From IMG/VR virus record IMGVR_UViG_3300026521_000466, positions 100,798-164,797 of that record: a DNA stretch of 64,000 nt. One strand, given 5' to 3'. Below the pieces are notes generated by a model. The model had not been told where the DNA came from. It saw nothing but the letters and a program-made list of their open reading frames with translations, and searched no databases. Each line of letters opens with the position of its first letter. Positions within the stretch are counted from its first letter, which is position 1. This stretch comes from a virus. The translations under genes and the position numbers were made by a program. Below, piece after piece: positions 1 to 64,000 of this stretch.

Positions 1-216
1 TGTCTTAGGAGCATGTATCAATCTCCTTAGGAAGTTAACTGTCATATCATACTGTTGTATAGACGGATGTTCTGTGTATGCATTTTTAACAATCTCTTCA
101 AAGAGAGCTCCCTCAGTAAGTTCATCAATAGACTCTGCCTGCTTCCTGCTAATAGACTGTGCTATTTCTAATCGATTCAGCTCAGCCTCTATCAGTTTTC
201 TAGTTGCCTTATTCAT
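1..216 (-). CDS. Partial hypothetical protein, N-terminal 72 codons
   Basis: The frame is open from an ATG at 216 to the window edge and starts MNKATRKLIEAELNRL. It is a charged, helix-rich segment with no motif I recognise. The start overlaps the stop of the upstream 140-residue gene by 8 bases, the same coupling used throughout these minus-strand operons. The C-terminus lies outside the window. Confidence 0.6.
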   Translation of the reverse strand, partial: MNKATRKLIEAELNRLEIAQSISRKQAESIDELTEGALFEEIVKNAYTEHPSIQQYDMTVNFLRRLIHAPKT

Positions 217-631
217 CGTTTTGTCCAAATAGAGAATTAAGATCTTCTAGGGCATTCTTATTGTTATTAGCAATATTTATAAAATGCTGTATATCAGTTG
301 TAGGTTTACCGTAATTTTCAGCACCCACAGATGCATTAAACATTGCTCTTTGGCTATCCATCAGTTCCATTACGATAAAATTAATAGGAGCTGCTTCAAA
401 AGGATATGCAAACTCATCTCTTAATTTATCAACTTGTGTAGAGACTGTCTCTCTGGTAGCTTTATGTATGGCTGGTGTATTTATCGTAAGGTCTTCGTTC
501 AACATCATCTTTTGAATATTCTGCACTGCTTCTGTTTTAAATACCCTATCGGCGAGAACGAAAAAAGCCAACTCTTTTTTCGCACCGTTTGTATTGAAAT
601 ACTCATCTATTTTAAAATATTGTTTTGTCAT
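209..631 (-). CDS. Hypothetical protein, 140 aa
   Basis: No family recognised. The protein is mostly helical in appearance, with an Asn-rich stretch (NIANNNKNALEDLNS) near its acidic C-terminus. An AAAAAGGATAACCC ribosome-binding segment precedes the ATG. It lies directly downstream of the membrane metallopeptidase gene (12-base gap) and overlaps the next gene by 8 bases, so it is probably in one transcript with both. Confidence 0.7.
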   Translation of the reverse strand: MTKQYFKIDEYFNTNGAKKELAFFVLADRVFKTEAVQNIQKMMLNEDLTINTPAIHKATRETVSTQVDKLRDEFAYPFEAAPINFIVMELMDSQRAMFNASVGAENYGKPTTDIQHFINIANNNKNALEDLNSLFGQNDE

Positions 632-643
632 GGGTTATCCTTT

Positions 644-2095
644 TTATTTAAAAATTCTTTTGAAAGTTTCAGATCTGACATGCATGTCATTTTCCATCAA
701 CTCTTCTGCTGACATATAGAAATCAGAGATACCTACCTGTCTACGTCTCATAGTGAATAGATACTTTAGATTTGTAAATATTCCTCTATCCTCCTCTACT
801 TTCTCAATCAATTCCTCAATAGTGGAAATTTGAACCAATATATCGGACTTGTTTTTTGTACTTGTCTCTTTCATCTGTCTGATAAGATCATATTTAACAC
901 GTCTAAATCTCTGTTCTAAATCATCATAAATAGAATCAGTATCAAGCATTAATTCTCTTAACTTATTTGGATCTGTTACTCCGGCAACAGTGGAAACTTG
1001 TGCAAGTTGAACTAATGCAAAGATCATGTAGATTACCCAGAAGAGTATGTAAAAGAACATTGCGGCCATTGGGTTAGTCATTATTATAACTACTATAAGC
1101 ACTGCAATAGCTGTATACGTCATAAATAGAGCTAAAGAAAATGAATGGGAATCTGCTTTATTATCCTCAGCCCCTTCAAGATTACCTGTTATTCTAGCCA
1201 ATGCGGTGACTAGATCTTGTCCTAGACCGTGTCTTACAGCAAATTGATCAGCCATACTTTCATTGTTTTTAATAGCGTATACATTCCCATTTGTTTTATC
1301 ACTCATGTTAAAGATATCATAGAACAACTCCTTAACATCAGAAACATTACGACCGTCAATGGCAATAATATTATTGTAACTCTCTATAAGCTCTTTTTCA
1401 TTCTTTGATTCATACATTCCCTCCACAGCAGTATTGACTGTAGTAAAGTATTGATGCATATATGCCAATGAATTGAATCCATGTCCAAATTCATGGTAAG
1501 TGATTGCCATAATTTCACGTACGGTAAAGTTTGCTCTGAACAACTGTATAAATGGTATACCAACAAAAACAACAACATCTTTGTTTAGACCTTCTATTTT
1601 ACCCTTAGCAAAATCTATCTTTACTTTCTTGTTAAAGTATTGTTTTTCAATCTCGTTCATAGATTGTCCAAGAGTGGCATATAGATTAATAAGATCTTTG
1701 CTGCTCTTCAATGCTTTAATGTCTGTACTTTTATTATCTGGTCGTATCTTATATTTACGCATAACGTTTTTGATTATTTTACTAATCTCTGCGTTTTGAT
1801 GTGCTATGATATTGCTAGATGGTCCGGGAGGAACTATACAATGAGGTCCTGCGTTTGTGGAGTAGAATTTAAAATGTATTCCATACTCTACAAAGACTGC
1901 ATCTTCCAGTTCTTCAAATTTCTCCCTATACCCTTTCTGTTTTGTAATGTCGTCATTACTTTGAAATTTCAGCATGCCGTGTTCTGTCTTTAAATATGTA
2001 AACAACTCTTCCATTTTTTTCAAAGTTTTATTTTCAGTAACTGCTTGTATAGACTCCATATTGAAATCGTTTTTAAGTGTTAATCGCATCTTCAT
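644..2095 (-). CDS. Membrane-anchored M48-like zinc metallopeptidase
   Basis: The 483-residue product carries an HEFGH zinc motif at residues 201-205. A downstream NNESMADQFA segment (Glu279) resembles the third-ligand E..AD motif of M48/M56-type peptidases. Two hydrophobic segments at about residues 322-341 and 344-363 should span the membrane after the catalytic part. I infer a membrane protease; the family assignment is by motif only. A role in virion maturation, lysis or host-envelope remodelling cannot be chosen from context. A TATATTAATT promoter-like box (about 2116-2125) and AAGGAC lie upstream of the start. Roughly 120 charged residues follow the membrane segments. Confidence 0.65.
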   Translation of the reverse strand: MKMRLTLKNDFNMESIQAVTENKTLKKMEELFTYLKTEHGMLKFQSNDDITKQKGYREKFEELEDAVFVEYGIHFKFYSTNAGPHCIVPPGPSSNIIAHQNAEISKIIKNVMRKYKIRPDNKSTDIKALKSSKDLINLYATLGQSMNEIEKQYFNKKVKIDFAKGKIEGLNKDVVVFVGIPFIQLFRANFTVREIMAITYHEFGHGFNSLAYMHQYFTTVNTAVEGMYESKNEKELIESYNNIIAIDGRNVSDVKELFYDIFNMSDKTNGNVYAIKNNESMADQFAVRHGLGQDLVTALARITGNLEGAEDNKADSHSFSLALFMTYTAIAVLIVVIIMTNPMAAMFFYILFWVIYMIFALVQLAQVSTVAGVTDPNKLRELMLDTDSIYDDLEQRFRRVKYDLIRQMKETSTKNKSDILVQISTIEELIEKVEEDRGIFTNLKYLFTMRRRQVGISDFYMSAEELMENDMHVRSETFKRIFK

Positions 2096-2151
2096 TGCAT
2101 AGTCCTTGTGTAAATTAATATATCAAGGAAAAGTTTATATTGTTAAATAAA

Positions 2152-2186
2152 GAAAAAAAGACAGTATGTAGGGATTCCCTACATAC
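2152..2186 (-). terminator. Rho-independent terminator after the 229-aa gene
   Basis: An 11-base perfect arm pair (2164-2174 with 2176-2186) is followed on the minus strand by a U run (2152-2159). It starts at the stop codon of the 229-residue gene and so separates that gene from the metallopeptidase unit. Confidence 0.85.
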
Positions 2187-2868
2187 CAAATTTAATATTG
2201 TTTACAATTGTTTTCTTTTCATCAACCATATCAGGATATGTTAATATTTGCAGGAGTGTGGCCATAAATACGTCCCTACCTGACATAGTTCTTAGTTCAT
2301 CCCCATACATGAAATTTATAGGCTCGTTATAGATCAACAGCGAGTAGACATTATCACTAACATCTATATCAAAGTTAGCTCTATAGAAATAGTTAAAGTT
2401 CATATATTCCTCAGTGAGCTCACTAATATTACTTCTGTTGAAGATGCTATTGAACGTATACAAATCTACATCGGCGTATGTTAATGACCTCAACATCTTG
2501 ATCTTATTATCCTTCCAATGTAATAGTCCTTCCCTAATATAGATGTCCGAGGTGTATTTTTCACCATTAAGCTTATCATCTATTGTGAAAAATGTTCTAC
2601 CAGAACCACTCTGCTTTGTCACCAATATATCAAAGATAGGACGAGTCAATCTTGTATACACCTCTTTATTTCTCTCCAATACTTTTGTGTAATCTATACC
2701 CGCTACATCTTTTATCTCATACCATATATCGTCATCGTCATGCAAGGCAAACTCTATTGTTGGCGTTATTTTACATTTACTCAACCATGCCTCTTCATAA
2801 AACTTCCCTTTAACTACCTCTCTGATAGAGGCTGCTAACTTATTAATCTCTTGTACTACTTCTGTCAT
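2179..2868 (-). CDS. Hypothetical protein, 229 aa
   Basis: No family recognised. It is a mixed alpha/beta sequence with an acidic central patch (HDDDDIWYEI). It ends with TAG inside the terminator hairpin. Its ATG overlaps the TAA of the upstream amber-interrupted gene as TAATG, which implies translational coupling with it. Confidence 0.7.
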   Translation of the reverse strand: MTEVVQEINKLAASIREVVKGKFYEEAWLSKCKITPTIEFALHDDDDIWYEIKDVAGIDYTKVLERNKEVYTRLTRPIFDILVTKQSGSGRTFFTIDDKLNGEKYTSDIYIREGLLHWKDNKIKMLRSLTYADVDLYTFNSIFNRSNISELTEEYMNFNYFYRANFDIDVSDNVYSLLIYNEPINFMYGDELRTMSGRDVFMATLLQILTYPDMVDEKKTIVNNIKFGM

Positions 2869-3113
2869 TATTTGTTCCTTTTAATATTTGTTTCACTCTC
2901 ATTTATAGGTGATAGATATTCAGGGTATTCAGTTTTTAACGTATGACCAGACAACATTTTTCTCACGCGTATTAACTCATCACCATCATCTCCAAAGCAC
3001 GCATCGTAATCTACTCTAGTTTTACCTATGAACAACGCAACAGCTTCCTACACTCTCACCACACACCCATTAAAGACTGCGTAGAGTCCCTTTATGTTTT
3101 CTATTGTATACAT
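2868..3113 (-). pseudogene. Small gene (81 codons) interrupted by in-frame TAG
   Basis: From the ATG at 3113 the frame reads 21 codons (MYTIENIKGLYAVFNGCVVRV) and meets TAG at 3048-3050. It then continues open for 59 more codons to TAA at 2868-2870, which forms TAATG with the next gene. Good coding texture on both sides of the TAG, a GAGG ribosome-binding site before the ATG and the coupled stop all suggest one gene. Either it is disrupted by a nonsense mutation or the TAG is read through. Four neighbouring genes use TAG as a true stop, so general recoding is unlikely. Confidence 0.6.
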
Positions 3114-3172
3114 CACTACCTCCTAGTAGATTATTAATAGTTATTAAATAACACCTAAAGCCCAATCCACTA

Positions 3173-3182
3173 TAATAATATA
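3173..3182 (-). promoter_or_regulatory. Phage promoter core TATATTATTA
   Basis: Minus-strand TATATTATTA is followed by TAGTGG and then GGGCTTTAGGTGT, the shared leader element. It would drive the amber-interrupted gene and the 229-aa gene. Confidence 0.7.
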
Positions 3183-3204
3183 CAGATAAAAAGAAATAGT
3201 AAAA

Positions 3205-3239
3205 GCACTACGCTATCGCCTGATGCTGGCGCTGCGTGC
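3205..3239 (-). terminator. GC-rich hairpin with U-rich tail
   Basis: A long two-tier hairpin (GCAC/GTGC outside, GCGCC/GGCG inside) is followed on the minus strand by a TTTTACTATTTCTTTTT tail. It sits between the small RNA at 3239-3400 and the promoter at 3173. A similar GC-rich hairpin follows the second RNA copy at 62417-62457. Confidence 0.6.
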
Positions 3240-3400
3240 AATAAAAAAGATAATACCCTATAGGTACATACTGTGCGGGTCACTCCTAGGGTCGCGTCCC
3301 TTAGAGAGTTCCTACGGTCACTCTCTACCAGTATGATTGTATTTATATAATCCTCTCACTCAACCCCTCCTAGAAGGTTCCCCTTCTCTCTCTCCTTATA
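3239..3400 (-). ncRNA. Structured small RNA, copy A
   Basis: This gene-free stretch is clearly related to 62463-62640. On the minus strand both copies share, in order: an AAGG/CCTT hairpin, an outer stem CATACTG...CAGTATG (3329-3335 with 3267-3273), an identical internal hairpin TAGAGAGT/ACTCTCTA (3302-3309 with 3320-3327) with loop GACCGTAGGA, and the tract ending in GTACCTAT. A TACC/GGTA hairpin with U6 (3243-3266) terminates it. Two independent copies with preserved pairing, both 3' of a terminated operon, support a functional RNA. The 5' end is estimated. Confidence 0.6.
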
Positions 3401-3421
3401 TTCACATAATAGCAACCAAAT

Positions 3422-3452
3422 AAAAAAATATAACAGAGAGGATATTACTCCT
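3422..3452 (-). terminator. Terminator overlapping the stop of the 171-aa gene
   Basis: A GAGGA/TCCTC hairpin (3437-3452) is followed on the minus strand by TGTTATATTTTTTT. The stop codon at 3445 lies inside the hairpin. Confidence 0.65.
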
Positions 3453-3960
3453 CCCTGATGGTACTAAGCAGTGAGGAGTAATACTTAATATCCTCCTCTA
3501 CTGCATTAGCACCTGCATCATTATAGCCTCTTTTCTCTAGCATAGAAATCATGGCTATAATGATGCTTTCCCTAATGTCGTAATCAACATTAGGGTTTTC
3601 TATATCAAGTGGGGAGGCTTGATATACTACAGAGCCCTCTACTAACGAGGATTCACTCTCAATACCTGCTTCATTATACCCTGAGGTAATATGGCAGGCA
3701 TGTGCACCCACCCCATTTTTCAGCATCATGGCTGATCTAATGGTGCGGGTGTTAATGATGACAATGCTATGCTTGTCATCAATAGTAGCTATTGAAAAAT
3801 TATCAGGTGTCCCCATCGCTTGATAATTTCCTTTGGGATACGATAATACCAATGCTGGTTTGCCATCTACCCCACCTAGACTTAACCAACTGGCGGACTT
3901 GTCCATACCCGCCAGATGAATTTTGAAGTCATGCTTCAGAGCATTGTATGATTTTAACAC
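3445..3960 (-). CDS. Hypothetical protein, 171 aa (GTG start)
   Basis: No family recognised. GTG at 3960 is chosen because TAGGAG lies 6 bases upstream and the previous gene ends four bases inside it (3954). The sequence is mixed alpha/beta, with a Gly-rich N-terminal part (LSLGGVDGKPALVLS) and a helical acidic C-terminus. It is the last gene of the short operon driven by the promoter at 4249. Confidence 0.7.
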   Translation of the reverse strand: MLKSYNALKHDFKIHLAGMDKSASWLSLGGVDGKPALVLSYPKGNYQAMGTPDNFSIATIDDKHSIVIINTRTIRSAMMLKNGVGAHACHITSGYNEAGIESESSLVEGSVVYQASPLDIENPNVDYDIRESIIIAMISMLEKRGYNDAGANAVEEDIKYYSSLLSTIREE

Positions 3961-4187
3961 GTGATGCTCCTATGAAAATCAATCTGCATCTGAGAGAAGA
4001 ATCTCTCACTCTCTCTCAGATGCTCTTTAAAACAGAGGTTGTGATGGGCAGCGACAACCTCCCCTCGTTGCGGTTGGGAAATGTCGAGATTTCTCATCTC
4101 TTCCATCTCCCTCTCGACTTCTTCGAGTTTCTTGAAGAAGTCTTTCTCCGACGGAAATGGTCCATCGGTTAATGGTTTTAATGCCAT
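3954..4187 (-). CDS. Hypothetical small protein, 77 aa
   Basis: The start at 4187 has an AAGGAG site 6 bases upstream. A longer frame to 4277 would run through the promoter. The product begins MALKPLTDGPFPSEKDFFKKL and is highly charged and probably coiled-coil (KKLEEVEREMEEM). The function is unknown. Confidence 0.65.
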   Translation of the reverse strand: MALKPLTDGPFPSEKDFFKKLEEVEREMEEMRNLDISQPQRGEVVAAHHNLCFKEHLRESERFFSQMQIDFHRSITC

Positions 4188-4248
4188 AATTATCTCCTTA
4201 CGATAATAAATAATTAGTATCATAGATACACCTAAGCCTAAACCACTA

Positions 4249-4258
4249 TAATAATATA
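4249..4258 (-). promoter_or_regulatory. Phage promoter core TATATTATTA
   Basis: Minus-strand TATATTATTA is followed by TAGTGG and the best copy of the leader element, TTTAGGCTTAGGTGT. About 60 bases further on is AAGGAG and the ATG at 4187. This is the clearest example of the promoter-leader arrangement. Confidence 0.75.
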
Positions 4259-4334
4259 CAAACACTACGGCTTGCAATTTGATTTATTCTTTATAACTTA
4301 ATTATAGGATAAGAGAAATAATAAAGGGTGTGAT

Positions 4335-6086
4335 ATGAGTGATATATGTAAAGAGTTTAGGTTTGCTGTACACCTGCCTAATAGTGACGATGGCGATTAT
4401 CATTTAGTGAAATTCCTAAATCACTATCCTGATGGTAGACAAGAGCACTCTATAGAGTTAATAAAAGATTATAAAAGACCATTTTATGTAACTAAAAAGT
4501 TCTATAGAAATCATAAACAGAGGAAAGAAGCCGAGCATTTGAGTAGATTAGATAAGTTCATGTCTACAGAATCAGGATTAGCAAATAGCATATTTAAAGC
4601 ATTGGGGAAACCAAAATATAAGAAAGCAAAACTATACGAGGTAAGAAGAGATAGAGATAGTATCTATGTTTATGGTGCAGACATACCATCCACTACACTG
4701 CTCTCTATGGAGTATAAAAAGAAGTGTGATAAGATAACACCGTTTATCCCCGGTTTTCTCGATATTGAAAATGATGTAGATACAAAAGAGATATCCCTGA
4801 ATACATTCGTCTATACAGAAGATGGAATCGATAAGGTTTATACTTTTGTAAATAATAACCTTATTCCAAACCTGCCTGGATTGGAAGAGAGGATAATTAA
4901 TAAGTTATTAAAATCCTTACCTGATAAACTCCCATATGGACTAGATGTTGATAACTTAAAAATATCAATAACCAAGTGTAAAGATGAGAAAGAGTTAATA
5001 CAAAAATCATTTAGCAGAATACATCGCTCTGATATCGATATATTATCCGGATGGAACTTTGAATTTGATATCTCTACTATTGCAAAAAGATCTGTGGTAA
5101 ATGGATTAAGACCCGAAGATGTATTTTGTCATCCTGATATACCAAAAGAGCTCAGGTTCTTCGAGGTGATAGTAGGTAGGAGCGAGAAAGTGACTCAGGC
5201 AGGCAAGGTAACACCAGTACCGCCTGAAGAGAGGTGGCACGTAATGAAGAGTGCTGCTAAGTTCATAATGATGGATAGTATGTCACTCTATCGATATATT
5301 CGTTCACAAGATAAAAAGATACAAGGCGGGTATGGTTTAGATAACGTATTGGCAAAGTCTTTGAAGATAGGTAAACTTAAAACAGTTGATATTGAAGGTG
5401 TAACAAAATATGAGTGGCATAAAACCATGTCTAATAAACACCCTATTGATTACTCTGCATATAACATATGGGATTCACTAGGATTAAATTGTAAAAATAA
5501 AAAAGACCACGACCTAGATTACTCACTACCCCTATTGAGCGGACATACTACATTTTATAACTTTAACAGTAACCCCACTAAGATATATGAGGATATGTAT
5601 GAGTTCTATATGAAAGAGGATAAAGTACTGGCTATGTTTAAGAGTAAGGATGAGCAGGAGAGCAAATCTTTAGGCAGGGAATATTGGACAGTCACACTTA
5701 ACCTATGGAGAATAGATGAGAATTATAGCGTACCTATACTGGATGATGAGTATTATTTAAATACTACAGAGTTACAGGATAAGGCTGCGCAAATGGTAGC
5801 ATCACATTACAATACGCCAAGGCCATTAACTAAGACAAGAGCTTATATACTGGCCATGGACTTGGATGTTACCTCTGCTTATCCAACAGTTACTTATGTT
5901 TTGAATATCAGTAACGATACATGTGTAAGAGACCTATTTGATGTAGTGGGAGTAGAAAAAGAAACATTTAAACATGCCAATATTGATTTAATCACCGGTG
6001 TAATATCACATTTAGATTATGGTCATATTATGCATGAGTTACCTACATTGATAGAGGTGGATAGTATGATAGATGATTATTTATAA
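4335..6086 (+). CDS. Family B DNA polymerase, exonuclease plus motif A half
   Basis: The 583-residue protein contains the three 3'-5' exonuclease motifs of family B polymerases: Exo I FLDIEND (Asp143, Glu145), Exo II GWNFEFD (Asn241, Asp245) and Exo III YSAYNIWD (Tyr373, Asp380). Polymerase motif A follows as DLDVTSAYP (Asp511, Tyr516). The protein then stops about 70 residues later, with no motif B or C. Those are found in the gene at 18912-21035 on the opposite strand. I infer that the two products assemble into one polymerase with proofreading. The AAAGGG ribosome-binding site precedes the ATG. The gene is a lone plus-strand unit closed by a bidirectional terminator. Confidence 0.8.
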   Translation: MSDICKEFRFAVHLPNSDDGDYHLVKFLNHYPDGRQEHSIELIKDYKRPFYVTKKFYRNHKQRKEAEHLSRLDKFMSTESGLANSIFKALGKPKYKKAKLYEVRRDRDSIYVYGADIPSTTLLSMEYKKKCDKITPFIPGFLDIENDVDTKEISLNTFVYTEDGIDKVYTFVNNNLIPNLPGLEERIINKLLKSLPDKLPYGLDVDNLKISITKCKDEKELIQKSFSRIHRSDIDILSGWNFEFDISTIAKRSVVNGLRPEDVFCHPDIPKELRFFEVIVGRSEKVTQAGKVTPVPPEERWHVMKSAAKFIMMDSMSLYRYIRSQDKKIQGGYGLDNVLAKSLKIGKLKTVDIEGVTKYEWHKTMSNKHPIDYSAYNIWDSLGLNCKNKKDHDLDYSLPLLSGHTTFYNFNSNPTKIYEDMYEFYMKEDKVLAMFKSKDEQESKSLGREYWTVTLNLWRIDENYSVPILDDEYYLNTTELQDKAAQMVASHYNTPRPLTKTRAYILAMDLDVTSAYPTVTYVLNISNDTCVRDLFDVVGVEKETFKHANIDLITGVISHLDYGHIMHELPTLIEVDSMIDDYL

Positions 6087-6097
6087 TAAAGAAAAAA

Positions 6098-6134
6098 GAG
6101 AGTATGGGTTAAATTCCCATACTCTTAAATTTTT
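6098..6134. terminator. Bidirectional terminator
   Basis: AGAGTATGGG and CCCATACTCT arms (6098-6107 with 6115-6124) are flanked by an A run on the left and a T run on the right. It serves both the polymerase gene and the converging minus-strand gene. Confidence 0.85.
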
Positions 6135-6149
6135 TGTTTAATGCTGTCA

Positions 6150-6395
6150 TTAACCACCCCAATCATTGTCTGGGTCTAGTCCTTGCCTCTTTTCCCAATC
6201 CTCCAATGTTTTTCTCAATAACTTAATAGGACTATTATTTCCATCAATAGTTTTTGTTTTAGACATCCCACCGTGAGGAATTTGATCATGCGTTATAACT
6301 ATAATATACTCGCAAACGCCTTCATTAACAAGTTTACTAGAAAAATCATTCAATATTTTCTGTAGCTTATCTACTTTTTTTAGTTTTGTTATCAT
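6150..6395 (-). CDS. Hypothetical small protein, 81 aa
   Basis: The start at 6395 is preferred because AAAAGGACATTAT lies just upstream; a longer frame to 6449 lacks such a site. It begins MITKLKKVDKLQKIL and ends with an acidic Gly/Asp tail (DPDNDWGG). No family recognised. Confidence 0.6.
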   Translation of the reverse strand: MITKLKKVDKLQKILNDFSSKLVNEGVCEYIIVITHDQIPHGGMSKTKTIDGNNSPIKLLRKTLEDWEKRQGLDPDNDWGG

Positions 6396-6448
6396 ATAAT
6401 GTCCTTTTAATTTAATGTTTATTGCCCTAGTATGATCACATAACAACA

Positions 6449-7648
6449 CTACCTTTTTATATCTGTTATACTTATTGTATATATATATACTGCTATAATA
6501 ATCGTGCTGGATGATAAAACACCTCTAGTCTTTATACCAGTTACCTCTTTTACCATCTTGATTATTTTATTTTTGATATCTTGCATATCTTTATCTTTTA
6601 AACTACTGCTACTCCAATAGTTCTTTAAGAACTTGAATACTGCAATAAGTCTATCTGAATAAGGAGGATACATCTTCTCAACATAGAGATATCTGTTATT
6701 GATCTCTATGATCTTCACACACATATCTACCATCTCTTTACTTTCAAATGCTTTCTGCTGAATATGTTCTAATGTCTTCAACACAGCATCTATTTTTATT
6801 CTCGGATAGAGCTCAGATACAATGCTAAGAAGATCTTTATCTATAAAATCATCTTTAATATATATTTTTCTTTTGATGCTCTCAACATATACACTGTGTA
6901 TGTCATTAACCTCACGTACCCTCTCTTCATTATCTTCTCCGTCTCTTGCCACTGGAGAAGCGGTTCTTCTTAACTTATCCTCTTCTTGAACTTTTACTAA
7001 GACACTATACTGTTGTAGAATAAATGACTTTATCGTTGTATTTAAATTTGATACATAATAAAGAAATTTCATAGGCTTGTCTCTTTTTAATACCTTTGAC
7101 CAATTTCCACTTTCATATCTTGATATTGCATTATGCTCCAATACTTTATAATTCGACCCTAACCTTTTTATAATAAATTTTCTAGGAAGTCTCTCATATA
7201 GTGTCGTAGCCATATCTTTTGATACTGCATAGTTGAAGTATCTAAAATACATAGACGTAATCATCTTATATTGAAATATAATATTAAGATTAATGTAGAA
7301 GTCTCTTTTTATACTTTCGCTAACCTTGCTCTCTAATGCCTTGCGCAGATAAAGAGCACATACAACATTAAATGGGTCAGTAATAATATTCCAACTAGAT
7401 TTTACACCATCTAATTTCTTAATGTCATTTTTCAATTCAGTCTCATCTATATCCAATAGTAGATATAAGTTCTCTTTATCATTATCTCTAAAACGTATCT
7501 CATGTACTCCAAAATAGAAACTATTAAACCACTCCATAGAATCTTCTGTCCTAGTCATAATAGCTATTAGATACTGCTTCATCTTAACACTTAACTCTTT
7601 ACTTACAGGCACAGTTGCATGTTTCAACATCATCTCTTTAATATTCAT
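6449..7648 (-). CDS. Hypothetical protein, 399 aa, C-terminal hydrophobic segment
   Basis: No family recognised. It is a long, mostly helical basic protein. A charged linker lies in the middle (about residues 230-246) and a hydrophobic stretch at the very C-terminus (IIIAVYIYTISI) could be a tail anchor. It ends with TAG. It is downstream of the Thr/Lys-rich protein gene, past a terminator hairpin. Confidence 0.65.
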   Translation of the reverse strand: MNIKEMMLKHATVPVSKELSVKMKQYLIAIMTRTEDSMEWFNSFYFGVHEIRFRDNDKENLYLLLDIDETELKNDIKKLDGVKSSWNIITDPFNVVCALYLRKALESKVSESIKRDFYINLNIIFQYKMITSMYFRYFNYAVSKDMATTLYERLPRKFIIKRLGSNYKVLEHNAISRYESGNWSKVLKRDKPMKFLYYVSNLNTTIKSFILQQYSVLVKVQEEDKLRRTASPVARDGEDNEERVREVNDIHSVYVESIKRKIYIKDDFIDKDLLSIVSELYPRIKIDAVLKTLEHIQQKAFESKEMVDMCVKIIEINNRYLYVEKMYPPYSDRLIAVFKFLKNYWSSSSLKDKDMQDIKNKIIKMVKEVTGIKTRGVLSSSTIIIAVYIYTISITDIKR

Positions 7649-7674
7649 GGTAAAGCCTTCTTTTTTCTTATCAA

Positions 7675-7710
7675 ATAAAAAGATGTACAGAGTGTTCTTA
7701 CGAACACTCT
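7675..7710 (-). terminator. Terminator after the Thr/Lys-rich gene
   Basis: AGAGTGTTC and GAACACTCT arms with a TTAC loop (7689-7710) overlap the stop at 7698. They are followed on the minus strand by ATCTTTTTATTTG. Confidence 0.75.
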
Positions 7711-8450
7711 GCCATTACATAACCCATACCGATGAATTTTCCATAGAATTGATTTTTAATACCTGTTTTAGGCATATCTTTCAATTTCCCGTTTTGTTTA
7801 GCTGCCGCCATAGCAAGGACTGCGGTATATGCATCAAGAGACTCTCGATCTCCTGCCCAGATTTGAATTACAGTTCCTGCTTGCGCCATAAGTTTTTTAA
7901 TATTAGCCAAATGATCAAGTACATTATTAGCTATTTTTATCCTTACGGTAATATCTTCATCTTCATTTGAAAGTACAATGTTCATACCACTGATAAAGTT
8001 CAATGCCATATGAGCCTCTGCGGATGTTTTCTTTTTAGCAGAGATAGACTTTGAAATATCAGCCATCTCTTTAACAAGAGGGTGTGTTTTCTCTTCTTTT
8101 GATTCTTTTACTGTTGTATCTGTAGGAAATGATTTTTTTTCCTCGGATTGTGTCTTTTCAACCGGCTTGACTGGCTTCGTTTCATCGGTTGGTTTCTTTG
8201 CATCCTGTGCTGATTTCGGAGTTTCCTTAACCGGTTCTGTTTTTACAGGTGTTGGTTCTGGAACTTTTTCTTTTGCTTTAACTGGTGTCTTCTCTACTGT
8301 TTTTGTAGGTGTTTTTTCTTCAACGGCAGCTGTCTTTTCTACAGTCGTTGTGTCTTTTGTAGCAGCTGTTTTCTTTGCAGCTTTTGAGGAAGACCCAGAA
8401 GATCTAGTTTTTTTTGTCGTAGTGCTCTTTGTTGTTTCTTTACCTGACAT
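7698..8450 (-). CDS. Protein with Thr/Lys/Pro/Glu-rich N-terminal half, 250 aa
   Basis: Residues 1 to about 125 are low-complexity, built from Thr, Lys, Ser, Pro and Glu, with repeated EKTP/VEKTPVK units. Residues about 130-250 look folded and helical (LKDMPKTG near the end). This resembles a DNA- or surface-binding disordered tail on a small domain, but I do not recognise the domain. It is in the same operon as the next two upstream genes. Confidence 0.65.
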   Translation of the reverse strand: MSGKETTKSTTTKKTRSSGSSSKAAKKTAATKDTTTVEKTAAVEEKTPTKTVEKTPVKAKEKVPEPTPVKTEPVKETPKSAQDAKKPTDETKPVKPVEKTQSEEKKSFPTDTTVKESKEEKTHPLVKEMADISKSISAKKKTSAEAHMALNFISGMNIVLSNEDEDITVRIKIANNVLDHLANIKKLMAQAGTVIQIWAGDRESLDAYTAVLAMAAAKQNGKLKDMPKTGIKNQFYGKFIGMGYVMAECS

Positions 8451-8483
8451 ATTTAGTCCTTTCTATATTAGTTCATTTAATAA

Positions 8484-9206
8484 TCAACCCTCTACAACGG
8501 AGGATAGATACTGTTCTAGTTCCATCATTGAATCATTAGAGCCAAGATTGAACACCCTGAAATCTAGTATAGTAGATAATCTAAGTATTTTAGATATATC
8601 AAATCCAAGTTCTTTAAACTTTACATCCTTTGACATTGCCGATGTTCCGCATGGAGTATATATAATCGCAAACTCTATCGGTGCGTTACAACCCTCGCCC
8701 AGAAGAAGATGTATAAAGTTTGCCCTGAATGCTTTAAAGAAGCTTTTCATATCGTTATACTTATCTGCATCTGATTTAAACAACTGTTTTTCAGTCCATA
8801 TAGCAACATTGTGCGCCATCTTAGTAGGTCTCTTAATGATGGGTTGAATGGATTTATTCATATCTGCCCATGGAAGAAAGACCTCTTTGTATGCTGCTTT
8901 TATAAAGGCGTGTTTTGCAATCTTGTTGTTTCTATCTTCCGGGTTGATTCGGAGCGTCCACTCTTTTAAGCTTAGTCGATCAATCACTCTATTGAGTGTC
9001 TCTTTTGCTTCATCCGGCACTTCCACTTCCGAATGTATGTAATAACATTTATTATTGCGTTGTAGTGTATCGACTTCAAGGTTGATTCCCTCATATACAG
9101 GCTCTTCAAAACGAGACCCACCGTTATTACTCTCCTGCGGCTTAGTTTCCACTTCACTTTTCAGCTGCTCTGGAGTTTTCTCCACCATATCATAAATATC
9201 TGACAT
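8484..9206 (-). CDS. Hypothetical protein, 240 aa
   Basis: The ATG at 9206 (MSDIYDMVEK) is chosen because AAAAAGGAAACAT precedes it; the earlier ATG at 9233 has no ribosome-binding site. No family recognised. It has an N-terminal acidic, Asn/Gly-rich segment followed by a folded alpha/beta body. It lies between the beta-prime C gene and the Thr/Lys-rich gene. Confidence 0.65.
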   Translation of the reverse strand: MSDIYDMVEKTPEQLKSEVETKPQESNNGGSRFEEPVYEGINLEVDTLQRNNKCYYIHSEVEVPDEAKETLNRVIDRLSLKEWTLRINPEDRNNKIAKHAFIKAAYKEVFLPWADMNKSIQPIIKRPTKMAHNVAIWTEKQLFKSDADKYNDMKSFFKAFRANFIHLLLGEGCNAPIEFAIIYTPCGTSAMSKDVKFKELGFDISKILRLSTILDFRVFNLGSNDSMMELEQYLSSVVEG

Positions 9207-9248
9207 ATGTTTCCTTTTTGTTATATTGTTCATCTTAAATATGTAATA

Positions 9249-10493
9249 TTAAAATAAGTCATCTACTGTTAACTCTACCAAGTTATATGTAGTGGCATGG
9301 AATTTAGACATATTGAAATTTAGATATTCGCCACCTAATCCAATAGCTACGAGTAACATACCTTGTTCCACTTTCGATAATGAATCACCTGTGCATTTCT
9401 TACAGAATTTACCTCTTCCTGCCTTACAGAGATGAGGTAATCTCAAATCTACATACTTACCCACTAATGAATCTACTGTATCATTTGATATTCGTATGGT
9501 AGCGCCGTTCTTGAAATAATATTTACCTACCATTATCTCTTTATTATCTTCTGTTATTTTATATGGATATGACTCTTTGGTTTTACAATCATCCACATCA
9601 ATTAGATAAGCGAATAACATCTTCACCAGTATCTTTTCAAAATATCCAGAATCCTTTGTAGAGATACCCCTTTGTGCTGACCCATTGTATATGTTGTTTA
9701 CTATATCTGCAAACTTCTCCTTATCCAAAGGAGCGCCGCTCATTAAGGCTTCCTCTATAATAGCAAATGCCTTTTCTGGATCTAGTGTATCTATCAAACC
9801 TACTGCGACAAATCTCTTTTTCAAGGACTGTTCAACAATCTTTTTATCTGTGGTAATGCCATATGTGGGATCATCTTTCAAATACTCTTTATACCTTGTC
9901 ATTACTTCATTTTCATACTCAAGGTATATTTTGGAATCTTTTAATGCATCGTCCCCATACTTTTTGATATACTTTGCCTTTACCTCTTTTTTATAGCTAT
10001 CCAACCAGTCCGGTTTAAAATCCACCTTTTCGGTAGACGGTATGGTTACATAAACAGCAATAGGTCTCATAAAGACCACTACCTTTGCTGCTTTTTTATA
10101 ATCCGATATAGGTATCTTCTTCTCATTTACCAAAGGTATGAGTTTTTTCTCAATAGTTCCGAAATCAAACATTTCATTAATGTATTCAAACATAGCATTT
10201 GTGCCATACTCAATATATAGATAGTTATTTATTAACCGTCCTACAGTACTCTCCATTCTAGTTTTTACACACCTCATCATATCAGGAGTTACCACCACCT
10301 TATCATTGACTCTAAATACGGGGTCTCCCTTTTTCCTACTGAGAAAATAATCCTTGGATAGATGTAGTGTATAACCATTCTTTTCTATAGTGACTAATTT
10401 ATTATTCTTCCCTGGGGTAGATAGCAAGGTCTTTATATTATCCACATCATGCAGTATTTCGTTACTTACAATATCTTTCCATATTTCATCCAT
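9249..10493 (-). CDS. RNA polymerase beta-prime-like subunit, C-terminal part
   Basis: The 414-residue product matches the downstream half of bacterial beta-prime. STKDSGYFEKILV (about residues 278-290) parallels the TADSGYLTRRLV trigger-helix region. DVDDCKT, then CKAGRGKFCKKC (Cys303, 356, 364, 367), matches the second zinc site. The segment QGMLLVAIGLGGEYLNFNMSK aligns with the AAQSIGEPGTQLT helix. Start M at 10493 is preferred over 10511 because GGAGAG lies 5 bases upstream and it overlaps the previous stop by 8 bases. With the N part at 17419-18861 it makes a split beta-prime, as in phiKZ-like polymerases. Confidence 0.8.
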   Translation of the reverse strand: MDEIWKDIVSNEILHDVDNIKTLLSTPGKNNKLVTIEKNGYTLHLSKDYFLSRKKGDPVFRVNDKVVVTPDMMRCVKTRMESTVGRLINNYLYIEYGTNAMFEYINEMFDFGTIEKKLIPLVNEKKIPISDYKKAAKVVVFMRPIAVYVTIPSTEKVDFKPDWLDSYKKEVKAKYIKKYGDDALKDSKIYLEYENEVMTRYKEYLKDDPTYGITTDKKIVEQSLKKRFVAVGLIDTLDPEKAFAIIEEALMSGAPLDKEKFADIVNNIYNGSAQRGISTKDSGYFEKILVKMLFAYLIDVDDCKTKESYPYKITEDNKEIMVGKYYFKNGATIRISNDTVDSLVGKYVDLRLPHLCKAGRGKFCKKCTGDSLSKVEQGMLLVAIGLGGEYLNFNMSKFHATTYNLVELTVDDLF

Positions 10494-11265
10494 TATACTC
10501 TCCATGCACAAATCCGTTTACCTGTTCAATATACTCGTCTGGGATATGTATATATAAACGCTCTAAATTATCTGTCAGAGACGCTGTCATAAAGTTTACA
10601 GCAATAAGAACTCTTACTGCCCACTCATCTACATGCCCTGCAAAATCTCTAAATTTTGCAATGATTACATTATCAGTAATCGATAAACGAGATATCTCTC
10701 TAAGGAATGCAAGGTTGATATCTTTGATACTGTATTTTTCAATAAGCTCTTTTCGCTTCTTATTTATTCCATATATCTCTTCCATCTCATGGTCATCAAC
10801 ATCATCAGTAGAAAGAAACTCTTTGATAACAGATATGAAATCATCTTCAATATCTCCTATCAGATAATGCAAGTCTTCAGATATAACAAGGAAGTATTCG
10901 GACAGTAAATCATTTAGAGATTCTATATTATCCTCGCCATCCAATGCTAATAGCGCATCTTCTTTTAAACCAATATCGATATCCTCGAGCACGATTATAG
11001 CCTGAAGAATATCCAGAGCTTTTGATAATGAACACTCTTCGTTTACAGTAATACCAAAATTGCTCAATGTGTTTCGTATATTTCTTTCAAAGATGTCCAA
11101 TACCTCTGAGTGTATGTGATCTCCTTCATATATATTATTCGTTAATTCATTAAGCTCATCTGTGTAGATTGTTGTATTGAAATATTCAAGTACCTCCACA
11201 CATTTTGAAAATAATTCCCCTGCCATTGGATTTATTAATCTATGCTCGATCATATATCGTATCAT
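10486..11265 (-). CDS. Hypothetical acidic helical protein, 259 aa
   Basis: No family recognised. It is Asp/Glu/Ile/Leu-rich and almost certainly all-helical, with a SDVDDHEMEE-type acidic patch. It is directly upstream of, and overlaps, the beta-prime C gene, so it may be co-expressed with the polymerase. The operon start is divergent from the plus-strand block at 11356. Confidence 0.65.
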   Translation of the reverse strand: MIRYMIEHRLINPMAGELFSKCVEVLEYFNTTIYTDELNELTNNIYEGDHIHSEVLDIFERNIRNTLSNFGITVNEECSLSKALDILQAIIVLEDIDIGLKEDALLALDGEDNIESLNDLLSEYFLVISEDLHYLIGDIEDDFISVIKEFLSTDDVDDHEMEEIYGINKKRKELIEKYSIKDINLAFLREISRLSITDNVIIAKFRDFAGHVDEWAVRVLIAVNFMTASLTDNLERLYIHIPDEYIEQVNGFVHGEYNG

Positions 11266-11355
11266 CTTTTCATTCCTTATAGTTATATTATATTCAATTA
11301 AATTTTACTTTTACTATATTAATGAACAATACAAACAGTAAAAAAGGATAAGACA

Positions 11356-11763
11356 ATGAGTATTAACAGAAAGATAAGAAGAAAACAGGAACAAAACACA
11401 ATTAAAGACAAAGAGATCGACAGTGTTATAGCAAATGCTAAAAAGTTGATCATTACTGCCAAAGAGCCAAAAGCATTTTTAAGCGAATTGCTATATAATA
11501 TTGTGGAATCAGAGGAGACGAAAGATGATATTGCTTATGTCAAAGGTATATATAACGGCATAGAAAATGTCATTCCATCCATTGAGGAAAATATTAAAAA
11601 ACTAGAATTATTGGTTGGTGCAAAACGAACAGATAAGTTTATGCTTGATGCGGTTGAAACAATAATGGAAGTAAGTGAAAAATGTTTATTGTTGGAAGAT
11701 AATATACGAAAAGCTTACACGGTATTTAAAAGTCTTGAAGAAGCAGGTGAAAAAAATGAGTAA
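11356..11763 (+). CDS. Helical coiled-coil protein, 135 aa
   Basis: The first gene of the plus-strand block, with AAAAAAGGATAAGAC before the ATG. It has a basic N-terminus (INRKIRRKQEQ) followed by helices with heptad character (IENVIPSIEENIKKLELL). It overlaps the next gene by 8 bases. It is possibly an assembly chaperone or virion component by position; no family recognised. Confidence 0.6.
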   Translation: MSINRKIRRKQEQNTIKDKEIDSVIANAKKLIITAKEPKAFLSELLYNIVESEETKDDIAYVKGIYNGIENVIPSIEENIKKLELLVGAKRTDKFMLDAVETIMEVSEKCLLLEDNIRKAYTVFKSLEEAGEKNE

Positions 11764-13219
11764 AGAAAAAAAGATGTTAGGTGAAATTGGAGAAAACGAT
11801 ATAGGTGTTTTTCTCCCCACAAATTATGTTAATGCATATAATGCAATGGCTGAAAAGTTTGAGGCAATAGAAAAAGCGGTGTATAATAGTAACGATCAAG
11901 AGGTTGTTTTAAAAACATTACAAGAGCAGTTGGCAAAATCTTTCTATGCTTTAAATTTCGGATATAATGTAAAACAAGAGTCAAAGTTAAATAACAAGAT
12001 CGAAATAGAGGCAAATGGGGACGTAAAACAACTTATAAATAAAGAGGCTACAGTAAAACCTAAAAGACAGGGTAAACTAAAAGGTACAGGTTTATCAGCT
12101 ATTGCTGCAAATGCAACAGGTGTTTCTGCAAAACAGACCAAGTGGCATCTTTACAATAGTGGATTTTGGATAACTATTAAACCTATGAGTTCAGATGATA
12201 AGATTGCATTAGAAGCAAGATTGGTTAATGAACTTGTTGAAGTAGGTATTAATACGTTAGGTTTAATATTCAGTAATGATGCAGCGGCATATCGCTCTAT
12301 TTTATTGGATTTTTTACGGCCATTTATAGATATGTCAAACAGTTCTCTAAAATTTGAAGAGGGCGATGACCCATATGATTATATCTCTGCTCTTGATACC
12401 GATATACTTATAGCTGCGCTTGTCTATAACATCTACCCGACAGGTTTTCCAATCACTCTCATCTGTAGAAACAATTTGGAGATTGAAGTGAATGGTGTGA
12501 AAAGTCGCGCTAAATGCGATAATGTATTGGAAGATACGGTGAATGCGTTGGAGTGCGTCTATGCGGACATGGATTCTCTTACCGAAGAGCAGATCAATAT
12601 TTTGGCCATGGGACGCGCCTCCGTATATAAAGGCACTGAGGAAGAGTATCAAAATGACAATGAAATAGGACTCTCCATATTGGACTACAAAAATGACATG
12701 GTAAATGTAAGAGAACTATCATATACAAACGGAAAATTCAATACAGCTATGGATATAAAATTGACAATAGGCGATACTACAGTAAATGATTTACTTAAGT
12801 CTGCCGATAAATTTATCATTGACTTGAAGACTAAAATAGACGATATCATTTTGGAGCTCTCCGATAAAACAGAAAAACAGGCAGTGATTGAGCAATTTAT
12901 GGATAACGTACTCTTGGGTAAATATATCCATTTCATAAAACGTCTTGAGATAGGCGGAAATTGGTCGGATGATATGTATGATATTTATGATGCTCTTAAT
13001 ACACTGCGCGAGAATGATGAACTTGCGGCTGATATTATCACAAAGATATCTGAGTTCATAGATGACACACTCAATTATGCCATAGGACATCCTAGATTTG
13101 AATGTAGTCAATGTAAAAAAGTAATGAATGAAGATAAAGTACTGCCAAACAAGAACCTTGAAAGTATCATACCATTTAACATACTATATGTTTTTACGAT
13201 TCTCCGTATTATGCCATAA
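11756..13219 (+). CDS. Large virion-assembly candidate, N-terminal part before a frame change
   Basis: Start ATG at 11756 (MSKEKKMLGEIGEND) has AGGTGAAAAA upstream. The protein is 487 residues in this frame. It has a Lys/Ala-rich stretch near residue 100, an alpha/beta body, and a CSQCKKVMNEDK knuckle close to the end that may bind zinc. The frame stops at 13217, but the minus-one frame is open from 13180 and continues for about 160 codons of good coding texture. The true product is therefore probably one chain of about 640 residues. The layout recalls T4-type baseplate proteins with a zinc knuckle, but this is only a suggestion. Confidence 0.55.
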   Translation: MSKEKKMLGEIGENDIGVFLPTNYVNAYNAMAEKFEAIEKAVYNSNDQEVVLKTLQEQLAKSFYALNFGYNVKQESKLNNKIEIEANGDVKQLINKEATVKPKRQGKLKGTGLSAIAANATGVSAKQTKWHLYNSGFWITIKPMSSDDKIALEARLVNELVEVGINTLGLIFSNDAAAYRSILLDFLRPFIDMSNSSLKFEEGDDPYDYISALDTDILIAALVYNIYPTGFPITLICRNNLEIEVNGVKSRAKCDNVLEDTVNALECVYADMDSLTEEQINILAMGRASVYKGTEEEYQNDNEIGLSILDYKNDMVNVRELSYTNGKFNTAMDIKLTIGDTTVNDLLKSADKFIIDLKTKIDDIILELSDKTEKQAVIEQFMDNVLLGKYIHFIKRLEIGGNWSDDMYDIYDALNTLRENDELAADIITKISEFIDDTLNYAIGHPRFECSQCKKVMNEDKVLPNKNLESIIPFNILYVFTILRIMP

Positions 13220-13680
13220 AAGAGAATGGCGAAGAAACTTCCCATCCTTTCATTAATGCGGAGACTATATACGGTCATAAACAGATTATTTATGGTAGTA
13301 GCGCTAACCTTAATCAAATACCACTCTTTGCAGATGTATTAAGAACCAATGTGGATAACTATACGGATCTTAATATTGTGAAGAGGGCATCGTATAGACG
13401 AATATATGGTGAGATCAAAGAGAGTGAATTTTATAAAAAACTCTACCCTATCATGCAATCCAAGCTATTGGATTTGGGATATAACAAGACAAGGTATGAG
13501 ATGATGGAAATGTTTGTAATAAACAATATGCAAAAGAACTTAAATATTACATTTAAGGAGTTTATGGCACTTCCCATACTGGACGCTTTTGAGTTGGTGC
13601 ACTACACAATGAAGTTAAACAAAAAGATATTGGAATTGAAAAAGACAGGAACGCCAAATGAAAATGACAATATATACTGA
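13180..13680 (+). CDS. C-terminal part of the 11756 gene in the -1 frame
   Basis: The frame opens at 13180 after a TAA and reads FYDSPYYAIKENGEETS and onward to TAA at 13680. It contains no ATG near its beginning; the only candidate, GTG at 13351, has no ribosome-binding site. It therefore looks like the continuation of the preceding gene after a one-base shift near the T5 run at 13191-13195. It ends just after the ATG of the next gene (13658). Confidence 0.55.
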   Translation, partial: HTICFYDSPYYAIKENGEETSHPFINAETIYGHKQIIYGSSANLNQIPLFADVLRTNVDNYTDLNIVKRASYRRIYGEIKESEFYKKLYPIMQSKLLDLGYNKTRYEMMEMFVINNMQKNLNITFKEFMALPILDAFELVHYTMKLNKKILELKKTGTPNENDNIY

Positions 13681-14281
13681 GATAGATACTCTGTTTGACA
13701 CAAGACTCCCCATCGTGACAGAAGTTCACGATGTGGGAAAAAAGAGTTATATCAATAGGACAGATGACAATTTCGATTTTATCGGAGAAGATTCTTTTAA
13801 AATACTCTATAGTAAACGAGAGAGGTTTCATTTACATAAAGCAAAACCTACCCTTATGTTTGAAGAGATAGGTAATATGGCAAATAAAATGATTAAAGAG
13901 AATGAAGGAGTTAGCATTGAGTTGATTCTAAACATTTATCCTTATGAATTAATGCCTGTTGAAATATGTAACTTTATGGAGCTATTAGAAGAAACATATC
14001 CATTTTGCAAAATCACCATAGCTGATATAAAACCAACATATGAAATATTAAGTCGATATAATGTAACAGTATGTTATACAGGGATAGAGTTGTTAGAGGA
14101 TGCTTTTCGACACGGAGCTGATATACTATCATCTGATACGTCATTGGTCGTCCCTGCATTGGCTAGTCGGTATGCTAATGGTTTAGATATAGTGAATGGC
14201 TTCAAGGCAACCATGAAAGAGTTTGAACCAATAATAAACTTAGTTTACTACGATGCGATATATTGGTCTCATTATGAATAA
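13658..14281 (+). CDS. Hypothetical protein, 207 aa
   Basis: No family recognised. It is an alpha/beta protein (MKMTIYTEIDTLFDTRLP at the start) with alternating hydrophobic strands (ELILNIYPYEL, CKITIADIKP). The start overlaps the end of the previous gene by 23 bases, and AGGAACGCCAA precedes the ATG. It belongs to the plus-strand assembly block. Confidence 0.6.
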   Translation: MKMTIYTEIDTLFDTRLPIVTEVHDVGKKSYINRTDDNFDFIGEDSFKILYSKRERFHLHKAKPTLMFEEIGNMANKMIKENEGVSIELILNIYPYELMPVEICNFMELLEETYPFCKITIADIKPTYEILSRYNVTVCYTGIELLEDAFRHGADILSSDTSLVVPALASRYANGLDIVNGFKATMKEFEPIINLVYYDAIYWSHYE

Positions 14282-14371
14282 TATATTTATATGACTATAA
14301 ATGTTATGTAGTCAAAAATACCTATGATATGGTATTTGCAAATATCAAATTAACACAATAAAGGACATTTT

Positions 14372-15682
14372 ATGTTTACACTTAAATCTATGGTAACGGC
14401 TGCGGCTGAGCCAAATCTCGAAAGCCATCAACAAGACGATGGTGCAAAAGCATTTGTAACTGGTTATGAAGCTGGTATGATGGACGCTCAAGTTGAGCAA
14501 GGATTCTCTCTTCTTTCTGAAGCATGTGATGATATGGACAATATGAGCGAAGCAAGAGCAATTGTTGCAAGTAACCTTGAAAGCGGAACTGTTACAAATG
14601 AACTGCAAGAAGCATACCAATCTGTAATGTATCGCATGGAAGGTAAATATGGAATCACTGGTCTTGGTGATGTAAACCTTGAAAGTGGAGAAGCTGTAAA
14701 AGGATTCTTGAAAAACCTCGCTGCCGGCGCTGCACAAATCATTGCTAAGATCACTGCAATGGCTAAAAAAGTATGGCTTAACTTCTCTGCATGGCTTGCT
14801 ACTTCTGACGACAAAGTTAAATCTCTGAAGAAGAAACTTGAAAAAGCAAAAGAAGAAGGAAAAGAATTCAGAATCAAAGGTGAGAAAAAAGCCGATCAAT
14901 TTGCTACAATAGTTGCAAAAGCAGAACTGGTTGTTCCAAGCGAAAGCCTAATATACCAAGGTGATGACAAATTCAAGACTGACGGCCTAAAACCTTCTGA
15001 TGCTAAAACCGCCGTTGAAGCCGCACTTGCTGGCGAACTTGACACCAATGCAATTGCAGAAAATGGTAAATTGGGATATGCTAGACTAAATCTCCCAGTA
15101 GAAAAACTTGACATTTCAAATGAAAAAGATGAGTTCTTGTTGAAAGACAAAAATACAATAACATATCTTGTTGGAATGACTACAACTTCATTCTCTGTAC
15201 TCGCTATAAACACTGAGTTTACCCCAGAAGATTCTACTGAAGATCCATTCTATGTTGCAAAACTAATCTCCTTTAACAGAGAAGTTGATATTGAAGGTGA
15301 TCTGGATAAAACGAAAGAGGACCTCTTTGGTAAAACAAATATCGATGCTGATGAAGAAGTGAATGTGAAAAAAGATGATCTCCACGTTGAAAAGGTAATT
15401 ACACTATGTAATACTTTACCAAAAGCAAAAGATCTTCAGAACAGTATCAAAAAAGGTTTCAAAGGCCTTGATAAAACAGCAAAAGCTGTAGAAAAAACTT
15501 TCGGTAAAGTTGATGATTGGGAAGGTAAAGGTAAAGCTGCCGCTGCGAAGAAAACCGCATACGTTGCTGCATCCAGAGCACTCTACTCAAATGTAAAATG
15601 GAAACTTGACGTTTACAGATCTACATTGGCAATCGTAGAGTTTGTTGCAGGTAACCTCTCCAAACCAACAGAAACCAAATAA
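14372..15682 (+). CDS. Inner-body-like virion protein, 436 aa (paralog of 15829-16806)
   Basis: It shares with the next gene an MF(T/N)(L/I)K-type N-terminus, a DVN(L/M)E segment, an amphipathic block (KVWLNFSAWLA here, KAWLRTVIFFA there) and a helical C-terminal tail. The motif NLES occurs three times (residues 15-18, 68-71, 102-105), which would suit the x-x-E sites cut by phiKZ-type prohead proteases. Base composition is less AT-rich than neighbours, as in abundant structural genes. I infer a processed head-interior protein. AAAGGAC precedes the ATG and its own terminator follows. Confidence 0.5.
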   Translation: MFTLKSMVTAAAEPNLESHQQDDGAKAFVTGYEAGMMDAQVEQGFSLLSEACDDMDNMSEARAIVASNLESGTVTNELQEAYQSVMYRMEGKYGITGLGDVNLESGEAVKGFLKNLAAGAAQIIAKITAMAKKVWLNFSAWLATSDDKVKSLKKKLEKAKEEGKEFRIKGEKKADQFATIVAKAELVVPSESLIYQGDDKFKTDGLKPSDAKTAVEAALAGELDTNAIAENGKLGYARLNLPVEKLDISNEKDEFLLKDKNTITYLVGMTTTSFSVLAINTEFTPEDSTEDPFYVAKLISFNREVDIEGDLDKTKEDLFGKTNIDADEEVNVKKDDLHVEKVITLCNTLPKAKDLQNSIKKGFKGLDKTAKAVEKTFGKVDDWEGKGKAAAAKKTAYVAASRALYSNVKWKLDVYRSTLAIVEFVAGNLSKPTETK

Positions 15683-15701
15683 TACCATATCCAGGTATAT
15701 T

Positions 15702-15736
15702 CAGTATGGCTCATGCCATACTGGATACTATCTTTT
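15702..15736 (+). terminator. Terminator after the 436-aa virion gene
   Basis: CAGTATGGC and GCCATACTG arms (15702-15710 with 15715-15723) with a TCAT loop are followed by GATACTATCTTTTAATT. Confidence 0.75.
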
Positions 15737-15828
15737 AATTGTTTTATATTCCGTTGTTTATATTCTTTTTATATTGAAATATACACTAAACTGATTTTCT
15801 ATGATTATACTATAAAAAGGGAATAACT

Positions 15829-16806
15829 ATGTTTAATATTAAAGAAATGGTTAAAGATTATAAAGGACAGGAATACTTTGAACCAAACTATAATTTAGAA
15901 GATGATGCTGAAAAATATATGAGTGACACAGAAGATATAGCCAAACACTGTTTTGACAGATCTACACTTGGTGATATATATATGTCTCTTAAAGACGTTA
16001 ACATGGAAGGATTTGTAAAAAACACAGCAGATATTATCAAGAGTCTATGGATACGATTTAAAGAGATGTTGTCTAAAATACTCAATGTTGTAAAAAAAGC
16101 ATGGTTGCGAACAGTGATCTTCTTTGCAAAAAAAGATAAAGAGTTAACAAGGTATAAAGAAAGAGCCGGTAAAGCTATTATGATAGAGAGCACGAATAAG
16201 AATGCGCTGAAGGACCTCTTACAAAATTATGGTTTCAACTATAAATTAGGATTTATAACAAACGCAGACGTTGACTCAAGTGCATTGCATACAGATAAAG
16301 ACTATGATAGAATACGTGATATCATCAAGTATGTAAAGAAACCAAAATCTAAAACAGTAGATTATCTTATGGGGAAAAGCAATGCCTCTTTTATCGCTAT
16401 TGATAAAGATGCTGTATACTTGACATCAATAAGTAAAGAATCAAATAACGAAAAGTATGCTAGTATGTATAAAGAGATTGTGGATCATAAATATTATGAT
16501 GAAGCAAAGAAAAAAATGTACAAAGATATTGACGATGGTGATATTACAGAAGGTGTTAAGAGTCTATTTGCAAATATTGAACCATTTGACATTATCAAAA
16601 CAAAGCTTAACAAAGCATCATCTATGTTAGAAGGGTATGCCCATAGAATAGAAGCACTCATGAATGAGAATACAAGCGACACAAAGAGAGTACAGCTGCG
16701 TTATGAGACGTATAATACTGAAGTAAAGTATATTTACTATACTATTAAGTATATGATACGCCAAACTAAACTTGGACTCAATATGGGCGAGTTACTATTT
16801 GATTAA
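15829..16806 (+). CDS. Inner-body-like virion protein, 325 aa (paralog of 14372-15682)
   Basis: The product begins MFNIKEMVKDYKGQEYF. It aligns by eye with the preceding gene through NLE (22-24), DVNME (56-60), the amphipathic KKAWLRTVIFF block and a Tyr-rich C-terminal helix. It is shorter and more basic. The tandem position and shared processing-like motifs suggest a duplicated internal head protein. AAAAGGGAATAACT precedes the ATG. Confidence 0.5.
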   Translation: MFNIKEMVKDYKGQEYFEPNYNLEDDAEKYMSDTEDIAKHCFDRSTLGDIYMSLKDVNMEGFVKNTADIIKSLWIRFKEMLSKILNVVKKAWLRTVIFFAKKDKELTRYKERAGKAIMIESTNKNALKDLLQNYGFNYKLGFITNADVDSSALHTDKDYDRIRDIIKYVKKPKSKTVDYLMGKSNASFIAIDKDAVYLTSISKESNNEKYASMYKEIVDHKYYDEAKKKMYKDIDDGDITEGVKSLFANIEPFDIIKTKLNKASSMLEGYAHRIEALMNENTSDTKRVQLRYETYNTEVKYIYYTIKYMIRQTKLGLNMGELLFD

Positions 16807-16817
16807 AAAAAGATACA

Positions 16818-16845
16818 CTCTGTAGGAGCATGTGCTCCTACAGAG
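16818..16845. terminator. Terminator between converging genes
   Basis: Thirteen-base perfect arms, CTCTGTAGGAGCA and TGCTCCTACAGAG, are followed on the minus strand by TGTATCTTTTTTT. The stop of the minus-strand gene (16838) lies inside. Confidence 0.85.
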
Positions 16846-17416
16846 ATGTTTTAATCTCAGTGACGTCTTCTCCACTATTTATCTTTTTACAATATGCTGT
16901 ATAAACATCTTGTAACATAAGATAGTCGCTTATAGACAATCCTCCTGTTGGAGATGTATAGAAGCCACCCTCATGATCTGGTGTGGATCTACCTGCGTGT
17001 ATCTCTTTATAATCTATGGTATCTTTAATATCTTCCACTGCACCATAGTCAAAATCAAATCCAGCAATAACCTGATCTTCTTTTGCCTTGTACATTTCAT
17101 CAAGATACATAAGTCCATAAACCATATCCTCTGTAGGGTCGTAGAACTCTTCTAATAACTCAGGCATATATAGATCAAGAGTAAATATCTCTTCATAAAT
17201 ACCTGTTATATCATCATAGACATCATCTACAAGTTGTAGATACTCGTCTGATTCATAGAAGTCCACTACTCTCCTTGTATCAATCCATGCATCTCGCCCC
17301 ATGTCATTCAGCATACTACTGAACTTATCCATGCCGGAGCTCAATGATGAGATGTCCACCACCCTTCCCTCACGTTGTGCAAAGGCTTGATAGTTTAAAT
17401 AGGATGTATCTGCCAT
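16838..17416 (-). CDS. Hypothetical acidic protein, 192 aa
   Basis: No family recognised. It is very acidic and Tyr/Asp-rich (DDVYDDITGIYEE), predicted helical. It starts 2 bases after the beta-prime N stop, so it is co-transcribed with that polymerase gene. It ends with TAG within the terminator. Confidence 0.65.
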   Translation of the reverse strand: MADTSYLNYQAFAQREGRVVDISSLSSGMDKFSSMLNDMGRDAWIDTRRVVDFYESDEYLQLVDDVYDDITGIYEEIFTLDLYMPELLEEFYDPTEDMVYGLMYLDEMYKAKEDQVIAGFDFDYGAVEDIKDTIDYKEIHAGRSTPDHEGGFYTSPTGGLSISDYLMLQDVYTAYCKKINSGEDVTEIKTSL

Positions 17417-17418
17417 AT

Positions 17419-18861
17419 TTATCCTTTCAGTAGTTTCTCTTGTTGATATATTGCATTAGAGATTGTCATAGTGGTAATATCAGGCACAGCTACTTTTCCG
17501 AAAACTTCACCTGGAGATGACGCACAACTTAATGATGTATTATGCGGCTTAAATACACTAAACATATCTGCTAACTTCTTATCTAGTGGAAGCGCTATAT
17601 TAAGTTGGTCACCGTCAACATCGGCATTTGGTAAAGGCATAACCATTAAAGACATACTCAGAGTCTCATCATAAACATTCTCCTTCACATATGTGATACG
17701 TTGAAGTAGTTCGGATGCATTGTTCTGCGATGGATTTCGTTGCAATAGTGCAGGTATACCATCTCCGGATTCCTTTAAGAGTATTTGTATCACATCCCAT
17801 ATTACATCCACCTTTTTAATCTCAGCTTCAAACAGAAGATCGGTGATCTCATTATATGAATAGTTCATGCGATTATACATAATATTTATTATGTGTAAAC
17901 GTAATACTACAATAGCTATCTTCCACGGTATGTGAAGCTCATCTATCTCATGCTTTCCTACAATAGGAGTAAGTACAGCTCTAAATGAGAAGTGAGCTCT
18001 AAATCCATAGAGATTCTTTCTCCACAACCCACTCTTTGAAGAGAGTAAATCATTGGTTATTCCAAGGTCGGCGTTTGCTAGTAATGAAATGATACGACCT
18101 GTAATCTTTTCATTATACTCTTTTTTATTTAAGTCTTTATACCTAATGTAGAGCAGTGCAGTATTGACAACCTCTGTAAGATACCCTTGGATAAATTGGC
18201 CTTTATTTGTCTTCTCCTGGATTACAAACCTCCTGTTTGGAAGGGGGAGTCTATCAGATAGAATAGTCTCCTTATGATTTCTATAGACATCTATGAGCTT
18301 ATTTATCCTAAGTCTCTTTTTCTTATCCGTGGTTACAGATGCAATTACGGAGAGTATCTTTACAAGGTTCTGTTGGAAGTACGTATAACTTCTTTCTAAA
18401 CCAGTAATAGACTTTACTGCATTCATTACCCTGCTAGTCACTGCATTGAGACGAATGTTGTATCTCTTATTACTGAACCATGTGATAAGAGAGAAGTTCC
18501 CATTTTGCAGGCCCAGTGTTTTATCCATCAGCAATATATAATGCGGAGAGATAAACTGTGGCATATTTGGAAATTTCTGTAACCAAGCAAAAGGCATATA
18601 GTCAGTATAGGCCTCTCTAACCTCTGTATTGCACGATTTACAGACGACACCTATATCTGCATTCTTCACCAACTCTCCGCAGTAGCAGGACGCTACAAGA
18701 GAGATAACATCATCATTGATGGTAGTCTTGATCGCCTTCTCCAGTATCTCTCTATCTTTTTGACTATTGTAGTCAAGTTTGGCAATATCCAAAATAAGCG
18801 ATGGGTCTATTGTATTGTATAGACTATCAATATCTGTCATTACAGCCTGTAACGATTTCAT
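17419..18861 (-). CDS. RNA polymerase beta-prime-like subunit, N-terminal part with catalytic motif
   Basis: The 480-residue protein contains NADVDGDQL at 412-420, the NADFDGD catalytic motif whose three aspartates (414, 416, 418) hold magnesium. A zinc site with Cys59, 61, 74 and 77 lies near the N-terminus. GLWRKNLYGFRAHFSFRAVL (278-297) matches the RxxLLGKRVDFSGRSVI switch region. Compared with a cellular beta-prime it is cut just after the active-site domain; the trigger-loop half is a separate gene at 9249-10493. This is the arrangement of phiKZ-family polymerases. A promoter lies at 18892 and AAAGGAG precedes the ATG. Confidence 0.85.
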   Translation of the reverse strand: MKSLQAVMTDIDSLYNTIDPSLILDIAKLDYNSQKDREILEKAIKTTINDDVISLVASCYCGELVKNADIGVVCKSCNTEVREAYTDYMPFAWLQKFPNMPQFISPHYILLMDKTLGLQNGNFSLITWFSNKRYNIRLNAVTSRVMNAVKSITGLERSYTYFQQNLVKILSVIASVTTDKKKRLRINKLIDVYRNHKETILSDRLPLPNRRFVIQEKTNKGQFIQGYLTEVVNTALLYIRYKDLNKKEYNEKITGRIISLLANADLGITNDLLSSKSGLWRKNLYGFRAHFSFRAVLTPIVGKHEIDELHIPWKIAIVVLRLHIINIMYNRMNYSYNEITDLLFEAEIKKVDVIWDVIQILLKESGDGIPALLQRNPSQNNASELLQRITYVKENVYDETLSMSLMVMPLPNADVDGDQLNIALPLDKKLADMFSVFKPHNTSLSCASSPGEVFGKVAVPDITTMTISNAIYQQEKLLKG

Positions 18862-18891
18862 TTTTTCTCCTTTTTCTGTTTGGTTACACTT

Positions 18892-18901
18892 TAATAATAT
18901 A
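18892..18901 (-). promoter_or_regulatory. Phage promoter core TATATTATTA
   Basis: Minus-strand TATATTATTA then AAGTGTAACC, with the beta-prime N start about 30 bases downstream. The TTAGGTG leader element is absent here. Confidence 0.65.
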
Positions 18902-18911
18902 TAAATAGTAA

Positions 18912-21035
18912 TTACTCATATGTATCTTTTATCAAAATACCATCTCTTTTATTTACTCCCAACAAAGAAGCTACCATATAGATAGGTGACAACATATCTT
19001 CTACAGCTCTTACTCTATCATATATATCAAGTATCTCTTTTGGGAGTCCATTGTTTTTTATAATATCATAAGGGAGTAGAAAATTGGTATATTTAAATCT
19101 TTTGTTTCTTTTGTTGAAGTTTTCAAATTTGGCAGCCAGTGATTTGTCTTCCATATTATTTAGGTAGTTTGTACACTTTGATTTCTTATCAATACTAACA
19201 TTGACTTTCAGTGCAAGGTACGGCGGTTCTAGAACAGGGCCGTATTTATCTGCAAACACATCCCTCCATAACTTATAGTGTAAGAAGTTATTTGCATCTT
19301 CTCCATCCTTATATGTTTCAGCAGCATTGATATTAGAGAATTTACATGCTCCCACAGGATCTTCTTCTATAATGTTAAGTACAGCATTTTCCAGGTAGAC
19401 TATTTTATCAATAACCGTTCTAAGATCAATCCTTTTACCAGACTCCAATGAAGTAACAATGTACTCGACCAATTTATCCTTTTCATCATTAAACGCTTTA
19501 AGGATATTACCCGCAATAAGATTCACACCATGATATCCAAGTTCCATGTCTTTCATAATAGACATCTCTTTTACAAGAGTGTTTTCTATATAGTGTTTAG
19601 AGGCATGTGTTGGAAGGAATGATGAAAAGAAATACTCTGATTTCATATCTATATCACCTATACGGTCTTTATCAATATTCATATTGACACCTAATAACAT
19701 CAATATATTACGAATAGTCTCAGATACAAATATACCTGCCGCTGCTGCATACCCTACTGTTTTATCATTTACTACATAGAGGCCAAACCTCTCTTTAATA
19801 TAGTGCGTGTATGTTGATACTGTTGAATCAGTGTCTGAAAGAATAATGATTCTTCTATTGGCCAGCTTTATTTTTGAAACATTGGGAGGAACTACTTTTG
19901 ATTTAAAGAACGCATTTACCAATGGTGTAATTGCTTCCATAGTGCGGTCTATATTCTTCATTGTTCCCGTTACTTCTCTGCCTAGCTGCGTGTCTTTATA
20001 TTTATAAAGATCTTTATCTTTTCCGCGCAGTTGCTTTATCATAACGTGATAGAGTAGATTAAGTTTATAGTCAGATGATTTATATACATAGTCGATATCA
20101 GCATCAGCCTCTTTAACAGATGAAAGAGTACTTAACATATCCTCTATAAACTCTTTATTCAGTTTATGTAAATGGTATAGGTCGAATGTGTAATAGACAG
20201 ACATTCTTTCCAACTCATCAAGTGTCTCTATATAGTTATATATGATTTCAAAATACTTTTTATTTCTCCAATAGTAGTTGCTGTTATAGAGTACCAATAA
20301 TGCAATGTCTTTTACAGTAGGTACTTTTAAAGAATAAACCTCTTTAGCTTTCTGTATAGCTCCCCTATCCATATAGGTCACTAATGCATTTAAATGCCTC
20401 AGAACGTCCTCTGGAGTATAGTATAGGCGTGTTCCTGCGACAATAGACTCACTGATCGTATTTGCTGTACTGGTAAATATTCTGGTAGTAGATGTCAATG
20501 CATAGTGACTAGAATGGTGTGACAGAGGATATTTTTTCAATGCGTACATTCCGGAAAGTGAATTATTTTTTACTTTCTTAGCTACCTGTAATGTACCATA
20601 GATAATTGTATTGGTCTCATCGCCTGCATCATAATACTCTTTTGCTTTTTTCTTAAATACAGATCTCTCTTTTTTATTCACATCAGTCCACACACTGTGT
20701 ACCGAGTCCCACTTATTTCCCTCATAATCAACTTTTGTATAACAACTGAATGATGGAGCTATAGTTAATTTATCCCTCTGTATAGTTTTGACATAGGTAC
20801 TTAACCCCACTATAGTCTCTTCTCTATCCAGTGTTTTTAAATCCTTTTGATCTATAACTATCTTTCTCTCTTTAAATTTATCCTTAAATATCTTAACAGC
20901 TACTTCTCTTGCCTTCTCTTTTCCTATTCCTTTTTTCTTCATGATATAGGTGGTAACTTGCTCCACCCATCCGGATATATAGTCCAGATCAAAATCATAC
21001 TCTTCAAACTCTTTTACAAAAGGATTAATGCTCAT
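18912..21035 (-). CDS. Family B DNA polymerase, motif B and motif C half
   Basis: The 707-residue protein has a motif B-like KVKNNSLSGMYAL (about 155-167, Asn158, Gly162). Motif C is LSDTDSTVS with Asp401 and Asp403. Roughly 240 residues separate B from C, more than in compact family B enzymes. No exonuclease motif or motif A is present; both lie in the plus-strand gene at 4335-6086. It sits between the shell candidate and beta-prime N. I infer the palm and thumb half of a two-gene polymerase. Confidence 0.75.
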   Translation of the reverse strand: MSINPFVKEFEEYDFDLDYISGWVEQVTTYIMKKKGIGKEKAREVAVKIFKDKFKERKIVIDQKDLKTLDREETIVGLSTYVKTIQRDKLTIAPSFSCYTKVDYEGNKWDSVHSVWTDVNKKERSVFKKKAKEYYDAGDETNTIIYGTLQVAKKVKNNSLSGMYALKKYPLSHHSSHYALTSTTRIFTSTANTISESIVAGTRLYYTPEDVLRHLNALVTYMDRGAIQKAKEVYSLKVPTVKDIALLVLYNSNYYWRNKKYFEIIYNYIETLDELERMSVYYTFDLYHLHKLNKEFIEDMLSTLSSVKEADADIDYVYKSSDYKLNLLYHVMIKQLRGKDKDLYKYKDTQLGREVTGTMKNIDRTMEAITPLVNAFFKSKVVPPNVSKIKLANRRIIILSDTDSTVSTYTHYIKERFGLYVVNDKTVGYAAAAGIFVSETIRNILMLLGVNMNIDKDRIGDIDMKSEYFFSSFLPTHASKHYIENTLVKEMSIMKDMELGYHGVNLIAGNILKAFNDEKDKLVEYIVTSLESGKRIDLRTVIDKIVYLENAVLNIIEEDPVGACKFSNINAAETYKDGEDANNFLHYKLWRDVFADKYGPVLEPPYLALKVNVSIDKKSKCTNYLNNMEDKSLAAKFENFNKRNKRFKYTNFLLPYDIIKNNGLPKEILDIYDRVRAVEDMLSPIYMVASLLGVNKRDGILIKDTYE

Positions 21036-21080
21036 TGGAATTTCCTTATTATTTTATTCCCTTATCATTAATATTTGTCA

Positions 21081-21127
21081 AAATAAAAAAGTTATCACAC
21101 CATGGGATTAATCCCATGATGTAATGT
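21081..21127 (-). terminator. Terminator after the shell-protein candidate
   Basis: CATGGGAT and ATCCCATG arms (21101-21108 with 21111-21118), extended by CACA/TGTG, are followed on the minus strand by ACTTTTTTATTTTG. Confidence 0.75.
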
Positions 21128-21128
21128 G

Positions 21129-22877
21129 TTACATAAAGTCGTCACCGAATCCGAATCCAGCTGTGCCGCTGAAGTCATCATCAATAAATCCACCAAATCC
21201 ATTATCGGAGAATCCGATGCTATCAAAGCTTGTAATGTCAGGCATTGCCAATCCACCACCCATATCTTCAACAGCAGGAATTTGTAGATTTATACCACAT
21301 TCACGAATTGCTCTAAATAGAGTCAATACGAATTCTGATGTTAAGAACACTCTCTCTTTTACGCCAGTGATTTTGATATCTGGCGATACCTTATTCATCA
21401 ATTTCAAGTAGAGATCCACTGAATTCATGGACTTGTCAAACAAACCATTGTCCAGCCTCATCTTGATGATTGCGTCTCTTACACCGAACTTTTTCAGTAC
21501 CATAAGGGTATCAATTTCATCCAGTGATCTTTCGCCTCGTCTGCCGTCTTTGAAATAGCCTGTAGGCATTGTAATAGACTGTCTTCCAAATATCTTTCTC
21601 TCCGGGAAGTTCAATGGAAATTTCCCATTCGTGAACTCATGAGCGCCTTTAACCAACTCTTTTAGATAAGGCTTGTTTGGATCTCCCTTACCGAATGCTT
21701 CTTTAGATGCTCTTAGTAGAGTAGTAAAGTGTACAGACTGAGACATAAATTTCGTTATGTCAAATGCTAACAATGGTGCGCCCTCTGCAAGATTAGATAG
21801 TAGATCCAATCTGTCTTCATATGGAATGGACTCATCAGCCAGGTTGATCTTCTTAGGTTCTTCATTACCAAGTGAATTTATGATCAGTTCCAGCTCGCCC
21901 GGGTTCTTGCCTGGTACACCCGCATTAGCCAATGCAATCTCCTTCCATCGTCCTTGTGCGGTGGCCGCTCCAGCAGCTGCAATGGTCATCAGTGTTGTCC
22001 CCAATGATGTTATAAACGCATCTTCCAATGCATTAACCACCATTACTGGGTGAGCTACAATCTTACCAGTTGCTTTCATTGCACGAGAAATCTTTGCATC
22101 AGCATGTGTTCTAATAGAAGCATTTCTACTAGACCCTGCCAAAAATTGGATGTTTCCGACTATTTTTCCAATTTGTACCGCTGTACCTTCATGATTTATT
22201 TCGTCGGAACCATCACCATCAATAGCTGTCATTGTGATTGAATACTCTACAAATTGCGGCATTCCATTTATAACATAGCCATCGTTTGCATTTATAATAG
22301 TAGGGTATGCCTTAATAGTTCTTGCATGCGCCAATAATTCACCGTATTGAGCTTCGGACCAACCGTTTTCATATTTAGCAGATACACTATTTATGAAGTT
22401 TGCCGCCAATGAACCATAGAATCGCACATTATTATCATCTGAAAGATCCACATTGGACCAGATGATATTTCCATCAATAGAGACCACTTTTATATCAGCG
22501 CCATATTTCTCTTTCAGGATAGTTGTTATTGCTTTACCTGCCCTAACGTTTAATGCGTTCGATGGAATAATTGGGGCACGTACGCCTCTATCAATCAATT
22601 CACTGTACTCTCTCGGCATGATTGCTTCTTTGTTTGTACATGCATAAACAAACAAGAAGTTTACAACTACATTGCCAACTTTTTTTGCCAAGATAGCTAT
22701 GTTATACGACAGATCATACTGTCCTTTTTCCAACGAAATCACAGTGATCTCTGAAAAAGCAGGTGTTTCTGCAAAGTAACTCTGGAGTTTATGGTTGAAT
22801 TCCTCAACCTCCGGATGTCTACCCTCGTTGGGGTCTACGAATGCTCGTTTTAAATCTGATAGGCTTTTTACTGCCAT
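21129..22877 (-). CDS. Candidate phage nuclear-shell (chimallin-like) protein
   Basis: The 582-residue protein has no enzyme motif I can see. It begins MAVKSLSDLKRAFVDPNEGR, has an alpha/beta body and ends in a Gly/Phe/Asp-rich tail (about 550-582). Reasons to suspect chimallin are: a length near the roughly 600 residues of known ChmA proteins; an unstructured C-terminal tail; its own promoter and terminator as expected of an abundant product; and a place next to RNA and DNA polymerase genes, as in phiKZ. An alternative is a major virion protein. The 5' leader of about 85 bases has a GCTACTTAGGTAGC hairpin. Assignment needs a structural comparison. Confidence 0.4.
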   Translation of the reverse strand: MAVKSLSDLKRAFVDPNEGRHPEVEEFNHKLQSYFAETPAFSEITVISLEKGQYDLSYNIAILAKKVGNVVVNFLFVYACTNKEAIMPREYSELIDRGVRAPIIPSNALNVRAGKAITTILKEKYGADIKVVSIDGNIIWSNVDLSDDNNVRFYGSLAANFINSVSAKYENGWSEAQYGELLAHARTIKAYPTIINANDGYVINGMPQFVEYSITMTAIDGDGSDEINHEGTAVQIGKIVGNIQFLAGSSRNASIRTHADAKISRAMKATGKIVAHPVMVVNALEDAFITSLGTTLMTIAAAGAATAQGRWKEIALANAGVPGKNPGELELIINSLGNEEPKKINLADESIPYEDRLDLLSNLAEGAPLLAFDITKFMSQSVHFTTLLRASKEAFGKGDPNKPYLKELVKGAHEFTNGKFPLNFPERKIFGRQSITMPTGYFKDGRRGERSLDEIDTLMVLKKFGVRDAIIKMRLDNGLFDKSMNSVDLYLKLMNKVSPDIKITGVKERVFLTSEFVLTLFRAIRECGINLQIPAVEDMGGGLAMPDITSFDSIGFSDNGFGGFIDDDFSGTAGFGFGDDFM

Positions 22878-22965
22878 GGTATTCTCCTTTTTTAAATAAA
22901 CTTTATGCTACCTAAGTAGCGCCTCATTCCAGCCGGCCGTGATGAGGTGTTATCCTACATCACTG

Positions 22966-22975
22966 TAATAATATA
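22966..22975 (-). promoter_or_regulatory. Phage promoter core TATATTATTA
   Basis: Minus-strand TATATTATTA is followed by CAGTGATGTAGGATAACACC and a leader with a GC-rich hairpin. It drives the shell candidate alone. Confidence 0.7.
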
Positions 22976-23058
22976 CGTTTAAAAAAAAACGACTTGCAAT
23001 ATTTGTTATCCACTAACCGAAGTTAGCAGAGACATCTATTGTCATATAATAGGTTAAA

Positions 23059-23093
23059 TAAAAAAATAGTAAGAGTGGACCTGCCACCCTTAC
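23059..23093 (-). terminator. Terminator ending the 23.1-26.1 kb operon
   Basis: GTAAG-GTGG and CCAC-CTTAC arms (23069-23093) are followed on the minus strand by TATTTTTTTATTT. Confidence 0.75.
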
Positions 23094-23482
23094 CTTTTTG
23101 TTATATTAACGATACCCATTTTTAAACCATAAACATATTGAGCTACTAAGTCAGCCTCTTCTGCACTTAAATCAGTTACCGTAATATCTAATGTAGTCTT
23201 ATCAGAAGCTAGCACTATAGATTGTATGTTTATCCATTGCAGTGAGAATATATGTTTCTCATTTGTTATATTGTCCCTAAACTCTACAAATGTATCTTTG
23301 GACATATCTGTTATTGGAATGTTCCTGTCTACACATACCTGTGAGTTAATTGTATCAAGGTTTGGATCTTTGGTCAAAGCTGCTGTATAATTGATAATAT
23401 TCAATATAGTAACATTCTTATGCTCTAGCCCTATTACAGAACTAACTGTAGTAAAGTCATAATTTTTATATAGTTCAAACAT
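23090..23482 (-). CDS. Hypothetical protein, 130 aa
   Basis: The ATG at 23482 (MFELYKNYDF) is chosen because AAAAGGAAAAAT precedes it; the longer frame runs through a U-rich stretch. No family recognised. It is a beta-rich small protein, the last gene of the seven-gene operon from 26076. Confidence 0.6.
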   Translation of the reverse strand: MFELYKNYDFTTVSSVIGLEHKNVTILNIINYTAALTKDPNLDTINSQVCVDRNIPITDMSKDTFVEFRDNITNEKHIFSLQWINIQSIVLASDKTTLDITVTDLSAEEADLVAQYVYGLKMGIVNITKR

Positions 23483-23541
23483 ATTTTTCCTTTTGGGTTC
23501 TTTCTCATTAAAAAAATAAAGAAGACGGATCAACCGCCCCT

Positions 23542-23889
23542 TCACACACCATATATCATAGCGGATTCATTGTAATCCAACAAGTGTGGTATTCCATTAT
23601 CCTGAGTGTCTGTATGCCTGGCTAACACCACAGCAGTCAATGTATCTAAGAGCTTTGTGAAGATACGAAGTTCGTGCTTCTCCAATATCCTCATACCTCC
23701 AGACTTAGTATACATATTAATGAACTCATTGATAGAAAGAGCCATTCCTCTACCCGCCATGTACATTTTAATATCCTCATTGATATACTTCTTAATAAAA
23801 TCCTTTTCTACCTCTTTATTAAGAAATATGTCATTGCTATTATGGATTATCACCTTTAATGGATCAGGTGTTTTTCTATATATCAACAT
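23542..23889 (-). CDS. Hypothetical protein, 115 aa
   Basis: The start at 23889 (MLIYRKTPDPLK) has AAGGGAGATAAA upstream and overlaps the previous stop by 7 bases. No family recognised. It is alpha/beta, with a conserved-looking GRGMALSINEF segment. Confidence 0.6.
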   Translation of the reverse strand: MLIYRKTPDPLKVIIHNSNDIFLNKEVEKDFIKKYINEDIKMYMAGRGMALSINEFINMYTKSGGMRILEKHELRIFTKLLDTLTAVVLARHTDTQDNGIPHLLDYNESAMIYGV

Positions 23890-24257
23890 TTTATCTCCCT
23901 TAAAGATACATAATTCAGCGTTGCTGTCTGTACTGAACAGACACACCCTAATGATTTAAATATGTTAATGAAGTACTTATAAAGATCCTCACACAGTTCA
24001 TTAAACGTAATCACTGCTTCTTCATCAAGTAGATCAATATCCATAATGCCTTCCATAAGATCACTGTATAGATAACACAGCAATTCATAATCAACGGCTG
24101 TATCAATATCCCCAAATGTTTCGCCTGTATTAATAAACCCATATATATCATCAACAATCTTATTGGACAAATCAACAAGATTTACCTGTATACCTATCCT
24201 GTTTCCAATCATGACTATATCAGAAAATGCTTTTGGGCTCTTACGCACAGTAGTCAT
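23883..24257 (-). CDS. Hypothetical protein, 124 aa
   Basis: No family recognised. It is a helical, acidic protein (LLDEEAVITFNELCEDLYKYF). The start ATG overlaps the upstream stop (ATGA), so it is translationally coupled within the operon. Confidence 0.6.
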   Translation of the reverse strand: MTTVRKSPKAFSDIVMIGNRIGIQVNLVDLSNKIVDDIYGFINTGETFGDIDTAVDYELLCYLYSDLMEGIMDIDLLDEEAVITFNELCEDLYKYFINIFKSLGCVCSVQTATLNYVSLREIKC

Positions 24258-24721
24258 ACACCCTCCTTTAATTTAATAAACAACTTACCATGCCTGAAGA
24301 AGAAATTACTTATTCCCATAGTATATAGTTTAGTCTGTCTGCAAAATTCGCAAAACACATAAATGGTATAATCTAACTCTTGAATAATAGTATCCTCTGT
24401 CTCCATATGTATTCTATCATAAAGTTTTGGTTTTTTATCACCGTCAATGTACCGATCTATATATTTACAATAATCCAAACCATTATAGTAGAGATCATCT
24501 ATTACAGAACTATGGATGTCATGTATACTCTCATCACTAATAATTCCTTTCTCTTCATGTTCGGCTATACTATAGACTATAGCCCTATCGAACAAAAGTT
24601 CGATAAACTCTAGTCCTGATTTTGCTGAACCGAAAACTATAGAGAACGCTCTTACCGCATCCCTTAATTCATTAGAAAACTCCATTACCATTACATTATT
24701 TATGATTTTTGGTTTTTCCAT
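24254..24721 (-). CDS. Hypothetical protein, 155 aa
   Basis: No family recognised. GGAGTAGTT precedes the ATG. The sequence is helical and acidic in the middle, with a basic C-terminal strand pair (FFFRHGKLFIKLK). It overlaps the next gene by 4 bases. Confidence 0.6.
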   Translation of the reverse strand: MEKPKIINNVMVMEFSNELRDAVRAFSIVFGSAKSGLEFIELLFDRAIVYSIAEHEEKGIISDESIHDIHSSVIDDLYYNGLDYCKYIDRYIDGDKKPKLYDRIHMETEDTIIQELDYTIYVFCEFCRQTKLYTMGISNFFFRHGKLFIKLKEGV

Positions 24722-24723
24722 AA

Positions 24724-25143
24724 CTACTCCAACTCGAATATCTCCAGTATTGTGATATTCTTCTTATTTGTATCTAATATTTTGTGTAGCACAAAATTTG
24801 TATGCTCTCCAGCATTATGGAGAGCATCTATGCTGTGTTGCATTCGTTTTGCTGCATGTGCAATAATATCATTAAGTATATGAGCCTGTTTTAATACAAA
24901 CTCACGTATCTCTTCCTTACTACCGCTATATAGCACAGATGCAAATATCAAAGCCTCTTCATATCCATGAATGTTATAGGATTGCAAAACATCAATATCG
25001 CAAACGCCCATACCACCCACATCTATTTTTATAATATGAGTTCCTTTTACAGGCATATACTCTGTAATATTATTAAAATAGACCATAGCTATAGAATCAG
25101 CTATATCAGGATGAAAACTTCTTTTAAATAATTTTTGTTCCAT
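24724..25143 (-). CDS. Hypothetical protein, 139 aa
   Basis: ATG at 25143 is preferred (AAAGGAG upstream); it lies within the end of the previous gene. No family recognised. The N-terminal half has strands around HIIKIDVGGMGVCDIDV and the rest is helical. Confidence 0.6.
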   Translation of the reverse strand: MEQKLFKRSFHPDIADSIAMVYFNNITEYMPVKGTHIIKIDVGGMGVCDIDVLQSYNIHGYEEALIFASVLYSGSKEEIREFVLKQAHILNDIIAHAAKRMQHSIDALHNAGEHTNFVLHKILDTNKKNITILEIFELE

Positions 25144-25786
25144 CAAACACTCCTTTTATCTCATCCATATCTGCATTATGGATAGATACTGATTCAGCAC
25201 GTCGCTGATGCAACATATAATCATACCTCTCCTCTTTAAAAGAGTTACCCTTACTCATAGTGAGATAGTCGCCATCAACATTGATTGAATATGTGTAGTC
25301 TCTCTCAATTGGAAGGCTATCCACAAACCTAGCAATAGCATCATGTGCATCAATATCCACCTTACCATAATACTCCACAAATAGTTTATTTATTATACTA
25401 TCTAAATTACCCATGCCTCTATAATCTCTTTTAAGAATCGGTAGTGTGTTTCCAGAGATAGGACATGAGTAAATTAGTTGTTTATAGATAGACTTCACAT
25501 AGATAACGCCCTCTATAGCATCTTCTAATAATCTACCTAATGCAACAGGCATGGATGGTCTCGGAGTACAGTATTCAAAAATATGTCTATCGACACCCAA
25601 TCTCTTATCCTGTTTTATTACAGCAGTACTAAATTCTTTTTGTGTCATACCATACTCTTCGGCAGTCATTATAGAGAACCTCTTTCCTCTAGGATAAAGT
25701 CCCACCATATTATCCAACTTATGTCGTCCTACCATCATGTATACTTTAAGTAACATGTTTGAAATAGGTGCTGTTATTGTACTCAT
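25124..25786 (-). CDS. Hypothetical protein, 220 aa
   Basis: The start at 25786 forms TAATG with the stop of the upstream gene, with AAAGG ahead of it. No family recognised. Basic N-terminal half (MVGRHKLDNMVGLYPRGKR) and an Asp-rich middle; no catalytic motif seen. Confidence 0.6.
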   Translation of the reverse strand: MSTITAPISNMLLKVYMMVGRHKLDNMVGLYPRGKRFSIMTAEEYGMTQKEFSTAVIKQDKRLGVDRHIFEYCTPRPSMPVALGRLLEDAIEGVIYVKSIYKQLIYSCPISGNTLPILKRDYRGMGNLDSIINKLFVEYYGKVDIDAHDAIARFVDSLPIERDYTYSINVDGDYLTMSKGNSFKEERYDYMLHQRRAESVSIHNADMDEIKGVFDGTKII

Positions 25787-26076
25787 TACCATCCTTTAAT
25801 TTTAATAATCATTCTATCATCCACTACTTCAAAAAGCAGCTCTACCTCTGTCCCATGCAATGACTGAATCATATGAATGTTCTTTAGTATGAAATCTGTT
25901 GCATATTTTCTCGCCATCATCTCGATATCATACGTTGGCCTTTTAAGAGATTGAAATTCGTTTCTGGACTTAAAAGACACCTTACTTATACCCAGTCTTA
26001 AGTTTAATAGAAAAGCTTCTATAAACATATAGTAGATGCTATTTAAATTATAGCCTTTACTATACACTTCAACCAT
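25786..26076 (-). CDS. Hypothetical protein, 96 aa
   Basis: The first gene of the operon ending at 23090, with GGAGGATGGT before the ATG and a promoter at 26139. No family recognised. Short alpha/beta protein. Confidence 0.6.
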   Translation of the reverse strand: MVEVYSKGYNLNSIYYMFIEAFLLNLRLGISKVSFKSRNEFQSLKRPTYDIEMMARKYATDFILKNIHMIQSLHGTEVELLFEVVDDRMIIKIKGW

Positions 26077-26138
26077 ACCATCCTCCTTTTTTCATCATAT
26101 AAAAACAACCAATTGAATTAATCAACAGGCCTCTACTG

Positions 26139-26148
26139 TAATAATATA
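26139..26148 (-). promoter_or_regulatory. Phage promoter core TATATTATTA
   Basis: Minus-strand TATATTATTA then CAGTAGAGGCCTG. It heads the operon 26076 to 23090. The leader element is not conserved here. Confidence 0.65.
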
Positions 26149-26186
26149 CAAAAGAAAAAATAGGCTAGTCAATATGGCTAAAGAGG

Positions 26187-26507
26187 CTATGAAACCTCTT
26201 TCAGCACCCCCTTTGCAAGGATATACGTTTCTATACCCATACCCGCTGAAATATTAGCAATTTGCTTAATTAAATCAGCATCGGCAAACTCTTCAGACAC
26301 GGCCAGAGCATCACCTGGAAGCAACATAGTTTTAAATTCGCTCACTGCATCTCTTCTGTTTCTTACATACGGCCTATATGTAGATAACTCATCCATATCC
26401 TCATCACTGATATCCAGCACCTCACATATAATGAATGTGTCACTATTATCATATTTATCCCTTAACTCTTTCAATGTTTGCATTGATATTCTTGTTATTA
26501 AACTCAT
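26187..26507 (-). CDS. Hypothetical protein, 106 aa
   Basis: No family recognised. It contains SDTFIICEVLDISDEDMDEL and an Ala/Gly-rich C-terminal half. A single-gene unit between the promoter at 26537 and the next promoter at 26139, with AAAAGGAGAG before the ATG. Confidence 0.6.
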   Translation of the reverse strand: MSLITRISMQTLKELRDKYDNSDTFIICEVLDISDEDMDELSTYRPYVRNRRDAVSEFKTMLLPGDALAVSEEFADADLIKQIANISAGMGIETYILAKGVLKEVS

Positions 26508-26536
26508 GCATACTCTCCTTTTTAGTTATTATACTA

Positions 26537-26546
26537 TAATAATATA
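26537..26546 (-). promoter_or_regulatory. Phage promoter core TATATTATTA
   Basis: Minus-strand TATATTATTA, TAGTATAATAAC, then AAAAAGGAGAG and the ATG at 26507. The leader is short and lacks the TTAGGTG element. Confidence 0.65.
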
Positions 26547-26569
26547 CCAATGAGTAAAAATGAAAGAGA

Positions 26570-26595
26570 CAGTATAGGATTAGTATCCTATACTG
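26570..26595 (-). terminator. Hairpin after the 265-aa gene
   Basis: CAGTATAGGAT and ATCCTATACTG arms (26570-26580 with 26585-26595) overlap the stop at 26580. The tail is only moderately U-rich (TCTCTTTCATTTTT). Confidence 0.6.
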
Positions 26596-27377
26596 AATGT
26601 GTGTTTCATCAATCTGTCCATGGCACGCTCATCTGTCATGAAAAGTTGTTTAGGCAGAGTGTTATTCAACTCTTCCAAATAAGTTTGATAACTATCGCTG
26701 TATTCGTTTATTATATTCTCTATAATAGATAACTCCTGACCGTTATACAGTCCTGACTGAGCTACCCTAACCACACCTTCGTTATATAGATATGCCTTGT
26801 ATGCGTGGAGTCCTATCTCTGCGATCTTTGGGTAGTATGCAGGGTGTATCTCTGTAAAGTTTTCACTATACGACACTAATACTCTTATAGATTTACCCAT
26901 GACCATATTGATATTCTCGTATACAATCACTTCATCATGACTTATCTTCTCTAATTGCGCTGTTGATACTGGAGTGGCTTCTGACATAGAAGCAGCCATA
27001 TAATCGGCAGCAACAATAGGTGTCTTCTGAATATTGTTTAATTGTGGGTTTCCTAATCCAGTTCTATCAAACGTTTTTTCAGATAACTCCAAGGCACTAA
27101 TAATATTTCTTCCATTTCTTAAATTGGAAGGTATCTTATATAAAAGTACATTATCAGATATAGTTATTGGAGTAATATCATCTAATGGTATCTCTAACTC
27201 TACGCCACGCACCATATTCATATCGAGAAAAAGAGTAGGCTCTAATGCTCTGATATCTATTTTTTGTAATAAAGACATATTTCTATCGTCAAAGTCCCTG
27301 CGGTCCATGATGAGTGCCGCCACTGCTCTAGGCACATATCTATTTACAAAGTTTACTGCATAGTTTCTAAAATTCAT
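26580..27377 (-). CDS. Hypothetical protein, 265 aa, possible virion component
   Basis: No family recognised. It reads as alpha/beta, with an N-terminal basic segment (FVNRYVPRAVAALIMDRR) and a long middle without catalytic motifs. Its ATG overlaps the upstream stop as ATGA. A structural role is a guess from sequence texture only. Confidence 0.6.
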   Translation of the reverse strand: MNFRNYAVNFVNRYVPRAVAALIMDRRDFDDRNMSLLQKIDIRALEPTLFLDMNMVRGVELEIPLDDITPITISDNVLLYKIPSNLRNGRNIISALELSEKTFDRTGLGNPQLNNIQKTPIVAADYMAASMSEATPVSTAQLEKISHDEVIVYENINMVMGKSIRVLVSYSENFTEIHPAYYPKIAEIGLHAYKAYLYNEGVVRVAQSGLYNGQELSIIENIINEYSDSYQTYLEELNNTLPKQLFMTDERAMDRLMKHTFSIGY

Positions 27378-28393
27378 TTTTTACCCTTCAAAAATAATAT
27401 TAAGTCCTCAACCTCTTCTGTATATTTTTCCATAAATGTAATATCATATGTATCCATTCGAGATGTTATCCCGTATTTATAAAATGTGAGATAATAGGAG
27501 AGTTGGTTTCTATTGTATCTCTTTGCGGATTTATTCATCAATGAAAGTATTTTCTCTATGTAATGTCCATATATATAAAGATATGGTTTTATATTATTTC
27601 CATTAAATGTTTGAAATATTAGTGATACCGCATCAAGAAGTGTACCGTGAGTAGTCTCTATTGAGAGAAATATATCCTTCACTAACGTAGTTCGTCGCAT
27701 TATATCATGCCTATACTTCTTAAATATCTTATATACAGAAGTATTGAAATCAATAATTGCGAACGGGTGAGGGTTTTTATAATGGTTGTTTGTGTCATTA
27801 ACTAACCTGTTAAACATAGCCAACGAGTTAAAGTTCGGTATTGCATTAGTGTATATATAACGATAAACAAATTCCTGAATACCAACCCCGTTACTTAGAG
27901 GACTTCTAAGGAAATAGAAGTATTGGATAGCCAATAATTTTATATCTATAGCATAGACTACATTTGTAAATTTCTCAGGATGATCCATTAAGAGACTATC
28001 ATATTCTGTAAGTACGGGACGAAGAGGGATAAAATTTTCCCAATCTGTAGAAAAGTATAGTTCATCATCCTCCTCTACAATGTAATAATTGTCATTAGTC
28101 TCTTTACCTTTACTTTTAGTAGATATAAGATTAAAATGCCTAACTAATTGTCCCATAGACATATCTATCAATTCCATAATATAATAGATATCCATATCTT
28201 CTCGAATACTGAGGAACTTCAATATCCTCACAATAAGATCATCTGTTGAAACGTTTCTTGACTTATATCTATAATAGGATAAAACTTTTTCCTCATTAAT
28301 CTTCATCATCCTATTGATATTATGTAGTTCGTATGGTGCTTTTATACCGGTCGTATTTCTAACTTCTGTGTGTTTTCTAAATATATCCAACAT
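27374..28393 (-). CDS. Hypothetical protein, 339 aa
   Basis: The ATG at 28393 (MLDIFRKHTEVRNTTG) is chosen. The open frame extends to 28489, but that extension would translate the strong terminator at 28421-28463; AAAGG lies 7 bases before 28393. The protein is Tyr/Phe/Ile-rich and helical, with no family recognised. It is coupled to the 265-aa gene by an ATGA overlap. Confidence 0.65.
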   Translation of the reverse strand: MLDIFRKHTEVRNTTGIKAPYELHNINRMMKINEEKVLSYYRYKSRNVSTDDLIVRILKFLSIREDMDIYYIMELIDMSMGQLVRHFNLISTKSKGKETNDNYYIVEEDDELYFSTDWENFIPLRPVLTEYDSLLMDHPEKFTNVVYAIDIKLLAIQYFYFLRSPLSNGVGIQEFVYRYIYTNAIPNFNSLAMFNRLVNDTNNHYKNPHPFAIIDFNTSVYKIFKKYRHDIMRRTTLVKDIFLSIETTHGTLLDAVSLIFQTFNGNNIKPYLYIYGHYIEKILSLMNKSAKRYNRNQLSYYLTFYKYGITSRMDTYDITFMEKYTEEVEDLILFLKGKK

Positions 28394-28420
28394 ACGACGC
28401 CTTTCATTTTTTATTCTATC

Positions 28421-28463
28421 AAATAAAAAAAGTAATGAGGTAGATGGAAATTTCCATCTACCT
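28421..28463 (-). terminator. Terminator of the PhuZ operon
   Basis: A 26-base perfect palindrome (AGGTAGATGGAAA and its complement, 28438-28463) is followed on the minus strand by CATTACTTTTTTTATTTG. It lies about 100 bases after the tubulin stop. A 13-codon frame starting ATGAAAGGGAACCAG lies between the two. Confidence 0.85.
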
Positions 28464-28560
28464 GTTAAGTCATTAACCATCCACTTCAATTTTTCTCATC
28501 TGGTTCCCTTTCATGTCAATTTTTTCAGTCTTTATAATCACTAGAATATGTAAATGATGA

Positions 28561-29613
28561 TTATAAAAAATCATCCTCTTCAGCAACTTCATCCACTTTG
28601 TTAGCTTCAATAGGTGTCTTTAACTCTTCAAGTCTGTTGTCAAGATCCTCTATAATAGTGTTGATCTCACTAGCAGATGCAGTAATAACAAACGGATTGA
28701 TCTTCTCTTTCTCCATCATATTCACTAAATACTCAGAATATGGAATTCCATACCTTGGGTTCTTTGCGCTCAATGTAGGTAGTTTATCCTTAGAAAGTGA
28801 TAGTATACGTGCAGAGACAATATTGTTTAAGTGTGAGAAGTCCTCTTCACCGACAAAGTAATCGTATATGTAGATACCTCTTGGAAGTCGACCTACTTCA
28901 GACTCTAGTCTGACAGGATTTAAGAAAACAGCTATCTCTGTCTCATCTATCTGCATGTTATTACCGGAGATGAAGACAGCAAAGTTCTGTATGGCGTTAA
29001 CCATTAAGATATTTGTTGCTTCAATGTTATCCATTACATCTGTGACAGATACGTTGCCTTTGTTGTTTGCATTCTCATTAACATAGTAGAGTGTTAAGGC
29101 CCTATCCTGTCTAACCGCTGATGTATTATATAACTGTAGTGTCTTCTTTGTGTTAGATGCGTTAAGCATACTGCAATCATCACCTGAAGCAATAACCAAC
29201 ACATTCCTGTTCTCCTGCATCAACATATTAGCAACAATAGGTCCAATGGTAGAACCACTACCCCCGCCTAATGACCCAACAACCACATAGAATGTTCTCT
29301 TTGGATCATCATTCACTACAGAGACATCATTGAGAAACTTCACCACTCCATCTTTTACATCCGAAGCAACGTCTTTTCTAAGACCACCTGCCCCTGATAG
29401 CTTATCTCCTCCTACAGACTTTTTAGATATATGGTGAAAATAGACATCATTGTCATCTGCATGTCTTTTATTCGATTCACTGGTATCTATTACCAGGTAT
29501 TGCACTTCTGGAATGATTCCTTTGTTTTCAAGATTACCGAGTACCTTTTTAGTCTCTTCTACTAAAATAGCACCTGTGCCACCCACTCCAATGATTACCA
29601 TCTTATTGCTCAT
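28561..29613 (-). CDS. phuZ: Phage tubulin-like GTPase (PhuZ type)
   Basis: The 350-residue product shows the FtsZ/tubulin nucleotide-binding features: an N-terminal GVGGTG loop (9-14), the tubulin signature VGSLGGGSGST (112-122) and a T7-loop-like NMQIDETEI (219-227) that would complete the neighbour's GTPase site. It ends in an acidic tail (DEVAEEDDFL). In phiKZ-like phages this filament protein centres the phage nucleus and moves capsids. Length and tail agree with known PhuZ proteins. It is the last gene of an operon with a DHH phosphoesterase (1-base overlap) and is followed by a strong terminator. Confidence 0.85.
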   Translation of the reverse strand: MSNKMVIIGVGGTGAILVEETKKVLGNLENKGIIPEVQYLVIDTSESNKRHADDNDVYFHHISKKSVGGDKLSGAGGLRKDVASDVKDGVVKFLNDVSVVNDDPKRTFYVVVGSLGGGSGSTIGPIVANMLMQENRNVLVIASGDDCSMLNASNTKKTLQLYNTSAVRQDRALTLYYVNENANNKGNVSVTDVMDNIEATNILMVNAIQNFAVFISGNNMQIDETEIAVFLNPVRLESEVGRLPRGIYIYDYFVGEEDFSHLNNIVSARILSLSKDKLPTLSAKNPRYGIPYSEYLVNMMEKEKINPFVITASASEINTIIEDLDNRLEELKTPIEANKVDEVAEEDDFL

Positions 29614-30752
29614 TATCCTCTCCTTATAAGTTCAAGTTCACTTTTATAGAAGCTATAGTTCGGTTTACCATCATACAGCGTATTCTCACCATCTTCTACT
29701 ATATTGTCAATTTTATAATAGCAATCCTCTGCACCTTTTACATGCACTATATCACCTAGTTTAAAATCAATCGGTTGTGAAACGGCCTCGGTAATAGAAT
29801 CATGTATCATCTTCATTTGTCGTTCAGTCTGTTCTTCTGTAAGAACTCTTTTATGCACTACCAAATTTGATATGTCTGTAAGAGGCAGTCTAAATCCAGA
29901 TGCGTGTTTGTGCCCACCCCCTCCAAATTTCCTTGCTAACTCAAAGACATCTACGTCACCTATAGAGCGGAGAGAAACTATAATTTCCCTAATCCCTTCA
30001 TTGTTGGTGGCTATGAACCATTGAGCACATATATTATGCTCCCATCTCTCCGATACAAGATTTCCAACTTCGCTGATAAACATACGGTTGTTTAATGTAG
30101 GTATTTCCACACCGCCAAATGACACAACTGTAATATTTTCAGGTTTTGTTATAGAATCTACCAACTCATTCTTATACGCGATTCTTTCTGTAGTAGCCTC
30201 TGTAATAAAAGGAGTAACATCATATACAGAAAATCTATCCAGTGATGATAAGTCGTTCATATCAACTTCTTTACGAAAACCTTCAGTGAACGCATGTGTG
30301 TCAGGGAGTTTAAACAGCCATAGATCACGATCTTTTATATATTGCAAACATATAGGTATATCAGACATACCCATCAATGCCTTCCATGTAATTGTTGCAC
30401 CGGACTCATTCATATCAAATATGATATTAGGCAGTCCATCTAACTCTTTCTCTGCCGATGCATGATGGTCCAATACAACCACCTCTTTTGCGGCTTCGAT
30501 CATTTTCTTCATCTCATCTCTTTTAAGAGAGAAGTCTGTGAACAACACAAAACAACCACCATACTGTTCAAAATCAATAGCATCGCCGTACTGGACAAAC
30601 TCCACAAATGGTGCAAGTTCACTTGGAGTAATTGCCAATGCTGTTGAGATTGCCCATGCGGACCCCATGCCATCGGGACAGTTCTTGTGTGTAATTACCC
30701 TTAATGTTTTATTCTCGTATGCCTCATTTACTTTCTTAAATAGTTCTGTCAT
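29613..30752 (-). CDS. DHH/DHHA1 phosphoesterase
   Basis: The 379-residue protein carries the DHH family motifs in order: THKNCPDGMG (21-30), TDFS with Asp73, VLDHHAS (94-100) and the DHHA1 signature KFGGGGHKHASGF (275-287). Such enzymes (NrnA-like, RecJ-like) use manganese to hydrolyse short oligonucleotides, cyclic dinucleotides or pAp. The substrate cannot be read from the sequence. It lies directly upstream of the tubulin gene and in the same operon as the Tad1/Acb2-like protein. A role in removing signalling nucleotides is possible but unproven. It is separate from the RecJ domain at 33925-35826. Confidence 0.8.
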   Translation of the reverse strand: MTELFKKVNEAYENKTLRVITHKNCPDGMGSAWAISTALAITPSELAPFVEFVQYGDAIDFEQYGGCFVLFTDFSLKRDEMKKMIEAAKEVVVLDHHASAEKELDGLPNIIFDMNESGATITWKALMGMSDIPICLQYIKDRDLWLFKLPDTHAFTEGFRKEVDMNDLSSLDRFSVYDVTPFITEATTERIAYKNELVDSITKPENITVVSFGGVEIPTLNNRMFISEVGNLVSERWEHNICAQWFIATNNEGIREIIVSLRSIGDVDVFELARKFGGGGHKHASGFRLPLTDISNLVVHKRVLTEEQTERQMKMIHDSITEAVSQPIDFKLGDIVHVKGAEDCYYKIDNIVEDGENTLYDGKPNYSFYKSELELIRRG

Positions 30753-30766
30753 CTCTTTTTCCTTTT

Positions 30767-31051
30767 TTATTTAATATAGAGTACATCTACTGGTTTCAGT
30801 AGAATAATATCGTTTGATTCCAATAGCCTTCTACCTCTTCGCCTTCTTACAGCAATGATAGAGACAGGAAACTCTTTGTCTGTAACTAGAACATTAGTTG
30901 CTATGACAGTGTCCGTATCTGTATTATACACAGTGACATGTCTATCGTCTTTTCCAACTACTATTGTTGCTTTATTTAACAAACCTCTATCCATAACAGT
31001 AACATCATACTTCTTAGCAAATCGTCTAAGAATAGCTGACAACTTCTTCAT
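30767..31051 (-). CDS. Hypothetical protein, 94 aa
   Basis: No family recognised. A small beta-rich basic protein with an RRRRGRRLL cluster (about residues 69-77) that could contact nucleic acid. It lies between the Tad1/Acb2-like gene and the DHH gene. Confidence 0.6.
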   Translation of the reverse strand: MKKLSAILRRFAKKYDVTVMDRGLLNKATIVVGKDDRHVTVYNTDTDTVIATNVLVTDKEFPVSIIAVRRRRGRRLLESNDIILLKPVDVLYIK

Positions 31052-31061
31052 TTTTTTCCTT

Positions 31062-31391
31062 TTACTTTTTAATTTCTTCTGGAGTTCTTACCAGATGCGC
31101 GCTTCCATCTACCGTAGGGATATCTTCAATAGGCAAGTCTCTATCTACTAATACATCAAGATGTCGTTGTTCGTATAAGGAAAGCGCTTTCCTGATATGA
31201 AAAATTATCTCCTTATTATACGGATGATGTTTCTCTGCTTCCAGAACCTTTGTTCTATCTATTGCAACACGCAATAGCTCTTGGGTAATTGTCCCGTCTA
31301 TGCCCGCTTTATTATCGATAAACTTAATTATCTGTCCGCCTCTATGTTTGTTATCCACTCGATATACAAACCCCGCTTTTATAACATCCAT
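31062..31391 (-). CDS. Tad1/Acb2-like nucleotide-sponge candidate, 109 aa
   Basis: The central part resembles the hairpin-helix domain of phage Acb2 and Tad1 proteins. GGQIIKF (18-24) is followed by TQELLRVAIDR (37-47), then NKEIIFHIRKALSLYEQR (59-76). This last segment matches the ENAxALxxLExALxWLxxR pattern as I recall it. Acb2 and Tad1 oligomers bind cyclic di/trinucleotides and gcADPR and so block CBASS and Thoeris signalling. A C-terminal tail of about 30 residues is extra. The match is by eye and the binding-site residues cannot be checked here. It is expressed in the PhuZ operon. Confidence 0.45.
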   Translation of the reverse strand: MDVIKAGFVYRVDNKHRGGQIIKFIDNKAGIDGTITQELLRVAIDRTKVLEAEKHHPYNKEIIFHIRKALSLYEQRHLDVLVDRDLPIEDIPTVDGSAHLVRTPEEIKK

Positions 31392-31401
31392 CCCATATCC
31401 C

Positions 31402-31881
31402 TCATTTTATTCTATAGATAACAGTATCATCATTTTTAATCATCTCTATAGTCTCTGCTGTAGCTATTAATATACCATGTCTGTCTCTCATATTAAGCCT
31501 GTCGTCAAGAACACCCATATCTTTATCGTACCCTAACCTAATCAAATCTCCTTTCATACGATCTGCGAAAGGCACTTCAACTAACGTTCTTCCATAGAAC
31601 TCTTTTTTAAATATGTTCAATGTCAGTATAGACGCAAGAGAAAAACCAAATGGGAACCCAATTAGCAATGCGATGTCCATAGCTAAGTTGAACCAATTTG
31701 TTTTAAAGTCGTCTTTTATCATATCAATGATATCTATAATGCCTTCTTTGAAACGCTTAATAGTAAACATGTCAGAAACATTCAAAACCATAATTATAAC
31801 AAACGCCATAACTATACCACTAACAACCAATGTTATAACAAAACTTAACAGTGAGTATAGTGTAAATATATCCATTCCCAT
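31402..31881 (-). CDS. Small membrane protein, 159 aa
   Basis: Two clear hydrophobic segments are visible, at about residues 8-32 (LLSFVITLVVSGIVMAFVII) and about 66-88 (LAMDIALLIGFPFGFSLASI). They are followed by a soluble C-terminal half of about 70 residues. No family recognised. AAGGAG precedes the ATG. Located between the kinase-like and Tad1/Acb2-like genes. Confidence 0.65.
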   Translation of the reverse strand: MGMDIFTLYSLLSFVITLVVSGIVMAFVIIMVLNVSDMFTIKRFKEGIIDIIDMIKDDFKTNWFNLAMDIALLIGFPFGFSLASILTLNIFKKEFYGRTLVEVPFADRMKGDLIRLGYDKDMGVLDDRLNMRDRHGILIATAETIEMIKNDDTVIYRIK

Positions 31882-31885
31882 CTTA

Positions 31886-32386
31886 TCACTCCTTCTCTAC
31901 ATACATTAGAGTCATTAGGTACTCATATGCTTCATCTCTATGGATTTTAGGAAGATTTCCACATGACTTACTCTCTCGATCAGCTATATCCTCTTCACCC
32001 ATACCTCTCTCATTATATACTTTTTCAGGATCGTACTTTGCCACCAGTTCAATAGCAATCACCTCCACATCAGTGCCGTCAAATATCTCTTTAACTGCTT
32101 TGATATCTTTTGACGATAAAAAAGAGACAACAGAGTCTTTATCTGTATCTCTAAGATGATATCCATAATGATTCCCATCACCAGTCTCCATATGATGGAA
32201 AAATTTCCCTTCCATATAAAACTTATTAAACATCCCTTTACTTACATGTATGTAGTAATAAGGATCATCTTGACGACCTGTTCGTGTAGTATATATGGTC
32301 ACTGGCTGTATTCCAGCATCCACCAATTTTCTCTCTAAGGTAGTTTTACCCACTCCACTCTTACCGCATAAAACAATAAGTTTCAT
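31886..32386 (-). CDS. Guanylate-kinase-like P-loop protein, 166 aa
   Basis: The Walker A motif GKSGVGKTT is at residues 8-16, followed by TIYTTRTGRQDD (31-42), the TTRxxRxxE-like GMP-binding segment of guanylate kinases, and by YYIHVS (44-49). It would phosphorylate a nucleoside monophosphate, but the lid is not obvious. A paralog lies at 38129-38662 with the same GKSGVGKTTLERKL opening. AAGGAGAAGAG precedes the ATG. Confidence 0.65.
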   Translation of the reverse strand: MKLIVLCGKSGVGKTTLERKLVDAGIQPVTIYTTRTGRQDDPYYYIHVSKGMFNKFYMEGKFFHHMETGDGNHYGYHLRDTDKDSVVSFLSSKDIKAVKEIFDGTDVEVIAIELVAKYDPEKVYNERGMGEEDIADRESKSCGNLPKIHRDEAYEYLMTLMYVEKE

Positions 32387-32513
32387 TACTCTTCTCCTTT
32401 TTACTCTTTTACATCATATACTATAGAGCACACTTTCACTTTTCTGAAAGGTTTCAATAGATTAACTAAAATAAATTTTAGCATAGGTGTTTTATAACAA
32501 TAGATTGCTGGTT

Positions 32514-32798
32514 TCACCGCTCACCTCCTTGATATTGATTACTGATTTCTGCCATATGATCGATGAGTTTATAAATAAAATTCTTCACTCTCGGTCCTTT
32601 ACAGAATACTGTTACTTTCGTATTATGTTGTTGACTAACTTCAACCATTGGATACATGTTATAGAAGTTTTCTTCATTGATGTATGTTCCCAATTTAGAA
32701 TTTATCCTCGCAATATATGAAGGTTTCTCTTCATCCGCGAGTGAAGATTTTTCAATCTCATAGATAAAACCTTTTCGTTTGCCTTTAATTATCCACAT
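32514..32798 (-). CDS. Hypothetical protein, 94 aa
   Basis: No family recognised. Basic beta-rich N-terminus (MWIIKGKRKGFIYEIEK) and a helical C-terminal third. It is the first gene behind the promoter at 32858 and heads the PhuZ operon. Confidence 0.6.
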   Translation of the reverse strand: MWIIKGKRKGFIYEIEKSSLADEEKPSYIARINSKLGTYINEENFYNMYPMVEVSQQHNTKVTVFCKGPRVKNFIYKLIDHMAEISNQYQGGER

Positions 32799-32857
32799 AG
32801 TGGTTCCTTCACTGTATAAATTTTAATAGCTATTAAAGCACCTAAACCTAACCACTA

Positions 32858-32867
32858 TAATAATATA
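32858..32867 (-). promoter_or_regulatory. Phage promoter core TATATTATTA
   Basis: Minus-strand TATATTATTA, TAGTGGTTAGG, then the leader element TTTAGGTGC. It heads the 32798 to 28561 operon. Confidence 0.7.
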
Positions 32868-32870
32868 CAA

Positions 32871-32903
32871 AAGAAAAAACGTACCCTAGACCGTAGTCTA
32901 GGA
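32871..32903 (-). terminator. Terminator after the secreted-protein gene
   Basis: CCTAGAC and GTCTAGG arms around CGTA (32885-32902) are followed on the minus strand by GTACGTTTTTTC, about 5 bases after the stop at 32907. Confidence 0.75.
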
Positions 32904-32906
32904 TAG

Positions 32907-33428
32907 TTAGTATCGCTCATATACATTATAGATAAGTTGTGCTTTATCCATACTTCCATAGTCACGTATCTTTTCACATGCAGTTGACGCATCCACAGCA
33001 AGCTCTTTCAAAAGTCTGGTTGAGCTGTAAGTCACAGCTTCTCCTGCCTTATAATGCGGTCTCAATACTTTATCCATAATCTGCGCAGACCTTAATAGAT
33101 TCCAACAAGATGCTTTAACTTCGCCATACAACCAAGATCTTTTACCATCATACATTTTAAGATATTGATCCCAATAAAGAACTCGCCTAGCCTTTGCTTT
33201 AAATGATCTTGATCTAGGAGTGTCTCTATAACCACACTCTATCATTACATTCTTTGCCGCATCCAAATCATTAGGGATAAATCTGGGATACCCAACCTTA
33301 TATGCAGCACCGTAAAACTTGTTCAGTTTTAACAGTGCATCCAATTCGTAAATAGCTGCTGCGCAACTATCAATATTAGCACTTAATGCACTAGCGAATA
33401 TTGCCATAATAAGAATAATCTTTTTCAC
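32907..33428 (-). CDS. Exported protein with signal peptide, 173 aa (GTG start)
   Basis: GTG at 33428 is chosen because AAAGGAG lies 5 bases upstream. It gives an immediate signal peptide of basic KK, then IILIMAIFASALSA with an Ala-x-Ala-like cleavage site. The mature part is about 155 residues, basic, with four cysteines that could form disulfides. No family recognised. A phage-encoded periplasmic protein could act in lysis, superinfection exclusion or envelope modification. Confidence 0.65.
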   Translation of the reverse strand: MKKIILIMAIFASALSANIDSCAAAIYELDALLKLNKFYGAAYKVGYPRFIPNDLDAAKNVMIECGYRDTPRSRSFKAKARRVLYWDQYLKMYDGKRSWLYGEVKASCWNLLRSAQIMDKVLRPHYKAGEAVTYSSTRLLKELAVDASTACEKIRDYGSMDKAQLIYNVYERY

Positions 33429-33487
33429 TTCTTCTCCTTTATTCTTCATAATTAATGTCTATTGACACACCTAAGTATACTCTACAT

Positions 33488-33500
33488 AATAATCATATAT
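33488..33500 (-). promoter_or_regulatory. Variant phage promoter (TATATGATTATTA)
   Basis: A looser form of the promoter core is followed by TGTAGAGTATA and the leader element CTTAGGTGTGTC. It drives the exported protein gene. Confidence 0.5.
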
Positions 33501-33502
33501 AA

Positions 33503-33537
33503 AAGAAAAAACTTGCTAGGGTCAATACCCTAGCAAG
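33503..33537 (-). terminator. Terminator ending the NADAR-RecJ unit
   Basis: CTTGCTAGGGT and ACCCTAGCAAG arms (33512-33522 with 33527-33537) overlap the stop at 33530. A TTTTTTC run follows on the minus strand. Confidence 0.85.
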
Positions 33538-33895
33538 CATTCATAAGTTTATAATTTCTTATCTCCCTAAACATCAAAGCACTATCAAACTTTTGATCAT
33601 ACATCCCTATTACATCAATAGGATTGGTCAATACCGGTGTATAATCTAATTTCATCTCCTGTAAGTGAAAGTCCAATATGCGCTTAGTGTCATCTTTTTC
33701 TTGGTCCCCATAAATGGTTAAAGAAACAGGTATTTTTACCGATCCCTTATATATGCCTAACAGATATACATCTATCCTGTTTTGTGTTATGGATATTGTA
33801 TTATGTCCTGCAATTATGCGAACCTCCGTCTCCTCCGATGTTTTATTATGTATAATTTTCAATACTCTGTTTATGTAGTTATTTTTTAAAACCAC
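33530..33895 (-). CDS. Hypothetical protein, 121 aa (GTG start)
   Basis: GTG at 33895 has AGAAGGACTTAAC upstream. No family recognised. It is beta-rich with several alternating strands (TEVRIIAGHNTISITQNRIDV). It is transcribed together with the NADAR-RecJ gene 29 bases upstream, so it may be a partner. Confidence 0.6.
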   Translation of the reverse strand: MVLKNNYINRVLKIIHNKTSEETEVRIIAGHNTISITQNRIDVYLLGIYKGSVKIPVSLTIYGDQEKDDTKRILDFHLQEMKLDYTPVLTNPIDVIGMYDQKFDSALMFREIRNYKLMNAC

Positions 33896-33924
33896 GTTAA
33901 GTCCTTCTGTTTAATGTCAGTAAA

Positions 33925-35826
33925 TTAATTTAAATGTTTAACTGCCATTAACTGCACCTTATCATCTATCTCAATAGTATAAGAGAAACTTACTTTTTCC
34001 CCGGGGTTATGACCGAATGATTTAAAATAGATCATCTCAGAATCTGTCTCTTCAAACCATAGTTTTGTTATTTTACCATAACTCTTTACCTTATGTATTG
34101 TAAAGGTACTTTCGTATATCGGATATGGATTACCTTGTCCATATGGTCTATTTTTCTCTATAGTAACAACCTCTTTTTGTATCTCTCTTGGATCTATTTT
34201 TATAGTCTCCTCTTCATCAGTGTATCCGATATTATTATCCTCAATATATTTCTCAAAATACTTTACAAAATCTTTTATTGCATCAGAGGTACCATTTATG
34301 GATACTCCACATGCGGCATGGTGCCCTCCGTAATGCAGTATTGAATCTGAGTTATCATTGATATATTGAAGTATATCTATAAGAGGTATCTTTTGTATAG
34401 CTCTAGCAGATCCTTTAAATGTATTGCCCACTCTGGTCAATACGAATGTAGGTGTATTTATTTCATTGCCTATTCTTCCTGCTACCAGCCCGTTAAAGGA
34501 CGTGGTATCCATGGGGTTCAATAACACCATCACATTCTTAAATAGCTTAGCATTGGCAGTCAGTTGCTTTAGAAGAACCGAGTATAATGAATTAGTTTGA
34601 TTCTTTCTATCCTTATTCATAAATGACATTTCGGATATCTTTGAAATATCTCCCATGAGAAACTCAAAAGCTATATTAGGTTTGGCTAGCCTATGAGTGG
34701 AATTTATTAATGGCCCTACATTCATAGATAGCCATCTGTCGTGCATGCGTTTCTTATAAGTGACTTTCAATAACTTATTGAATAGTTCAGACTCTTTTAT
34801 ATACTCCATAGCCTCATAATATGTTTTTCTATTCTCCTCATCTGCCATACTCATCTGATCTATTATATTTGCCATTGCCACAATAGGTAATAGTTCCTTT
34901 CTTAACTCCTTTGTAATAAACGGAGCAAGTAACCTAAAGAGCACATTGCATCCACTAAATGCTTTGTTAAGATTGCATTTACTATAGTGTGGGTTAATAA
35001 TGTGATCTACAGCATTTTCCAATGCAGATTCATTATCTACAAGGTGATGGTCTGTCATCACTATAACAACATTGGGCCTGTCATTTCTTAATCTATTAAA
35101 TCTTTCAGCGTCAGAAGAACCGTGATCCGCCGTAAGAAAAACAAATCTTTCAAACTTGTCGGTAATGGCTATTGTTCTATTAATAGTCTCATCAGAGACA
35201 CCTCTCGGATGCTCATTGTTTAAAAGGATGTGGTGTATCTTTTTATTCATGGACTTTAATACTTTCATACCAACTACTGATGATGAAATGCCATCTGCAT
35301 CATAATCAGTATTCACTACTACAGAGTCAATAGTCTGTAGCGGTACTCTAGCCTCTTCAAGAAGATTCCTCTCAGGAAAAACATCCCCTCGCAACACCAT
35401 CAGTATTCTACCTAAATGGTTATAACCAACACCTCGGCAAACTCCAAAATAGGTATCATTCCAAAAGTTATCTTCTACTATTCTTCCATCTATCTTTCTT
35501 AATTTATCCAACAACTCTTGATGTTGTGTAAACTTCAAACAGACTACCGCCTCCATAATTTCGCGTTTTATAGAATCCCAATCACTTCTTAACTTAATAT
35601 CTCTGCTTGCTTTCTTTACTTTACGCGGATTCTCTTCAGACAGGATAAACTCTCTCCATTTCGGATCATCTGATTTCATTGCCATATACGCATGTTCAGA
35701 TGTCGGATAAATAGTGTTATCGAATACTACATTAGGATACTTCTTCTTAAACTCTTCATCAGCTACCATTGTTACTGTAGCCGGATACATATTGGATAAA
35801 AATCCATACTCATCTTTAAATAACAT
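33925..35826 (-). CDS. NADAR domain fused to RecJ-like DHH/DHHA1 nuclease
   Basis: Residues 1-148 form a NADAR (YbiA/DUF1768) domain: YGFLSNMYP (7-15), YPTSEHAYMAMK (40-51, with the conserved Glu44) and VGYNHLGRILMVLR (133-146). Residues about 165-510 form a RecJ-like DHH nuclease: VNTDYDADGIS (171-181), TADHGSSD (232-239), MTDHH (257-261) and DHHA1 HYGGHHAACG (498-507). A beta-rich C-terminal domain follows (about 560-633). NADAR proteins hydrolyse N-glycosidic bonds and include enzymes that remove ADP-ribose from guanosine. RecJ degrades 5'-ended single-stranded DNA. The fusion suggests cleaning or removal of modified DNA; this coupling is inference. All catalytic motifs appear intact. Confidence 0.85.
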   Translation of the reverse strand: MLFKDEYGFLSNMYPATVTMVADEEFKKKYPNVVFDNTIYPTSEHAYMAMKSDDPKWREFILSEENPRKVKKASRDIKLRSDWDSIKREIMEAVVCLKFTQHQELLDKLRKIDGRIVEDNFWNDTYFGVCRGVGYNHLGRILMVLRGDVFPERNLLEEARVPLQTIDSVVVNTDYDADGISSSVVGMKVLKSMNKKIHHILLNNEHPRGVSDETINRTIAITDKFERFVFLTADHGSSDAERFNRLRNDRPNVVIVMTDHHLVDNESALENAVDHIINPHYSKCNLNKAFSGCNVLFRLLAPFITKELRKELLPIVAMANIIDQMSMADEENRKTYYEAMEYIKESELFNKLLKVTYKKRMHDRWLSMNVGPLINSTHRLAKPNIAFEFLMGDISKISEMSFMNKDRKNQTNSLYSVLLKQLTANAKLFKNVMVLLNPMDTTSFNGLVAGRIGNEINTPTFVLTRVGNTFKGSARAIQKIPLIDILQYINDNSDSILHYGGHHAACGVSINGTSDAIKDFVKYFEKYIEDNNIGYTDEEETIKIDPREIQKEVVTIEKNRPYGQGNPYPIYESTFTIHKVKSYGKITKLWFEETDSEMIYFKSFGHNPGEKVSFSYTIEIDDKVQLMAVKHLN

Positions 35827-35861
35827 ACCATATCCTTTTTAATTTATACTCTATTGAATTA

Positions 35862-35899
35862 AATAAAAATGAGAAAAGGTGACGGGATAAACCCATCAC
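35862..35899 (-). terminator. Hairpin after the 138-aa gene
   Basis: GTGA-GGG and CCC-TCAC arms (35879-35899) are followed by CTTTTCTCATTTTTATTT on the minus strand, overlapping the stop at 35896. Confidence 0.6.
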
Positions 35900-36312
35900 A
35901 CTTTAAAACCACTCTTCATATTTTCCGCAACCTCCTTAGCAGACGATTCACTAATCTTTTTAAGGAGACTTAGATAACTTATCTTCTCAAGAACTGTATT
36001 ATTCTCTAAAAGATAAACATATTTTTCATTATAGTGCGCGCTTCTACCACTATTTAATTTCTTATAATGTTTACAAAAGTCACGAATCGATATCTCATCA
36101 GCAACGCGGCCCTCTATGTAATCTATAACGCCCTGTATATCACGATCATCCCTTACATATCTAAAGTGGGCGAAGTCCACTAATCGAAATATAGTTACTA
36201 TCTCTCTATCACCCACCATACTTCTGCATATAACCATATCGCGTAAAATGGTCAAGTATTGTGATTTCATCAGTGCGTTTACTCTGTTTATAAGTTCTAT
36301 AGTGCTAATCAT
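35896..36312 (-). CDS. Hypothetical protein, 138 aa
   Basis: No family recognised. A helical basic protein (MISTIELINRVNALMKSQYL at the start) with an Arg-rich middle. The start lies 8 bases inside the end of the upstream gene. Confidence 0.6.
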   Translation of the reverse strand: MISTIELINRVNALMKSQYLTILRDMVICRSMVGDREIVTIFRLVDFAHFRYVRDDRDIQGVIDYIEGRVADEISIRDFCKHYKKLNSGRSAHYNEKYVYLLENNTVLEKISYLSLLKKISESSAKEVAENMKSGFKV

Positions 36313-37072
36313 AAAGATACCTCTCCTCTAAAAATACATTCAGTCTCATAAGATAATACTTCTCATCCAAGTATTCATCTAAGCCAAGACGTATAAAGTT
36401 CTTAATGAACTCTTTTTTAACCTCTTCTCCAAGATCACTCTTTTTAATAATAGTATTATGTATATGCTGATACAACTCACCCTTGACGCTTTCATCAATT
36501 AGTTGTAACTTATTTATAAAGTCACGCGCATGCATGGAATGGAAGTTGTAGTAATTATATCCATATCTTAAAAAGAGAGCAGGTAGAATAGCACTACAGT
36601 CAAATGATGATAATCTCAATGAGCAACTTATGTTACTATTAAATGCTAACTTAGTACCGTAGTGTTTATAAGATGCCATTATTAAATTAGCATCAGCATC
36701 CTTTATAGCCTTATGAAAAACAGTAAGTTCATATGGTATTACATCCATGCCCAATCTCTTAATAAGATAATAGATGAAATCTACATGCTCCATAGAGTCG
36801 CATTCAAAATTTAATCTGTTGTTCACAATAACACCAAACATCTTTTTAATAGTACTCTGGTCTAAATCAATATTATCATACTTTAATAGTGAATTCCATA
36901 ATATAAATAGATCATCTATATCTCCTTCATCAACGATATAAGCAACCAAAGCATTAATAGAGAATCTGTTATTTATATCACCCATATAATCTTTATATAC
37001 AGTGGCCGGTGCTTCCTCCATAAGATAAAGTAGTGTTTCAAATGTTATATCTTTATATATTGTAGTTCTCAT
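36305..37072 (-). CDS. Hypothetical helical protein, 255 aa
   Basis: No family recognised. It is helical with aromatic residues throughout (HKAIKDADANLIMASYKHYG could be an ankyrin-like repeat). AAGGAAAAAAAGA precedes the ATG. It is divergent from the DUF488-SLOG gene, which starts 51 bases away. Confidence 0.6.
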   Translation of the reverse strand: MRTTIYKDITFETLLYLMEEAPATVYKDYMGDINNRFSINALVAYIVDEGDIDDLFILWNSLLKYDNIDLDQSTIKKMFGVIVNNRLNFECDSMEHVDFIYYLIKRLGMDVIPYELTVFHKAIKDADANLIMASYKHYGTKLAFNSNISCSLRLSSFDCSAILPALFLRYGYNYYNFHSMHARDFINKLQLIDESVKGELYQHIHNTIIKKSDLGEEVKKEFIKNFIRLGLDEYLDEKYYLMRLNVFLEERYLYD

Positions 37073-37122
37073 TCTTTTTTTCCTTATTATTCTAGTTATA
37101 TAAGTAAATACAGGAGAAAAAA

Positions 37123-37872
37123 ATGAATAGATTTATCTTTACAAGTTATTATGCGAACCCGACTAAAGCACTGAAAGAGAAGTATTCCATATCAAATATC
37201 ACACCTAAATGGTTTGAAGTTGACGGAACAATAGAAGAACTATACCCTGATAAAGAATCTGTTTTTGATTATAAGAAAGGAATAATAACAACAGCGGAGT
37301 TTATAAACATATATAGAAAGAAACTACACGGGCTAGATAAGGACCTAATCAATAGCTTATACGGAAAATCTTTATTCTGTTACGAAAAACCATCGGATTT
37401 CTGCCATAGACATCTGCTCCGTGAATACTTACAGTTGCGAGGCGAAATATGTATAGAAATACCAAATACCAAACTTCCTTCTATTGGAGCGGTCGGGTCA
37501 AGAGGCTTCAATGATAAAGAGATACTTTATAGTATAATGGATGAATTATCCGATATGTTTGATTATAAAGTGATATCCGGCGGAGCACGCGGCGCAGATA
37601 GTTTAGGAGAGAAATATGCGGTGGAGAATAAGAAAGAAACTTTAATTCATCTTCCTGATTGGGAAAAACATGGTAAGCCGGCAGCCTTTATACGAAACAA
37701 AAACATAGTGGATGATTCGGATATAATATTGGCATTCTGGGATGGCGAATCAAGAGGTACAAAAAATACTATTGATATAGCCTACAGACAACATAAGCAA
37801 ATAATTATATATGACTACAAAGAAAAAAGGTTATATTTACATACAATGAAAAAATACCTTTATAAGAAGTGA
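37123..37872 (+). CDS. DUF488 domain fused to a SLOG (YspA-type) domain
   Basis: Residues 1 to about 110 fit DUF488: FTSYYANPTKAL near the start and the signature LFCYEKPSDFCHRHLL (84-99). Residues about 118-230 fit the DUF2493/YspA SLOG Rossmann fold: AVGSRGF (123-129), SGGARGADSLG (152-162), RNKNIVDDSD (191-200) and FWDGESRGT (205-213). SLOG domains bind nucleotides, including NAD- or ADP-ribose-related ligands, and several act in defence signalling. DUF488 function is unsettled. It is a single plus-strand gene with CAGGAG before the ATG and a terminator after it. Its role as a sensor, sponge or hydrolase of a signalling nucleotide is inference. Confidence 0.75.
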   Translation: MNRFIFTSYYANPTKALKEKYSISNITPKWFEVDGTIEELYPDKESVFDYKKGIITTAEFINIYRKKLHGLDKDLINSLYGKSLFCYEKPSDFCHRHLLREYLQLRGEICIEIPNTKLPSIGAVGSRGFNDKEILYSIMDELSDMFDYKVISGGARGADSLGEKYAVENKKETLIHLPDWEKHGKPAAFIRNKNIVDDSDIILAFWDGESRGTKNTIDIAYRQHKQIIIYDYKEKRLYLHTMKKYLYKK

Positions 37873-37901
37873 GAGTAGTGTGGGATATCCCACACTACTC
37901 T
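37872..37901. terminator. Bidirectional terminator, 30-base palindrome
   Basis: AGAGTAGTGTGGGAT and its perfect complement form the hairpin between the converging genes ending at 37872 and 37895. It is followed by TATTTTAAC on the plus strand. Confidence 0.8.
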
Positions 37902-38113
37902 ATTTTAACTCTATGTCCAGAATCTGTTAGGTAATTTGCCCAAACATATACGTCATTTATAGGATCATACTCGATACATTTTTTATCAATCAAATCATCC
38001 TTGACATCGTCAAGCATAACTTTAAACAGTATACTCATTGTAATAATTGCTACTACAACACCACATATAAAAGACCATGCCAAAACAGTACGTTGTCCTT
38101 TATTAAACTCCAT
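37895..38113 (-). CDS. Small single-span membrane protein, 72 aa
   Basis: A hydrophobic segment (VLAWSFICGVVVAIITMSIL, about residues 10-29) follows a short basic N-terminus and precedes an acidic soluble tail. AAAGGAGATAAT precedes the ATG. No family recognised; a holin-type role is possible but not supported by its neighbours. Confidence 0.6.
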   Translation of the reverse strand: MEFNKGQRTVLAWSFICGVVVAIITMSILFKVMLDDVKDDLIDKKCIEYDPINDVYVWANYLTDSGHRVKIE

Positions 38114-38128
38114 ATTATCTCCTTTCGA

Positions 38129-38662
38129 CTATATATAGTCATTAAATACAGACATAGCAGATTCAAATGAATTATCTCTATTAAACGTAATAATATTAAT
38201 GCTCTTATCAAGTTTATCATAGTTTCCAGCAATACCCAAAGATTGTCTATTAACATACTCTATATGAGAACGTGATCTCTCTTTTACTGCATTGTCGTCC
38301 ACATTATTATCCTGAAATATAGCATAAGTTACCTTGAACCCTGCCTTAATGGCAATGTGAGATATATCAAATGCGTTTCCATGGTAAATAAATGAGACTA
38401 CATAATTACCATTCTCTTTTGGAAGCGTATATCCATATACTCTATCATTCACCTCAGTATGAAAAGAAAAATCAAATTCACCGTGCATCTGCATGTCGTA
38501 AAATTCTTCAGCGCTGACATAATTGTAACTAGAAACATCGTCCTTACGTCGTTCTCTATCTGTATAAATAGGAACTCCGACAACACCGTGATTCATTAAT
38601 TTTCTTTCCAGTGTGGTTTTACCCACTCCACTCTTACCAACTATAACTAATAATTTTTTCAT
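38129..38662 (-). CDS. Guanylate-kinase-like P-loop protein, 177 aa (paralog of 31886-32386)
   Basis: VGKSGVGKTTLERKLMNHGV is almost identical to the opening of the gene at 31886. IYTDRERRKDD (31-41) replaces the TTR segment and YNYVSAEEF follows as in guanylate kinases. The C-terminal half has diverged. Two related kinase-like proteins next to ribonucleotide reductase suggest dNMP phosphorylation, or one may have changed ligand. A hairpin with AGAGGTCT arms lies between the upstream stop and its GGGAGG site. Confidence 0.6.
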   Translation of the reverse strand: MKKLLVIVGKSGVGKTTLERKLMNHGVVGVPIYTDRERRKDDVSSYNYVSAEEFYDMQMHGEFDFSFHTEVNDRVYGYTLPKENGNYVVSFIYHGNAFDISHIAIKAGFKVTYAIFQDNNVDDNAVKERSRSHIEYVNRQSLGIAGNYDKLDKSINIITFNRDNSFESAMSVFNDYI

Positions 38663-38681
38663 GTGTCCTCCCAGAGGTCTT

Positions 38682-38918
38682 TCATAGACCTCTTTTATTA
38701 TATTCTTTCTCTAATCTTTTAAACACCTTTCGGTATTTCTTACCATTATCCATTGCTAACTCCCATATAGTTCCAGCATTAACAATAGATATTATCAACT
38801 GCTCCCTTGCTCTCTGATGGAGATCCATCGCATAGAGTCTTTCGGTTCTTTTATTAATGAACTCTCTATCTTTATCAGAGAGATATTTTTTTAACGGATG
38901 CGGTATATTGAAATACAT
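38682..38918 (-). CDS. Hypothetical basic protein, 78 aa
   Basis: No family recognised. A helical, Lys/Arg-rich small protein (KYRKVFKRLEKEYNKRGL at the end). It starts 1 base after the beta N-like stop, so it is translated with it. Confidence 0.6.
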   Translation of the reverse strand: MYFNIPHPLKKYLSDKDREFINKRTERLYAMDLHQRAREQLIISIVNAGTIWELAMDNGKKYRKVFKRLEKEYNKRGL

Positions 38919-38919
38919 A

Positions 38920-40620
38920 CTAACCCCTCACCGCTGAATCAATAATATCGTCTAACCCATCAGATGACGGTTTATATAAATTACTGATGTTGTGATCAAT
39001 AAAGCGTATCTCAGCTTTATCTTGTTCTGTTAACACTATTTTACCTGCCTCGTTGAATCGCGCAAATGGATTAAGTGTACTCAGCGGACTTGGACAGTTT
39101 GCTTTCATATGCCCAAAGTTACCCATGAATATATCACCGCCTCTAAGTTTACGCACCTCATAAGGGAATGGATTTACCTCTTTTTGACTGGCCACCAACA
39201 CACCCTTACCACGAGATTGTAGCTCTATCTGAGATGTAACCTTAAAAAATCTGTTATCATTACTAACATTTACCAATAGCGCTGAGAGTATCTTACTACT
39301 GCTTTTAATAATATCAAGCACTAAATTATGTCTTACTTTATTACCAGTCAATATTTTATGCACACTTTGAAATGTAGCAGTACCCTGTGTCACCTGTTTT
39401 CTGATATCAGAAAACATCTTATTAAAAGACTCAATGATGTTATAACTTACATAATACATCACTTCAAGTTTTTTATCTTCGATATTATGTTCGTTCTTTA
39501 ACCCTTTCGCCTTTAAAGATGTGTATGCATTGATAACTTCATAGATCACATCAAAGAAATCCTCCACCTTATAGCCTAATGCATTGATTTCTCTTCTATT
39601 CACCAAATCTATATGGTTACCTACCTGTTCAAGATGATCGTCTATTGCCTCTATTCGACCCATTTGACTAAACATCTTTTTAAATAAAATATTGGCAAGC
39701 ATCATTTTAAAGAGCATCTTTTTCATATCATCAGTAGTAACAGCATCATACTCCTTTACCATTTCAGGTAGTATAGAGAAACCATACACAATACTGACCG
39801 CTACTTGTTTTACGGTGTATGAAGCATCTGCGTTAACTACTACAGCTACATTTTCCTCAACCGGTCTGAATCTGAGTCCTCTTATCTTCTCACCGGATGA
39901 TTGGTATACTATATAATTTGGATCTGCAATAAACTCTCCAAACTCATCTTGATCTGTCAGTACAGTTATTTCTGACCTAGGCTCGTATTTCTGTATAAAA
40001 CCATCTATTCCGTACTTAGCCAATAGATATAATGACAGTGGAGTTTCTGGGGTTCCAAAAGATGGATTCTTAAGGTTCTTATTGTTATATAATTTTGCCA
40101 TATAATTAATATTTTCATGTGATAATTCCCCATCCACATAGACAGTATACGGAAAATCTTTCATCGCATTTTTCATACTAAAAAGTTTGATAAACACATG
40201 ATTTCTATGCGGGTATATCACAGGATCGGTAATAACTGGCATAATATAGTACTCTGTCCCCGTCATCTCTATAAGCCCATTATTCTTTACTGCCAATACA
40301 TAGAAATGTTTATAAATACTCTCTCCCTCGTATTGAAACTCCAAAAGTATCTTTCTAATAGATGTCTCTCTTATCTCAAACCACACATCTTGAGTTTTCA
40401 CGGTCCCTCTATTTGTTTTTAACATAGAATCAAACTCCTCAAATGGATCGAGTCGTTTATATCCAATATATTTAAAACCTGGTATACGAGCAGAAGGAGA
40501 TCCAAGTACTTCATTAAGATACCTATCCATCTCTCTCAACTCATCCCTAGCCCTACCTACAAGTACTTCTTTACTAAACTCAATATCGTCAAAGGCGATT
40601 GCCTTAAAATATTTATTCAT
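38920..40620 (-). CDS. RNA polymerase beta-like subunit, N-terminal part (probable)
   Basis: The 566-residue protein lacks strong motifs until its end. There YEVRKLRGGDIFMGNFGHMK (487-506) and CPSPLSTLNPFARFNEAGKI (509-528) align with the bacterial beta sequence FEVRDVHPTHYGRVCP and INSLSVYAQTNEYGF. Earlier, a MTGTEYYIMPVITDP segment recalls the beta region before the first lobe. The frame stops soon after this point, so the beta C-terminal half must be another gene outside this window. That matches phiKZ-like polymerases, where beta is also split. A promoter at 40652 and AAAGGAG precede the ATG. Confidence 0.6.
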   Translation of the reverse strand: MNKYFKAIAFDDIEFSKEVLVGRARDELREMDRYLNEVLGSPSARIPGFKYIGYKRLDPFEEFDSMLKTNRGTVKTQDVWFEIRETSIRKILLEFQYEGESIYKHFYVLAVKNNGLIEMTGTEYYIMPVITDPVIYPHRNHVFIKLFSMKNAMKDFPYTVYVDGELSHENINYMAKLYNNKNLKNPSFGTPETPLSLYLLAKYGIDGFIQKYEPRSEITVLTDQDEFGEFIADPNYIVYQSSGEKIRGLRFRPVEENVAVVVNADASYTVKQVAVSIVYGFSILPEMVKEYDAVTTDDMKKMLFKMMLANILFKKMFSQMGRIEAIDDHLEQVGNHIDLVNRREINALGYKVEDFFDVIYEVINAYTSLKAKGLKNEHNIEDKKLEVMYYVSYNIIESFNKMFSDIRKQVTQGTATFQSVHKILTGNKVRHNLVLDIIKSSSKILSALLVNVSNDNRFFKVTSQIELQSRGKGVLVASQKEVNPFPYEVRKLRGGDIFMGNFGHMKANCPSPLSTLNPFARFNEAGKIVLTEQDKAEIRFIDHNISNLYKPSSDGLDDIIDSAVRG

Positions 40621-40651
40621 CTCTTTCTCCTTTTATTATTTCTTACCTAAT

Positions 40652-40661
40652 TAATAATATA
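40652..40661 (-). promoter_or_regulatory. Phage promoter core TATATTATTA
   Basis: Minus-strand TATATTATTA, ATTAGGTAAG, then AAAAGGAG and the beta N-like start at 40620. Only part of the leader element remains. Confidence 0.65.
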
Positions 40662-40701
40662 CAAAAGAAAAAAAGAGCCTAAGTTAATCGTTATTATATT
40701 T

Positions 40702-40749
40702 ACTAAAAAATAAATAGTGGGTCAAGTCACGGAATTCCGTGACCCGACC
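40702..40749 (-). terminator. Terminator after the RNR operon
   Basis: A GTCACGGAA/TTCCGTGAC perfect core (40726-40743) extended by GGTC/GACC is followed on the minus strand by CACTATTTATTTTTTAG. Confidence 0.85.
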
Positions 40750-41162
40750 TATTTTTTATAGAGATTAACATTCTCCAAATTTTTATACAACTTCTCAATA
40801 TGCGCAAGCTCTGAGACTGTTGGATATGAACTAGCATAAATATCCACACACACCCCACACTCTGTAATAATTTCGCGTCGCACGCGCGTGGTGTTGAGGG
40901 ATATTATATTTTCAGGACTAATGTCGTCACCAAATGTACCAAGCACAACAATATTTTTGTTTTTATCAATTTTCATTATAACTGTTACAAATTGCACACC
41001 TGTGGTTGAAACGACTAATTCTTTATCTATAATTACACCACCTGGCTCAACCATAGTTCTCACAGATAAATCTTGCACTAAAAATGTAGACCCTCTCTTT
41101 TTTATATATTTTTTAAACTCGTGACTCCTATATTCTTGCTTATACACATGCTCTATCATCAC
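40749..41162 (-). CDS. Hypothetical protein, 137 aa
   Basis: No family recognised. It is beta-rich (ELVVSTTGVQFVTVIMKIDK) with an N-terminal basic helix. It overlaps the NrdB stop, so it is part of the nrd operon and may modulate the reductase. Confidence 0.6.
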   Translation of the reverse strand: MMIEHVYKQEYRSHEFKKYIKKRGSTFLVQDLSVRTMVEPGGVIIDKELVVSTTGVQFVTVIMKIDKNKNIVVLGTFGDDISPENIISLNTTRVRREIITECGVCVDIYASSYPTVSELAHIEKLYKNLENVNLYKK

Positions 41163-42622
41163 AGCCTCTTTGGAGAAAACTTATACTCTATATCATAATT
41201 GCAATATGCGTCGCCGATAACTGAAAGATGTCTATCGTCCAGTTTAAATGGAGATGTCACTGTAACATAACTATCTAGTGCAGGTATCTCATAAGTATGG
41301 ATCGGCGAACTTAACAACTCGAACCCCTCTAGGTTAAACGTCAATGCAGATACTGTTAGTATACTCTCCTCTTTATTAACAAAGGAAACTATCAGTAATC
41401 TGTCATCGCCTGTGTTGGAAAGCACTGTATCACGCTCTACCAACAGATAGTTGTCAGGAGCAGGCCTCTCATCTCGTATGTCCTCTACGTGATATTCACC
41501 AAGAGCATCCTGATAAAGACAATACTCATTAACAGATTTAATTATAACTCTACCATCTTCAAATTTGAAACCGTAGTCAGAATCAGCAACAACTCCCATA
41601 GAGTAATCTGTAGATTCATCTTCCAAGAACCCGGCCTTTACATCATTAACGCGAGAATAGTGTTTTACCCATTTCATGTTATTATTTATAGCTTCAGGAT
41701 AGAGAATATCAATTCCTGTACCGACACACACCTTATTCGTAAGGTACTTGATATAGTGCTCCAAATTGTTTTCGTTAAGCCCCACTCTATCATTAGTAAG
41801 TAGTATTTTTTTACCCCACTCTGTCTCTAGCTTACATGCATGATCCAGTATCTCTCTGGAATGTTCAATAATACGATTGTTCTTCAGATATGGCCTCTCT
41901 TTAAATGTTGACCTGATCATCTGTCTAAATAGGGCAGTGTGGTTGTTCTCGTCCCTATTGATGTACTTAATCATGTTGGTTGTGCCTGGCATCAACTTAT
42001 TCACAGAAAGAGAATAGAATCCTAGGAATGCACTATTAAAGTAGATAGCTTCCAATGCTTGATTTGCAAACATGGCATAGACAAACGTCTCTTCTGTAAC
42101 GTGCTCCGCTAATGATTCGTAAGTATCAACAATGATGTCATTCTTATGTTTAAGTTCTTGATCTGTAGAGCTCAAAAGATAGATATCATCAGCCGCATCC
42201 CCACATACAGAATCAATAATCCACCCATACGAAAATGCGTGTAATGATTCATCAAAAGCTTGCCTCGTCAACGCATGTGAAATCATAGGGTCTGTAACAT
42301 ATTCAATAATGTTAATAGAAAGATTCTTGGATTGAAAACTATCCATAGAAAATATCTGCGCTAATGATCTATTATAAGAATCTCTGGTCTCATCACTTAG
42401 CTCTTTGTACTGTTTAGCATCTTCTACAAGCGATACTCTTTTAGGAGTCCATTCGCACTCTAACATGCGCTCGAAAGTAGCTTTAGACCACCCATACTTA
42501 ATATCTTTAAAGTTTACGTCACTTGGAGGGTTGCCCCCAAATATCTTTCTCTCCTCAATAGGTTCACTGTCCTCTGATGTTGGATTGTATATGTTCGCCT
42601 TATTTAATACTTTGTATTCCAT
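41159..42622 (-). CDS. nrdB: Ribonucleotide reductase class I small subunit with C-terminal extension
   Basis: All diiron/tyrosyl-radical ligands of NrdB are visible: Asp94 (MDSFQ), Glu125 and His128 with radical Tyr132 (ESLHAFSY), Glu191 (NQALEAIYF), Glu225 and His228 (RDENNH). It converts NDPs to dNDPs together with NrdA. The canonical chain ends near residue 343 (DESTDYSMG). About 144 additional residues, beta-rich and acidic, follow and are not part of standard NrdB. Since the normal NrdB C-terminus docks into NrdA, this extension is unusual. It is preceded by a roughly 140-base leader or small RNA at 42662-42800. Confidence 0.9.
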   Translation of the reverse strand: MEYKVLNKANIYNPTSEDSEPIEERKIFGGNPPSDVNFKDIKYGWSKATFERMLECEWTPKRVSLVEDAKQYKELSDETRDSYNRSLAQIFSMDSFQSKNLSINIIEYVTDPMISHALTRQAFDESLHAFSYGWIIDSVCGDAADDIYLLSSTDQELKHKNDIIVDTYESLAEHVTEETFVYAMFANQALEAIYFNSAFLGFYSLSVNKLMPGTTNMIKYINRDENNHTALFRQMIRSTFKERPYLKNNRIIEHSREILDHACKLETEWGKKILLTNDRVGLNENNLEHYIKYLTNKVCVGTGIDILYPEAINNNMKWVKHYSRVNDVKAGFLEDESTDYSMGVVADSDYGFKFEDGRVIIKSVNEYCLYQDALGEYHVEDIRDERPAPDNYLLVERDTVLSNTGDDRLLIVSFVNKEESILTVSALTFNLEGFELLSSPIHTYEIPALDSYVTVTSPFKLDDRHLSVIGDAYCNYDIEYKFSPKRL

Positions 42623-42661
42623 GTTGTTCCTTTATTTATTTTAGTCAGATAAGAAATTTTA

Positions 42662-42800
42662 AAAAATAAAAAAATGACACCATCCTGGACGGGGATATCC
42701 AGGAGGCATGCATTGATAGATAAATCTCGTGAGCATACCATATTTTGGCTTAGGTGTCTTGTAGCTATGTAAAAGGAGGAAAATAACTACTGGTATGCTC
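42662..42800 (-). ncRNA. Candidate antisense small RNA or nrdB leader RNA
   Basis: A promoter core at 42805 precedes this stretch; no gene lies in it. A 9-bp stem (42792-42800 with 42731-42739) closes a domain that holds an 8-bp hairpin (42783-42790 with 42761-42768). Its 14-nt loop reads TTTCCTCCTTTTAC, a Shine-Dalgarno complement. A single-stranded segment GACACCTAAGCC (42747-42758) is the exact complement of the leader element GGCTTAGGTGT found after several phage promoters. A CCTGGA/TCCAGG hairpin (42684-42703) and U run (42661-42674) resemble a terminator before nrdB. It may act in trans, or regulate nrdB in cis. Confidence 0.5.
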
Positions 42801-42804
42801 ATAT

Positions 42805-42814
42805 CAATAATATA
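42805..42814 (-). promoter_or_regulatory. Phage promoter core TATATTATTG
   Basis: Minus-strand TATATTATTG lies between the nrdA stop and the structured RNA, followed directly by ATATGAGCATACC. It differs from the consensus at the last base. Confidence 0.6.
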
Positions 42815-42828
42815 TAATTAAAAATTTA

Positions 42829-45800
42829 TCATTGGCAACCTGAACAGGTAACAAAGTCATCCTGTGTCAATTCATCTATCTCTTCCGGGGATTTGCCTCT
42901 TGCATAGTAAATGCTTGATACACCTAAGTGTCTTGCATAATGATAGAGAATTCCCAAATCTCTTGTTGAGTTACTAATACCTGTATCTGGGAATAGGTTT
43001 CCGGATGGTGCTTGGTCAATCCATTGCTGCACCACAGCTAGGTTTTGAATAACTTTCATCTGATCTATCTCATATGCTGATTTATAGAACTTGATAGTGT
43101 TGATATTCAGGTCAGGTACCACTGATCTAAATTCACCAACGCTGGTCTTATCAGTATATACTCTTTTAAAGATAGGTTCTATGGACGGAGTAGTATTCGT
43201 GATAACAGCAATATTTGTAGTTGGAGCCACTGCCATAACATAAAGGTTTCTCATGCCTTTACTGGTTTTCTCTCTCAGTTGGTCCCAATCCATACTCCAT
43301 GGTCTATCCACTATCTTCTTGATATTCTCATTGGCAAAATCTACAGGCAATACTCCTTTTTCCCATTCACTGCCTTTGAATCCTGGGGCGACTCCTTTTT
43401 CAACAGCTAGATCGGCTGATGCCTGATATGCATAATAAGATACCCACTCCATAATCTGGTCAATACGTTGAAGTGCCTCTTTTGAACCAAACTCAAGTCC
43501 CTCTTTGGCAAGTAGATGATGCTCGCCCATAACACCAAGACCGATAGCTCTTGTCTTCATTGCATGTCTGAATGCACCGCCAACAGGATAGTAATTTATA
43601 TCGATGATATTATCGAGTGCTCTGATCATAATAGGTACAACTCTCTTAATATCCTCTTCAGTGTTTATCTTGGATATATTTAAAGAAGCAAGAGTACAGA
43701 CGAATATTTCATCATCTTCTATTTTATTCTCTGTGTACCCAATATTCACTCCTTTATAGAAATCATTTGGGGCCAGTTTGCTATATGGCCTTCCACTCTC
43801 TGATATATCACTGCCAAGCTCTTTACCTAAAAGTTTACCTTCCCTGTCATAAACGTATGTATAGAGCTCTCCTGCTTTCGCATACTGGCTTATTTCACAA
43901 CAGAGATTAGAACTATAGATAGTTCCGAGGTGTTTATTCATATGCCTCCTGTTCATCTCATCTTTATCAACGCAGTAAGGCTCACCGGATGTCAATGCTA
44001 TAGACATAATGCTGGTATAGAGATCAGCTGCTTTCACCACCTCTTTACTAATGGAACTTGAACGTTCATAATGTTCATACCTCTCTTTGAATTCATCTCC
44101 ATAGAGATCCAACAGATCGGTAACATCATGCGGATCAAACAGCGTCCATGTTTCATTGTTTCTAACTCTCTCCATGAAGAGTTTGTTCTCCCACATAGCA
44201 ATATTCATATCGTATGCTCTACGTCTTACATCACCTGTAGGTTTATGTAGCTCCAAGAACTCTTTAAAATCTTTGTTCCATGGCTCAAGATAGACTGCTA
44301 TTGCACCCTTTCTTGTATTGTGGGTTAGAAGATATCTATCTTTTCCTTCGTCTACACCAACATGCACGAAATAGTTATTATTATGTTCGATTGTATAGTC
44401 CACAAACACCTCATCACTATCACCACCTACTGTAAATATAACTTTCTCTTCACCAAGATTGGATATTGTAACTTCACCTTCTACCACCTCGTCAGCTCGC
44501 TTATATACAATATTACTATTCTCAACAATCGGAGTAGGATGCCATGCACTGGTAGTATAAGAACCAAGTGTCGTTGTGATTTCAGTTTGTGCTAGGGAAG
44601 GTACTCTTACGGTATGTTTAGAGACTAACTTCCTTACCTCTTTTTTACCAGTCTCATTGTTTAAAGACAACGCTAACATACCAGGTTCAATTTCAGAATG
44701 GTATAGAGGAATATATGTAATTGCACTTTCAATATCATCCATTGCATTTACAATATTGATAAGTTCTTCAATAGTTGGTTTATCTGCATTGTTGATATCT
44801 ATTTTCTCTGTTACTATAGTGAGATTTTTTAGATTGACATTATGGGTATTATTGTCTTTATGATAAACAAGTCCCTTTTCATATCCGAGATAAGTCAATG
44901 CCATAACTGTAGCAATGTAATACTTTTTCTCATCAATGCTTGCAGTCAATACTTTACCGCCTTTTGATAGTTTAGCAGGTACTGTTGCAAGAGTATATCT
45001 ATTTATCATAAGTCCAAACTCATTGATCATATAGTCTTCTAGTCCTTTAACTTTTATATCCGTAAACCCTTTTGGAAGATATCTACCATTAATTGCATTT
45101 GCTAACTCAGGAACATCCGCATCTATGGATCTGCCACATAGATATTTTTCTATCTTAAGCATCTTTTCATTATAATTTTCATCATTTTCATCAAGGATTT
45201 CACTTACTATATCAGATACGTAGTTATCTCTAGCATCGCTATATTTGACATAATATTTTTCTTCCCGCACATTGTATGTCACGCCATCAACTGTGATAGT
45301 ATCAATAATAGCAATACGACTATTACTAGAGACACACCCCAACTGGTCAAACTCTAACTGAATAGCATTCGTTGTAACTGCCAATGGAACAACACCGCCT
45401 GATGCTCCCGGTATACCATCAACTACAGAACCGTCAGTCCTGACAAAACCATCTGACCAACCGATGCCACCACCGAATTTACTAAGTATAGCCATTACAG
45501 TTCTTGAGTGCATGATTCCCTCTGCACTATCATGTGTTACACCGCCATAACAGCTATTCAGCTGACATCTGATACTTCTGGCATTTGCCAGCGTCGGAGT
45601 ACTGTGCATAAAGTTAAACTGAGATACTTCACTATAGTGTTGTTCTGCATAGTGTTCTTTAAGTCCGTCTGGTTCATTCTGCATTAAAACCATTGCTACC
45701 GACATAAAGACGAACTGTGGTAACTCAAAAGGCTCTTCGTTCACAGATTTAATATATCTCTGTCTAAATGTATAAGCACCTACATAACTGAACTGATCAT

Positions 45801-46203
45801 CTCTGTCATGTTTAATAGCTTTTGCCAATCTATCAAGGTCATAGCTCAAAAGAACTTTATCAAAGATGCCGTGTTCAACCCCATACTCTATATACTTTCT
45901 AAACGAAAGACCACCCAATGTTTTAGTAACTTGATGTCTAAGATCATAAAGAAACAATCTCCCTGCTAATACTGCATTGTCAACTGCATCAATATCAATA
46001 TCCAAAACAATGATCATAATCAGTGTTTGATGTATCTGCTCCGTAGTCATACCATCTTTGATATTCTCCATGAACTTTTTCATTATTGATGTCTTATCGA
46101 CATTTAGTTCATTAGAAGCATACTCTAAGAAACCATAGATTTTGTCTATGTTAAATGGTTCTACTCTACCATCCCTCTTTATTACATTGATTTTCTCTTT
46201 CAA
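42829..46203 (-). CDS. nrdA: Ribonucleotide reductase class I large subunit with intein
   Basis: The 1124-residue precursor starts at TTG (46203, AAAGGAC 6 bases upstream). It shows an ATP-cone N-terminus (about 5-90), Cys218 (NSCYGG), the active-site NLCCE (Asn766, Cys768, Glu770), Cys836 (VCTLASLNIS), the Tyr pair 1099-1100 for radical transfer and the C-terminal redox pair in TCSGCQ (1120, 1123). The normal chain is interrupted after FDQLG (289) and resumes at TRKGAIAVYLEPW (630), with a 340-residue intein between. The mature extein would be 784 residues, normal for NrdA. It is transcribed ahead of nrdB and divergent from the lysis cassette. Confidence 0.9.
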   Translation of the reverse strand: MKEKINVIKRDGRVEPFNIDKIYGFLEYASNELNVDKTSIMKKFMENIKDGMTTEQIHQTLIMIIVLDIDIDAVDNAVLAGRLFLYDLRHQVTKTLGGLSFRKYIEYGVEHGIFDKVLLSYDLDRLAKAIKHDRDDQFSYVGAYTFRQRYIKSVNEEPFELPQFVFMSVAMVLMQNEPDGLKEHYAEQHYSEVSQFNFMHSTPTLANARSIRCQLNSCYGGVTHDSAEGIMHSRTVMAILSKFGGGIGWSDGFVRTDGSVVDGIPGASGGVVPLAVTTNAIQLEFDQLGCVSSNSRIAIIDTITVDGVTYNVREEKYYVKYSDARDNYVSDIVSEILDENDENYNEKMLKIEKYLCGRSIDADVPELANAINGRYLPKGFTDIKVKGLEDYMINEFGLMINRYTLATVPAKLSKGGKVLTASIDEKKYYIATVMALTYLGYEKGLVYHKDNNTHNVNLKNLTIVTEKIDINNADKPTIEELINIVNAMDDIESAITYIPLYHSEIEPGMLALSLNNETGKKEVRKLVSKHTVRVPSLAQTEITTTLGSYTTSAWHPTPIVENSNIVYKRADEVVEGEVTISNLGEEKVIFTVGGDSDEVFVDYTIEHNNNYFVHVGVDEGKDRYLLTHNTRKGAIAVYLEPWNKDFKEFLELHKPTGDVRRRAYDMNIAMWENKLFMERVRNNETWTLFDPHDVTDLLDLYGDEFKERYEHYERSSSISKEVVKAADLYTSIMSIALTSGEPYCVDKDEMNRRHMNKHLGTIYSSNLCCEISQYAKAGELYTYVYDREGKLLGKELGSDISESGRPYSKLAPNDFYKGVNIGYTENKIEDDEIFVCTLASLNISKINTEEDIKRVVPIMIRALDNIIDINYYPVGGAFRHAMKTRAIGLGVMGEHHLLAKEGLEFGSKEALQRIDQIMEWVSYYAYQASADLAVEKGVAPGFKGSEWEKGVLPVDFANENIKKIVDRPWSMDWDQLREKTSKGMRNLYVMAVAPTTNIAVITNTTPSIEPIFKRVYTDKTSVGEFRSVVPDLNINTIKFYKSAYEIDQMKVIQNLAVVQQWIDQAPSGNLFPDTGISNSTRDLGILYHYARHLGVSSIYYARGKSPEEIDELTQDDFVTCSGCQ
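44317..45336 (-). mobile_element. Intein with HNH-type homing endonuclease inside nrdA
   Basis: Residues 290-629 of the NrdA precursor begin with Cys (CVSSNSRIAI) and end in THN followed by Thr, the standard splice junctions. The C-terminal block NYFVHVGVDEGKDRYLLTHN matches intein blocks F and G. In the middle, YHKDNNTHNVNLKNLTIVT (447-465) matches the HNH_3 pattern HHxDxxxxNNxxxNLxxV, although the first residue of the usual HH pair is Tyr. The insertion lies in the conserved DQxG segment of the reductase, a known type of intein site. Confidence 0.85.
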
Positions 46204-46364
46204 GATTTGTCCTTTTTTAAAATTATTTTGTAGACAACTTTGTGTCAGATAAATCCATTACAATATTTTTTAATAAAAGTTAAGAAAATAGTATCTAAAA
46301 TAATACCTATTGACATAAACTATTTTTAAATTTATTGATTAAATCAAAACATTAAAGGATACAC

Positions 46365-46928
46365 ATGATAGCAGCAATAAGTTTACTGGTAAAAGATCTC
46401 ATAGGTGCAGGACTAACAGAGTTAGCAGACGCAATATTTGATAAAGGTGAAGATTTTGTTAAAGATAAAGTAAAAGAAGCAACAGGCATCGAGTTGAAAG
46501 ACAGAGTAACAAAAGATGAGTTGAAGACACTAAAAAATAAATATGAGGATATTCTACCCCTTTTACAAGAGAAGAATAGACATGTAGAAAAGGTACTTGC
46601 TTTTAAAGAGCACATTGAAGGTGAAAAAACAAATAGAAGAAAACTCTCAACCGAGAAATATATTAAAACAGATCACAAAGTAGCAGATGAGATAGCAAGA
46701 AAAATTATTCGCGAAAACATGATCTATATCGTTATCTGTATATTGATAGAACTAGCTTCTATTGTATACTTACAGAATAACGGAAATCTACTAGCTATTA
46801 TCACAGGTATTTTTGGGAGTGTTATAACAAATCTTTACCAAGAGAGACAATCTGTTATAAACTTTCACTTCGGGTCTTCCTTGGGCAGTAAAATGAAAGA
46901 CAATGCCATAATTAATAAAGGCAAGTAA
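46365..46928 (+). CDS. Holin-like membrane protein, 187 aa
   Basis: An N-terminal amphipathic segment (MIAAISLLVKDLIGAG) is followed by a charged coiled-coil region (about 30-105). Two adjacent membrane segments follow (MIYIVICILIELASIVYL and LLAIITGIFGSVITNLY, about 117-160), then a basic tail. It abuts the endolysin gene with a one-base overlap, which is the main reason for calling it a holin. TTAAAGGATACAC precedes the ATG. Confidence 0.6.
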   Translation: MIAAISLLVKDLIGAGLTELADAIFDKGEDFVKDKVKEATGIELKDRVTKDELKTLKNKYEDILPLLQEKNRHVEKVLAFKEHIEGEKTNRRKLSTEKYIKTDHKVADEIARKIIRENMIYIVICILIELASIVYLQNNGNLLAIITGIFGSVITNLYQERQSVINFHFGSSLGSKMKDNAIINKGK

Positions 46929-47803
46929 TGAAGTTTCTAAGGAACAATAAGTATATCAAATATGTATGGGATAGAGGCAATGAAACATTAGCCAACCATC
47001 TCATCTATATGATAGAAAAAGGACTCATAGATGACTTACAACTGTATTTAAATAATAAATATGGTACTAAGTTAATAGTGGATGGTATTTTCGGAATGAA
47101 TACACTTGTTGCAATAGACACAGCAATGAGAAAAGACCACGGCGTAATAGATAATTTCATTACATTAAACACTCCAAAGAAACCAACTATCAAAAAGATG
47201 GTATTGACTTTCCTTGCAGATGCCGAGGGTACAATAGTCCATTTTAATAAAAAAACGGAAACATCTTATACTGCCCCATATGGAATATATAGAAAAGTAT
47301 TCCCTAATGCCACTGTAATAAAATATATTGACAGTCTATATAGGAAATATAATTTAAATATAGAGTCTCCAAAAGACGCCAGAAGAATTAATTACCTAAT
47401 GACCAATGATGAAAAAGAACTGGCTAGAGAACTAGCATGGGAATTTTATAAAAAATACTTCATAGCAAAACCATTACTAGATATATTGGATACCAGCAGT
47501 TTTCTTACATATTTCAGTATCTCTGTAAATGGAGGAAAAAAAAGAGGGGGGAAGGCTATACAACACACGATACACGCAAAAGCTGATGGTGCAATTGGAC
47601 CAAGCACTATAAAACATATTAAAGACTTCCTGTTGCAAAAAGATTTTACGCGGTTAAATTTCGGTATGTTGGAATACATGTATAATTTCTACCGAAGACT
47701 TATCTCTATGCATAGCGAATACAGCATATATAAAAACGGATGGTATAACAGACTATTGAAAACATCTTGCGGACTATTCCAAAGAAAATATAGATCATTG
47801 TGA
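46928..47803 (+). CDS. Endolysin, GH108-like muramidase with peptidoglycan-binding parts
   Basis: The 291-residue protein has an N-terminal binding-type motif VDGIFGMNTLVAI (about 51-63). A GH108-like segment FLADAEGTIVHFNKK (about 95-109) with TAPYGIYRKVFP (about 115-126) parallels the E-G-G...YGI pattern; the catalytic Glu is about residue 100. A C-terminal ADGAIGPSTIKHIKDF (about 217-232) matches the DGxxGPxT binding domain. It would cleave the glycan backbone at the end of infection. It has no signal peptide, so release needs the upstream holin-like protein. A terminator follows. Confidence 0.75.
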   Translation: MKFLRNNKYIKYVWDRGNETLANHLIYMIEKGLIDDLQLYLNNKYGTKLIVDGIFGMNTLVAIDTAMRKDHGVIDNFITLNTPKKPTIKKMVLTFLADAEGTIVHFNKKTETSYTAPYGIYRKVFPNATVIKYIDSLYRKYNLNIESPKDARRINYLMTNDEKELARELAWEFYKKYFIAKPLLDILDTSSFLTYFSISVNGGKKRGGKAIQHTIHAKADGAIGPSTIKHIKDFLLQKDFTRLNFGMLEYMYNFYRRLISMHSEYSIYKNGWYNRLLKTSCGLFQRKYRSL

Positions 47804-47828
47804 TGGGATTCCCATCACAATGTCGGTC
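47796..47828 (+). terminator. Terminator after the lysis cassette
   Basis: CATTGTGATGGGA and TCCCATCACAATG arms (47796-47822) are followed by TCGGTCTTTTTA. Confidence 0.75.
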
Positions 47829-48264
47829 TTTTTACTCTGTCGCGCAAGGAAACAATAACGTCACTGCTCTTTATCCTTCTACTATATATAACAAGCGCTA
47901 AATAACAAATTCGTATATTGTCAGTCGGAATATCTCTGACAATAGTGTCCTTGACTGCATTTACAACTTCAAATGTATTTTTGATAGTATCAAAATATAT
48001 AGACATGTAATTGTTGATATAATCAACACATCCATTTATGGATAAATAATGATACATATCAGTAAGAAAATATATATTCTCCCAACTCATTTCATATGCT
48101 GGCTTTACACTGATCACGCCGTCCACACAATCTGTAAGTGTGGAATTTGTGATTGCTAATATCATATTATATATATTATTAAATACATCTCCGCTGGCGT
48201 CATCTAGGTATATAGAAGACTGTAAGAATATTGTCATATGCTCATGAAATTCTTCACTCTTCAT
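47815..48264 (-). CDS. Hypothetical protein, 149 aa
   Basis: No family recognised. A helical acidic protein with several Tyr residues. It overlaps the end of the acidic 384-aa gene by 11 bases and shares its operon. Confidence 0.6.
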   Translation of the reverse strand: MKSEEFHEHMTIFLQSSIYLDDASGDVFNNIYNMILAITNSTLTDCVDGVISVKPAYEMSWENIYFLTDMYHYLSINGCVDYINNYMSIYFDTIKNTFEVVNAVKDTIVRDIPTDNIRICYLALVIYSRRIKSSDVIVSLRDRVKRPTL

Positions 48265-49408
48265 CTTCTTCGCCCCATAAACGGACCACTACATCATCAC
48301 CATTAAAAAGACCCGAATCTTCAACTTGCACAGTCTCTACATTAATTGGGGTTTCCACCAACTCAAAATCATCGTCTTTGTTATCCTCATGGCTTGCAAA
48401 GTCTCTGTATTTATTTTCCGGAATAGATTCAATATCTTCGGAAGTGGGTTTTTGAGGTTTAACATCAGGGACATATTCTTGAAGATAGTCAGCCTCCACA
48501 TCAGCGGAATTGTCTTCACTGTCGAGAAAAAGGAAGTCTTCACCAGACTCTTCAATTATAACTATGCCTGATGTATTATCATCAGTAAGCCCAATACACA
48601 ATGACGGATGTTCTGTCAATTCAAAGTCATCAACCTCTATTTCTACATCAGCATGATCAGAAACATTATCTTCCGATCTCTCAATGCTCTCTGCATCACA
48701 CTCAGTCGATACATCAGAACTATTTTCTTCACTCGTTTGTTCTTCAACATCTACATCACAAAGCTCTCCTAGCACTTCATCTTCATCATTACATACACCG
48801 GATTCTTCAGCCGTTTCTTCTACGGCCTCTTCTGCATTGTCGCCTGGTTCTTCCTGCACAAGTTGGAACTCATCAGATGTCCCGTTTGCAGCAATGAATG
48901 TAGCACCAGCCTCGAGAAGAACTATAATGGTAGCATCGCTAAGTTTCTCCTCGATAATAAAATGACTGAATCCTTTTTCAAGGAGTTCAGTTGCTCTTTT
49001 AGGATGCAACTGTTTGAGTTTCTTTGTGGTAGTCTCTTTAACTGCTTCCTCTTGCGGCTTTCCCGCAAATCTACCCTCTTCCATAGCGCCAGTTGACTGG
49101 GCACCCCAGATCTTTTTCATCTGTTTTTCCATTTTTATACTCTCCTTATCTATTGTTTTAAGAACAGAAGCATTGTTGCTCAATGCCTTGATATCCTCAT
49201 AGAACTTATCAACTCTCTCTTTTGAAATAGCGTACTTTTTTGCCAATCTTGTCCATGTCTTCACAAACTCTTTTAGAAGAAGAGTGTCTATCTCTCCCTC
49301 TGTTTTAAGAGCTAACTCAGCCTCATCAATACCATCGAGAGCATCGTTGTATACGCTCTCAATGTACCGACTATCCATATAGATGACCATACTGTCTTTG
49401 ATACCCAT
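48254..49408 (-). CDS. Extremely acidic protein, 384 aa
   Basis: Residues 1 to about 180 look folded and helical. From about 185 onward the chain is dominated by Glu, Asp, Ser and Val, with long acidic runs, ending EDEE. No family recognised. Such a tail may mimic DNA or bind basic partners; this is inference. It is one gene downstream of the Tad2-like protein and ends the same operon. Confidence 0.65.
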   Translation of the reverse strand: MGIKDSMVIYMDSRYIESVYNDALDGIDEAELALKTEGEIDTLLLKEFVKTWTRLAKKYAISKERVDKFYEDIKALSNNASVLKTIDKESIKMEKQMKKIWGAQSTGAMEEGRFAGKPQEEAVKETTTKKLKQLHPKRATELLEKGFSHFIIEEKLSDATIIVLLEAGATFIAANGTSDEFQLVQEEPGDNAEEAVEETAEESGVCNDEDEVLGELCDVDVEEQTSEENSSDVSTECDAESIERSEDNVSDHADVEIEVDDFELTEHPSLCIGLTDDNTSGIVIIEESGEDFLFLDSEDNSADVEADYLQEYVPDVKPQKPTSEDIESIPENKYRDFASHEDNKDDDFELVETPINVETVQVEDSGLFNGDDVVVRLWGEEDEE

Positions 49409-49420
49409 ATTTATCTCTCC

Positions 49421-49849
49421 TTACACAAGTATTTTTCTATTTACCAACACCCAGTCATTAGCGTGCATGTCATCTACAGTAGGAACATATATCGTATCCC
49501 AGTATTTACAGGACCTGATAATATTTCCGCTTGACTCTCTTACAGCAAATTCATTGGGGAACCATCCTTCTCTAGCAACTAGAAGATTAGTATCATTTAT
49601 AAAAGTCATCGCCTGTTCATAATTGAATGGCTCAAAGTCAACTTGTTGGTCAAACGCCTTTTTGATAATTTTTTTCATCTTATCAATATCTGCGCTCACT
49701 GGTATATCCACATATACCTTTTTATCATTCATAACTGCAATAACACTAAAATAGTTATCACTAAACGCTACTTGCTTATTTATAAATAAGTAAATCCCAT
49801 CGCCTATCAGTTTAGCATAGGCCTTTAACTCTTCAATTTCAACTATCAT
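49421..49849 (-). CDS. Tad2-like (DUF2829) protein with N-terminal extension, 142 aa
   Basis: Residues 75-136 match the DUF2829/Tad2 pattern: FNYEQAM (75-81, compare F.EAL), LLVAREGW (89-96, compare VxRxGW) and DDMHANDWVLV (126-136, compare DxLAxDWxxV). Tad2 proteins sequester the Thoeris signal gcADPR. The first roughly 70 residues are an additional alpha/beta segment not present in minimal Tad2. The motif match is clear by eye, but the ligand specificity is unknown. GAAAGGAAAAAG precedes the ATG. It is co-transcribed from the promoter at 50815. Confidence 0.65.
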   Translation of the reverse strand: MIVEIEELKAYAKLIGDGIYLFINKQVAFSDNYFSVIAVMNDKKVYVDIPVSADIDKMKKIIKKAFDQQVDFEPFNYEQAMTFINDTNLLVAREGWFPNEFAVRESSGNIIRSCKYWDTIYVPTVDDMHANDWVLVNRKILV

Positions 49850-49887
49850 CTTTTTCCTTTCGTTTAATTAATATTTTTTAACTTTTT

Positions 49888-50277
49888 TTATCTGGATATG
49901 TTAATGTGTACAAGTTCGTCTATTGTAATCCGATATTCCTCAGTCTCTTCTACATTCGAGAATACCAGTTTGTTATTTTCAACTATATATGCTGAATTTT
50001 GAGATGGGGCTATAATGGCTATGGGCTTAGAACCCATATCTTTTACAAAATACCCTATTAACTCAACATCCTCAACCTGCCCATAGATAACAAAAGTATT
50101 ATCTGTAACAATAACCGGCTTACCCTTAACTGTAGGTGATACTATAGTCTTCTTAAAAACACCTTTCTGCATCTTAGCATTTAATGTCGATACAGTGAAC
50201 GATTCAAGTCCATATGGGTTATGGACCTCGAGCAAGTCACACCTCTGATTGTTTGTTTTATTTGCTTGGATTCTCAT
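49888..50277 (-). CDS. Hypothetical protein, 129 aa
   Basis: No family recognised. Beta-rich with repeated short strands (KPVIVTDNTFVIYGQVEDVELIG). Its start lies within the end of the upstream 166-aa gene; the two share texture and may be related. Confidence 0.6.
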   Translation of the reverse strand: MRIQANKTNNQRCDLLEVHNPYGLESFTVSTLNAKMQKGVFKKTIVSPTVKGKPVIVTDNTFVIYGQVEDVELIGYFVKDMGSKPIAIIAPSQNSAYIVENNKLVFSNVEETEEYRITIDELVHINISR

Positions 50278-50758
50278 TGAGCTCTCCTTCTACTGTATTC
50301 TCTTTTGCGTCTACACATACCTCTTTTGTAATAATACTATCGATATGTGATTTAAATGGCACCAGCTCTTTGTTAACATCAGTGAGCTTCAAGTCGCCAT
50401 CTTTTACCTCGAACAACATGCCATTACTGATAAGTACATCACCCTCTCTGAATAACACACCATAAACATACGAATTTTTCATATATGATTTTGGAGTTAA
50501 TATTTTCATTACAGTGAGCATGTTATTATCTGCACCGACCATCGTATCAGAGTCAACAATGACCAACATTGAATCAATGTATTCTCCACGGACATCAAAT
50601 ACAAGTTGTTTATCATGTCCGTTAATTGCATCTATGGCAATGGTGTTTTCACCAATCACACCTTTTAAAACGGGCTTTCCATAAGCCTTTAGGTCTTGGA
50701 CACCATCTAGTTTAAACGCTGGATGCGTCTCGAATATTTTCACGTTATTATATGTCAT
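50258..50758 (-). CDS. Hypothetical beta-rich protein, 166 aa
   Basis: The first gene behind the promoter at 50815, with AAGGAGGTTAGGT before the ATG. It consists of alternating strands (SMLVIVDSDTMVGADNNMLTV) and an acidic disordered C-terminus. No family recognised. Confidence 0.6.
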   Translation of the reverse strand: MTYNNVKIFETHPAFKLDGVQDLKAYGKPVLKGVIGENTIAIDAINGHDKQLVFDVRGEYIDSMLVIVDSDTMVGADNNMLTVMKILTPKSYMKNSYVYGVLFREGDVLISNGMLFEVKDGDLKLTDVNKELVPFKSHIDSIITKEVCVDAKENTVEGELNENPSK

Positions 50759-50814
50759 ACCTAACCTCCTTATGACTTTTTAGTTAGCTTTACAGCACCT
50801 AAGCGTATCCATTA

Positions 50815-50824
50815 TAATAATATA
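50815..50824 (-). promoter_or_regulatory. Phage promoter core TATATTATTA
   Basis: Minus-strand TATATTAT­TA, TAATGGATACGCTTAGGTGC (leader element), then AAGGAGG and the start at 50758. It heads the operon that includes the Tad2-like gene. Confidence 0.7.
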
Positions 50825-50907
50825 TAAAAGAAAAAAACCCTCTCAGGCATTATATGATACTTAACAACAAACAAGAAATATTAATTGATATTAAAAAAGG
50901 GAAAAAC

Positions 50908-51303
50908 ATGAAAATTAAATTTGTTTATAAAATTATACCAGTTGCAGTGTTCTATACAGATTTCCTAGTCGATAAGAACCTTGATGGGAAAAACCTCGGT
51001 CTCTTTATAGTCATACGTCCAAGATGTAAAGATGATATCCAATTATTAAACCATGAACTTATACATACTAAACAGTTATTTAGAATGGGTTTAACATCAT
51101 GGATATTTATGGCACTTAGCGAAAAATGGAGAATTAAATTAGAATTAGAAGCATACCTAAATACTCTTGGATGTAATAGACACATGCAAAGATTTATAAC
51201 CAATACTCTTAGCAAAAACTATAAAATAAAAAAATACACAAAAGATGATATAAAAAAAATTATAAAAGAAGAATGTGAAAAGATGAAGTTGTGTGGGAAA
51301 TAA
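50908..51303 (+). CDS. Small HExxH metallopeptidase, 131 aa
   Basis: ATG at 50908 (MKIKFVYKIIPVAVF) is chosen because AAAAGGGAAAAAC lies just upstream; an earlier ATG at 50854 has no site. The zinc motif LLNHELIHTKQLF places HELIH at about residues 51-55, and a later ELEAYLNTLG supplies a likely third Glu ligand. A short hydrophobic segment (FRMGLTSWIFMAL) lies between. The family is unknown. A second, unrelated HExxH protein is at 644-2095. A lone plus-strand gene closed by a terminator. Confidence 0.65.
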   Translation: MKIKFVYKIIPVAVFYTDFLVDKNLDGKNLGLFIVIRPRCKDDIQLLNHELIHTKQLFRMGLTSWIFMALSEKWRIKLELEAYLNTLGCNRHMQRFITNTLSKNYKIKKYTKDDIKKIIKEECEKMKLCGK

Positions 51304-51325
51304 CCCACACAACTCAATATTATTT
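51288..51325 (+). terminator. Terminator between converging genes
   Basis: GTTGTGTGGG and CCCACACAAC arms (51288-51297 with 51304-51313) are followed by TCAATATTATTTTTTTC. Confidence 0.75.
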
Positions 51326-52156
51326 TTTTCTAAGTATAACTTTGGTTATACTAGATAAGTCTATATCATTATCTGTAAGATATTCAATAGTTAAACTTGC
51401 AAATAAATATTTGCTATATCTTCCCTTTCCTTCTAACATAACTATATTTTTAAATATATGATTTGGGAAGTACGCCCAATCACCAGTGAGCTCCCACAAA
51501 TTACTGCCACATGATGCAACAAAATATTCATCAGATTTCTTTTCAATAATAAAATCGTCATGACATGTTCCTGCTGAATCAAAAACGATAAGAGTATTAT
51601 CATTTACAGAAAATGAAAGCTCCTTTTGCAATTTATACTTGACAGCCGTTGCCCGTTTCCTAATTGTTTTAATAACACTCTTCTTCTGCTTTTTATCCCT
51701 AGTCCTCTTCTCTTTCTTAATGACCAATCTTGAACTAGGGTATGATACATCAAGTTCCTTACATAGTAATTCTGATATGCTTAACACAATAGGCGCATAC
51801 TTATTGCATCTTACCTCATTTATTTCATCTGGAATATACTGCTTAGCATGAAACAGCTTAAAATGGTCCGATGGAGGTATTGTAGATGCTAACAGAAAGA
51901 TAAACTCATCCACTACATCTTCTATCTTTAAACTGCCTCCTGTTGACTCTGACCATATTTTTTTAGTTAGTTCAGTTACTTTCTTCAAAGACTTATTTCC
52001 AACTTTTACTTCAAAACCTCTTATTCCAGAACCATATTTCCTAGCATAATATTTTGATTTATCGGTATGTTCATCTACATTATCTAGTATAGTCTTCATC
52101 AATATAGCAAGCACCATATGATGTCTTACATATTTTGGTATTTTTTCATATTTCAT
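51320..52156 (-). CDS. Hypothetical basic protein, 278 aa
   Basis: No family recognised. A very basic middle (KKEKRTRDKKQKKSVIKTIR, about residues 146-165) suggests nucleic-acid contact. A beta-rich C-terminal part follows. It is the third gene of the operon from 53935 and starts 1 base after the previous stop. Confidence 0.6.
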   Translation of the reverse strand: MKYEKIPKYVRHHMVLAILMKTILDNVDEHTDKSKYYARKYGSGIRGFEVKVGNKSLKKVTELTKKIWSESTGGSLKIEDVVDEFIFLLASTIPPSDHFKLFHAKQYIPDEINEVRCNKYAPIVLSISELLCKELDVSYPSSRLVIKKEKRTRDKKQKKSVIKTIRKRATAVKYKLQKELSFSVNDNTLIVFDSAGTCHDDFIIEKKSDEYFVASCGSNLWELTGDWAYFPNHIFKNIVMLEGKGRYSKYLFASLTIEYLTDNDIDLSSITKVILRKK

Positions 52157-52157
52157 A

Positions 52158-52937
52158 CTATCCCCTATTTAATTCCTTTTTAGTTATTACACAACTAAGC
52201 TTACCTCCAGAGATATATACCACATTCTTTTTATTGTAGAGTAGACGCTCTGAATTACTGACTATAAGCTCTCCGCTATCCTCTCGCTCTCTTTTTTTAA
52301 GCATGTCCCATATAACAATGGCTAACTTATCATACTGATGGTCAAGGTAGATATGTGGCAAACAAAACGACCTAAATATCACACTGATATCGCCCTCTAA
52401 GTCATCGGTTGAGATACCTTTTTTAGGAATGTAACTATTAAACAGTCCAATATGATGAAAACGTTCAATCTGTTGCATGGTAGCTCCATTATACAATAGA
52501 TTGACAATCATCTTTTCTTCATACGATAATTGCCCAGCGACATCTATGACATAGATTTTATGTAATGTCGGTATGTGTAGGTCGCACATCATTGATAACT
52601 CATCAGCACCGGACATTCCAGTAAATGATTGAGTGTATGAAGAAGAATCACCTGAATTATCAACCTTATCGTCTGTCAATTCAACATCATTACTATCAGA
52701 TTCATTGCTCACATCAGCAATAGACTTTTCAAGTTTATATATTGTATTAATAACAGTGCCAACATCCGGTTTAACTGTATCATAATCATCATATCCATTA
52801 GATACCTCTCTGTTTATCTCCACCATACCACTATTATATCTCAACATGACATTGTCAAGATATAAATCATCTACCTCTAATCCACAGTTTATCGAGTATA
52901 TCCAATCAGCCACATGTTTTATATCTGTATTTTTCAT
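52158..52937 (-). CDS. Hypothetical protein, 259 aa
   Basis: No family recognised. A Ser/Asp-rich linker (about 80-105) separates an acidic N-terminal part from a helical C-terminal part. It overlaps the ATP-grasp-like gene by 4 bases, implying a joint pathway. Confidence 0.6.
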   Translation of the reverse strand: MKNTDIKHVADWIYSINCGLEVDDLYLDNVMLRYNSGMVEINREVSNGYDDYDTVKPDVGTVINTIYKLEKSIADVSNESDSNDVELTDDKVDNSGDSSSYTQSFTGMSGADELSMMCDLHIPTLHKIYVIDVAGQLSYEEKMIVNLLYNGATMQQIERFHHIGLFNSYIPKKGISTDDLEGDISVIFRSFCLPHIYLDHQYDKLAIVIWDMLKKREREDSGELIVSNSERLLYNKKNVVYISGGKLSCVITKKELNRG

Positions 52938-53935
52938 TTCTTCTCCTCTATTTTAAATTTATGCTTTGGTTTCCCTATTTTATAATAATCCATCATATCA
53001 TCAATGACATTGGACAGATTATCATATTCATCATCCATGTTAAATTTCTTAACGATGTCTTGGAGTGAATATGCCATAGATAAATTATAATGCTTAAGTA
53101 TATTCACATATAATGTATCACTGTAATCTGTGCCGTACCCAACTTGAAATTCAAACAGACCTAAATCACCATCGTCTGTAATATAAAAATCAAACGAGAG
53201 GGATGCAGCCATTGTATTGTTGTACATATATCTGTTTATACGGTCTATTATCTCTAACATCTGTTTACGATAATACAGTGGTAATTTATTAGTCAATTCC
53301 TCAAAACCATCATACTCGGTGCGACTTGTCGTTACGTCACTGCCTTTCAATTTTTGAGATATATAACCATGTCTTATATCACCGCACATATACCGCGCAT
53401 CCGATCTAAACGTTATCACCCGATACTCTTCTTTTATTGGTAGTATCTCTTGAATAACACCTTTCAATTCGCTAAAACTTCTAATGCCTGATTCATCATA
53501 CTCACCCACTGACTTGCCCTTAAGAGATTCTTCCAACTCACTTATGCTATAATTATAACTATTGTATAAAAATTTCGCATCTATCTTAAAGATATCTTCT
53601 GAGTTAGCAGAGTCAAACGGTTTAAATAGAAATTCTCTATCTTCAAAATAGTTAGAGATTGTTAATATATCTGATCTCTGACGAACAGTGAATGTGGTCG
53701 GAATAGGTATTTTCAAATGATGCATTAAAGAGTACATCTTCTCTTTAGCATAATATTGCAAATCCCCAATATACACCAAAAACGGATGGTGTCCATCTGA
53801 AAAGATAACCTCTCCAGACTTTTGATTATTTGGAATTGCATTATTATTTAATTCCATAAAATACCTTGTATCTAAAAAGTACAGCCAATTCGACCCAGCT
53901 AAACCAATGATCTTTATTTTATTAAATCCTGACAT
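52934..53935 (-). CDS. ATP-grasp-like protein, 333 aa (tentative)
   Basis: The order of segments recalls ATP-grasp ligases: FLFKPFDSANSEDIF (about 101-115, compare KPxxxxxSxxI), KEEYRVITFR (about 167-176) and SFDFYITDDGDLGLFEFQVG (about 247-266), where the usual D...E.N metal ligands would be Asp and Glu. Overall length and the order of basic and acidic patches agree. The final Asn is Gln here, so activity is uncertain. It leads a three-gene operon with two unknown proteins, perhaps a peptide-ligating or modifying system. Confidence 0.45.
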   Translation of the reverse strand: MSGFNKIKIIGLAGSNWLYFLDTRYFMELNNNAIPNNQKSGEVIFSDGHHPFLVYIGDLQYYAKEKMYSLMHHLKIPIPTTFTVRQRSDILTISNYFEDREFLFKPFDSANSEDIFKIDAKFLYNSYNYSISELEESLKGKSVGEYDESGIRSFSELKGVIQEILPIKEEYRVITFRSDARYMCGDIRHGYISQKLKGSDVTTSRTEYDGFEELTNKLPLYYRKQMLEIIDRINRYMYNNTMAASLSFDFYITDDGDLGLFEFQVGYGTDYSDTLYVNILKHYNLSMAYSLQDIVKKFNMDDEYDNLSNVIDDMMDYYKIGKPKHKFKIEEKK

Positions 53936-53984
53936 AAAACTCTCCTTTCATTTTATATGTCTCACACCTAAGTAGTGTCTATTA

Positions 53985-53994
53985 TAATAATATA
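53985..53994 (-). promoter_or_regulatory. Phage promoter core TATATTATTA
   Basis: Minus-strand TATATTATTA, TAATAGACACTA, then the leader element CTTAGGTGTGAG and AAAGGAG before the start at 53935. Confidence 0.7.
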
Positions 53995-53998
53995 CAAA

Positions 53999-54033
53999 AG
54001 AAAAAACTTATAAGAGGGAGTTACTTCTCCCTC
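53999..54033 (-). terminator. Terminator after the cysteine-cluster gene
   Basis: GAGGGAG and CTCCCTC arms (54014-54020 with 54027-54033) overlap the stop at 54021. A TTTTTTC run follows on the minus strand. Confidence 0.75.
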
Positions 54034-54539
54034 CTCATCGCTTTTAAAACTTCTTCTTCCGAGGCTCCCAAAAATTTTAAAAGAGAGAACCTAGTATTTA
54101 TAGTCTTTTTAATTATATCAAAAGGTTCAATCTCCCTAATATTAAAATCAAGAATATCACTTATTTTAATATCGTTCTTTAACTCCTTTATTGAATTTTT
54201 GCCCGGACTTTGAAGTAGGTCTATATATTCAGACTCACTACATCTACGCTTAAACTTTTTATACTCCTTAGCATTCATATCCAATGCCATACAATTAAAA
54301 TCACGGCATATGTTTGGTCTATGATCATAAATACTACACATACCATCATCCATCATCATAGGGCATATGATTCTATTATTCTGAAACGAATCAATCATAA
54401 CATACTCTACATCGCCTACTGTAGAGTGCGCCATTGGAACATCCACCTTTGCATCCCTAAATCTTTTGATATCTTCAAGCACCAATTCAACAGGTTGTAG
54501 ACAACAACCTTTTAACGTGCACTTATCACATGTAAACAT
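54021..54539 (-). CDS. YkgJ-type cysteine-cluster protein, 172 aa
   Basis: Cysteines are spaced as in the zinc/iron-chelating YkgJ family: CDKCTLKGCC (4-13), then CPMMMDDGMCSIYDHRPNIC (about 59-78) with the YxxRPxxCRxFxC signature. The cluster probably binds a metal. Cellular members have unclear roles. The gene has its own promoter at 54568 immediately after the terminator of the large RNA unit. Confidence 0.7.
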   Translation of the reverse strand: MFTCDKCTLKGCCLQPVELVLEDIKRFRDAKVDVPMAHSTVGDVEYVMIDSFQNNRIICPMMMDDGMCSIYDHRPNICRDFNCMALDMNAKEYKKFKRRCSESEYIDLLQSPGKNSIKELKNDIKISDILDFNIREIEPFDIIKKTINTRFSLLKFLGASEEEVLKAMRREK

Positions 54540-54567
54540 TTTACACTCCTTTTATTTGTATACGCCA

Positions 54568-54577
54568 TAATAATATG
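54568..54577 (-). promoter_or_regulatory. Variant phage promoter CATATTATTA
   Basis: Minus-strand CATATTATTA then TGGCGTATAC and AAAAGGAG before the start at 54539. It lies 3 bases beyond the terminator U run. Confidence 0.6.
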
Positions 54578-54579
54578 CA

Positions 54580-54620
54580 AATAAAAAAAGATACAGAACC
54601 CTCACTAGAGAGTCCTGTAT
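54580..54620 (-). terminator. Terminator of the large RNA unit
   Basis: ATACAG/CTGTAT outer arms (54591-54596 with 54615-54620), with additional pairing of CCCTC and GAGAG inside, are followed on the minus strand by CTTTTTTTATTTG. Confidence 0.8.
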
Positions 54621-54977
54621 GTATTGTCCATGGGTAGAGATAAATCTCTGTGGAGGAGCATATGTTGCTATACCCTAACTGGTCATCTGCAACGCCGGGC
54701 TCCTCCATCAAAATTTATTAATAGGATGTCCAGAGTCAATTCTCTGGTTAGGCAATTTATATCGCGTGTGCCTTACGGTCACGGGACGCTCCCTGCGAGT
54801 TGGGTTCCTATCTCCCACATCCTTATAACAACCGCTTGTAGCTAGCGGCCATTACCGGCTATTAGTGTATCAGCTACTTTCACTCTGCAACTACTAAACC
54901 GAAGTTTTCAATCACCACTCCACAACATATTAATAAATATGTAATATCTATGTAGTGAAACATCAGTATTTCATCGG

Positions 54978-55025
54978 GCCTCCCGATGGAATCGAACCAT
55001 CTTTGCGATACGACCTTGAGGAGGC
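54978..55025 (-). other. tRNA-like acceptor/T-arm minihelix
   Basis: GCCTCCT (55019-55025) pairs over 7 bases with GGGAGGC (54978-54984), with one G-U pair. A perfect T arm, GATGG-TTCGATT-CCATC, lies between. Only 17 bases fill the place of D and anticodon arms, and no CCA is encoded. It begins 6 bases after the CCA of the neighbouring tRNA. It is either a tRNA remnant with an internal deletion or a retained tRNA mimic. Confidence 0.6.
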
Positions 55026-55031
55026 ATAAAT

Positions 55032-55108
55032 TGGTGGGTTGTCAGAGACTCGAACTCTGGACCGCCCGGTTATGAGCCGGGAGCTCTGACCAACTGAGCT
55101 AACAACCC
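55032..55108 (-). tRNA. tRNA with CAU anticodon (elongator Met, or Ile if modified)
   Basis: A 77-base cloverleaf with a 7-bp acceptor stem beginning GGGTTGT, discriminator A and encoded CCA. D arm AGCTCAGTTGGTCAGAGCT; anticodon stem CCCGG/CCGGG with loop CTCATAA; T loop TTCGAGT. The G1-C72 pair argues against an initiator tRNA. CAU could also be tRNA-Ile2 if C34 is modified to lysidine. It lies inside the large RNA unit, so it is probably cut from that transcript. Confidence 0.95.
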
Positions 55109-55642
55109 AAAAAATAAGAACGGCTGTATTCTCCTAAGTCGGAGGTCACATATACACACCGTCGATGCATATGCCAAGTCATGTATTTAACCTTATAACG
55201 TACCAATCTTCTAACACTCATGACAATATGCGCGATTGGATTATTACGTGCCTCGGGACAACACCAATTGTCCATTACGTACCCTCCGAGTTTTTACCCG
55301 AGAAATCAGGAGGGTTTACGACGCCTAGTGTCATAGATACAATATCTATTATAATCACGAGTTACCTCAATGACCTTTTCGACTACTGAACAACAAGTGT
55401 ATTTCGCCGAACACCAGGAATTTTGCGTGCATCCGCACTACCACGTTTTCACATGGAGGAACTCACGATATCCCAAATGATAAACTTATACACAATGTGA
55501 TTTCGCTTATCATTCCCATAGACTGCTCACCATATCTATATAATAGACTTAGGCTTCTTTGTGTTTTACATATCTCTCCCTATGGCGAGTAGATATAACC
55601 ATTTTAAGTATTGGAACTAAACATACCTACATATGTTCACAT

Positions 55643-55652
55643 TAATAATATA
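55643..55652 (-). promoter_or_regulatory. Phage promoter core TATATTATTA for the large RNA
   Basis: Minus-strand TATATTATTA, then ATGTGAACATATGTAGG, located just after the tail-fibre stop (55680). No gene follows before the terminator at 54580. Confidence 0.7.
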
Positions 55653-55679
55653 CAAATAAAAATATTTGTAAATTAAAAC

Positions 55680-57311
55680 TTATTCTCCGCCTGCTGCGCT
55701 ATACAGGACCAGACCATACTTACTAAGGTTATCCAATTCTAAAGAATCTCCTGCTGTAGAATAAGCTGATACAGCATCTCCATCACCATCGTACGTCACA
55801 AATCTACAATCAACTACACTAAAACCATCAATGTTGATCTGTTGAGTACTATCACCGCTCATAGTAACTTGGCCTAAAGTAACTTTTGACCCTCCTGTTG
55901 CTTGAACAAGAATTGCGCCTGGAGTCATATCCATACCAACCAAGGTAACAGTTGAGTTATTTACTTCCATAAATGTAGCCTCGCCATCACCCACTGTGGC
56001 TGGGAAAGAACCTTCCATATTAATATTTGAATTATTAGCTAGTATCATCTTAGAAGTAGGACCAAATTTAAGAGACATATCACCGCGACTCCCATGGACA
56101 TGACATGATTGTAATACCAATAACTCATAACCAGAAGTATTACTTATCGATGTTTTTATGCTACTTACAAAATCAATTACAGATAATTCACCATAAATAA
56201 ATCTTTGATCAGACAAAGCAGCACTTGGATTGACCAATGTCATTGTTGATTTTTTCAATAAGATATCATATGAACCATTATAATCACCGTTAGTCTCTAC
56301 AGAAGAATCCTCATACGTGATATAACTATTCACTGCAAATATTGAACCAGCGGCATTTTCTGTTTTGAAAATACAAGAATCAATACTTACATCTCTTGCA
56401 GAATAATAATTAAGTGCGTAAGCGGAATCTGAATTATCGGTAGATTTTATAATGCAGTTACTAAAGTTACAAGCGGCTTTATATGCCTGACATGATATAT
56501 CTAATGTAATACCTTCAAACGCAACATCTGAAAATGCATATATTAAAGATCCTCTTCCATAGATAGTCACGTTTTCTGGATCTCCACTTTCAGAATAGAT
56601 TGATAATGCCCCACCCTCACCAATTGAAGGCTGCACATAAAATATATTTATATCACTAACATCTGAAACATCATAAGTGCCATCTGCTAAATATATATCA
56701 ACTGGATATTTAAGTATTTTACTATTTATAGAATCTATTGCCCTAATAAAACTGTCGGTATCGGAAACCATAATCTCGTCTGATCCTGTATAATATGCAG
56801 ACTCACCACCAGATCCACCTGCTGAAGCCTCTTCTTTGATCATTACAAAAATGTTATTCCCATTAGAATAAATAAGTTTAACATGAGTGAATTCCTTTAT
56901 ATCACCTTGTTCCAAATCTGCAAATCCGTCAAAATCACCAGCGTTATCGCGCAGTATCTTTCTTACAGGAACAACTGGGCCATTGTTAACTTTAATAGTT
57001 ACAGGTCCGTTATTACTAGAGGTTGTTAAAAAATCAACTTGCATAAAGTCTGTATATGTACTTCCTCCCGATATATTGTTAAGCACAATATAATCCTCTG
57101 TTGAATCATCACCGAGAACATAATGGTTGTGTGAAGATAACATTTGAAGGGTTTTTCTTAACTTTTTATTATCCTCAACATTTTCAATTCCTGCACCAGG
57201 AAACTCTACAGCATAACTTAGATTTCCTGTAACAAGATTTACAAGACTATCTTGCACAGTACCTTGTGACCCAGGATAGTTATTGATTTTTTGCTCAATA
57301 TCTAAAATCAT
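55680..57311 (-). CDS. Tail fibre or tail spike with beta-helix-like repeats, 543 aa
   Basis: Residues about 175-540 show short irregular strand repeats rich in Ser, Asp, Asn and Gly with periodic Val/Ile, typical of right-handed beta-helix tail spikes: YPVDIYLADGTYDVSD then NVTIYGRGSLIYA, and so on. The first 170 residues form a separate N-terminal part that could attach to the virion. A Gly/Ser hinge (SAGGSGGESA) lies near 165-175. No catalytic residues can be assigned. AAAAAGGACAAAT precedes the ATG. It would recognise or digest a surface polysaccharide. Confidence 0.65.
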   Translation of the reverse strand: MILDIEQKINNYPGSQGTVQDSLVNLVTGNLSYAVEFPGAGIENVEDNKKLRKTLQMLSSHNHYVLGDDSTEDYIVLNNISGGSTYTDFMQVDFLTTSSNNGPVTIKVNNGPVVPVRKILRDNAGDFDGFADLEQGDIKEFTHVKLIYSNGNNIFVMIKEEASAGGSGGESAYYTGSDEIMVSDTDSFIRAIDSINSKILKYPVDIYLADGTYDVSDVSDINIFYVQPSIGEGGALSIYSESGDPENVTIYGRGSLIYAFSDVAFEGITLDISCQAYKAACNFSNCIIKSTDNSDSAYALNYYSARDVSIDSCIFKTENAAGSIFAVNSYITYEDSSVETNGDYNGSYDILLKKSTMTLVNPSAALSDQRFIYGELSVIDFVSSIKTSISNTSGYELLVLQSCHVHGSRGDMSLKFGPTSKMILANNSNINMEGSFPATVGDGEATFMEVNNSTVTLVGMDMTPGAILVQATGGSKVTLGQVTMSGDSTQQINIDGFSVVDCRFVTYDGDGDAVSAYSTAGDSLELDNLSKYGLVLYSAAGGE

Positions 57312-57358
57312 ATTTGTCCTTTTTTAATTAATATAAACTTTATAAACTTATCATGGAA

Positions 57359-57392
57359 AAAAGAAATATAACGGCCCATCTCACATGAGATG
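57359..57392 (-). terminator. Hairpin after the 66-aa gene
   Basis: CATCTC and GAGATG arms (57377-57392) overlap the stop at 57381; TATATTTCTTTTTTCC follows on the minus strand. Confidence 0.6.
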
Positions 57393-57581
57393 AACCAGTT
57401 GACCTACATATATAAATTCAATACTAACAGTTGGCAAATATAACTCTGCTTTTAATCCAGTTAAAAGTTGCAATGCAGCCTCTTTCCACGCCACTATATC
57501 CTTTACAAATTCAGTATCTGCTACACCAGATATTGTTATTGATTTTTCCCTTTCTGATGTTGTATGTTTCAAGCCCTCCAT
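57381..57581 (-). CDS. Hypothetical protein, 66 aa
   Basis: AAGGAGTAATT precedes the ATG. It is an amphipathic helical small protein (VKDIVAWKEAALQLLTGLKA) ending in a strand pair. It starts 2 bases after the stop of the zinc-ribbon gene. No family recognised. Confidence 0.6.
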   Translation of the reverse strand: MEGLKHTTSEREKSITISGVADTEFVKDIVAWKEAALQLLTGLKAELYLPTVSIEFIYVGQLVHLM

Positions 57582-57583
57582 AA

Positions 57584-57796
57584 TTACTCCTTATTACCTA
57601 ATGAATGTTTGGTTACATAAATAGCAATAAACTCCTCATCAAACTGAGACTCCCATTTACAATCAGGGCAAGAAAACTGTTTGCCCGTAAAGAAAGTTCT
57701 AGGTGTTGTTCTGCATTTAAGATTACCACAGTATGGTGTATAAGTAGAATCATTTAGCAGGTTCATTCTTACCAAAGATGTTGTATTATTACCCAT
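57584..57796 (-). CDS. Zinc-ribbon protein, 70 aa
   Basis: Four cysteines in two pairs, CGNLKC and CPDC, about 15 residues apart, form a classical zinc ribbon. AGGAGGTGAGCA precedes the ATG, which lies inside the end of the upstream gene. It could bind nucleic acid or a polymerase; nothing more specific is visible. Confidence 0.7.
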   Translation of the reverse strand: MGNNTTSLVRMNLLNDSTYTPYCGNLKCRTTPRTFFTGKQFSCPDCKWESQFDEEFIAIYVTKHSLGNKE

Positions 57797-58028
57797 TGCT
57801 CACCTCCTCCTTTACGATAACTAAACCAGAACACATATTGTTCTTTTTAAAATACTGGATGTATTTCTTTTTAACTATGTCCGGACACTCATCCTGTTTA
57901 ACAACTACACCGTATGAATTACATCTTTTACAAATAAATTCTCTATGGCCAGGAATAATGCTTAATGGAAAGTACAGCCTATTTTTTTCTTTATGTTTAC
58001 AAAACAATCGCGTTATCTGTCTAATCAC
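57789..58028 (-). CDS. Small zinc-binding protein, 79 aa (GTG start)
   Basis: CKHKEKN and FICKRCNSYG (about 10-16 and 32-41) give a Cys-x-His...Cys-x-x-Cys metal site seen in many small phage proteins. Lys-rich throughout. AGGAGAGATAAA precedes the GTG. Function unknown. Confidence 0.65.
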   Translation of the reverse strand: MIRQITRLFCKHKEKNRLYFPLSIIPGHREFICKRCNSYGVVVKQDECPDIVKKKYIQYFKKNNMCSGLVIVKEEVSNG

Positions 58029-58040
58029 TTTATCTCTCCT

Positions 58041-58670
58041 CTATACGATCCATGGATCTTCTTTATTAATAACTTGATAATGATAAACATCGTCGTCAGT
58101 AACATTATATCTTTTCTTTATCTCTGAACTTAGACTATATCTATCACGAAAATAAATTGTAGTGATATATTTATCTTTCTTTCTAGTTATAAACACACCA
58201 ATGTATTCATCTTTCATGGTAAGTCTATCAACAATGTCAAATCCTCTTCCCTTTATATCAACCGCGTATATTTCAGTGCCTATGACAGGAAGACTATCGT
58301 TATCACTTATCATTCTCGATGGCACTGTCGGTTTAATATTAATTTTTACCAAATGCCTCACGCCACAATGATCGGAGATATCTTTAGCTAATTGCTCTAT
58401 ATTCTTTCCACCGGCACCTATAAAATGAGAGATGACATCCAATGGAACACGCACAGTAACAGTTTTATCTTTTGGTGTTAAATCAACCCACATTACCAAT
58501 GAAGTCCCCACCATAATCATTTTATAACCAGTCATTCTTTCAGTATCCCGATGAAGATCCATAATAAAAATCGGAGCTCTTCTAGGCATATATAGCCATA
58601 ATAGTGTGGCTGAATTTGGCACCATCAACCATTTTTGTTTCTCCTTTATATATTCCAACACCTCTTTCAT
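58041..58670 (-). CDS. KH-domain RNA-binding protein, 209 aa
   Basis: VRVPLDVISHFIGAGGKNIE (73-92) matches the core of a type I KH domain, with the GxxG loop GAGG at 85-88 followed by a basic/acidic helix. An N-terminal part ending MTGYKMIMVGTS and a C-terminal alpha/beta part (DKYITTIYFRDRYSL) are shared with the paralog at 58973-59596. KH domains grip single-stranded RNA or DNA. It ends with TAG. It lies 3 kb upstream of the large RNA unit on the same strand. Confidence 0.7.
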   Translation of the reverse strand: MKEVLEYIKEKQKWLMVPNSATLLWLYMPRRAPIFIMDLHRDTERMTGYKMIMVGTSLVMWVDLTPKDKTVTVRVPLDVISHFIGAGGKNIEQLAKDISDHCGVRHLVKINIKPTVPSRMISDNDSLPVIGTEIYAVDIKGRGFDIVDRLTMKDEYIGVFITRKKDKYITTIYFRDRYSLSSEIKKRYNVTDDDVYHYQVINKEDPWIV

Positions 58671-58903
58671 CTCAATCCCCTTATATTTTTAAAATAGATA
58701 TTCCTCTGTTTAAAACGAATTCCGACATCACTAATGATAGTGACAAGCATTTTAACATGTGCTTCTTTATCGAATTTATCAATATGCTTTTTAGGGAGCT
58801 CTTTTAAAATCTTTACATATAGCCCAATAATCAACTCTCTTATATCACTGAAATCAACGCTGTTATTGCGAAACACATACTGCCTCATATCCATAGTTCC
58901 CAT
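58667..58903 (-). CDS. Hypothetical protein, 78 aa, possibly longer at its N-terminus
   Basis: ATG at 58903 (MGTMDMRQYVFRNNSVDF) has no clear ribosome-binding site. The same frame is open upstream through PGIPFDYCCGDVNATPPY back to the TAG that ends the KH-domain gene at 58973. The protein may therefore be made by read-through of that TAG, or from a non-standard start. The rest is helical and Lys-rich. No family recognised. It overlaps the next KH gene by 4 bases. Confidence 0.5.
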   Translation of the reverse strand: MGTMDMRQYVFRNNSVDFSDIRELIIGLYVKILKELPKKHIDKFDKEAHVKMLVTIISDVGIRFKQRNIYFKNIRGLR

Positions 58904-58972
58904 ATATGGTGGCGTTGCATTAACATCACCACAACAATAATCAAAAGGGATACCGGGCAGTTGCCCAGCACC

Positions 58973-59596
58973 CTATAATCGGTAACACCATTTATGGTCA
59001 CACTCAACAGTCTGATAAAGATTTATATTATTTTCATTAATTTTCAATGTATCTTCAAAAGTCGCTTTCATACTATCTCTATCTTTGAAATATGCTGAGA
59101 GTAGATACTTTCCATATCTTTTATTATATCCTGCATAAACACAATCATTATGGCCATTCAGCCCTGCTATCATTGTATCAACAATAAGACGCTCATCAAA
59201 GGACATATTGATTACATAGAGCTCATCACCATCGGTGCATTCATTACATGTAAACAACGGCTGTATGTTAACAACAGCATTCCGTTTTAAACCAAACATC
59301 TTTGTCAATCTGCGACGCACTCTTTTTATATTGTGTCCTTGTATTCCAATAAACTGTTGTCTTACATAAGGAGGCACTTTTATATTGAATTGGTGTCCTA
59401 TTACTTGTGAAGGGTCAATTACACATGCGCCTGCTTGTCCAGCACTTATAAGTTTATACCCTGTCATCTTCTCTATATGATCACTGTATTTTCCTATATT
59501 TACACAATCATTATTGATCATTAATTTATGAGCTATCAAATGCCCATGTTTAAATAGTGTATCTTTATTTTTTTTAATATATTCTAAAATATCCAT
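58973..59596 (-). CDS. KH-domain RNA-binding protein, 207 aa (paralog of 58041-58670)
   Basis: ATG at 59596 (MDILEYIKKNKDTLF) is chosen because AAAGGAATATGG precedes it and it aligns with the start of the paralog. IKVPPYVRQQFIGIQGHNIK (72-91) carries the KH GxxG loop GIQG (84-87), followed by a very basic helix (RVRRRLTKMFGLKR). MTGYKLISAG and YLLSAYFKDRDSM match the paralog. It also has a CNEC pair (117-120). It ends in TAG followed at once by a stable hairpin and an open frame. Confidence 0.7.
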   Translation of the reverse strand: MDILEYIKKNKDTLFKHGHLIAHKLMINNDCVNIGKYSDHIEKMTGYKLISAGQAGACVIDPSQVIGHQFNIKVPPYVRQQFIGIQGHNIKRVRRRLTKMFGLKRNAVVNIQPLFTCNECTDGDELYVINMSFDERLIVDTMIAGLNGHNDCVYAGYNKRYGKYLLSAYFKDRDSMKATFEDTLKINENNINLYQTVECDHKWCYRL

Positions 59597-59648
59597 CCAT
59601 ATTCCTTTATATAATTGTTTAGTCATCAAAGTAGCTATACTAAGACTC

Positions 59649-59680
59649 AAAAAAGGAAGAAAGGGGACTCACTCCCCTTT
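59649..59680 (-). terminator. Terminator after the 35-aa membrane peptide
   Basis: AAAGGGGA and TCCCCTTT arms (59660-59667 with 59673-59680) are followed on the minus strand by CTTCCTTTTTTGAG. Confidence 0.8.
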
Positions 59681-59776
59681 CTGTTTGTTGTCGTAGTACA
59701 TATAATATCTTAACAGTGCCGTCCATACTATACCGACTATTATTAAAAATAGCCCAAACTCTTTTTGCTCTATCAT
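59669..59776 (-). CDS. Membrane micropeptide, 35 aa
   Basis: ATG at 59776 forms an ATGA overlap with the stop of the four-span membrane protein. The sequence MIEQKEFGLFLIIVGIVWT is followed by ALLRYYMYYDNK, a single membrane span with a Tyr/Lys-rich end. Coupling, composition and the terminator right behind it make it a credible gene. Confidence 0.65.
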   Translation of the reverse strand: MIEQKEFGLFLIIVGIVWTALLRYYMYYDNKQKGE

Positions 59777-60351
59777 ATGTGATCCAAGATTATTCCCAAT
59801 AGCACAAAATCCATCAGGAGCCCATATAATATCTCACCAATACACCACGTACACCCCACATACTCGCCATCAAAGTCTTCATATTTAGTAATGCGATTTG
59901 ATAATGCAAATGCCATAGGAAAGCCAATACTCAACACCAATACACTTAATACCATAAAACCAATAGTTATATGTTCCCTATACCAGAGCAGTAATAATAG
60001 AGGTAAGAACCAATAGAGACCACGTATTGCTAATGCTACTGTATTAAATAAAAATGGATTCTCTTCTCTATCTATGAATACTGCTGTTATCCATGTAATA
60101 CCTGTTCCCTTGGCCTCATCTTCAACATATCCCCGCTTTACTCTTTCTGCAATATTATCAAAAGCCACTGTGGAGAGCCAAAACCCCCAACAGAATGACT
60201 CACCGACCACATAGAGTAATCCTGCTATAACACTATAAAATATATTCCCGTCTATCAGATAGAACCCTGCACCAATCAGTAATGCAGTCACCCACAAATA
60301 AGGTATCTTCGTATCCATGCCTCTTAATCTGTTCAATATAGTAAACATCAC
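59773..60351 (-). CDS. Four-span membrane protein, 192 aa
   Basis: Four hydrophobic segments are visible at about 17-34, 37-60, 104-124 and 127-150, with another near the C-terminus (EILYGLLMDFVLLGIIL). A charged loop (RVKRGYVEDEAKG) lies between spans 2 and 3. No family recognised. AGGAGAGAGTG precedes the ATG. It is coupled to the membrane micropeptide. Confidence 0.65.
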   Translation of the reverse strand: MMFTILNRLRGMDTKIPYLWVTALLIGAGFYLIDGNIFYSVIAGLLYVVGESFCWGFWLSTVAFDNIAERVKRGYVEDEAKGTGITWITAVFIDREENPFLFNTVALAIRGLYWFLPLLLLLWYREHITIGFMVLSVLVLSIGFPMAFALSNRITKYEDFDGEYVGCTWCIGEILYGLLMDFVLLGIILDHI

Positions 60352-60359
60352 TCTCTCCT

Positions 60360-60407
60360 AAAAAATAAAAAAAGTAGCAGTGCTGTAGAGTATCCACAGC
60401 TTACTGC
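60360..60407 (-). terminator. Terminator after the 219-aa gene
   Basis: Two-tier arms GCAGT-GCTGT and ACAGC-ACTGC (60377-60407) are followed on the minus strand by TACTTTTTTTATTTTT. Confidence 0.85.
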
Positions 60408-60412
60408 CTTCA

Positions 60413-61072
60413 TTAAACTAAAGACCTGGCATAGAATCCAGCAAAATCCATGTCAAAAATATCTTCATTAGCTGAACCCGAAACAACTTTAGCCATAGAT
60501 ACCAATACCCTATCATCTATATCATTATCAACGGACACCACCACGTGAGGTATTACTAGATTGTATAGATAGTTATATATCTCCTTTTTACAGATGGTTT
60601 CGATGCCTGCCGCTCCCACTGACCCTTCTCTATTTCTCACTACTTCATACTCTACAGTGTAGTGACCCTCATCCTTTTCACCAATGGTTATCCTAGCTAA
60701 TTTGGACATATTGAGAAGACTGTTGAAATCGATATTCTTGAAATCTCCCTCATCTATTCTGGAAAAATAATCATCTGCAATGCGGTAGTTTAGTAACTCT
60801 ATCACTTTCAATATGGCTTTATAAACAGTCATGTCTACTTCTACCATACTTGTATTCTTCACAGACACGCTATAAATATTATTTTCAAACTTCACAGTAT
60901 ACATAGAGGAGGTCACATTATACTTTTTGGAAACAGCAGATACATTTATTGTGTCATATGTCGGCCTCATACCCGTATGGTGTTCTTCTTGCTCTACACT
61001 GGTCATAAACCTATACTCTTTATACTCCTCACCACCTACCTCTTTATTCAACTCACTCAGAAACATATACAT
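60413..61072 (-). CDS. Hypothetical protein, 219 aa
   Basis: ATG at 61072 is preferred (AAGGAG 6 bases upstream). No family recognised. Alpha/beta with an N-terminal acidic/His-rich part (SVEQEEHHTGMRP) and several strands. It overlaps the previous gene. Confidence 0.6.
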   Translation of the reverse strand: MYMFLSELNKEVGGEEYKEYRFMTSVEQEEHHTGMRPTYDTINVSAVSKKYNVTSSMYTVKFENNIYSVSVKNTSMVEVDMTVYKAILKVIELLNYRIADDYFSRIDEGDFKNIDFNSLLNMSKLARITIGEKDEGHYTVEYEVVRNREGSVGAAGIETICKKEIYNYLYNLVIPHVVVSVDNDIDDRVLVSMAKVVSGSANEDIFDMDFAGFYARSLV

Positions 61073-61074
61073 GA

Positions 61075-61563
61075 TCACTCCTTCTCATTTATTTTTGCCA
61101 TTAGCGCATATCTGTTTACTTTAGACAATTCACTCATTAGATCATCAAGTACTATTTTAGACGCATGATCTGTTGAATCTAGCAATTGCCTACCAAACTT
61201 TATAATAAGTTTATCAGCCTCCTTTTGAGGAGTAAGAGTGTACAACTCTTGCAATAGGCGATGAACCAACTTAATATCAGCATTGTAATACATCGCAATG
61301 CCCAACTCCATCAAATCACCATCCAACTGATTAATCAATATTTCAGCACCTTTAAGATCATGATGTTTTATCAATAATACCAATGCTGCCAATTCATCTA
61401 TTGTTGTTATCTTTATATTATCACTATTGGATATGAAGGATTTTATATCCAATGTATATGCAGAAAGATTATTCAGTATGCTTGTGGCCATAATTGATTT
61501 TTTCATTCCAGTCACGCCATATTCCCTATCAGAAGGTAGTTTAACACCATCTAAATATTCCAT
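61075..61563 (-). CDS. Hypothetical helical protein, 162 aa
   Basis: No family recognised. It is all-helical with short repeats (AALVLLIKHHDLKGAEILI, ELGIAMYYNADIKLVHRLL) that resemble ankyrin- or TPR-type hairpins. It could be a protein-interaction module. GGGGCGAACA precedes the ATG. Confidence 0.6.
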   Translation of the reverse strand: MEYLDGVKLPSDREYGVTGMKKSIMATSILNNLSAYTLDIKSFISNSDNIKITTIDELAALVLLIKHHDLKGAEILINQLDGDLMELGIAMYYNADIKLVHRLLQELYTLTPQKEADKLIIKFGRQLLDSTDHASKIVLDDLMSELSKVNRYALMAKINEKE

Positions 61564-61583
61564 TGTTCGCCCCTTACCATCAC

Positions 61584-61865
61584 TTATCTTTTCTCACTTC
61601 TATTGAAAATACTCTTTAGGAACTCCTCTGTGATCATTCCTTTCTGATAATCATATATAGGTATTGTTTTACCGTTATAGAAAAGAGCCTCGGTCCATGT
61701 CACCTTTCCATTTTCATAAAGGTAAATCATCGCTCCGGTATGCTCGTTAAATATATCATCCGCATCAAACCCAACGATCCATCCGTGCTCACGCAACTCT
61801 CTGATCAAATTAACCAAATCTCTTTTATTATACCCTGCATCTATCACCACTACCTGATTCATCAT
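61584..61865 (-). CDS. Hypothetical protein, 93 aa
   Basis: No family recognised. Small alpha/beta protein beginning MMNQVVVIDAGYNKRDLVNL. AAGGAG precedes the start and the promoter at 61909 lies just upstream; it heads the operon to 60413. Confidence 0.6.
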   Translation of the reverse strand: MMNQVVVIDAGYNKRDLVNLIRELREHGWIVGFDADDIFNEHTGAMIYLYENGKVTWTEALFYNGKTIPIYDYQKGMITEEFLKSIFNRSEKR

Positions 61866-61908
61866 TCACTCCTTCTTTTTTATTAGTACACCTAACCAGT
61901 GTCTACAG

Positions 61909-61918
61909 TAATAATATA
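61909..61918 (-). promoter_or_regulatory. Phage promoter core TATATTATTA
   Basis: Minus-strand TATATTATTA, CTGTAGACACTG, then the leader element GTTAGGTGTAC. It heads the operon 61865 to 60413. Confidence 0.7.
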
Positions 61919-61931
61919 CAAATCAACTATT

Positions 61932-62249
61932 TCACCCACCCACTCTATACAGACTAGACAAGCTGACCTCCCTCATCTCTTTTACTATCTTAAATGTCAT
62001 AGCACAATACTTATCAACCACTTTACTCTCCACTACCTCTATCCCCGTATCTCCACAAGCCAAAAGAAATCTCTCATGCACATAGAGTAAACACCATAAA
62101 CTATGAAATTCATCAGGTATATCTCCTATGTTCATCTTCACCACAGCATTACACTCCACAGACATCAACACCTCCATCACACTATCTACATAATTATCTA
62201 TCTTCTCCCTACACACGTCACTCGTATTATTCATAGGCATATAGACCAT
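61932..62249 (-). CDS. Hypothetical protein, 105 aa
   Basis: No family recognised. Four or five cysteines and alternating helices and strands; it begins MVYMPMNNTSDVCREK. AGGAGAGATAAG precedes the ATG. It lies between the RNA copy B region and the promoter at 61909. Confidence 0.6.
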   Translation of the reverse strand: MVYMPMNNTSDVCREKIDNYVDSVMEVLMSVECNAVVKMNIGDIPDEFHSLWCLLYVHERFLLACGDTGIEVVESKVVDKYCAMTFKIVKEMREVSLSSLYRVGG

Positions 62250-62335
62250 CTTATCTCTCCTCTCTCTCTAAAAATTATTTGTTACTCTATCTAACTAACT
62301 CATATTCAAATACCCGTAAAAAGAAAAAAGAAGCA

Positions 62336-62366
62336 AAAAAGAAAATCTCTCCCCATACAGAGGAGA
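62336..62366 (-). terminator. Hairpin with U-rich tail upstream of the 105-aa gene
   Basis: TCTCC and GGGGAGA arms (62346-62366) are followed on the minus strand by TTTTCTTTTTTGC. The stretch 62250-62416 holds no gene that I can support. Confidence 0.55.
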
Positions 62367-62416
62367 AGATATTAAAAAAGAGAAAATACTCATTATATCA
62401 ATATAAGAGATACCAT

Positions 62417-62457
62417 GGTGTGCTGCACTCCCGTGAGAGACTCACGTTACGCACACC
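62417..62457 (-). other. Two-tier GC-rich hairpin after RNA copy B
   Basis: GGTGTGC/GCACACC outside (62417-62423 with 62451-62457) and CGTGAG/CTCACG inside (62432-62437 with 62441-62446). It occupies the same place relative to copy B as the hairpin at 3205-3239 does to copy A. Confidence 0.65.
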
Positions 62458-62462
62458 CAAAG

Positions 62463-62640
62463 AAAAAAGGGATACCACTACACTGTAGCCAATAGGTACA
62501 TACTGCCGGCATACTCCTAAGGTCGTATACCTAGAGAGTTCCTACGGTCACTCTCTACAGTATGTCTGTATTAATAGACTCTCATCATCCCCTCTCCCTA
62601 GAAGGGTTCTCCCCTTCTTCTCTCATGACTTCATATAAAT
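62463..62640 (-). ncRNA. Structured small RNA, copy B
   Basis: The counterpart of 3239-3400. On the minus strand it has a GAAGGG/CCCTTC hairpin, the outer stem CATACTG/CAGTATG, the identical TAGAGAGT/ACTCTCTA hairpin with loop GACCGTAGGA, a GACCTTAGGAGT segment and GTACCTAT. It ends with a TACC...GGTA hairpin enclosing CTAC/GTAG and followed by CCCTTTTTTC. Sequence between the stems differs from copy A while the stems persist. The 5' end is estimated. Confidence 0.6.
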
Positions 62641-62684
62641 ACTATTGAAATAAAAAAATATATAGAGAATAAAAGAGGAGAGAG

Positions 62685-62702
62685 GTAGGTAGTATTACCT
62701 AC
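62685..62702 (-). terminator. Hairpin at the end of the 119-aa gene
   Basis: GTAGGT and ACCTAC arms overlap the stop at 62695. The nearest U run on the minus strand (62651-62657) is about 30 bases on, so termination here is less certain. Confidence 0.45.
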
Positions 62703-63054
62703 GTTTTCCTGTGCCAGGTGCACCACCCTGATACACTCCAGGTCTCTTAGAGACCTTTATCTTCTTTGTGAAGACCTCTCTCTTTAACTTAGCCAATCTG
62801 GCTTCCTCTTTCCATTCATCACGGTCTCCCCTCTCCCATGATTTACTTACCCCTTCAGCTCTTCTTTTGTTGAGATCTTTCAATCTCTCGAACTTGAGAG
62901 ATGCTCTAGTGATTAGAGCTGCATCCTCATCACTAAGATCTTTGTCGTTATATACAAAGATGACCATTTTTACAAATGCTCTCTCTGACCTATTTATCTT
63001 AGAGATAGATTTCTCTAAGAATAACTCCACTTGTGATCTTTCGTGCTCGTTCAT
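62695..63054 (-). CDS. Basic helical protein, 119 aa
   Basis: No family recognised. Rich in Arg, Lys and Glu, all-helical, with a Gly-rich basic C-terminus (GVYQGGAPGTGKRR). The final GAPGTGKR resembles a P-loop by chance only; no Walker B is present. AAAAGGAGTTGAA precedes the ATG and the promoter at 63105 drives it. Confidence 0.65.
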   Translation of the reverse strand: MNEHERSQVELFLEKSISKINRSERAFVKMVIFVYNDKDLSDEDAALITRASLKFERLKDLNKRRAEGVSKSWERGDRDEWKEEARLAKLKREVFTKKIKVSKRPGVYQGGAPGTGKRR

Positions 63055-63104
63055 TTCAACTCCTTTTATTATATATAACTAATGACACTAAGCTTAAACC
63101 ACTA

Positions 63105-63114
63105 TAATAATATA
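63105..63114 (-). promoter_or_regulatory. Phage promoter core TATATTATTA
   Basis: Minus-strand TATATTATTA, TAGTGGTTTAAGCTTAGTGTC (a close variant of the leader element), start at 63054. Confidence 0.7.
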
Positions 63115-63120
63115 CAAAAG

Positions 63121-63500
63121 AAAAAAACCTCGTTCGCACGGGGAGTTTGCCTCGCGCACGCGCGCGCGTATAATAAGTACTGGTTCATCTTTTTACTTGC
63201 TAATTTTTTAACTCTCTTTTTTTAAATACTTTTTTACCCGAGAGATTTGTAGAGACGTAGTTCTACTACGAAGTCTCTACAAATTTATCTCTCTATTTTT
63301 CATACCTTTTTTGGATTATGTATTTAATGAACGAGTGAAAACGAGTGAATTAAATAGATAATCTTTTTTGGTCTATAAATATAACAACTTTTGGGGGAAA
63401 GGGGGTTAATTTTAGGAGGAGAGATGGGGTCTGGGGAAGAGAGGAACCCTTTTATCAGGGGGAAAGGGAAAAACAAAAAAAAGAAATAGACTAGGGACTT
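63121..63500. other. Gene-free region with inverted repeat, iteron-like repeats and G runs
   Basis: No credible gene. It holds a 12-base alternating CG palindrome ACGCGCGCGCGT (63158-63169) in a local GC-rich patch. A long inverted repeat follows (TTTGTAGAGAC with GTCTCTACAAA, about 63247-63284, with a GTAG/CTAC inner stem). Two direct copies of AACGAGTGA (from 63330 and 63340) are flanked by TATTTAAT and ATTAAATA. Runs of G (GGGGG twice, GGGG twice, about 63393-63440) lie on the plus strand. This is what a replication origin or packaging region might look like, but nothing proves it. Confidence 0.5.
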
Positions 63501-63504
63501 AATC

Positions 63505-63612
63505 TTAATCTGTAATGAGTGCAAACCCATACTGCACAATGAACTCATCCCTTTTAAGAGAAAGTATATTCTTATACTCCATATACCATGCCGTTATCTC
63601 TTTACTAATCAT
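63505..63612 (-). CDS. Small protein, 35 aa
   Basis: ATG at 63612 has ATGGAGTAGAACA upstream. The product MISKEITAWYMEYKNILSLK continues RDEFIVQYGFALITD to TAA at 63505. Codon texture and ribosome-binding site are as good as in neighbouring genes. No family recognised. It follows the 63-aa gene in the same direction. Confidence 0.6.
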   Translation of the reverse strand: MISKEITAWYMEYKNILSLKRDEFIVQYGFALITD

Positions 63613-63655
63613 TGTTCTACTCCATTAATCTTATTTTTAGATCTGTATATATACT

Positions 63656-63847
63656 CTACATCTCATCGACTGTATTTCGATGTAGTCTATCTTCTATTGA
63701 GGATACCTCAGCAAGAACATCCTTTGCCCTCTGTAAAAACGCCGTTCTTAGCGGCCTATTGCTCTTATGCATGTCTGCTGACTCTGCAAGGTATTTCATT
63801 TCCTCTAACAGCAATAATATTTTTGCAATTTCTTGTTTAGTATTCAT
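63656..63847 (-). CDS. Hypothetical helical protein, 63 aa
   Basis: ATG at 63847 (MNTKQEIAKILLLLEEMKYL) has AAAGGAGTGATC upstream; the longer GTG frame overlaps that site. All-helical, amphipathic. No family recognised. Driven by the promoter at 63898. Confidence 0.6.
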   Translation of the reverse strand: MNTKQEIAKILLLLEEMKYLAESADMHKSNRPLRTAFLQRAKDVLAEVSSIEDRLHRNTVDEM

Positions 63848-63897
63848 GATCACTCCTTTATCTTAATTAATACCGATGACACTAGCCTAATCCATGT

Positions 63898-63907
63898 TAA
63901 TAATATA
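63898..63907 (-). promoter_or_regulatory. Phage promoter core TATATTATTA
   Basis: Minus-strand TATATTATTA, ACATGGATTAGGCTAGTGTC (variant leader element), then AAAGGAG and the start at 63847. Confidence 0.65.
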
Positions 63908-63912
63908 CAAAA

Positions 63913-63947
63913 GAAAAAATCTATTGGTAGAGACTTAAGCCCCTACC
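63913..63947 (-). terminator. Terminator after the partial gene at the window end
   Basis: GGTAG and CTACC arms (63926-63947) with additional inner pairing are followed on the minus strand by AATAGATTTTTTC. Confidence 0.7.
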
Positions 63948-64000
63948 TTAAAGTATTTATTATACGCGTACCATCCATAGAATGACTCAATAGTGCCTAT
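63935..64000 (-). CDS. Partial protein, C-terminal 21 residues
   Basis: The frame is open from the window edge to TAA at 63935 and reads IGTIESFYGWYAYNKYFKVGA. A terminator overlaps the stop, as for other gene ends here. The rest lies outside the window. Confidence 0.5.
   Translation of the reverse strand: MGTIESFYGWYAYNKYFKVGA

Follow-up and report, generated by a model that had tools for sequence, protein, structure and literature searches.

A divergent Tad1 homologue with a partly replaced putative ligand pocket, encoded near the phage tubulin gene of a nucleus-forming jumbo phage

The window analysed here, a stretch of 64,000 nucleotides (positions 100,798 to 164,797 of the IMG/VR virus record IMGVR_UViG_3300026521_000466), contains an open reading frame at 31062-31391 on the minus strand, which, as judged from its sequence, is a real gene of Tad1 family descent that encodes a divergent Tad1 homologue of 109 aa. 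Tad1 is a phage protein that sequesters signalling molecules of bacterial immunity. We favour the reading, with a probability of about 0.6, that infected cells produce the protein and that it captures a nucleotide signal with a shifted specificity. We infer that it oligomerises, binds a ligand, acts against host defence and, in view of a shortened loop and an altered tail, has changed its ligand preference.

The frame has an ATG start, 109 codons and a TAA stop, and its translation holds the peptides GGQIIKF, TQELLRVAIDR and NKEIIFHIRKALSLYEQR, in agreement with a preliminary description of this DNA, which had reported the position and these peptides. The codon-usage score is 0.252 bits per codon (neighbouring genes, 0.26-0.37), and 2000 out-of-frame or antisense stretches used as controls gave a mean of -0.07 and a maximum of 0.17. 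This phage-like codon usage, beyond all 2000 controls, indicates that 31062-31391 is a genuine gene. Gaps of 10 bp on either side separate it from its neighbours, which are encoded on the same minus strand. Directly downstream lies a 94-aa ORF (30767-31051) with no family found in Pfam or PHROGs, followed by a DHH/DHHA1 phosphoesterase of the NrnA-like type (29613-30752, phrog_4771) and the phage tubulin PhuZ (28561-29613, phrog_4733), so that the ORF was correctly described as being upstream of the phosphoesterase and the tubulin, with one small gene in between. Directly upstream is a 159-aa ORF (31402-31881), in which hydrophobic N-terminal segments can be read from the sequence, and farther along are a guanylate-kinase-like protein (31886-32386, phrog_1815) and a 180-aa protein with a signal-peptide-like start (32907-33449), for which Pfam and PHROGs searches found no family. 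The genes around the ORF are tightly packed and form a non-virion run with nucleotide-metabolism genes. A second guanylate-kinase-like paralogue is present at 38129-38662 (minus strand), about 6 kb from the first copy.

A PHROGs profile search of the ORF against 38,880 families returned a single family, phrog_2428 (E 2.1e-4). Gene 82 of the Acinetobacter phage ABMM1 (ABMM1_82) is a strong member of this family, and tblastn with ABMM1_82 retrieves both the founding Tad1, from SBSphiJ7, and phiKZ gp184. With a Tad1 HMM built from 41 homologues (38 of 80 loci were taken from one search, near-duplicates being removed by eye), the ORF reaches 19.5 bits, whereas no score above 8.1 bits came from the 744 remaining ORFs of the record, some of which were counted twice in overlapping stretches, or from 5000 shuffles of the protein. 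A 17-row Tad1 alignment that did not include the ORF matched only this locus when searched against the 164.8 kb record (E 4.3e-5). The hhalign comparison of the ORF with the same alignment gave a probability of 90.7% (E 1.2e-6) over residues 5-79, a match that covers strands as well as helices; the score was 42.1, versus 21.2 for the runner-up among 820 controls, of which 520 were further ORFs and 300 were shuffles. In pairwise comparisons, the ORF scores 38.5 bits to L170, a Tad1 homologue from a viral contig, and 37.7 bits to L206, the Tad1 of a 219.8 kb PhuZ-bearing IMG/VR record (G038), with 30.8 bits for the best of 5000 shuffles. The nearest relatives, with about 39% identity across 49-53 residues, are Tad1s of canonical type. 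The best-matching relative of jumbo size is L206 (39% identity over 49 aa, with the run IDRTKVL in common), which is in turn 48% identical to SBSphiJ7 Tad1 over the 77 columns of the hairpin, but differs from the ORF in its canonical FQKGPVKEAGVNG loop, its RGVEG tail and its location about 19 kb from its own PhuZ. The profile, profile-profile and pairwise tests agree on Tad1 and on no other family, which bears out the Tad1 part of the earlier assignment.

The Pfam search of the ORF gave nothing significant, and PF24729 (Acb2_Tad1_hairpin) was unmatched. This model detects SBSphiJ7 Tad1 and also misses phiKZ gp184, and its silence is therefore no refutation of Tad1 homology. No Tad1 was found by phmmer of the ORF directly against the PDB, the single protein had no match in 37 related records, and scans of viral contigs and of the related records found no close orthologue. 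Single-protein scans with the DHH phosphoesterase, PhuZ and the DNA polymerase likewise revealed no close relative. The viral-contig scan with the ORF protein yielded two candidates that were rejected (L001 and L002), representing a long phage protein that has the words DRTKVLEAEK in common with the query. A tblastn search of plasmids with most of the ORF returned seven records, all with E of 0.3 or worse; five of the seven are from Acinetobacter, and these resemble the phage match in kind (34%). The preliminary description had also named Acb2, and this part does not hold: hhalign of the ORF against four Acb2s (T4 Vs.4 and three relatives) gave a probability of 0.3%, and PF24729 is unmatched. 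The Tad1 and Acb2 profiles are themselves barely alignable by hhalign (3.4%). Both Acb2 (T4 Vs.4) and Tad1 are phage sponges with a helical hairpin, and Pfam joins the two hairpins in PF24729, but Acb2 has no detectable sequence relation to the ORF and lacks the N-terminal strands.

The ORF product is predicted to have a strand-strand-helix-helix layout. An AlphaFold2 model calculated with 15 Tad1 homologues has strands at about residues 9-12 and 20-23, helices at about 34-54 and 57-83, and a 26-residue tail, with a mean pLDDT of 67 (mostly 84-94 in the helix blocks and below 50 in the tail). VIA-align matched this model to four Tad1 entries with Z of 7.5-8.0 over 80-81 residues at 17-20% identity, a Z range also reached by unrelated helical hairpins; in the remaining rows listed, 46-69 residues are aligned, mostly helices alone. 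Since the input alignment consisted of Tad1s, the fold match is partly circular and not independent. Foldseek alone listed 50 matches for the model, with no Tad1 among them, and gave no match with E below 0.001 against the PDB and BFVD. The single-sequence model is poor (pLDDT 45), places strands first and then helices, and gave no useful structural match. The Tad1 fold is described in PMC12043709 as an N-terminal antiparallel four-strand sheet with two long C-terminal helices; the model of the ORF, at pLDDT 67 and from a Tad1-biased alignment, has two strands and two helices, and the N-terminus is too short for the first two of the four strands.

Residue conservation was counted in 54 homologues, including 13 of 19 additional ORFs; the rows L178, L180, L182, L192, L193 and L194 were left out because of misread strand or frame. 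Conserved residues still present in the ORF are Y10 (Y or F in 54/54), F24 (51/54), G30 (51/54), G33 (54/54), L39 (52/54), R46 (47/54), N59 (50/54), A69 (45/54) and R76 (52/54). It has lost the Q of FQ (conserved in 51/54), the G of the GP loop (51/54) and an E (46/54), as well as the equivalents of R131 (48/54), R134 (45/54) and G135 (48/54). The loop FQxGPxxExGxNG is thus reduced to F24, G30 and G33 and is three residues shorter, and N82 is replaced by D32 (NG to DG), a change also found in three of the 54 homologues. The RGVEGT tail is displaced by an insertion of about 9-11 residues, after which TVDGS follows, with VDGS in place of VEGT. R76 is followed by 33 residues and its counterpart in SBSphiJ7 Tad1 by 15, so the long C-terminal tail that had been remarked upon is real. 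The residues of CbTad1 that bind gcADPR we take to be F82, N92, R109 and R113, for which the alignment gives L50, N59, R76 and V80 as the counterparts. Two of the four ligand positions are therefore kept (N59 and R76) and two are not (L50 for F82 and V80 for R113).

According to PMC12043709, the walls of the Tad1 pocket are formed by conserved loops, both helices and the C-terminal tail, and the changes seen in the ORF thus fall on the pocket. Compared with the Tad1s of SBSphiJ7, Cb (CbTad1, 7uav) and Cm (CmTad1, 8kbb), the ORF is alike in its profile homology over residues 5-79, in its predicted strand(s) and two long helices, in the hairpin's N and R ligand residues and in the GxxG loop preceding helix 1. 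In contrast, it has too few residues for two of the four N-terminal strands, its FQxGPxxExG segment is shortened by three with Q, GP and E gone, it has DG for NG and V80 for the second pocket arginine, and its shifted tail reads TVDGS. Because the loop, the tail and two pocket residues depart from the family pattern, we class it as a divergent and not a canonical Tad1. Other chimallivirus-type Tad1s without the RGVEGT tail are L187 and L189. Tad1-like ORFs with a degenerate loop were observed as two tandem pairs in chimallivirus-type records, L190 with L196 in G009 and L191 with L195 in G021.

A Tad1-like match (alignment A4) is present in 17 of the 37 related records at E<=1 and in 16 at E<=0.001, the source record being excluded; the match in G015 has an internal stop. 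A conserved PhuZ-Tad1 neighbourhood was considered and rejected, as in none of the 15 other records with PhuZ and a Tad1-like match are the two closer than about 11 kb, so a PhuZ-adjacent Tad1 is special to the source phage among the records compared. As to a Tad1-DHH link, the match and the DHH gene are about 9 to 24 kb apart in the other five records with both, a set too small and too closely related to carry weight.

The resemblance to Tad1 could be that of an unrelated two-helix protein and due to chance, given the weak single-sequence scores, the blank Pfam result and the fact that helical hairpins are common. We regard this as very improbable, since none of the 520 other ORFs or the 300 shuffles comes near its hhalign score, the HMM and pairwise scores exceed every control, and the match extends through the strands. 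It is also possible, although unlikely, that a Tad1-fold protein has lost ligand binding and keeps its hairpin for assembly or protein binding, being either a relic or a small protein that was exapted. The loss of the GP loop, of the R113 equivalent and of the RGVEGT tail points in this direction, as do L190, L191, L195 and L196, which are more degenerate still in the same segments and stand in two tandem pairs. Yet the coding signal of the ORF is intact, N59 and R76, the two most conserved ligand positions of the hairpin, are retained, and the VDG of the tail could substitute for VEG.

Another explanation takes phiKZ gp184 as the model, a Tad1 that is packaged in the virion and injected along with the genome. 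This chimallivirus protein belongs to the same family, and its phage to the same broad nucleus-forming group; it is annotated as a structural protein, is present in PDB entry 8y6v, and is described as injected in PMC13282480. However, gp184 has 230 aa, a virion annotation, a canonical loop and a QGTEGT tail, and the ORF, with 109 aa, is without its long N-terminal part. In addition, the ORF lies beside PhuZ amid nucleotide-metabolism genes and not among recognised virion genes. The 15 other records with both genes keep the Tad1-like match at least about 11 kb from PhuZ. A packaged protein is thus improbable here. According to the sponge reading that we prefer, the product would be expressed in the infected cell from the non-virion gene run, would assemble via its two-helix hairpin and would hold a nucleotide immune signal, either an isomer of cyclic ADP-ribose or a cyclic di- or trinucleotide, such that the Thoeris or CBASS effector would stay inactive. 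Tad1 itself forms a hexamer of three dimers and binds gcADPR as well as cyclic di- and trinucleotides. For phiKZ Tad1, blocking of both CBASS and Thoeris is reported in PMC13282480.

Two further genes lie within 6 kb of the Tad1-like ORF. One encodes a 633-aa fusion of a NADAR domain to a DHH/DHHA1 RecJ-like exonuclease (33925-35826, minus strand; Pfam and PHROGs searches), for which a literature search turned up no related paper, and the other a protein with a DUF488-like and a YspA-type SLOG domain (37123-37872, plus strand, opposite to the Tad1-like ORF). They are about 1.3 kb apart and possibly form a small cluster of ADP-ribose-related genes. A Macro domain is encoded elsewhere in the same record. 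Phage NADAR, SLOG and Macro proteins are argued, in PMC9503650, to counter immune signals derived from ADP-ribose, and the presence of such genes in the record fits a sponge for an ADP-ribose-type signal without proving it. The DHH phosphoesterase (29613-30752) is a possible, putative functional partner of the Tad1-like protein. More speculatively, the rebuilt loop and tail might hold a different immune nucleotide, and the protein might form, in one operon with this phosphoesterase, a bind-and-destroy pair beside the NADAR-RecJ and SLOG genes of a nucleus-forming phage; we consider this rather doubtful.

The whole viral record has 164,797 bp and is probably an incomplete genome. It encodes a very divergent ChmA-like nuclear shell protein (21129-22877, minus strand; phrog_4795, E 1.2e-13), parts of a multi-subunit RNA polymerase, and a DNA polymerase of the phiKZ type with just 28-30% identity to those of named phages, which together identify the source as a deep-branching nucleus-forming (chimallivirus-type) jumbo phage. 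According to PMC13282480, no anti-defence protein of jumbo phages has been described other than Tad1, in the form of the injected protein of phiKZ, and the ORF extends the family to a much more distant nucleus-forming phage. A literature search by title and abstract found no Tad1 variant of this kind, which lacks the extended N-terminus of gp184, is encoded in a run of non-virion genes and has a partly replaced pocket, and the ORF offers a concrete case for asking how a sponge might switch its ligand. Together with the Tad1-like matches in 17 of the 37 related records, the ORF suggests widespread signal sequestration in this group of phages, and the phage nucleus would presumably offer no shield against cytoplasmic signals.

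The window also encodes the large subunit NrdA, with 1124 aa (42829-46203, minus strand), in which HNH endonuclease families match approximately residues 383-472. Two NrdA parts flank this match, an arrangement like that of an intein.

Follow-up and report, generated by a model that had tools for sequence, protein, structure and literature searches.

Antisense repressor RNAs that silence phage mRNA by base pairing are known from temperate phages, where P22 sar, lambda OOP and the c4 and CI RNAs of P1/P4 have a single target mRNA or a handful of them and are encoded opposite or beside the target. Among bacterial regulators, RNAIII of Staphylococcus aureus has C-rich loops and binds two distant regions of the coa mRNA, thereby arresting translation (PMC2837412), and LhrC of Listeria is a structured RNA with C-rich segments (PMC4132741). 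For phiKZ, one report describes non-coding RNAs of 100-180 nt with two hairpins, from the PHIKZ298 3'-UTR and the p40 5'-UTR; the PHIKZ298 RNA is ~100 nt long, and the second of its two hairpins may be a terminator (PMC8545117). In AR9, the 5'-UTRs of early transcripts contain a conserved motif of unknown function (PMC5312081).

The locus described here is the 206-nt gap between nrdA and nrdB of an uncultured jumbo phage, inside which, on the minus strand, a candidate small RNA of about 140 nt is predicted. Compared by architecture, it resembles the phiKZ RNAs in coming from the same phage family, in being UTR-derived and in having two hairpins of which the second is possibly a terminator; it differs in the genes involved, and the section consulted in the phiKZ report (PMC8545117) gives neither a target nor a complementarity to the phage's own leaders. 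With RNAIII acting on coa it shares C-rich loops and a two-site contact on one mRNA, the latter as a proposal for the candidate, and no homology is claimed; its predicted unpaired loop of the UCCUCC type would be able to pair with a Shine-Dalgarno (SD) sequence, as in RNAs of the RNAIII/LhrC type. RNAIII and LhrC are host regulators, however, whereas the main specificity of the candidate lies in a separate anti-leader segment, directed at an element that many phage mRNAs share. Unlike the classical phage antisense RNAs, it would act in trans on dispersed early mRNAs of a probably lytic jumbo phage. The conserved motif in early 5'-UTRs is a likeness to AR9, a related jumbo phage, but the eight AR9 early leaders that we examined lack the leader GGCTTAGGTGT of the present phage. 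We know of no RNA antisense to the AR9 early 5'-UTR motif. In the open-access literature searched, no precedent was found for one phage RNA acting against a leader common to dispersed early mRNAs of the same phage; if confirmed, such an arrangement would set the candidate apart from the systems above.

The analysed window is a stretch of 64 kb, corresponding to positions 100,798-164,797 of a 164.8-kb viral record. Since the window encodes the phage tubulin PhuZ, a nuclear-shell protein, a phiKZ-type RNA polymerase subunit and a phiKZ-type DNA polymerase, the phage was placed within Chimalliviridae. Judged from its sequence, it is an uncultured, nucleus-forming (phiKZ-like) giant phage and a divergent chimallivirus, with a DNA polymerase that has at most about 30% identity to any relative found in GenBank and IMG/VR. 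Queries with nrdB and the DNA polymerase, together with DNA-pattern scans of viral contigs, found no close relative, and none that carries the RNA or the leader; the pattern scans returned 13 promoter-plus-leader stretches and one anti-SD-plus-anti-leader stretch, all of which look like chance matches. A search for relatives among genome contigs found nothing, and blastn against phages yielded short weak matches only. Upstream of the gap lies nrdA (42829..46203, minus strand, stop at 42829) and downstream of it nrdB (41159..42622, minus strand, start at 42622), which itself has no leader element. NrdA is split by an intein carrying an HNH endonuclease domain (phrog_59; window 42829-46203, minus strand).

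Minus-strand operons of this phage are preceded by a strong motif, GTATATTATTATAGTGG, which marks early promoters; the record contains 17 copies of its core GTATATTATTA, every one on the minus strand. The motif agrees with the promoters of OBP, N1M2 and AR9 examined here and with the early-promoter consensus sequences published for OBP (KATATTATYWWADTG), N1M2, 201phi2-1 and phiKZ (PMC7058600); a review locates such elements about 10 nt ahead of the point where transcription starts (PMC7598289). Often the early promoters precede a leader with the consensus GGCTTAGGTGT(C), also given as GGCUUAGGUGU(C). This leader or a close variant is present on ten early transcripts, about half of some 20, and lies about 8-11 nt past the expected start behind the promoters at 4249, 33488, 50815, 53985, 61909, 3183, 32868, 63115 and 63908 and that of a GroEL gene outside the window. 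In seven canonical leaders an SD follows 21-36 nt from TTAGGTG. The leaders in the window, all on the minus strand and all predicted targets of the candidate RNA, are GGCTTAGGTGTA (4227..4238; net -14.5 kcal/mol), GCTTTAGGTGTT (3150..3161; -12.5 kcal/mol), GGTTTAGGTGCT (32837..32848; -13.9 kcal/mol), TACTTAGGTGTG, which occurs twice (33466..33477, -8.0 kcal/mol; 53963..53974, -9.1 kcal/mol), CGCTTAGGTGCT (50794..50805; -10.8 kcal/mol), TGGTTAGGTGTA (61887..61898; -6.6 kcal/mol) and the variants AGCTTAGTGTC (63084..63094; -9.2 kcal/mol) and GGCTAGTGTC (63878..63887; -8.0 kcal/mol). The leader genes tested in the window are small orphans without a PHROG match, and the genes behind leaderless early promoters include those for RNA polymerase subunits, for the nuclear shell and for a phrog_2943 polymerase. 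The leader found outside the window is on the early mRNA of a GroEL-like chaperonin gene, named from sequence (minus strand, at about 33,000 of the record). A conserved hairpin within the leader received weak support, one of the ten leaders being clearly better than its shuffles, and the leader is only weakly structured. Besides the AR9 leaders, OBP and N1M2 also lack the leader motif, despite the common promoter type.

The candidate RNA (42661..42801, minus strand) has a predicted MFE of -40.6 to -41.5 kcal/mol (z -4.9), and none of 200 shuffles was equally stable. Its predicted architecture is that of a bulged hairpin, in which an 11-bp stem surrounds an 8-bp hairpin; beyond a linker comes a terminator hairpin of 13 bp with its U-tract. 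The outer stem P1 is formed by 11 perfect pairs between its 5' arm TGAGCATACCA (42791..42801, minus strand) and its 3' arm TGGTATGCTCA (42730..42740, minus strand). Stem P2 (42790-42783 with 42768-42761) closes a loop of 14 nt, TTTCCTCCTTTTAC (42769..42782, minus strand), which is an anti-SD with a predicted mean unpaired probability of 0.91 and an opening cost of 1.4 kcal/mol. On the 3' side only, P1 and P2 are separated by a 20-nt junction (42760-42741) containing the anti-leader GACACCTAAGCC (42747..42758, minus strand), for which the predicted values are 0.85 unpaired and 0.6 kcal/mol. The terminator hairpin and its U-tract (42674-42661) occupy 42661..42714 on the minus strand, with the core ATGCCTCCTGGAT..GTCCAGGATGGTGT at 42709-42677. 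The predicted fold thus has both parts where the earlier note had seen them, an anti-SD in a hairpin loop and a second complement in an unpaired junction. Rfam covariance models gave no match to the candidate RNA at the gathering score, only sub-threshold chance matches. A second antisense copy was sought throughout the 164.8-kb record and rejected, the near-matches being leader complements or, where inspected, open coding frames.

Directly ahead of this fold lies an early-type promoter-like element, ATATATTATTGATATG (42801..42815, minus strand), which ends where P1 begins; transcription from it would be expected to start on the first base of P1 or on a neighbouring one. With a PWM built from 17 early promoters, the element reaches rank 31 of ~128,000 at 7.5 bits, far below the strong early promoters but level with the leader-bearing promoter at 33500 (7.7), and the chance of such a score within the 206-nt gap is roughly 2%. 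Given its weak rank, we regard ATATATTATTGATATG as no more than suggestive of a promoter for the candidate RNA, which may alternatively be a 3'-end product processed from the nrdA mRNA.

The complementarity between junction and leader goes well beyond what randomised sequences provide. Within the window the exact 11-mer GGCTTAGGTGT occurs twice, at 4238-4228 on the minus strand, where it is the leader behind the 4249 promoter, and at 42747-42757 on the plus strand, where it is the complement of the junction; this exact match had been claimed before, as had the matches of 8-9 nt to the leaders after 33488, 50815, 53985 and 61909, which are likewise as described. With two mismatches allowed, the 11-mer has 16 matches versus 9.7 (sd 2.8) in shuffles, two of 100 shuffles reaching 16. 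Against the ten leaders the junction 20-mer has a mean pairing energy of -16.5 kcal/mol, compared with -6.9±1.4 kcal/mol for permuted junctions, all 3000 of which it beats, and -7.3±1.7 kcal/mol for 20-mers sampled from the genome, of which one in 7528 was as good. Net binding amounts to -6.6 to -14.5 kcal/mol for the ten leader mRNAs versus -5.8 to +2.5 for nine leaderless early mRNAs, a split that is partly built in because the leaders were picked by motif; this choice affects the permutation and genome-wide nulls less. The junction/leader pairing is itself a post hoc observation. With the leaders' own complements set aside, a filtered search through the 20-mers of the two strands left just two places at the leader-pairing level, the junction itself and one site within nrdA. 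The latter, the leader-like CACTTAGGTGTA, is part of the nrdA coding sequence (42919-42930, minus strand), precedes the candidate RNA by 160 nt and can pair over 9 nt with the junction at -13.8 kcal/mol. It could sequester the junction in a read-through nrdA mRNA, or the match may reflect merely the codons for HLGV.

The anti-SD loop adds little specificity of its own, because with the loop permuted and the junction kept, total pairing was as good in 62 of 500 trials; the loop pairs with the SDs of leader genes (-7.6 to -13.7) and equally with those of leaderless genes. Its placement relative to the anti-leader suits binding at two sites in antiparallel order, as had been proposed, the leader-to-SD offset being 23 in the complement of the RNA and 21-36 in the seven leaders. 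There are 10 AAGGAGG sequences in both strands of the 64 kb, a rarity that puts the chance of meeting one at leader spacing at about 0.002. Other TTAGGTG sites in the window comprise seven leaders with an SD behind them and five elsewhere, none with an SD. By a rough estimate that allows for some 80 intergenic strands, the probability of anti-leader and anti-SD arising jointly by chance is below 0.001. On the opposite strand, the leader GGCTTAGGTGTC and AAAAGGAGG (42747..42781, plus strand) are neither preceded by an early promoter nor followed by a gene, and a true leader or gene on the plus strand was rejected in view of the missing early promoter, an ORF of 8 codons and an SD spacing of 15 nt.

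The explanation that we favour, tentatively and with slightly more doubt than belief, is that the nrdA-nrdB gap specifies an antisense RNA, about 140 nt long, which acts in trans to shut off the leader-bearing early genes. Computation shows the fold, the open state of loop and junction, a complementarity beyond chance, and the order and spacing of the two complements; from these we infer expression and its timing, pairing in the cell, the sign of the effect and repression as its outcome. The RNA would start at or near 42801 from the weak early-type promoter, or be cut from the 3' end of nrdA, and would end at the terminator (42674-42661). In about ten early mRNAs, its junction GACACCUAAGCC would pair with the GGCUUAGGUGU(C) leader. 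The anti-leader would find the 5' ends of these messages at net energies of -7 to -15 kcal/mol, after which the pyrimidine loop would reach and cover the SD 21-36 nt downstream. This would block ribosome loading or invite RNase III, resulting in a translational block or in decay of the leader mRNAs, and leaderless early genes (RNA polymerase, nuclear shell) would be spared. As it would be produced together with nrdA or by a weak promoter of its own, the RNA could couple DNA-precursor synthesis to early shut-off. The earlier note had spoken of a master repressor of early mRNAs; an exposed anti-leader that pairs beyond chance speaks for the repressor, but "master" is an overstatement, because about half of the early transcripts have the leader and the promoters of the RNA polymerase and nuclear-shell genes come without it. 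The larger picture, in which a jumbo phage tags an early-mRNA regulon with a common leader and later silences the set via one antisense RNA from the nrd operon, sparing RNA polymerase and nuclear-shell genes, is possible but rather unlikely in our judgement. If true, the leader would gain a function, serving as the address tag that a phage RNA recognises, and the whole would constitute a one-to-many antisense circuit. Such a circuit would bear on how early genes of phiKZ-like phages are shut off once the phage nucleus has formed.

Other explanations account for parts of these data. Situated directly between nrdA and nrdB and provided with a good terminator, the element could simply be the nrdA 3'-UTR, its terminator determining the ratio of nrdA to nrdB. 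A stable fragment of this 3'-UTR might also be released, for which the PHIKZ298 3'-UTR RNA of phiKZ would be a precedent (PMC8545117). The leader complement would then be incidental, yet it is exactly the beyond-chance complement to leader and SD at leader spacing that this leaves unexplained, and downstream of the terminator nrdB showed no early promoter of its own; we therefore think this explanation unlikely, if quite conceivable. An inverted copy of a leader and SD stretch, surviving as a DNA remnant without a present RNA function, would fit the plus strand, where leader, a 13-nt spacer and AAAAGGAGG resemble a true leader and TAGCTAT is common to the 32868 leader at a similar place. The likeness is confined to leader and SD, however, and both complements coincide with the unpaired stretches of a minus-strand RNA whose stems are perfect, as would be unlikely for debris, making a mere remnant improbable; an inverted copy may nevertheless have been the origin of a functional antisense.

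The second option of the earlier note, an nrdB attenuator that senses leader mRNAs, supposes that the junction pairs with GGUGUC at the base of the terminator and that leader mRNAs compete for the junction. GACACC and GGUGUC (42681-42676) are indeed exact complements, and the site lies just upstream of nrdB. Against this, the only matching competitor (GGTGTC in the DNA) is locked in the terminator stem, where its opening costs 7.8 kcal/mol versus -8.1 from the 6-bp pairing, and nrdB is without the leader; because the exchange would be about neutral and an RNA of such length should contain a 6-nt match by chance, the attenuator ranks low and we consider it very unlikely. Hardly credible is a small protein encoded by the 47-aa ORF (ATG 42802 to TAA 42659, minus strand), with the complementarity incidental: the frame is open over the entire element, but an open frame this long arises by chance with a probability of a few per cent per frame, and this one has no Shine-Dalgarno, a start codon at the predicted transcript start, final residues derived from the U-tract and, by tblastn in phages, chance-level matches with an E of 1 or worse.

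Some further features of the window concern the early transcripts in general. Directly upstream of the early promoters at 32868, 40662, 50825, 53995, 63115 and 63908 (minus strand) lies TTTTTTCTTTT, apparently the T-run of the preceding operon's terminator, with terminator and early promoter joined end to end. The nuclear-shell gene has an 84-nt 5'-UTR (22878-22961, minus strand) with the hairpin-like stretches CACCTCATC..GAATGAGG and GCTACTTAGGTAGC and no standard leader. Finally, downstream of the early promoter at 55653 there is about 1 kb without an evident ORF (54590-55653, minus strand), which holds a tRNA-Met (55108-55032), the tRNA alone being found by Rfam in this stretch, and which ends in a terminator-like hairpin and T-run near 54590; it is possibly a large non-coding RNA, with a placement reminiscent of GOLLD or ROOL RNAs.

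Follow-up and report, generated by a model that had tools for sequence, protein, structure and literature searches.

GOLLD and ROOL RNAs assemble into nanocages, the former as a 14-mer and the latter as an 8-mer. According to cryo-EM, GOLLD is built from a 5′ and a 3′ domain with a disordered linker that is able to hold tRNAs, and one of its members is located downstream of a Met-tRNA (PMC12286853); the mycobacterial GOLLD includes a pseudo-tRNA (PMC6582537). ROOL is likewise a large phage noncoding RNA that is often encountered near tRNAs (PMC12286853). Phages ICP1 and K provide further examples, in the first case an RNA of ~800 nt within a 1-kb ORF-less space and in the second case one near tRNAs, neither of which belongs to a known family (PMC7567579, PMC9241854). 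For phiKZ, a nucleus-forming phage, Grad-seq has identified noncoding RNAs of ~100 and ~180 nt that are derived from UTRs (PMC8545117).

The locus considered here lies in a stretch of 64,000 nucleotides (called the window in the following; positions 100,798 to 164,797 of the IMG/VR virus record IMGVR_UViG_3300026521_000466). Its features, all of them on the minus strand, are collected in Table 1. In our reading, the locus probably encodes an autonomous large tRNA-bearing noncoding RNA of a phiKZ-like jumbo phage, a structural RNA akin to GOLLD and ROOL that would constitute a family separate from both. The region had been delimited correctly in the first-pass annotation of this DNA.

Table 1. 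Features of the 1-kb RNA gene (window coordinates).
Feature	Coordinates	Strand	Basis
Predicted noncoding transcript, ~1,050 nt	54591..55640	minus	promoter and terminator positions, absent coding potential; start placed to within some bases
Putative phage promoter TATTTGTATATTATTAATGTG, core TTTGTATATTATTA at 55656-55643	55638..55658	minus	repeated intergenic motif, common to related phages
5′ domain of 532 nt, structure moderately supported	55109..55640	minus	MFE z −2.4, predicted helices
Hairpin CCAUGU-GAAA-ACGUGG, 6 bp, GAAA tetraloop	55441..55456	minus	sequence; pairing probability 0.99
tRNA-Met(CAU), CCA encoded, elongator-like	55032..55108	minus	ARAGORN and Rfam
Truncated tRNA-like element, acceptor and T-arm alone	54978..55025	minus	acceptor/T-arm descriptor scan
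3′ domain, ~350 nt, best-supported structured part	54626..54977	minus	MFE z −4.2 without tRNA-like element and terminator
GUAA-loop hairpin GTGACCGTAAGGCAC	54768..54782	minus	motif scan
Intrinsic terminator, 13-bp stem, then T-run CTTTTTTTAT	54591..54620	minus	sequence
Promoter TTTGCATATTATTA for the next gene (54539-54021)	54568..54581	minus	motif scans

The window has PHROG matches to RNA polymerase beta (4e-86), a phiKZ-type DNA polymerase (2e-149) and PhuZ (2e-26), as well as one to the nuclear shell protein (E 1e-13), which is significant yet weak and partial. These four matches agree with the earlier suggestion of a nucleus-forming phage and place it in the phiKZ-like type. Alignment of the DNA polymerase gave 80 distant relatives in viral contigs, with a best identity of 30%, and none in genome contigs; the 172-aa neighbour protein, the shell protein and the ribonucleotide reductase returned no relatives as queries. 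With a DNA polymerase at most ~30% identical to those of known phages, the virus thus branches deeply. Part of its genome is probably missing from the record, the phiKZ-like records here being mostly 200-320 kb. As a separate observation, residues ~291-629 of the ribonucleotide reductase gene (42829-46203, minus) are missing from the homolog in the related record G053 and have an intein-like look.

The interval 54540-55679 is the longest ORF-free gap of the whole 164,797-base record, and the G+C content of the RNA region is 42%, compared to 35% for the window. The motif found at its upstream edge, TTG[CT]ATATTATTA, has 10 copies in the window and 3 elsewhere in the record, all 13 on the minus strand. 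A weight matrix applied to the window yields 18 sites on the minus strand and 0 on the plus strand; because the matrix was trained on minus-strand sites of the same record, its score is partly circular, which holds less for the strand bias. The same motif occurs in related records, and a search of viral contigs with it gave phages whose DNA polymerase is ~30-32% identical. Its repetition, its confinement to the minus strand and its recurrence in related records make it most likely that TTTGTATATTATTA is the phage's own promoter. At the other end, the terminator is followed directly by the promoter of the next gene, and from this order of promoter, RNA, terminator and promoter it follows that the unit cannot be read as the leader of an mRNA or as a 3′ tail. 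The promoter and terminator that had been ascribed to the region can thus both be located, and from these observed signals we infer that a stand-alone noncoding transcript is very likely produced.

The middle of the predicted transcript is occupied by a tRNA-Met(CAU), which is the sole tRNA of the record. The CAU tRNA had been noticed before, and both ARAGORN and Rfam recover it; it forms a complete cloverleaf with 69.3 bits to RF00005, and its acceptor and anticodon stems read, in our own judgement, as elongator-like. A second element, which had been overlooked, starts 6 nt past the tRNA. It has a 7-bp acceptor stem and a perfect 5-bp T-arm with the canonical UUCGAUU loop, while 17 nt replace the D and anticodon arms, so that a complete cloverleaf is not formed. 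When the acceptor/T-arm descriptor was run over the phage and its relatives (~1.0 Mb in total), this record yielded only the true tRNA and the truncated element, and the matches outside it were real tRNAs or weak chance matches.

The folding energy of the whole RNA corresponds to an MFE z of −6.3 relative to 60 dinucleotide shuffles, and 120 further shuffles averaged −289.8 (sd 8.7) where the RNA itself reaches −341.6; the tRNA and the terminator contribute to these values. Without these two parts, z is −2.4 for the 5′ half and −3.5 to −4.2 for the 3′ half, compared to −0.72 ± 1.18 for coding controls, which puts the 5′ half just ~1.4 sd under the controls. GNRA or UNCG hairpins occur four times on the minus strand of the RNA region (1.2 expected, P ~0.04) and not at all on the plus strand. 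The GAAA hairpin singled out in the first-pass annotation is real, and the GUAA-loop hairpin has GTGACCGTA in common with a loop conserved in two further structured elements of the phage, a match of weak significance. A closing helix of 9 bp is predicted between nt 118-126 and 1007-1015 (55523-55515 with 54634-54626). A confident long-range helix of equal length is present in 11% of the shuffles, and with the tRNA removed the pairing between the 5′ and 3′ halves is not stronger than in shuffles; both were rejected as proof of a global fold, since shuffles match them. The z values and shuffle tests taken together thus leave the 3′ domain well supported as structured and the 5′ domain moderately so, and do not yet support the global architecture.

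Other structured sequence is present in the window. A ~190-nt intergenic RNA element occurs in two copies that are 78% identical (~3430-3200 and ~62670-62430, both minus) and for which no Rfam match was obtained. It folds as a three-way junction with the loop GACCNUAGGA on both hairpins, and ~10 pairs are changed on both sides between the copies, a comparison of two sequences only. Its loop has GUGACCGUA in common with one hairpin of the 1-kb RNA. There is also an ORF-free structured gap at 63083-63611 (z −4.1 on the plus strand), where a GC-rich hairpin occurs along with a long inverted repeat.

Apart from its tRNA, the RNA had no sequence relative among 50,697 phage records or among 64 IMG/VR records that were related or shared the promoter, and blastn of the RNA against 50 polymerase-related records returned tRNA matches, the promoter and short chance matches, and nothing else. 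The promoter motif, used as a fingerprint, led to the related records G053-G055, in which no homolog of the RNA was found. With a second promoter pattern, most matches were due to chance and lay in coding sequence; two distant relatives (G060 and G064) came out as well, and the RNA was not found in these either. G053 does contain a 1.04-kb ORF-free structured region (L131 17450-18490, z −4.6 on the plus strand). In the window the RNA is preceded by a fibre-like gene, and G053 has a distant homolog of that gene a few genes away from its ORF-free region. This region was rejected as a counterpart, being without a tRNA and without sequence similarity, and no tRNA-bearing counterpart of the 1-kb RNA was found in the related phages examined.

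Stand-alone units of a shorter kind were observed in G054 (L143 3166-3400) and G055 (L139 3751-4130), where a promoter, a structured RNA of ~200-330 nt, a hairpin and a promoter follow each other. Their z values are −5.8 and −4.2, respectively, and their sequence is unlike that of the 1-kb RNA. In G055, moreover, the RNA polymerase gene is split by a ~1.3-kb stretch that lacks ORFs and contains two conserved blocks resembling each other (L139 2225-3540); this interruption looks intron-like, yet no Rfam intron model matches it.

Rfam identifies the tRNA alone in the region, and matches below the gathering threshold (Plastid-ycf2, mir-4012 and others) were rejected as tRNA-shaped or due to chance. 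The first-pass annotation had likened the RNA to GOLLD and ROOL and proposed a search with their covariance models; the search was made, and neither model matches. For GOLLD, the model RF02032, which represents the conserved 3′ region, covers 416 positions and is without a positive control here, gives no match at E 5 in the region or at E 10 in the record. The ROOL model RF03087 also gives none in the region, even at permissive thresholds, and this model does find the copy on the L. salivarius plasmid pMP118 (130 bits), a plasmid that carries an abundant long noncoding RNA (PMC5643018). Applied to 50 related or promoter-sharing records, the two models gave 0 matches, the sensitivity of the GOLLD one being unmeasured.

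The likeness to GOLLD therefore concerns the layout and not recognisable membership. Both RNAs are phage-borne and longer than 800 nt, and the layout published for GOLLD likewise runs from a 5′ domain through a tRNA-bearing middle to a 3′ domain; they differ in that a sequence or covariance-model match is absent, and GOLLD was not found in this phage group by the RF02032 search. In the case of ROOL there is also the difference in size, env-120 having 659 nt compared to ~1,050 here. The ICP1 and K RNAs, unlike the present one, are expression-proven, ICP1 is without tRNAs, and no sequence relation of either to this RNA was found. From the phiKZ RNAs, finally, it differs by its ~1-kb length and by having its own promoter and terminator.

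Several other explanations of the locus have to be weighed. That it contains one or more small protein-coding genes is highly improbable. The region had been described as holding no credible gene, and the longest ORFs are indeed of 74 and 73 aa on the plus strand and 58 aa on the minus strand, with every ORF of at least 30 aa falling below the 5th percentile of the codon usage of the phage's own genes. The 58-aa ORF (55275-55099) is preceded by GGAGGG, as a gene might be, but this sequence belongs to a predicted 7-bp helix and the ORF terminates within the tRNA. A very divergent GOLLD, belonging to the same cage-forming family with a sequence past the reach of the Rfam model, would account for the equal order of parts, the similar domain sizes and the association with tRNA-Met (PMC12286853). 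We consider this very unlikely, as RF02032 remains unmatched at permissive thresholds, also in the 50 related or promoter-sharing records, although this carries the caveat on sensitivity given above.

The main competitor is a long pre-tRNA and nothing more, with its own promoter and terminator, functionless flanks in which other tRNA or protein genes have decayed, and the truncated element as a dying tRNA. A truncated tRNA 6 nt from an intact one is what decaying tRNA arrays look like, tRNA arrays are present in related phages, and no homolog was found that shows conserved flanks. Against it speak the raised G+C content, the z of −4.2 for the 3′ domain with neither tRNA nor terminator, and the restriction of the tetraloop hairpins to the minus strand; ~1 kb of useless transcribed DNA would also be unusual in a record that is otherwise compact. 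On balance, we regard this explanation as unlikely, although it deserves more weight than the two preceding ones.

Our preferred reading, a separate family of large tRNA-bearing RNA, draws on the promoter/terminator/promoter arrangement, the ORF-free gap, the G+C content, the folding, the tetraloops, the tRNA elements and the GOLLD layout. What counts against it is that no homolog and no tRNA-bearing counterpart were found, that the closing helix and the 5′/3′ pairing are within chance, and that the 5′ half is weak. Of the new large RNA class envisaged in the case that GOLLD and ROOL did not apply, the autonomous ~1-kb noncoding tRNA-bearing transcript is supported; the class itself stays a candidate, because no homolog was found and because shuffles equal the predicted global fold in its closing helix and in the pairing between the halves. 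The RNA is accordingly a candidate for a new family of the same kind as GOLLD and ROOL.

As to how such an RNA might work, the phage RNA polymerase would initiate at TTTGTATATTATTA and be stopped by the intrinsic terminator. It is likely that the tRNA is then processed out of the transcript, and host RNase P would most likely make two cuts, one on the 5′ side of the tRNA and one on the 5′ side of the truncated tRNA-like element. For recognition by RNase P an acceptor/T-arm minihelix suffices as the minimal shape, and the truncated element has this shape. The products would be the tRNA with 6 nt of trailer and two remaining pieces of ~530 nt and ~435 nt; alternatively, the tRNA may stay tethered. 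The flanking domains probably have a function of their own and, by analogy with GOLLD and ROOL, would most likely serve as structural or scaffolding RNA in infection. That the RNA forms a homo-oligomer or a cage is doubtful at present. Still more speculative is the full picture of a new large ornate RNA class, in which the 5′ and 3′ domains oligomerise as a particle and RNase P cuts at both tRNA shapes to give a two-piece RNA and a freed tRNA.

As GOLLD and ROOL show, phages produce structured RNAs of giant size in the vicinity of tRNAs. The truncated tRNA-like element offers a concrete and testable hypothesis for the processing of such an RNA. If the RNA described here is a separate family with a GOLLD-like layout in a nucleus-forming phage, it would suggest that such RNAs have been put to use repeatedly and independently, and it would provide a fresh system in which to study the role of the embedded tRNA.
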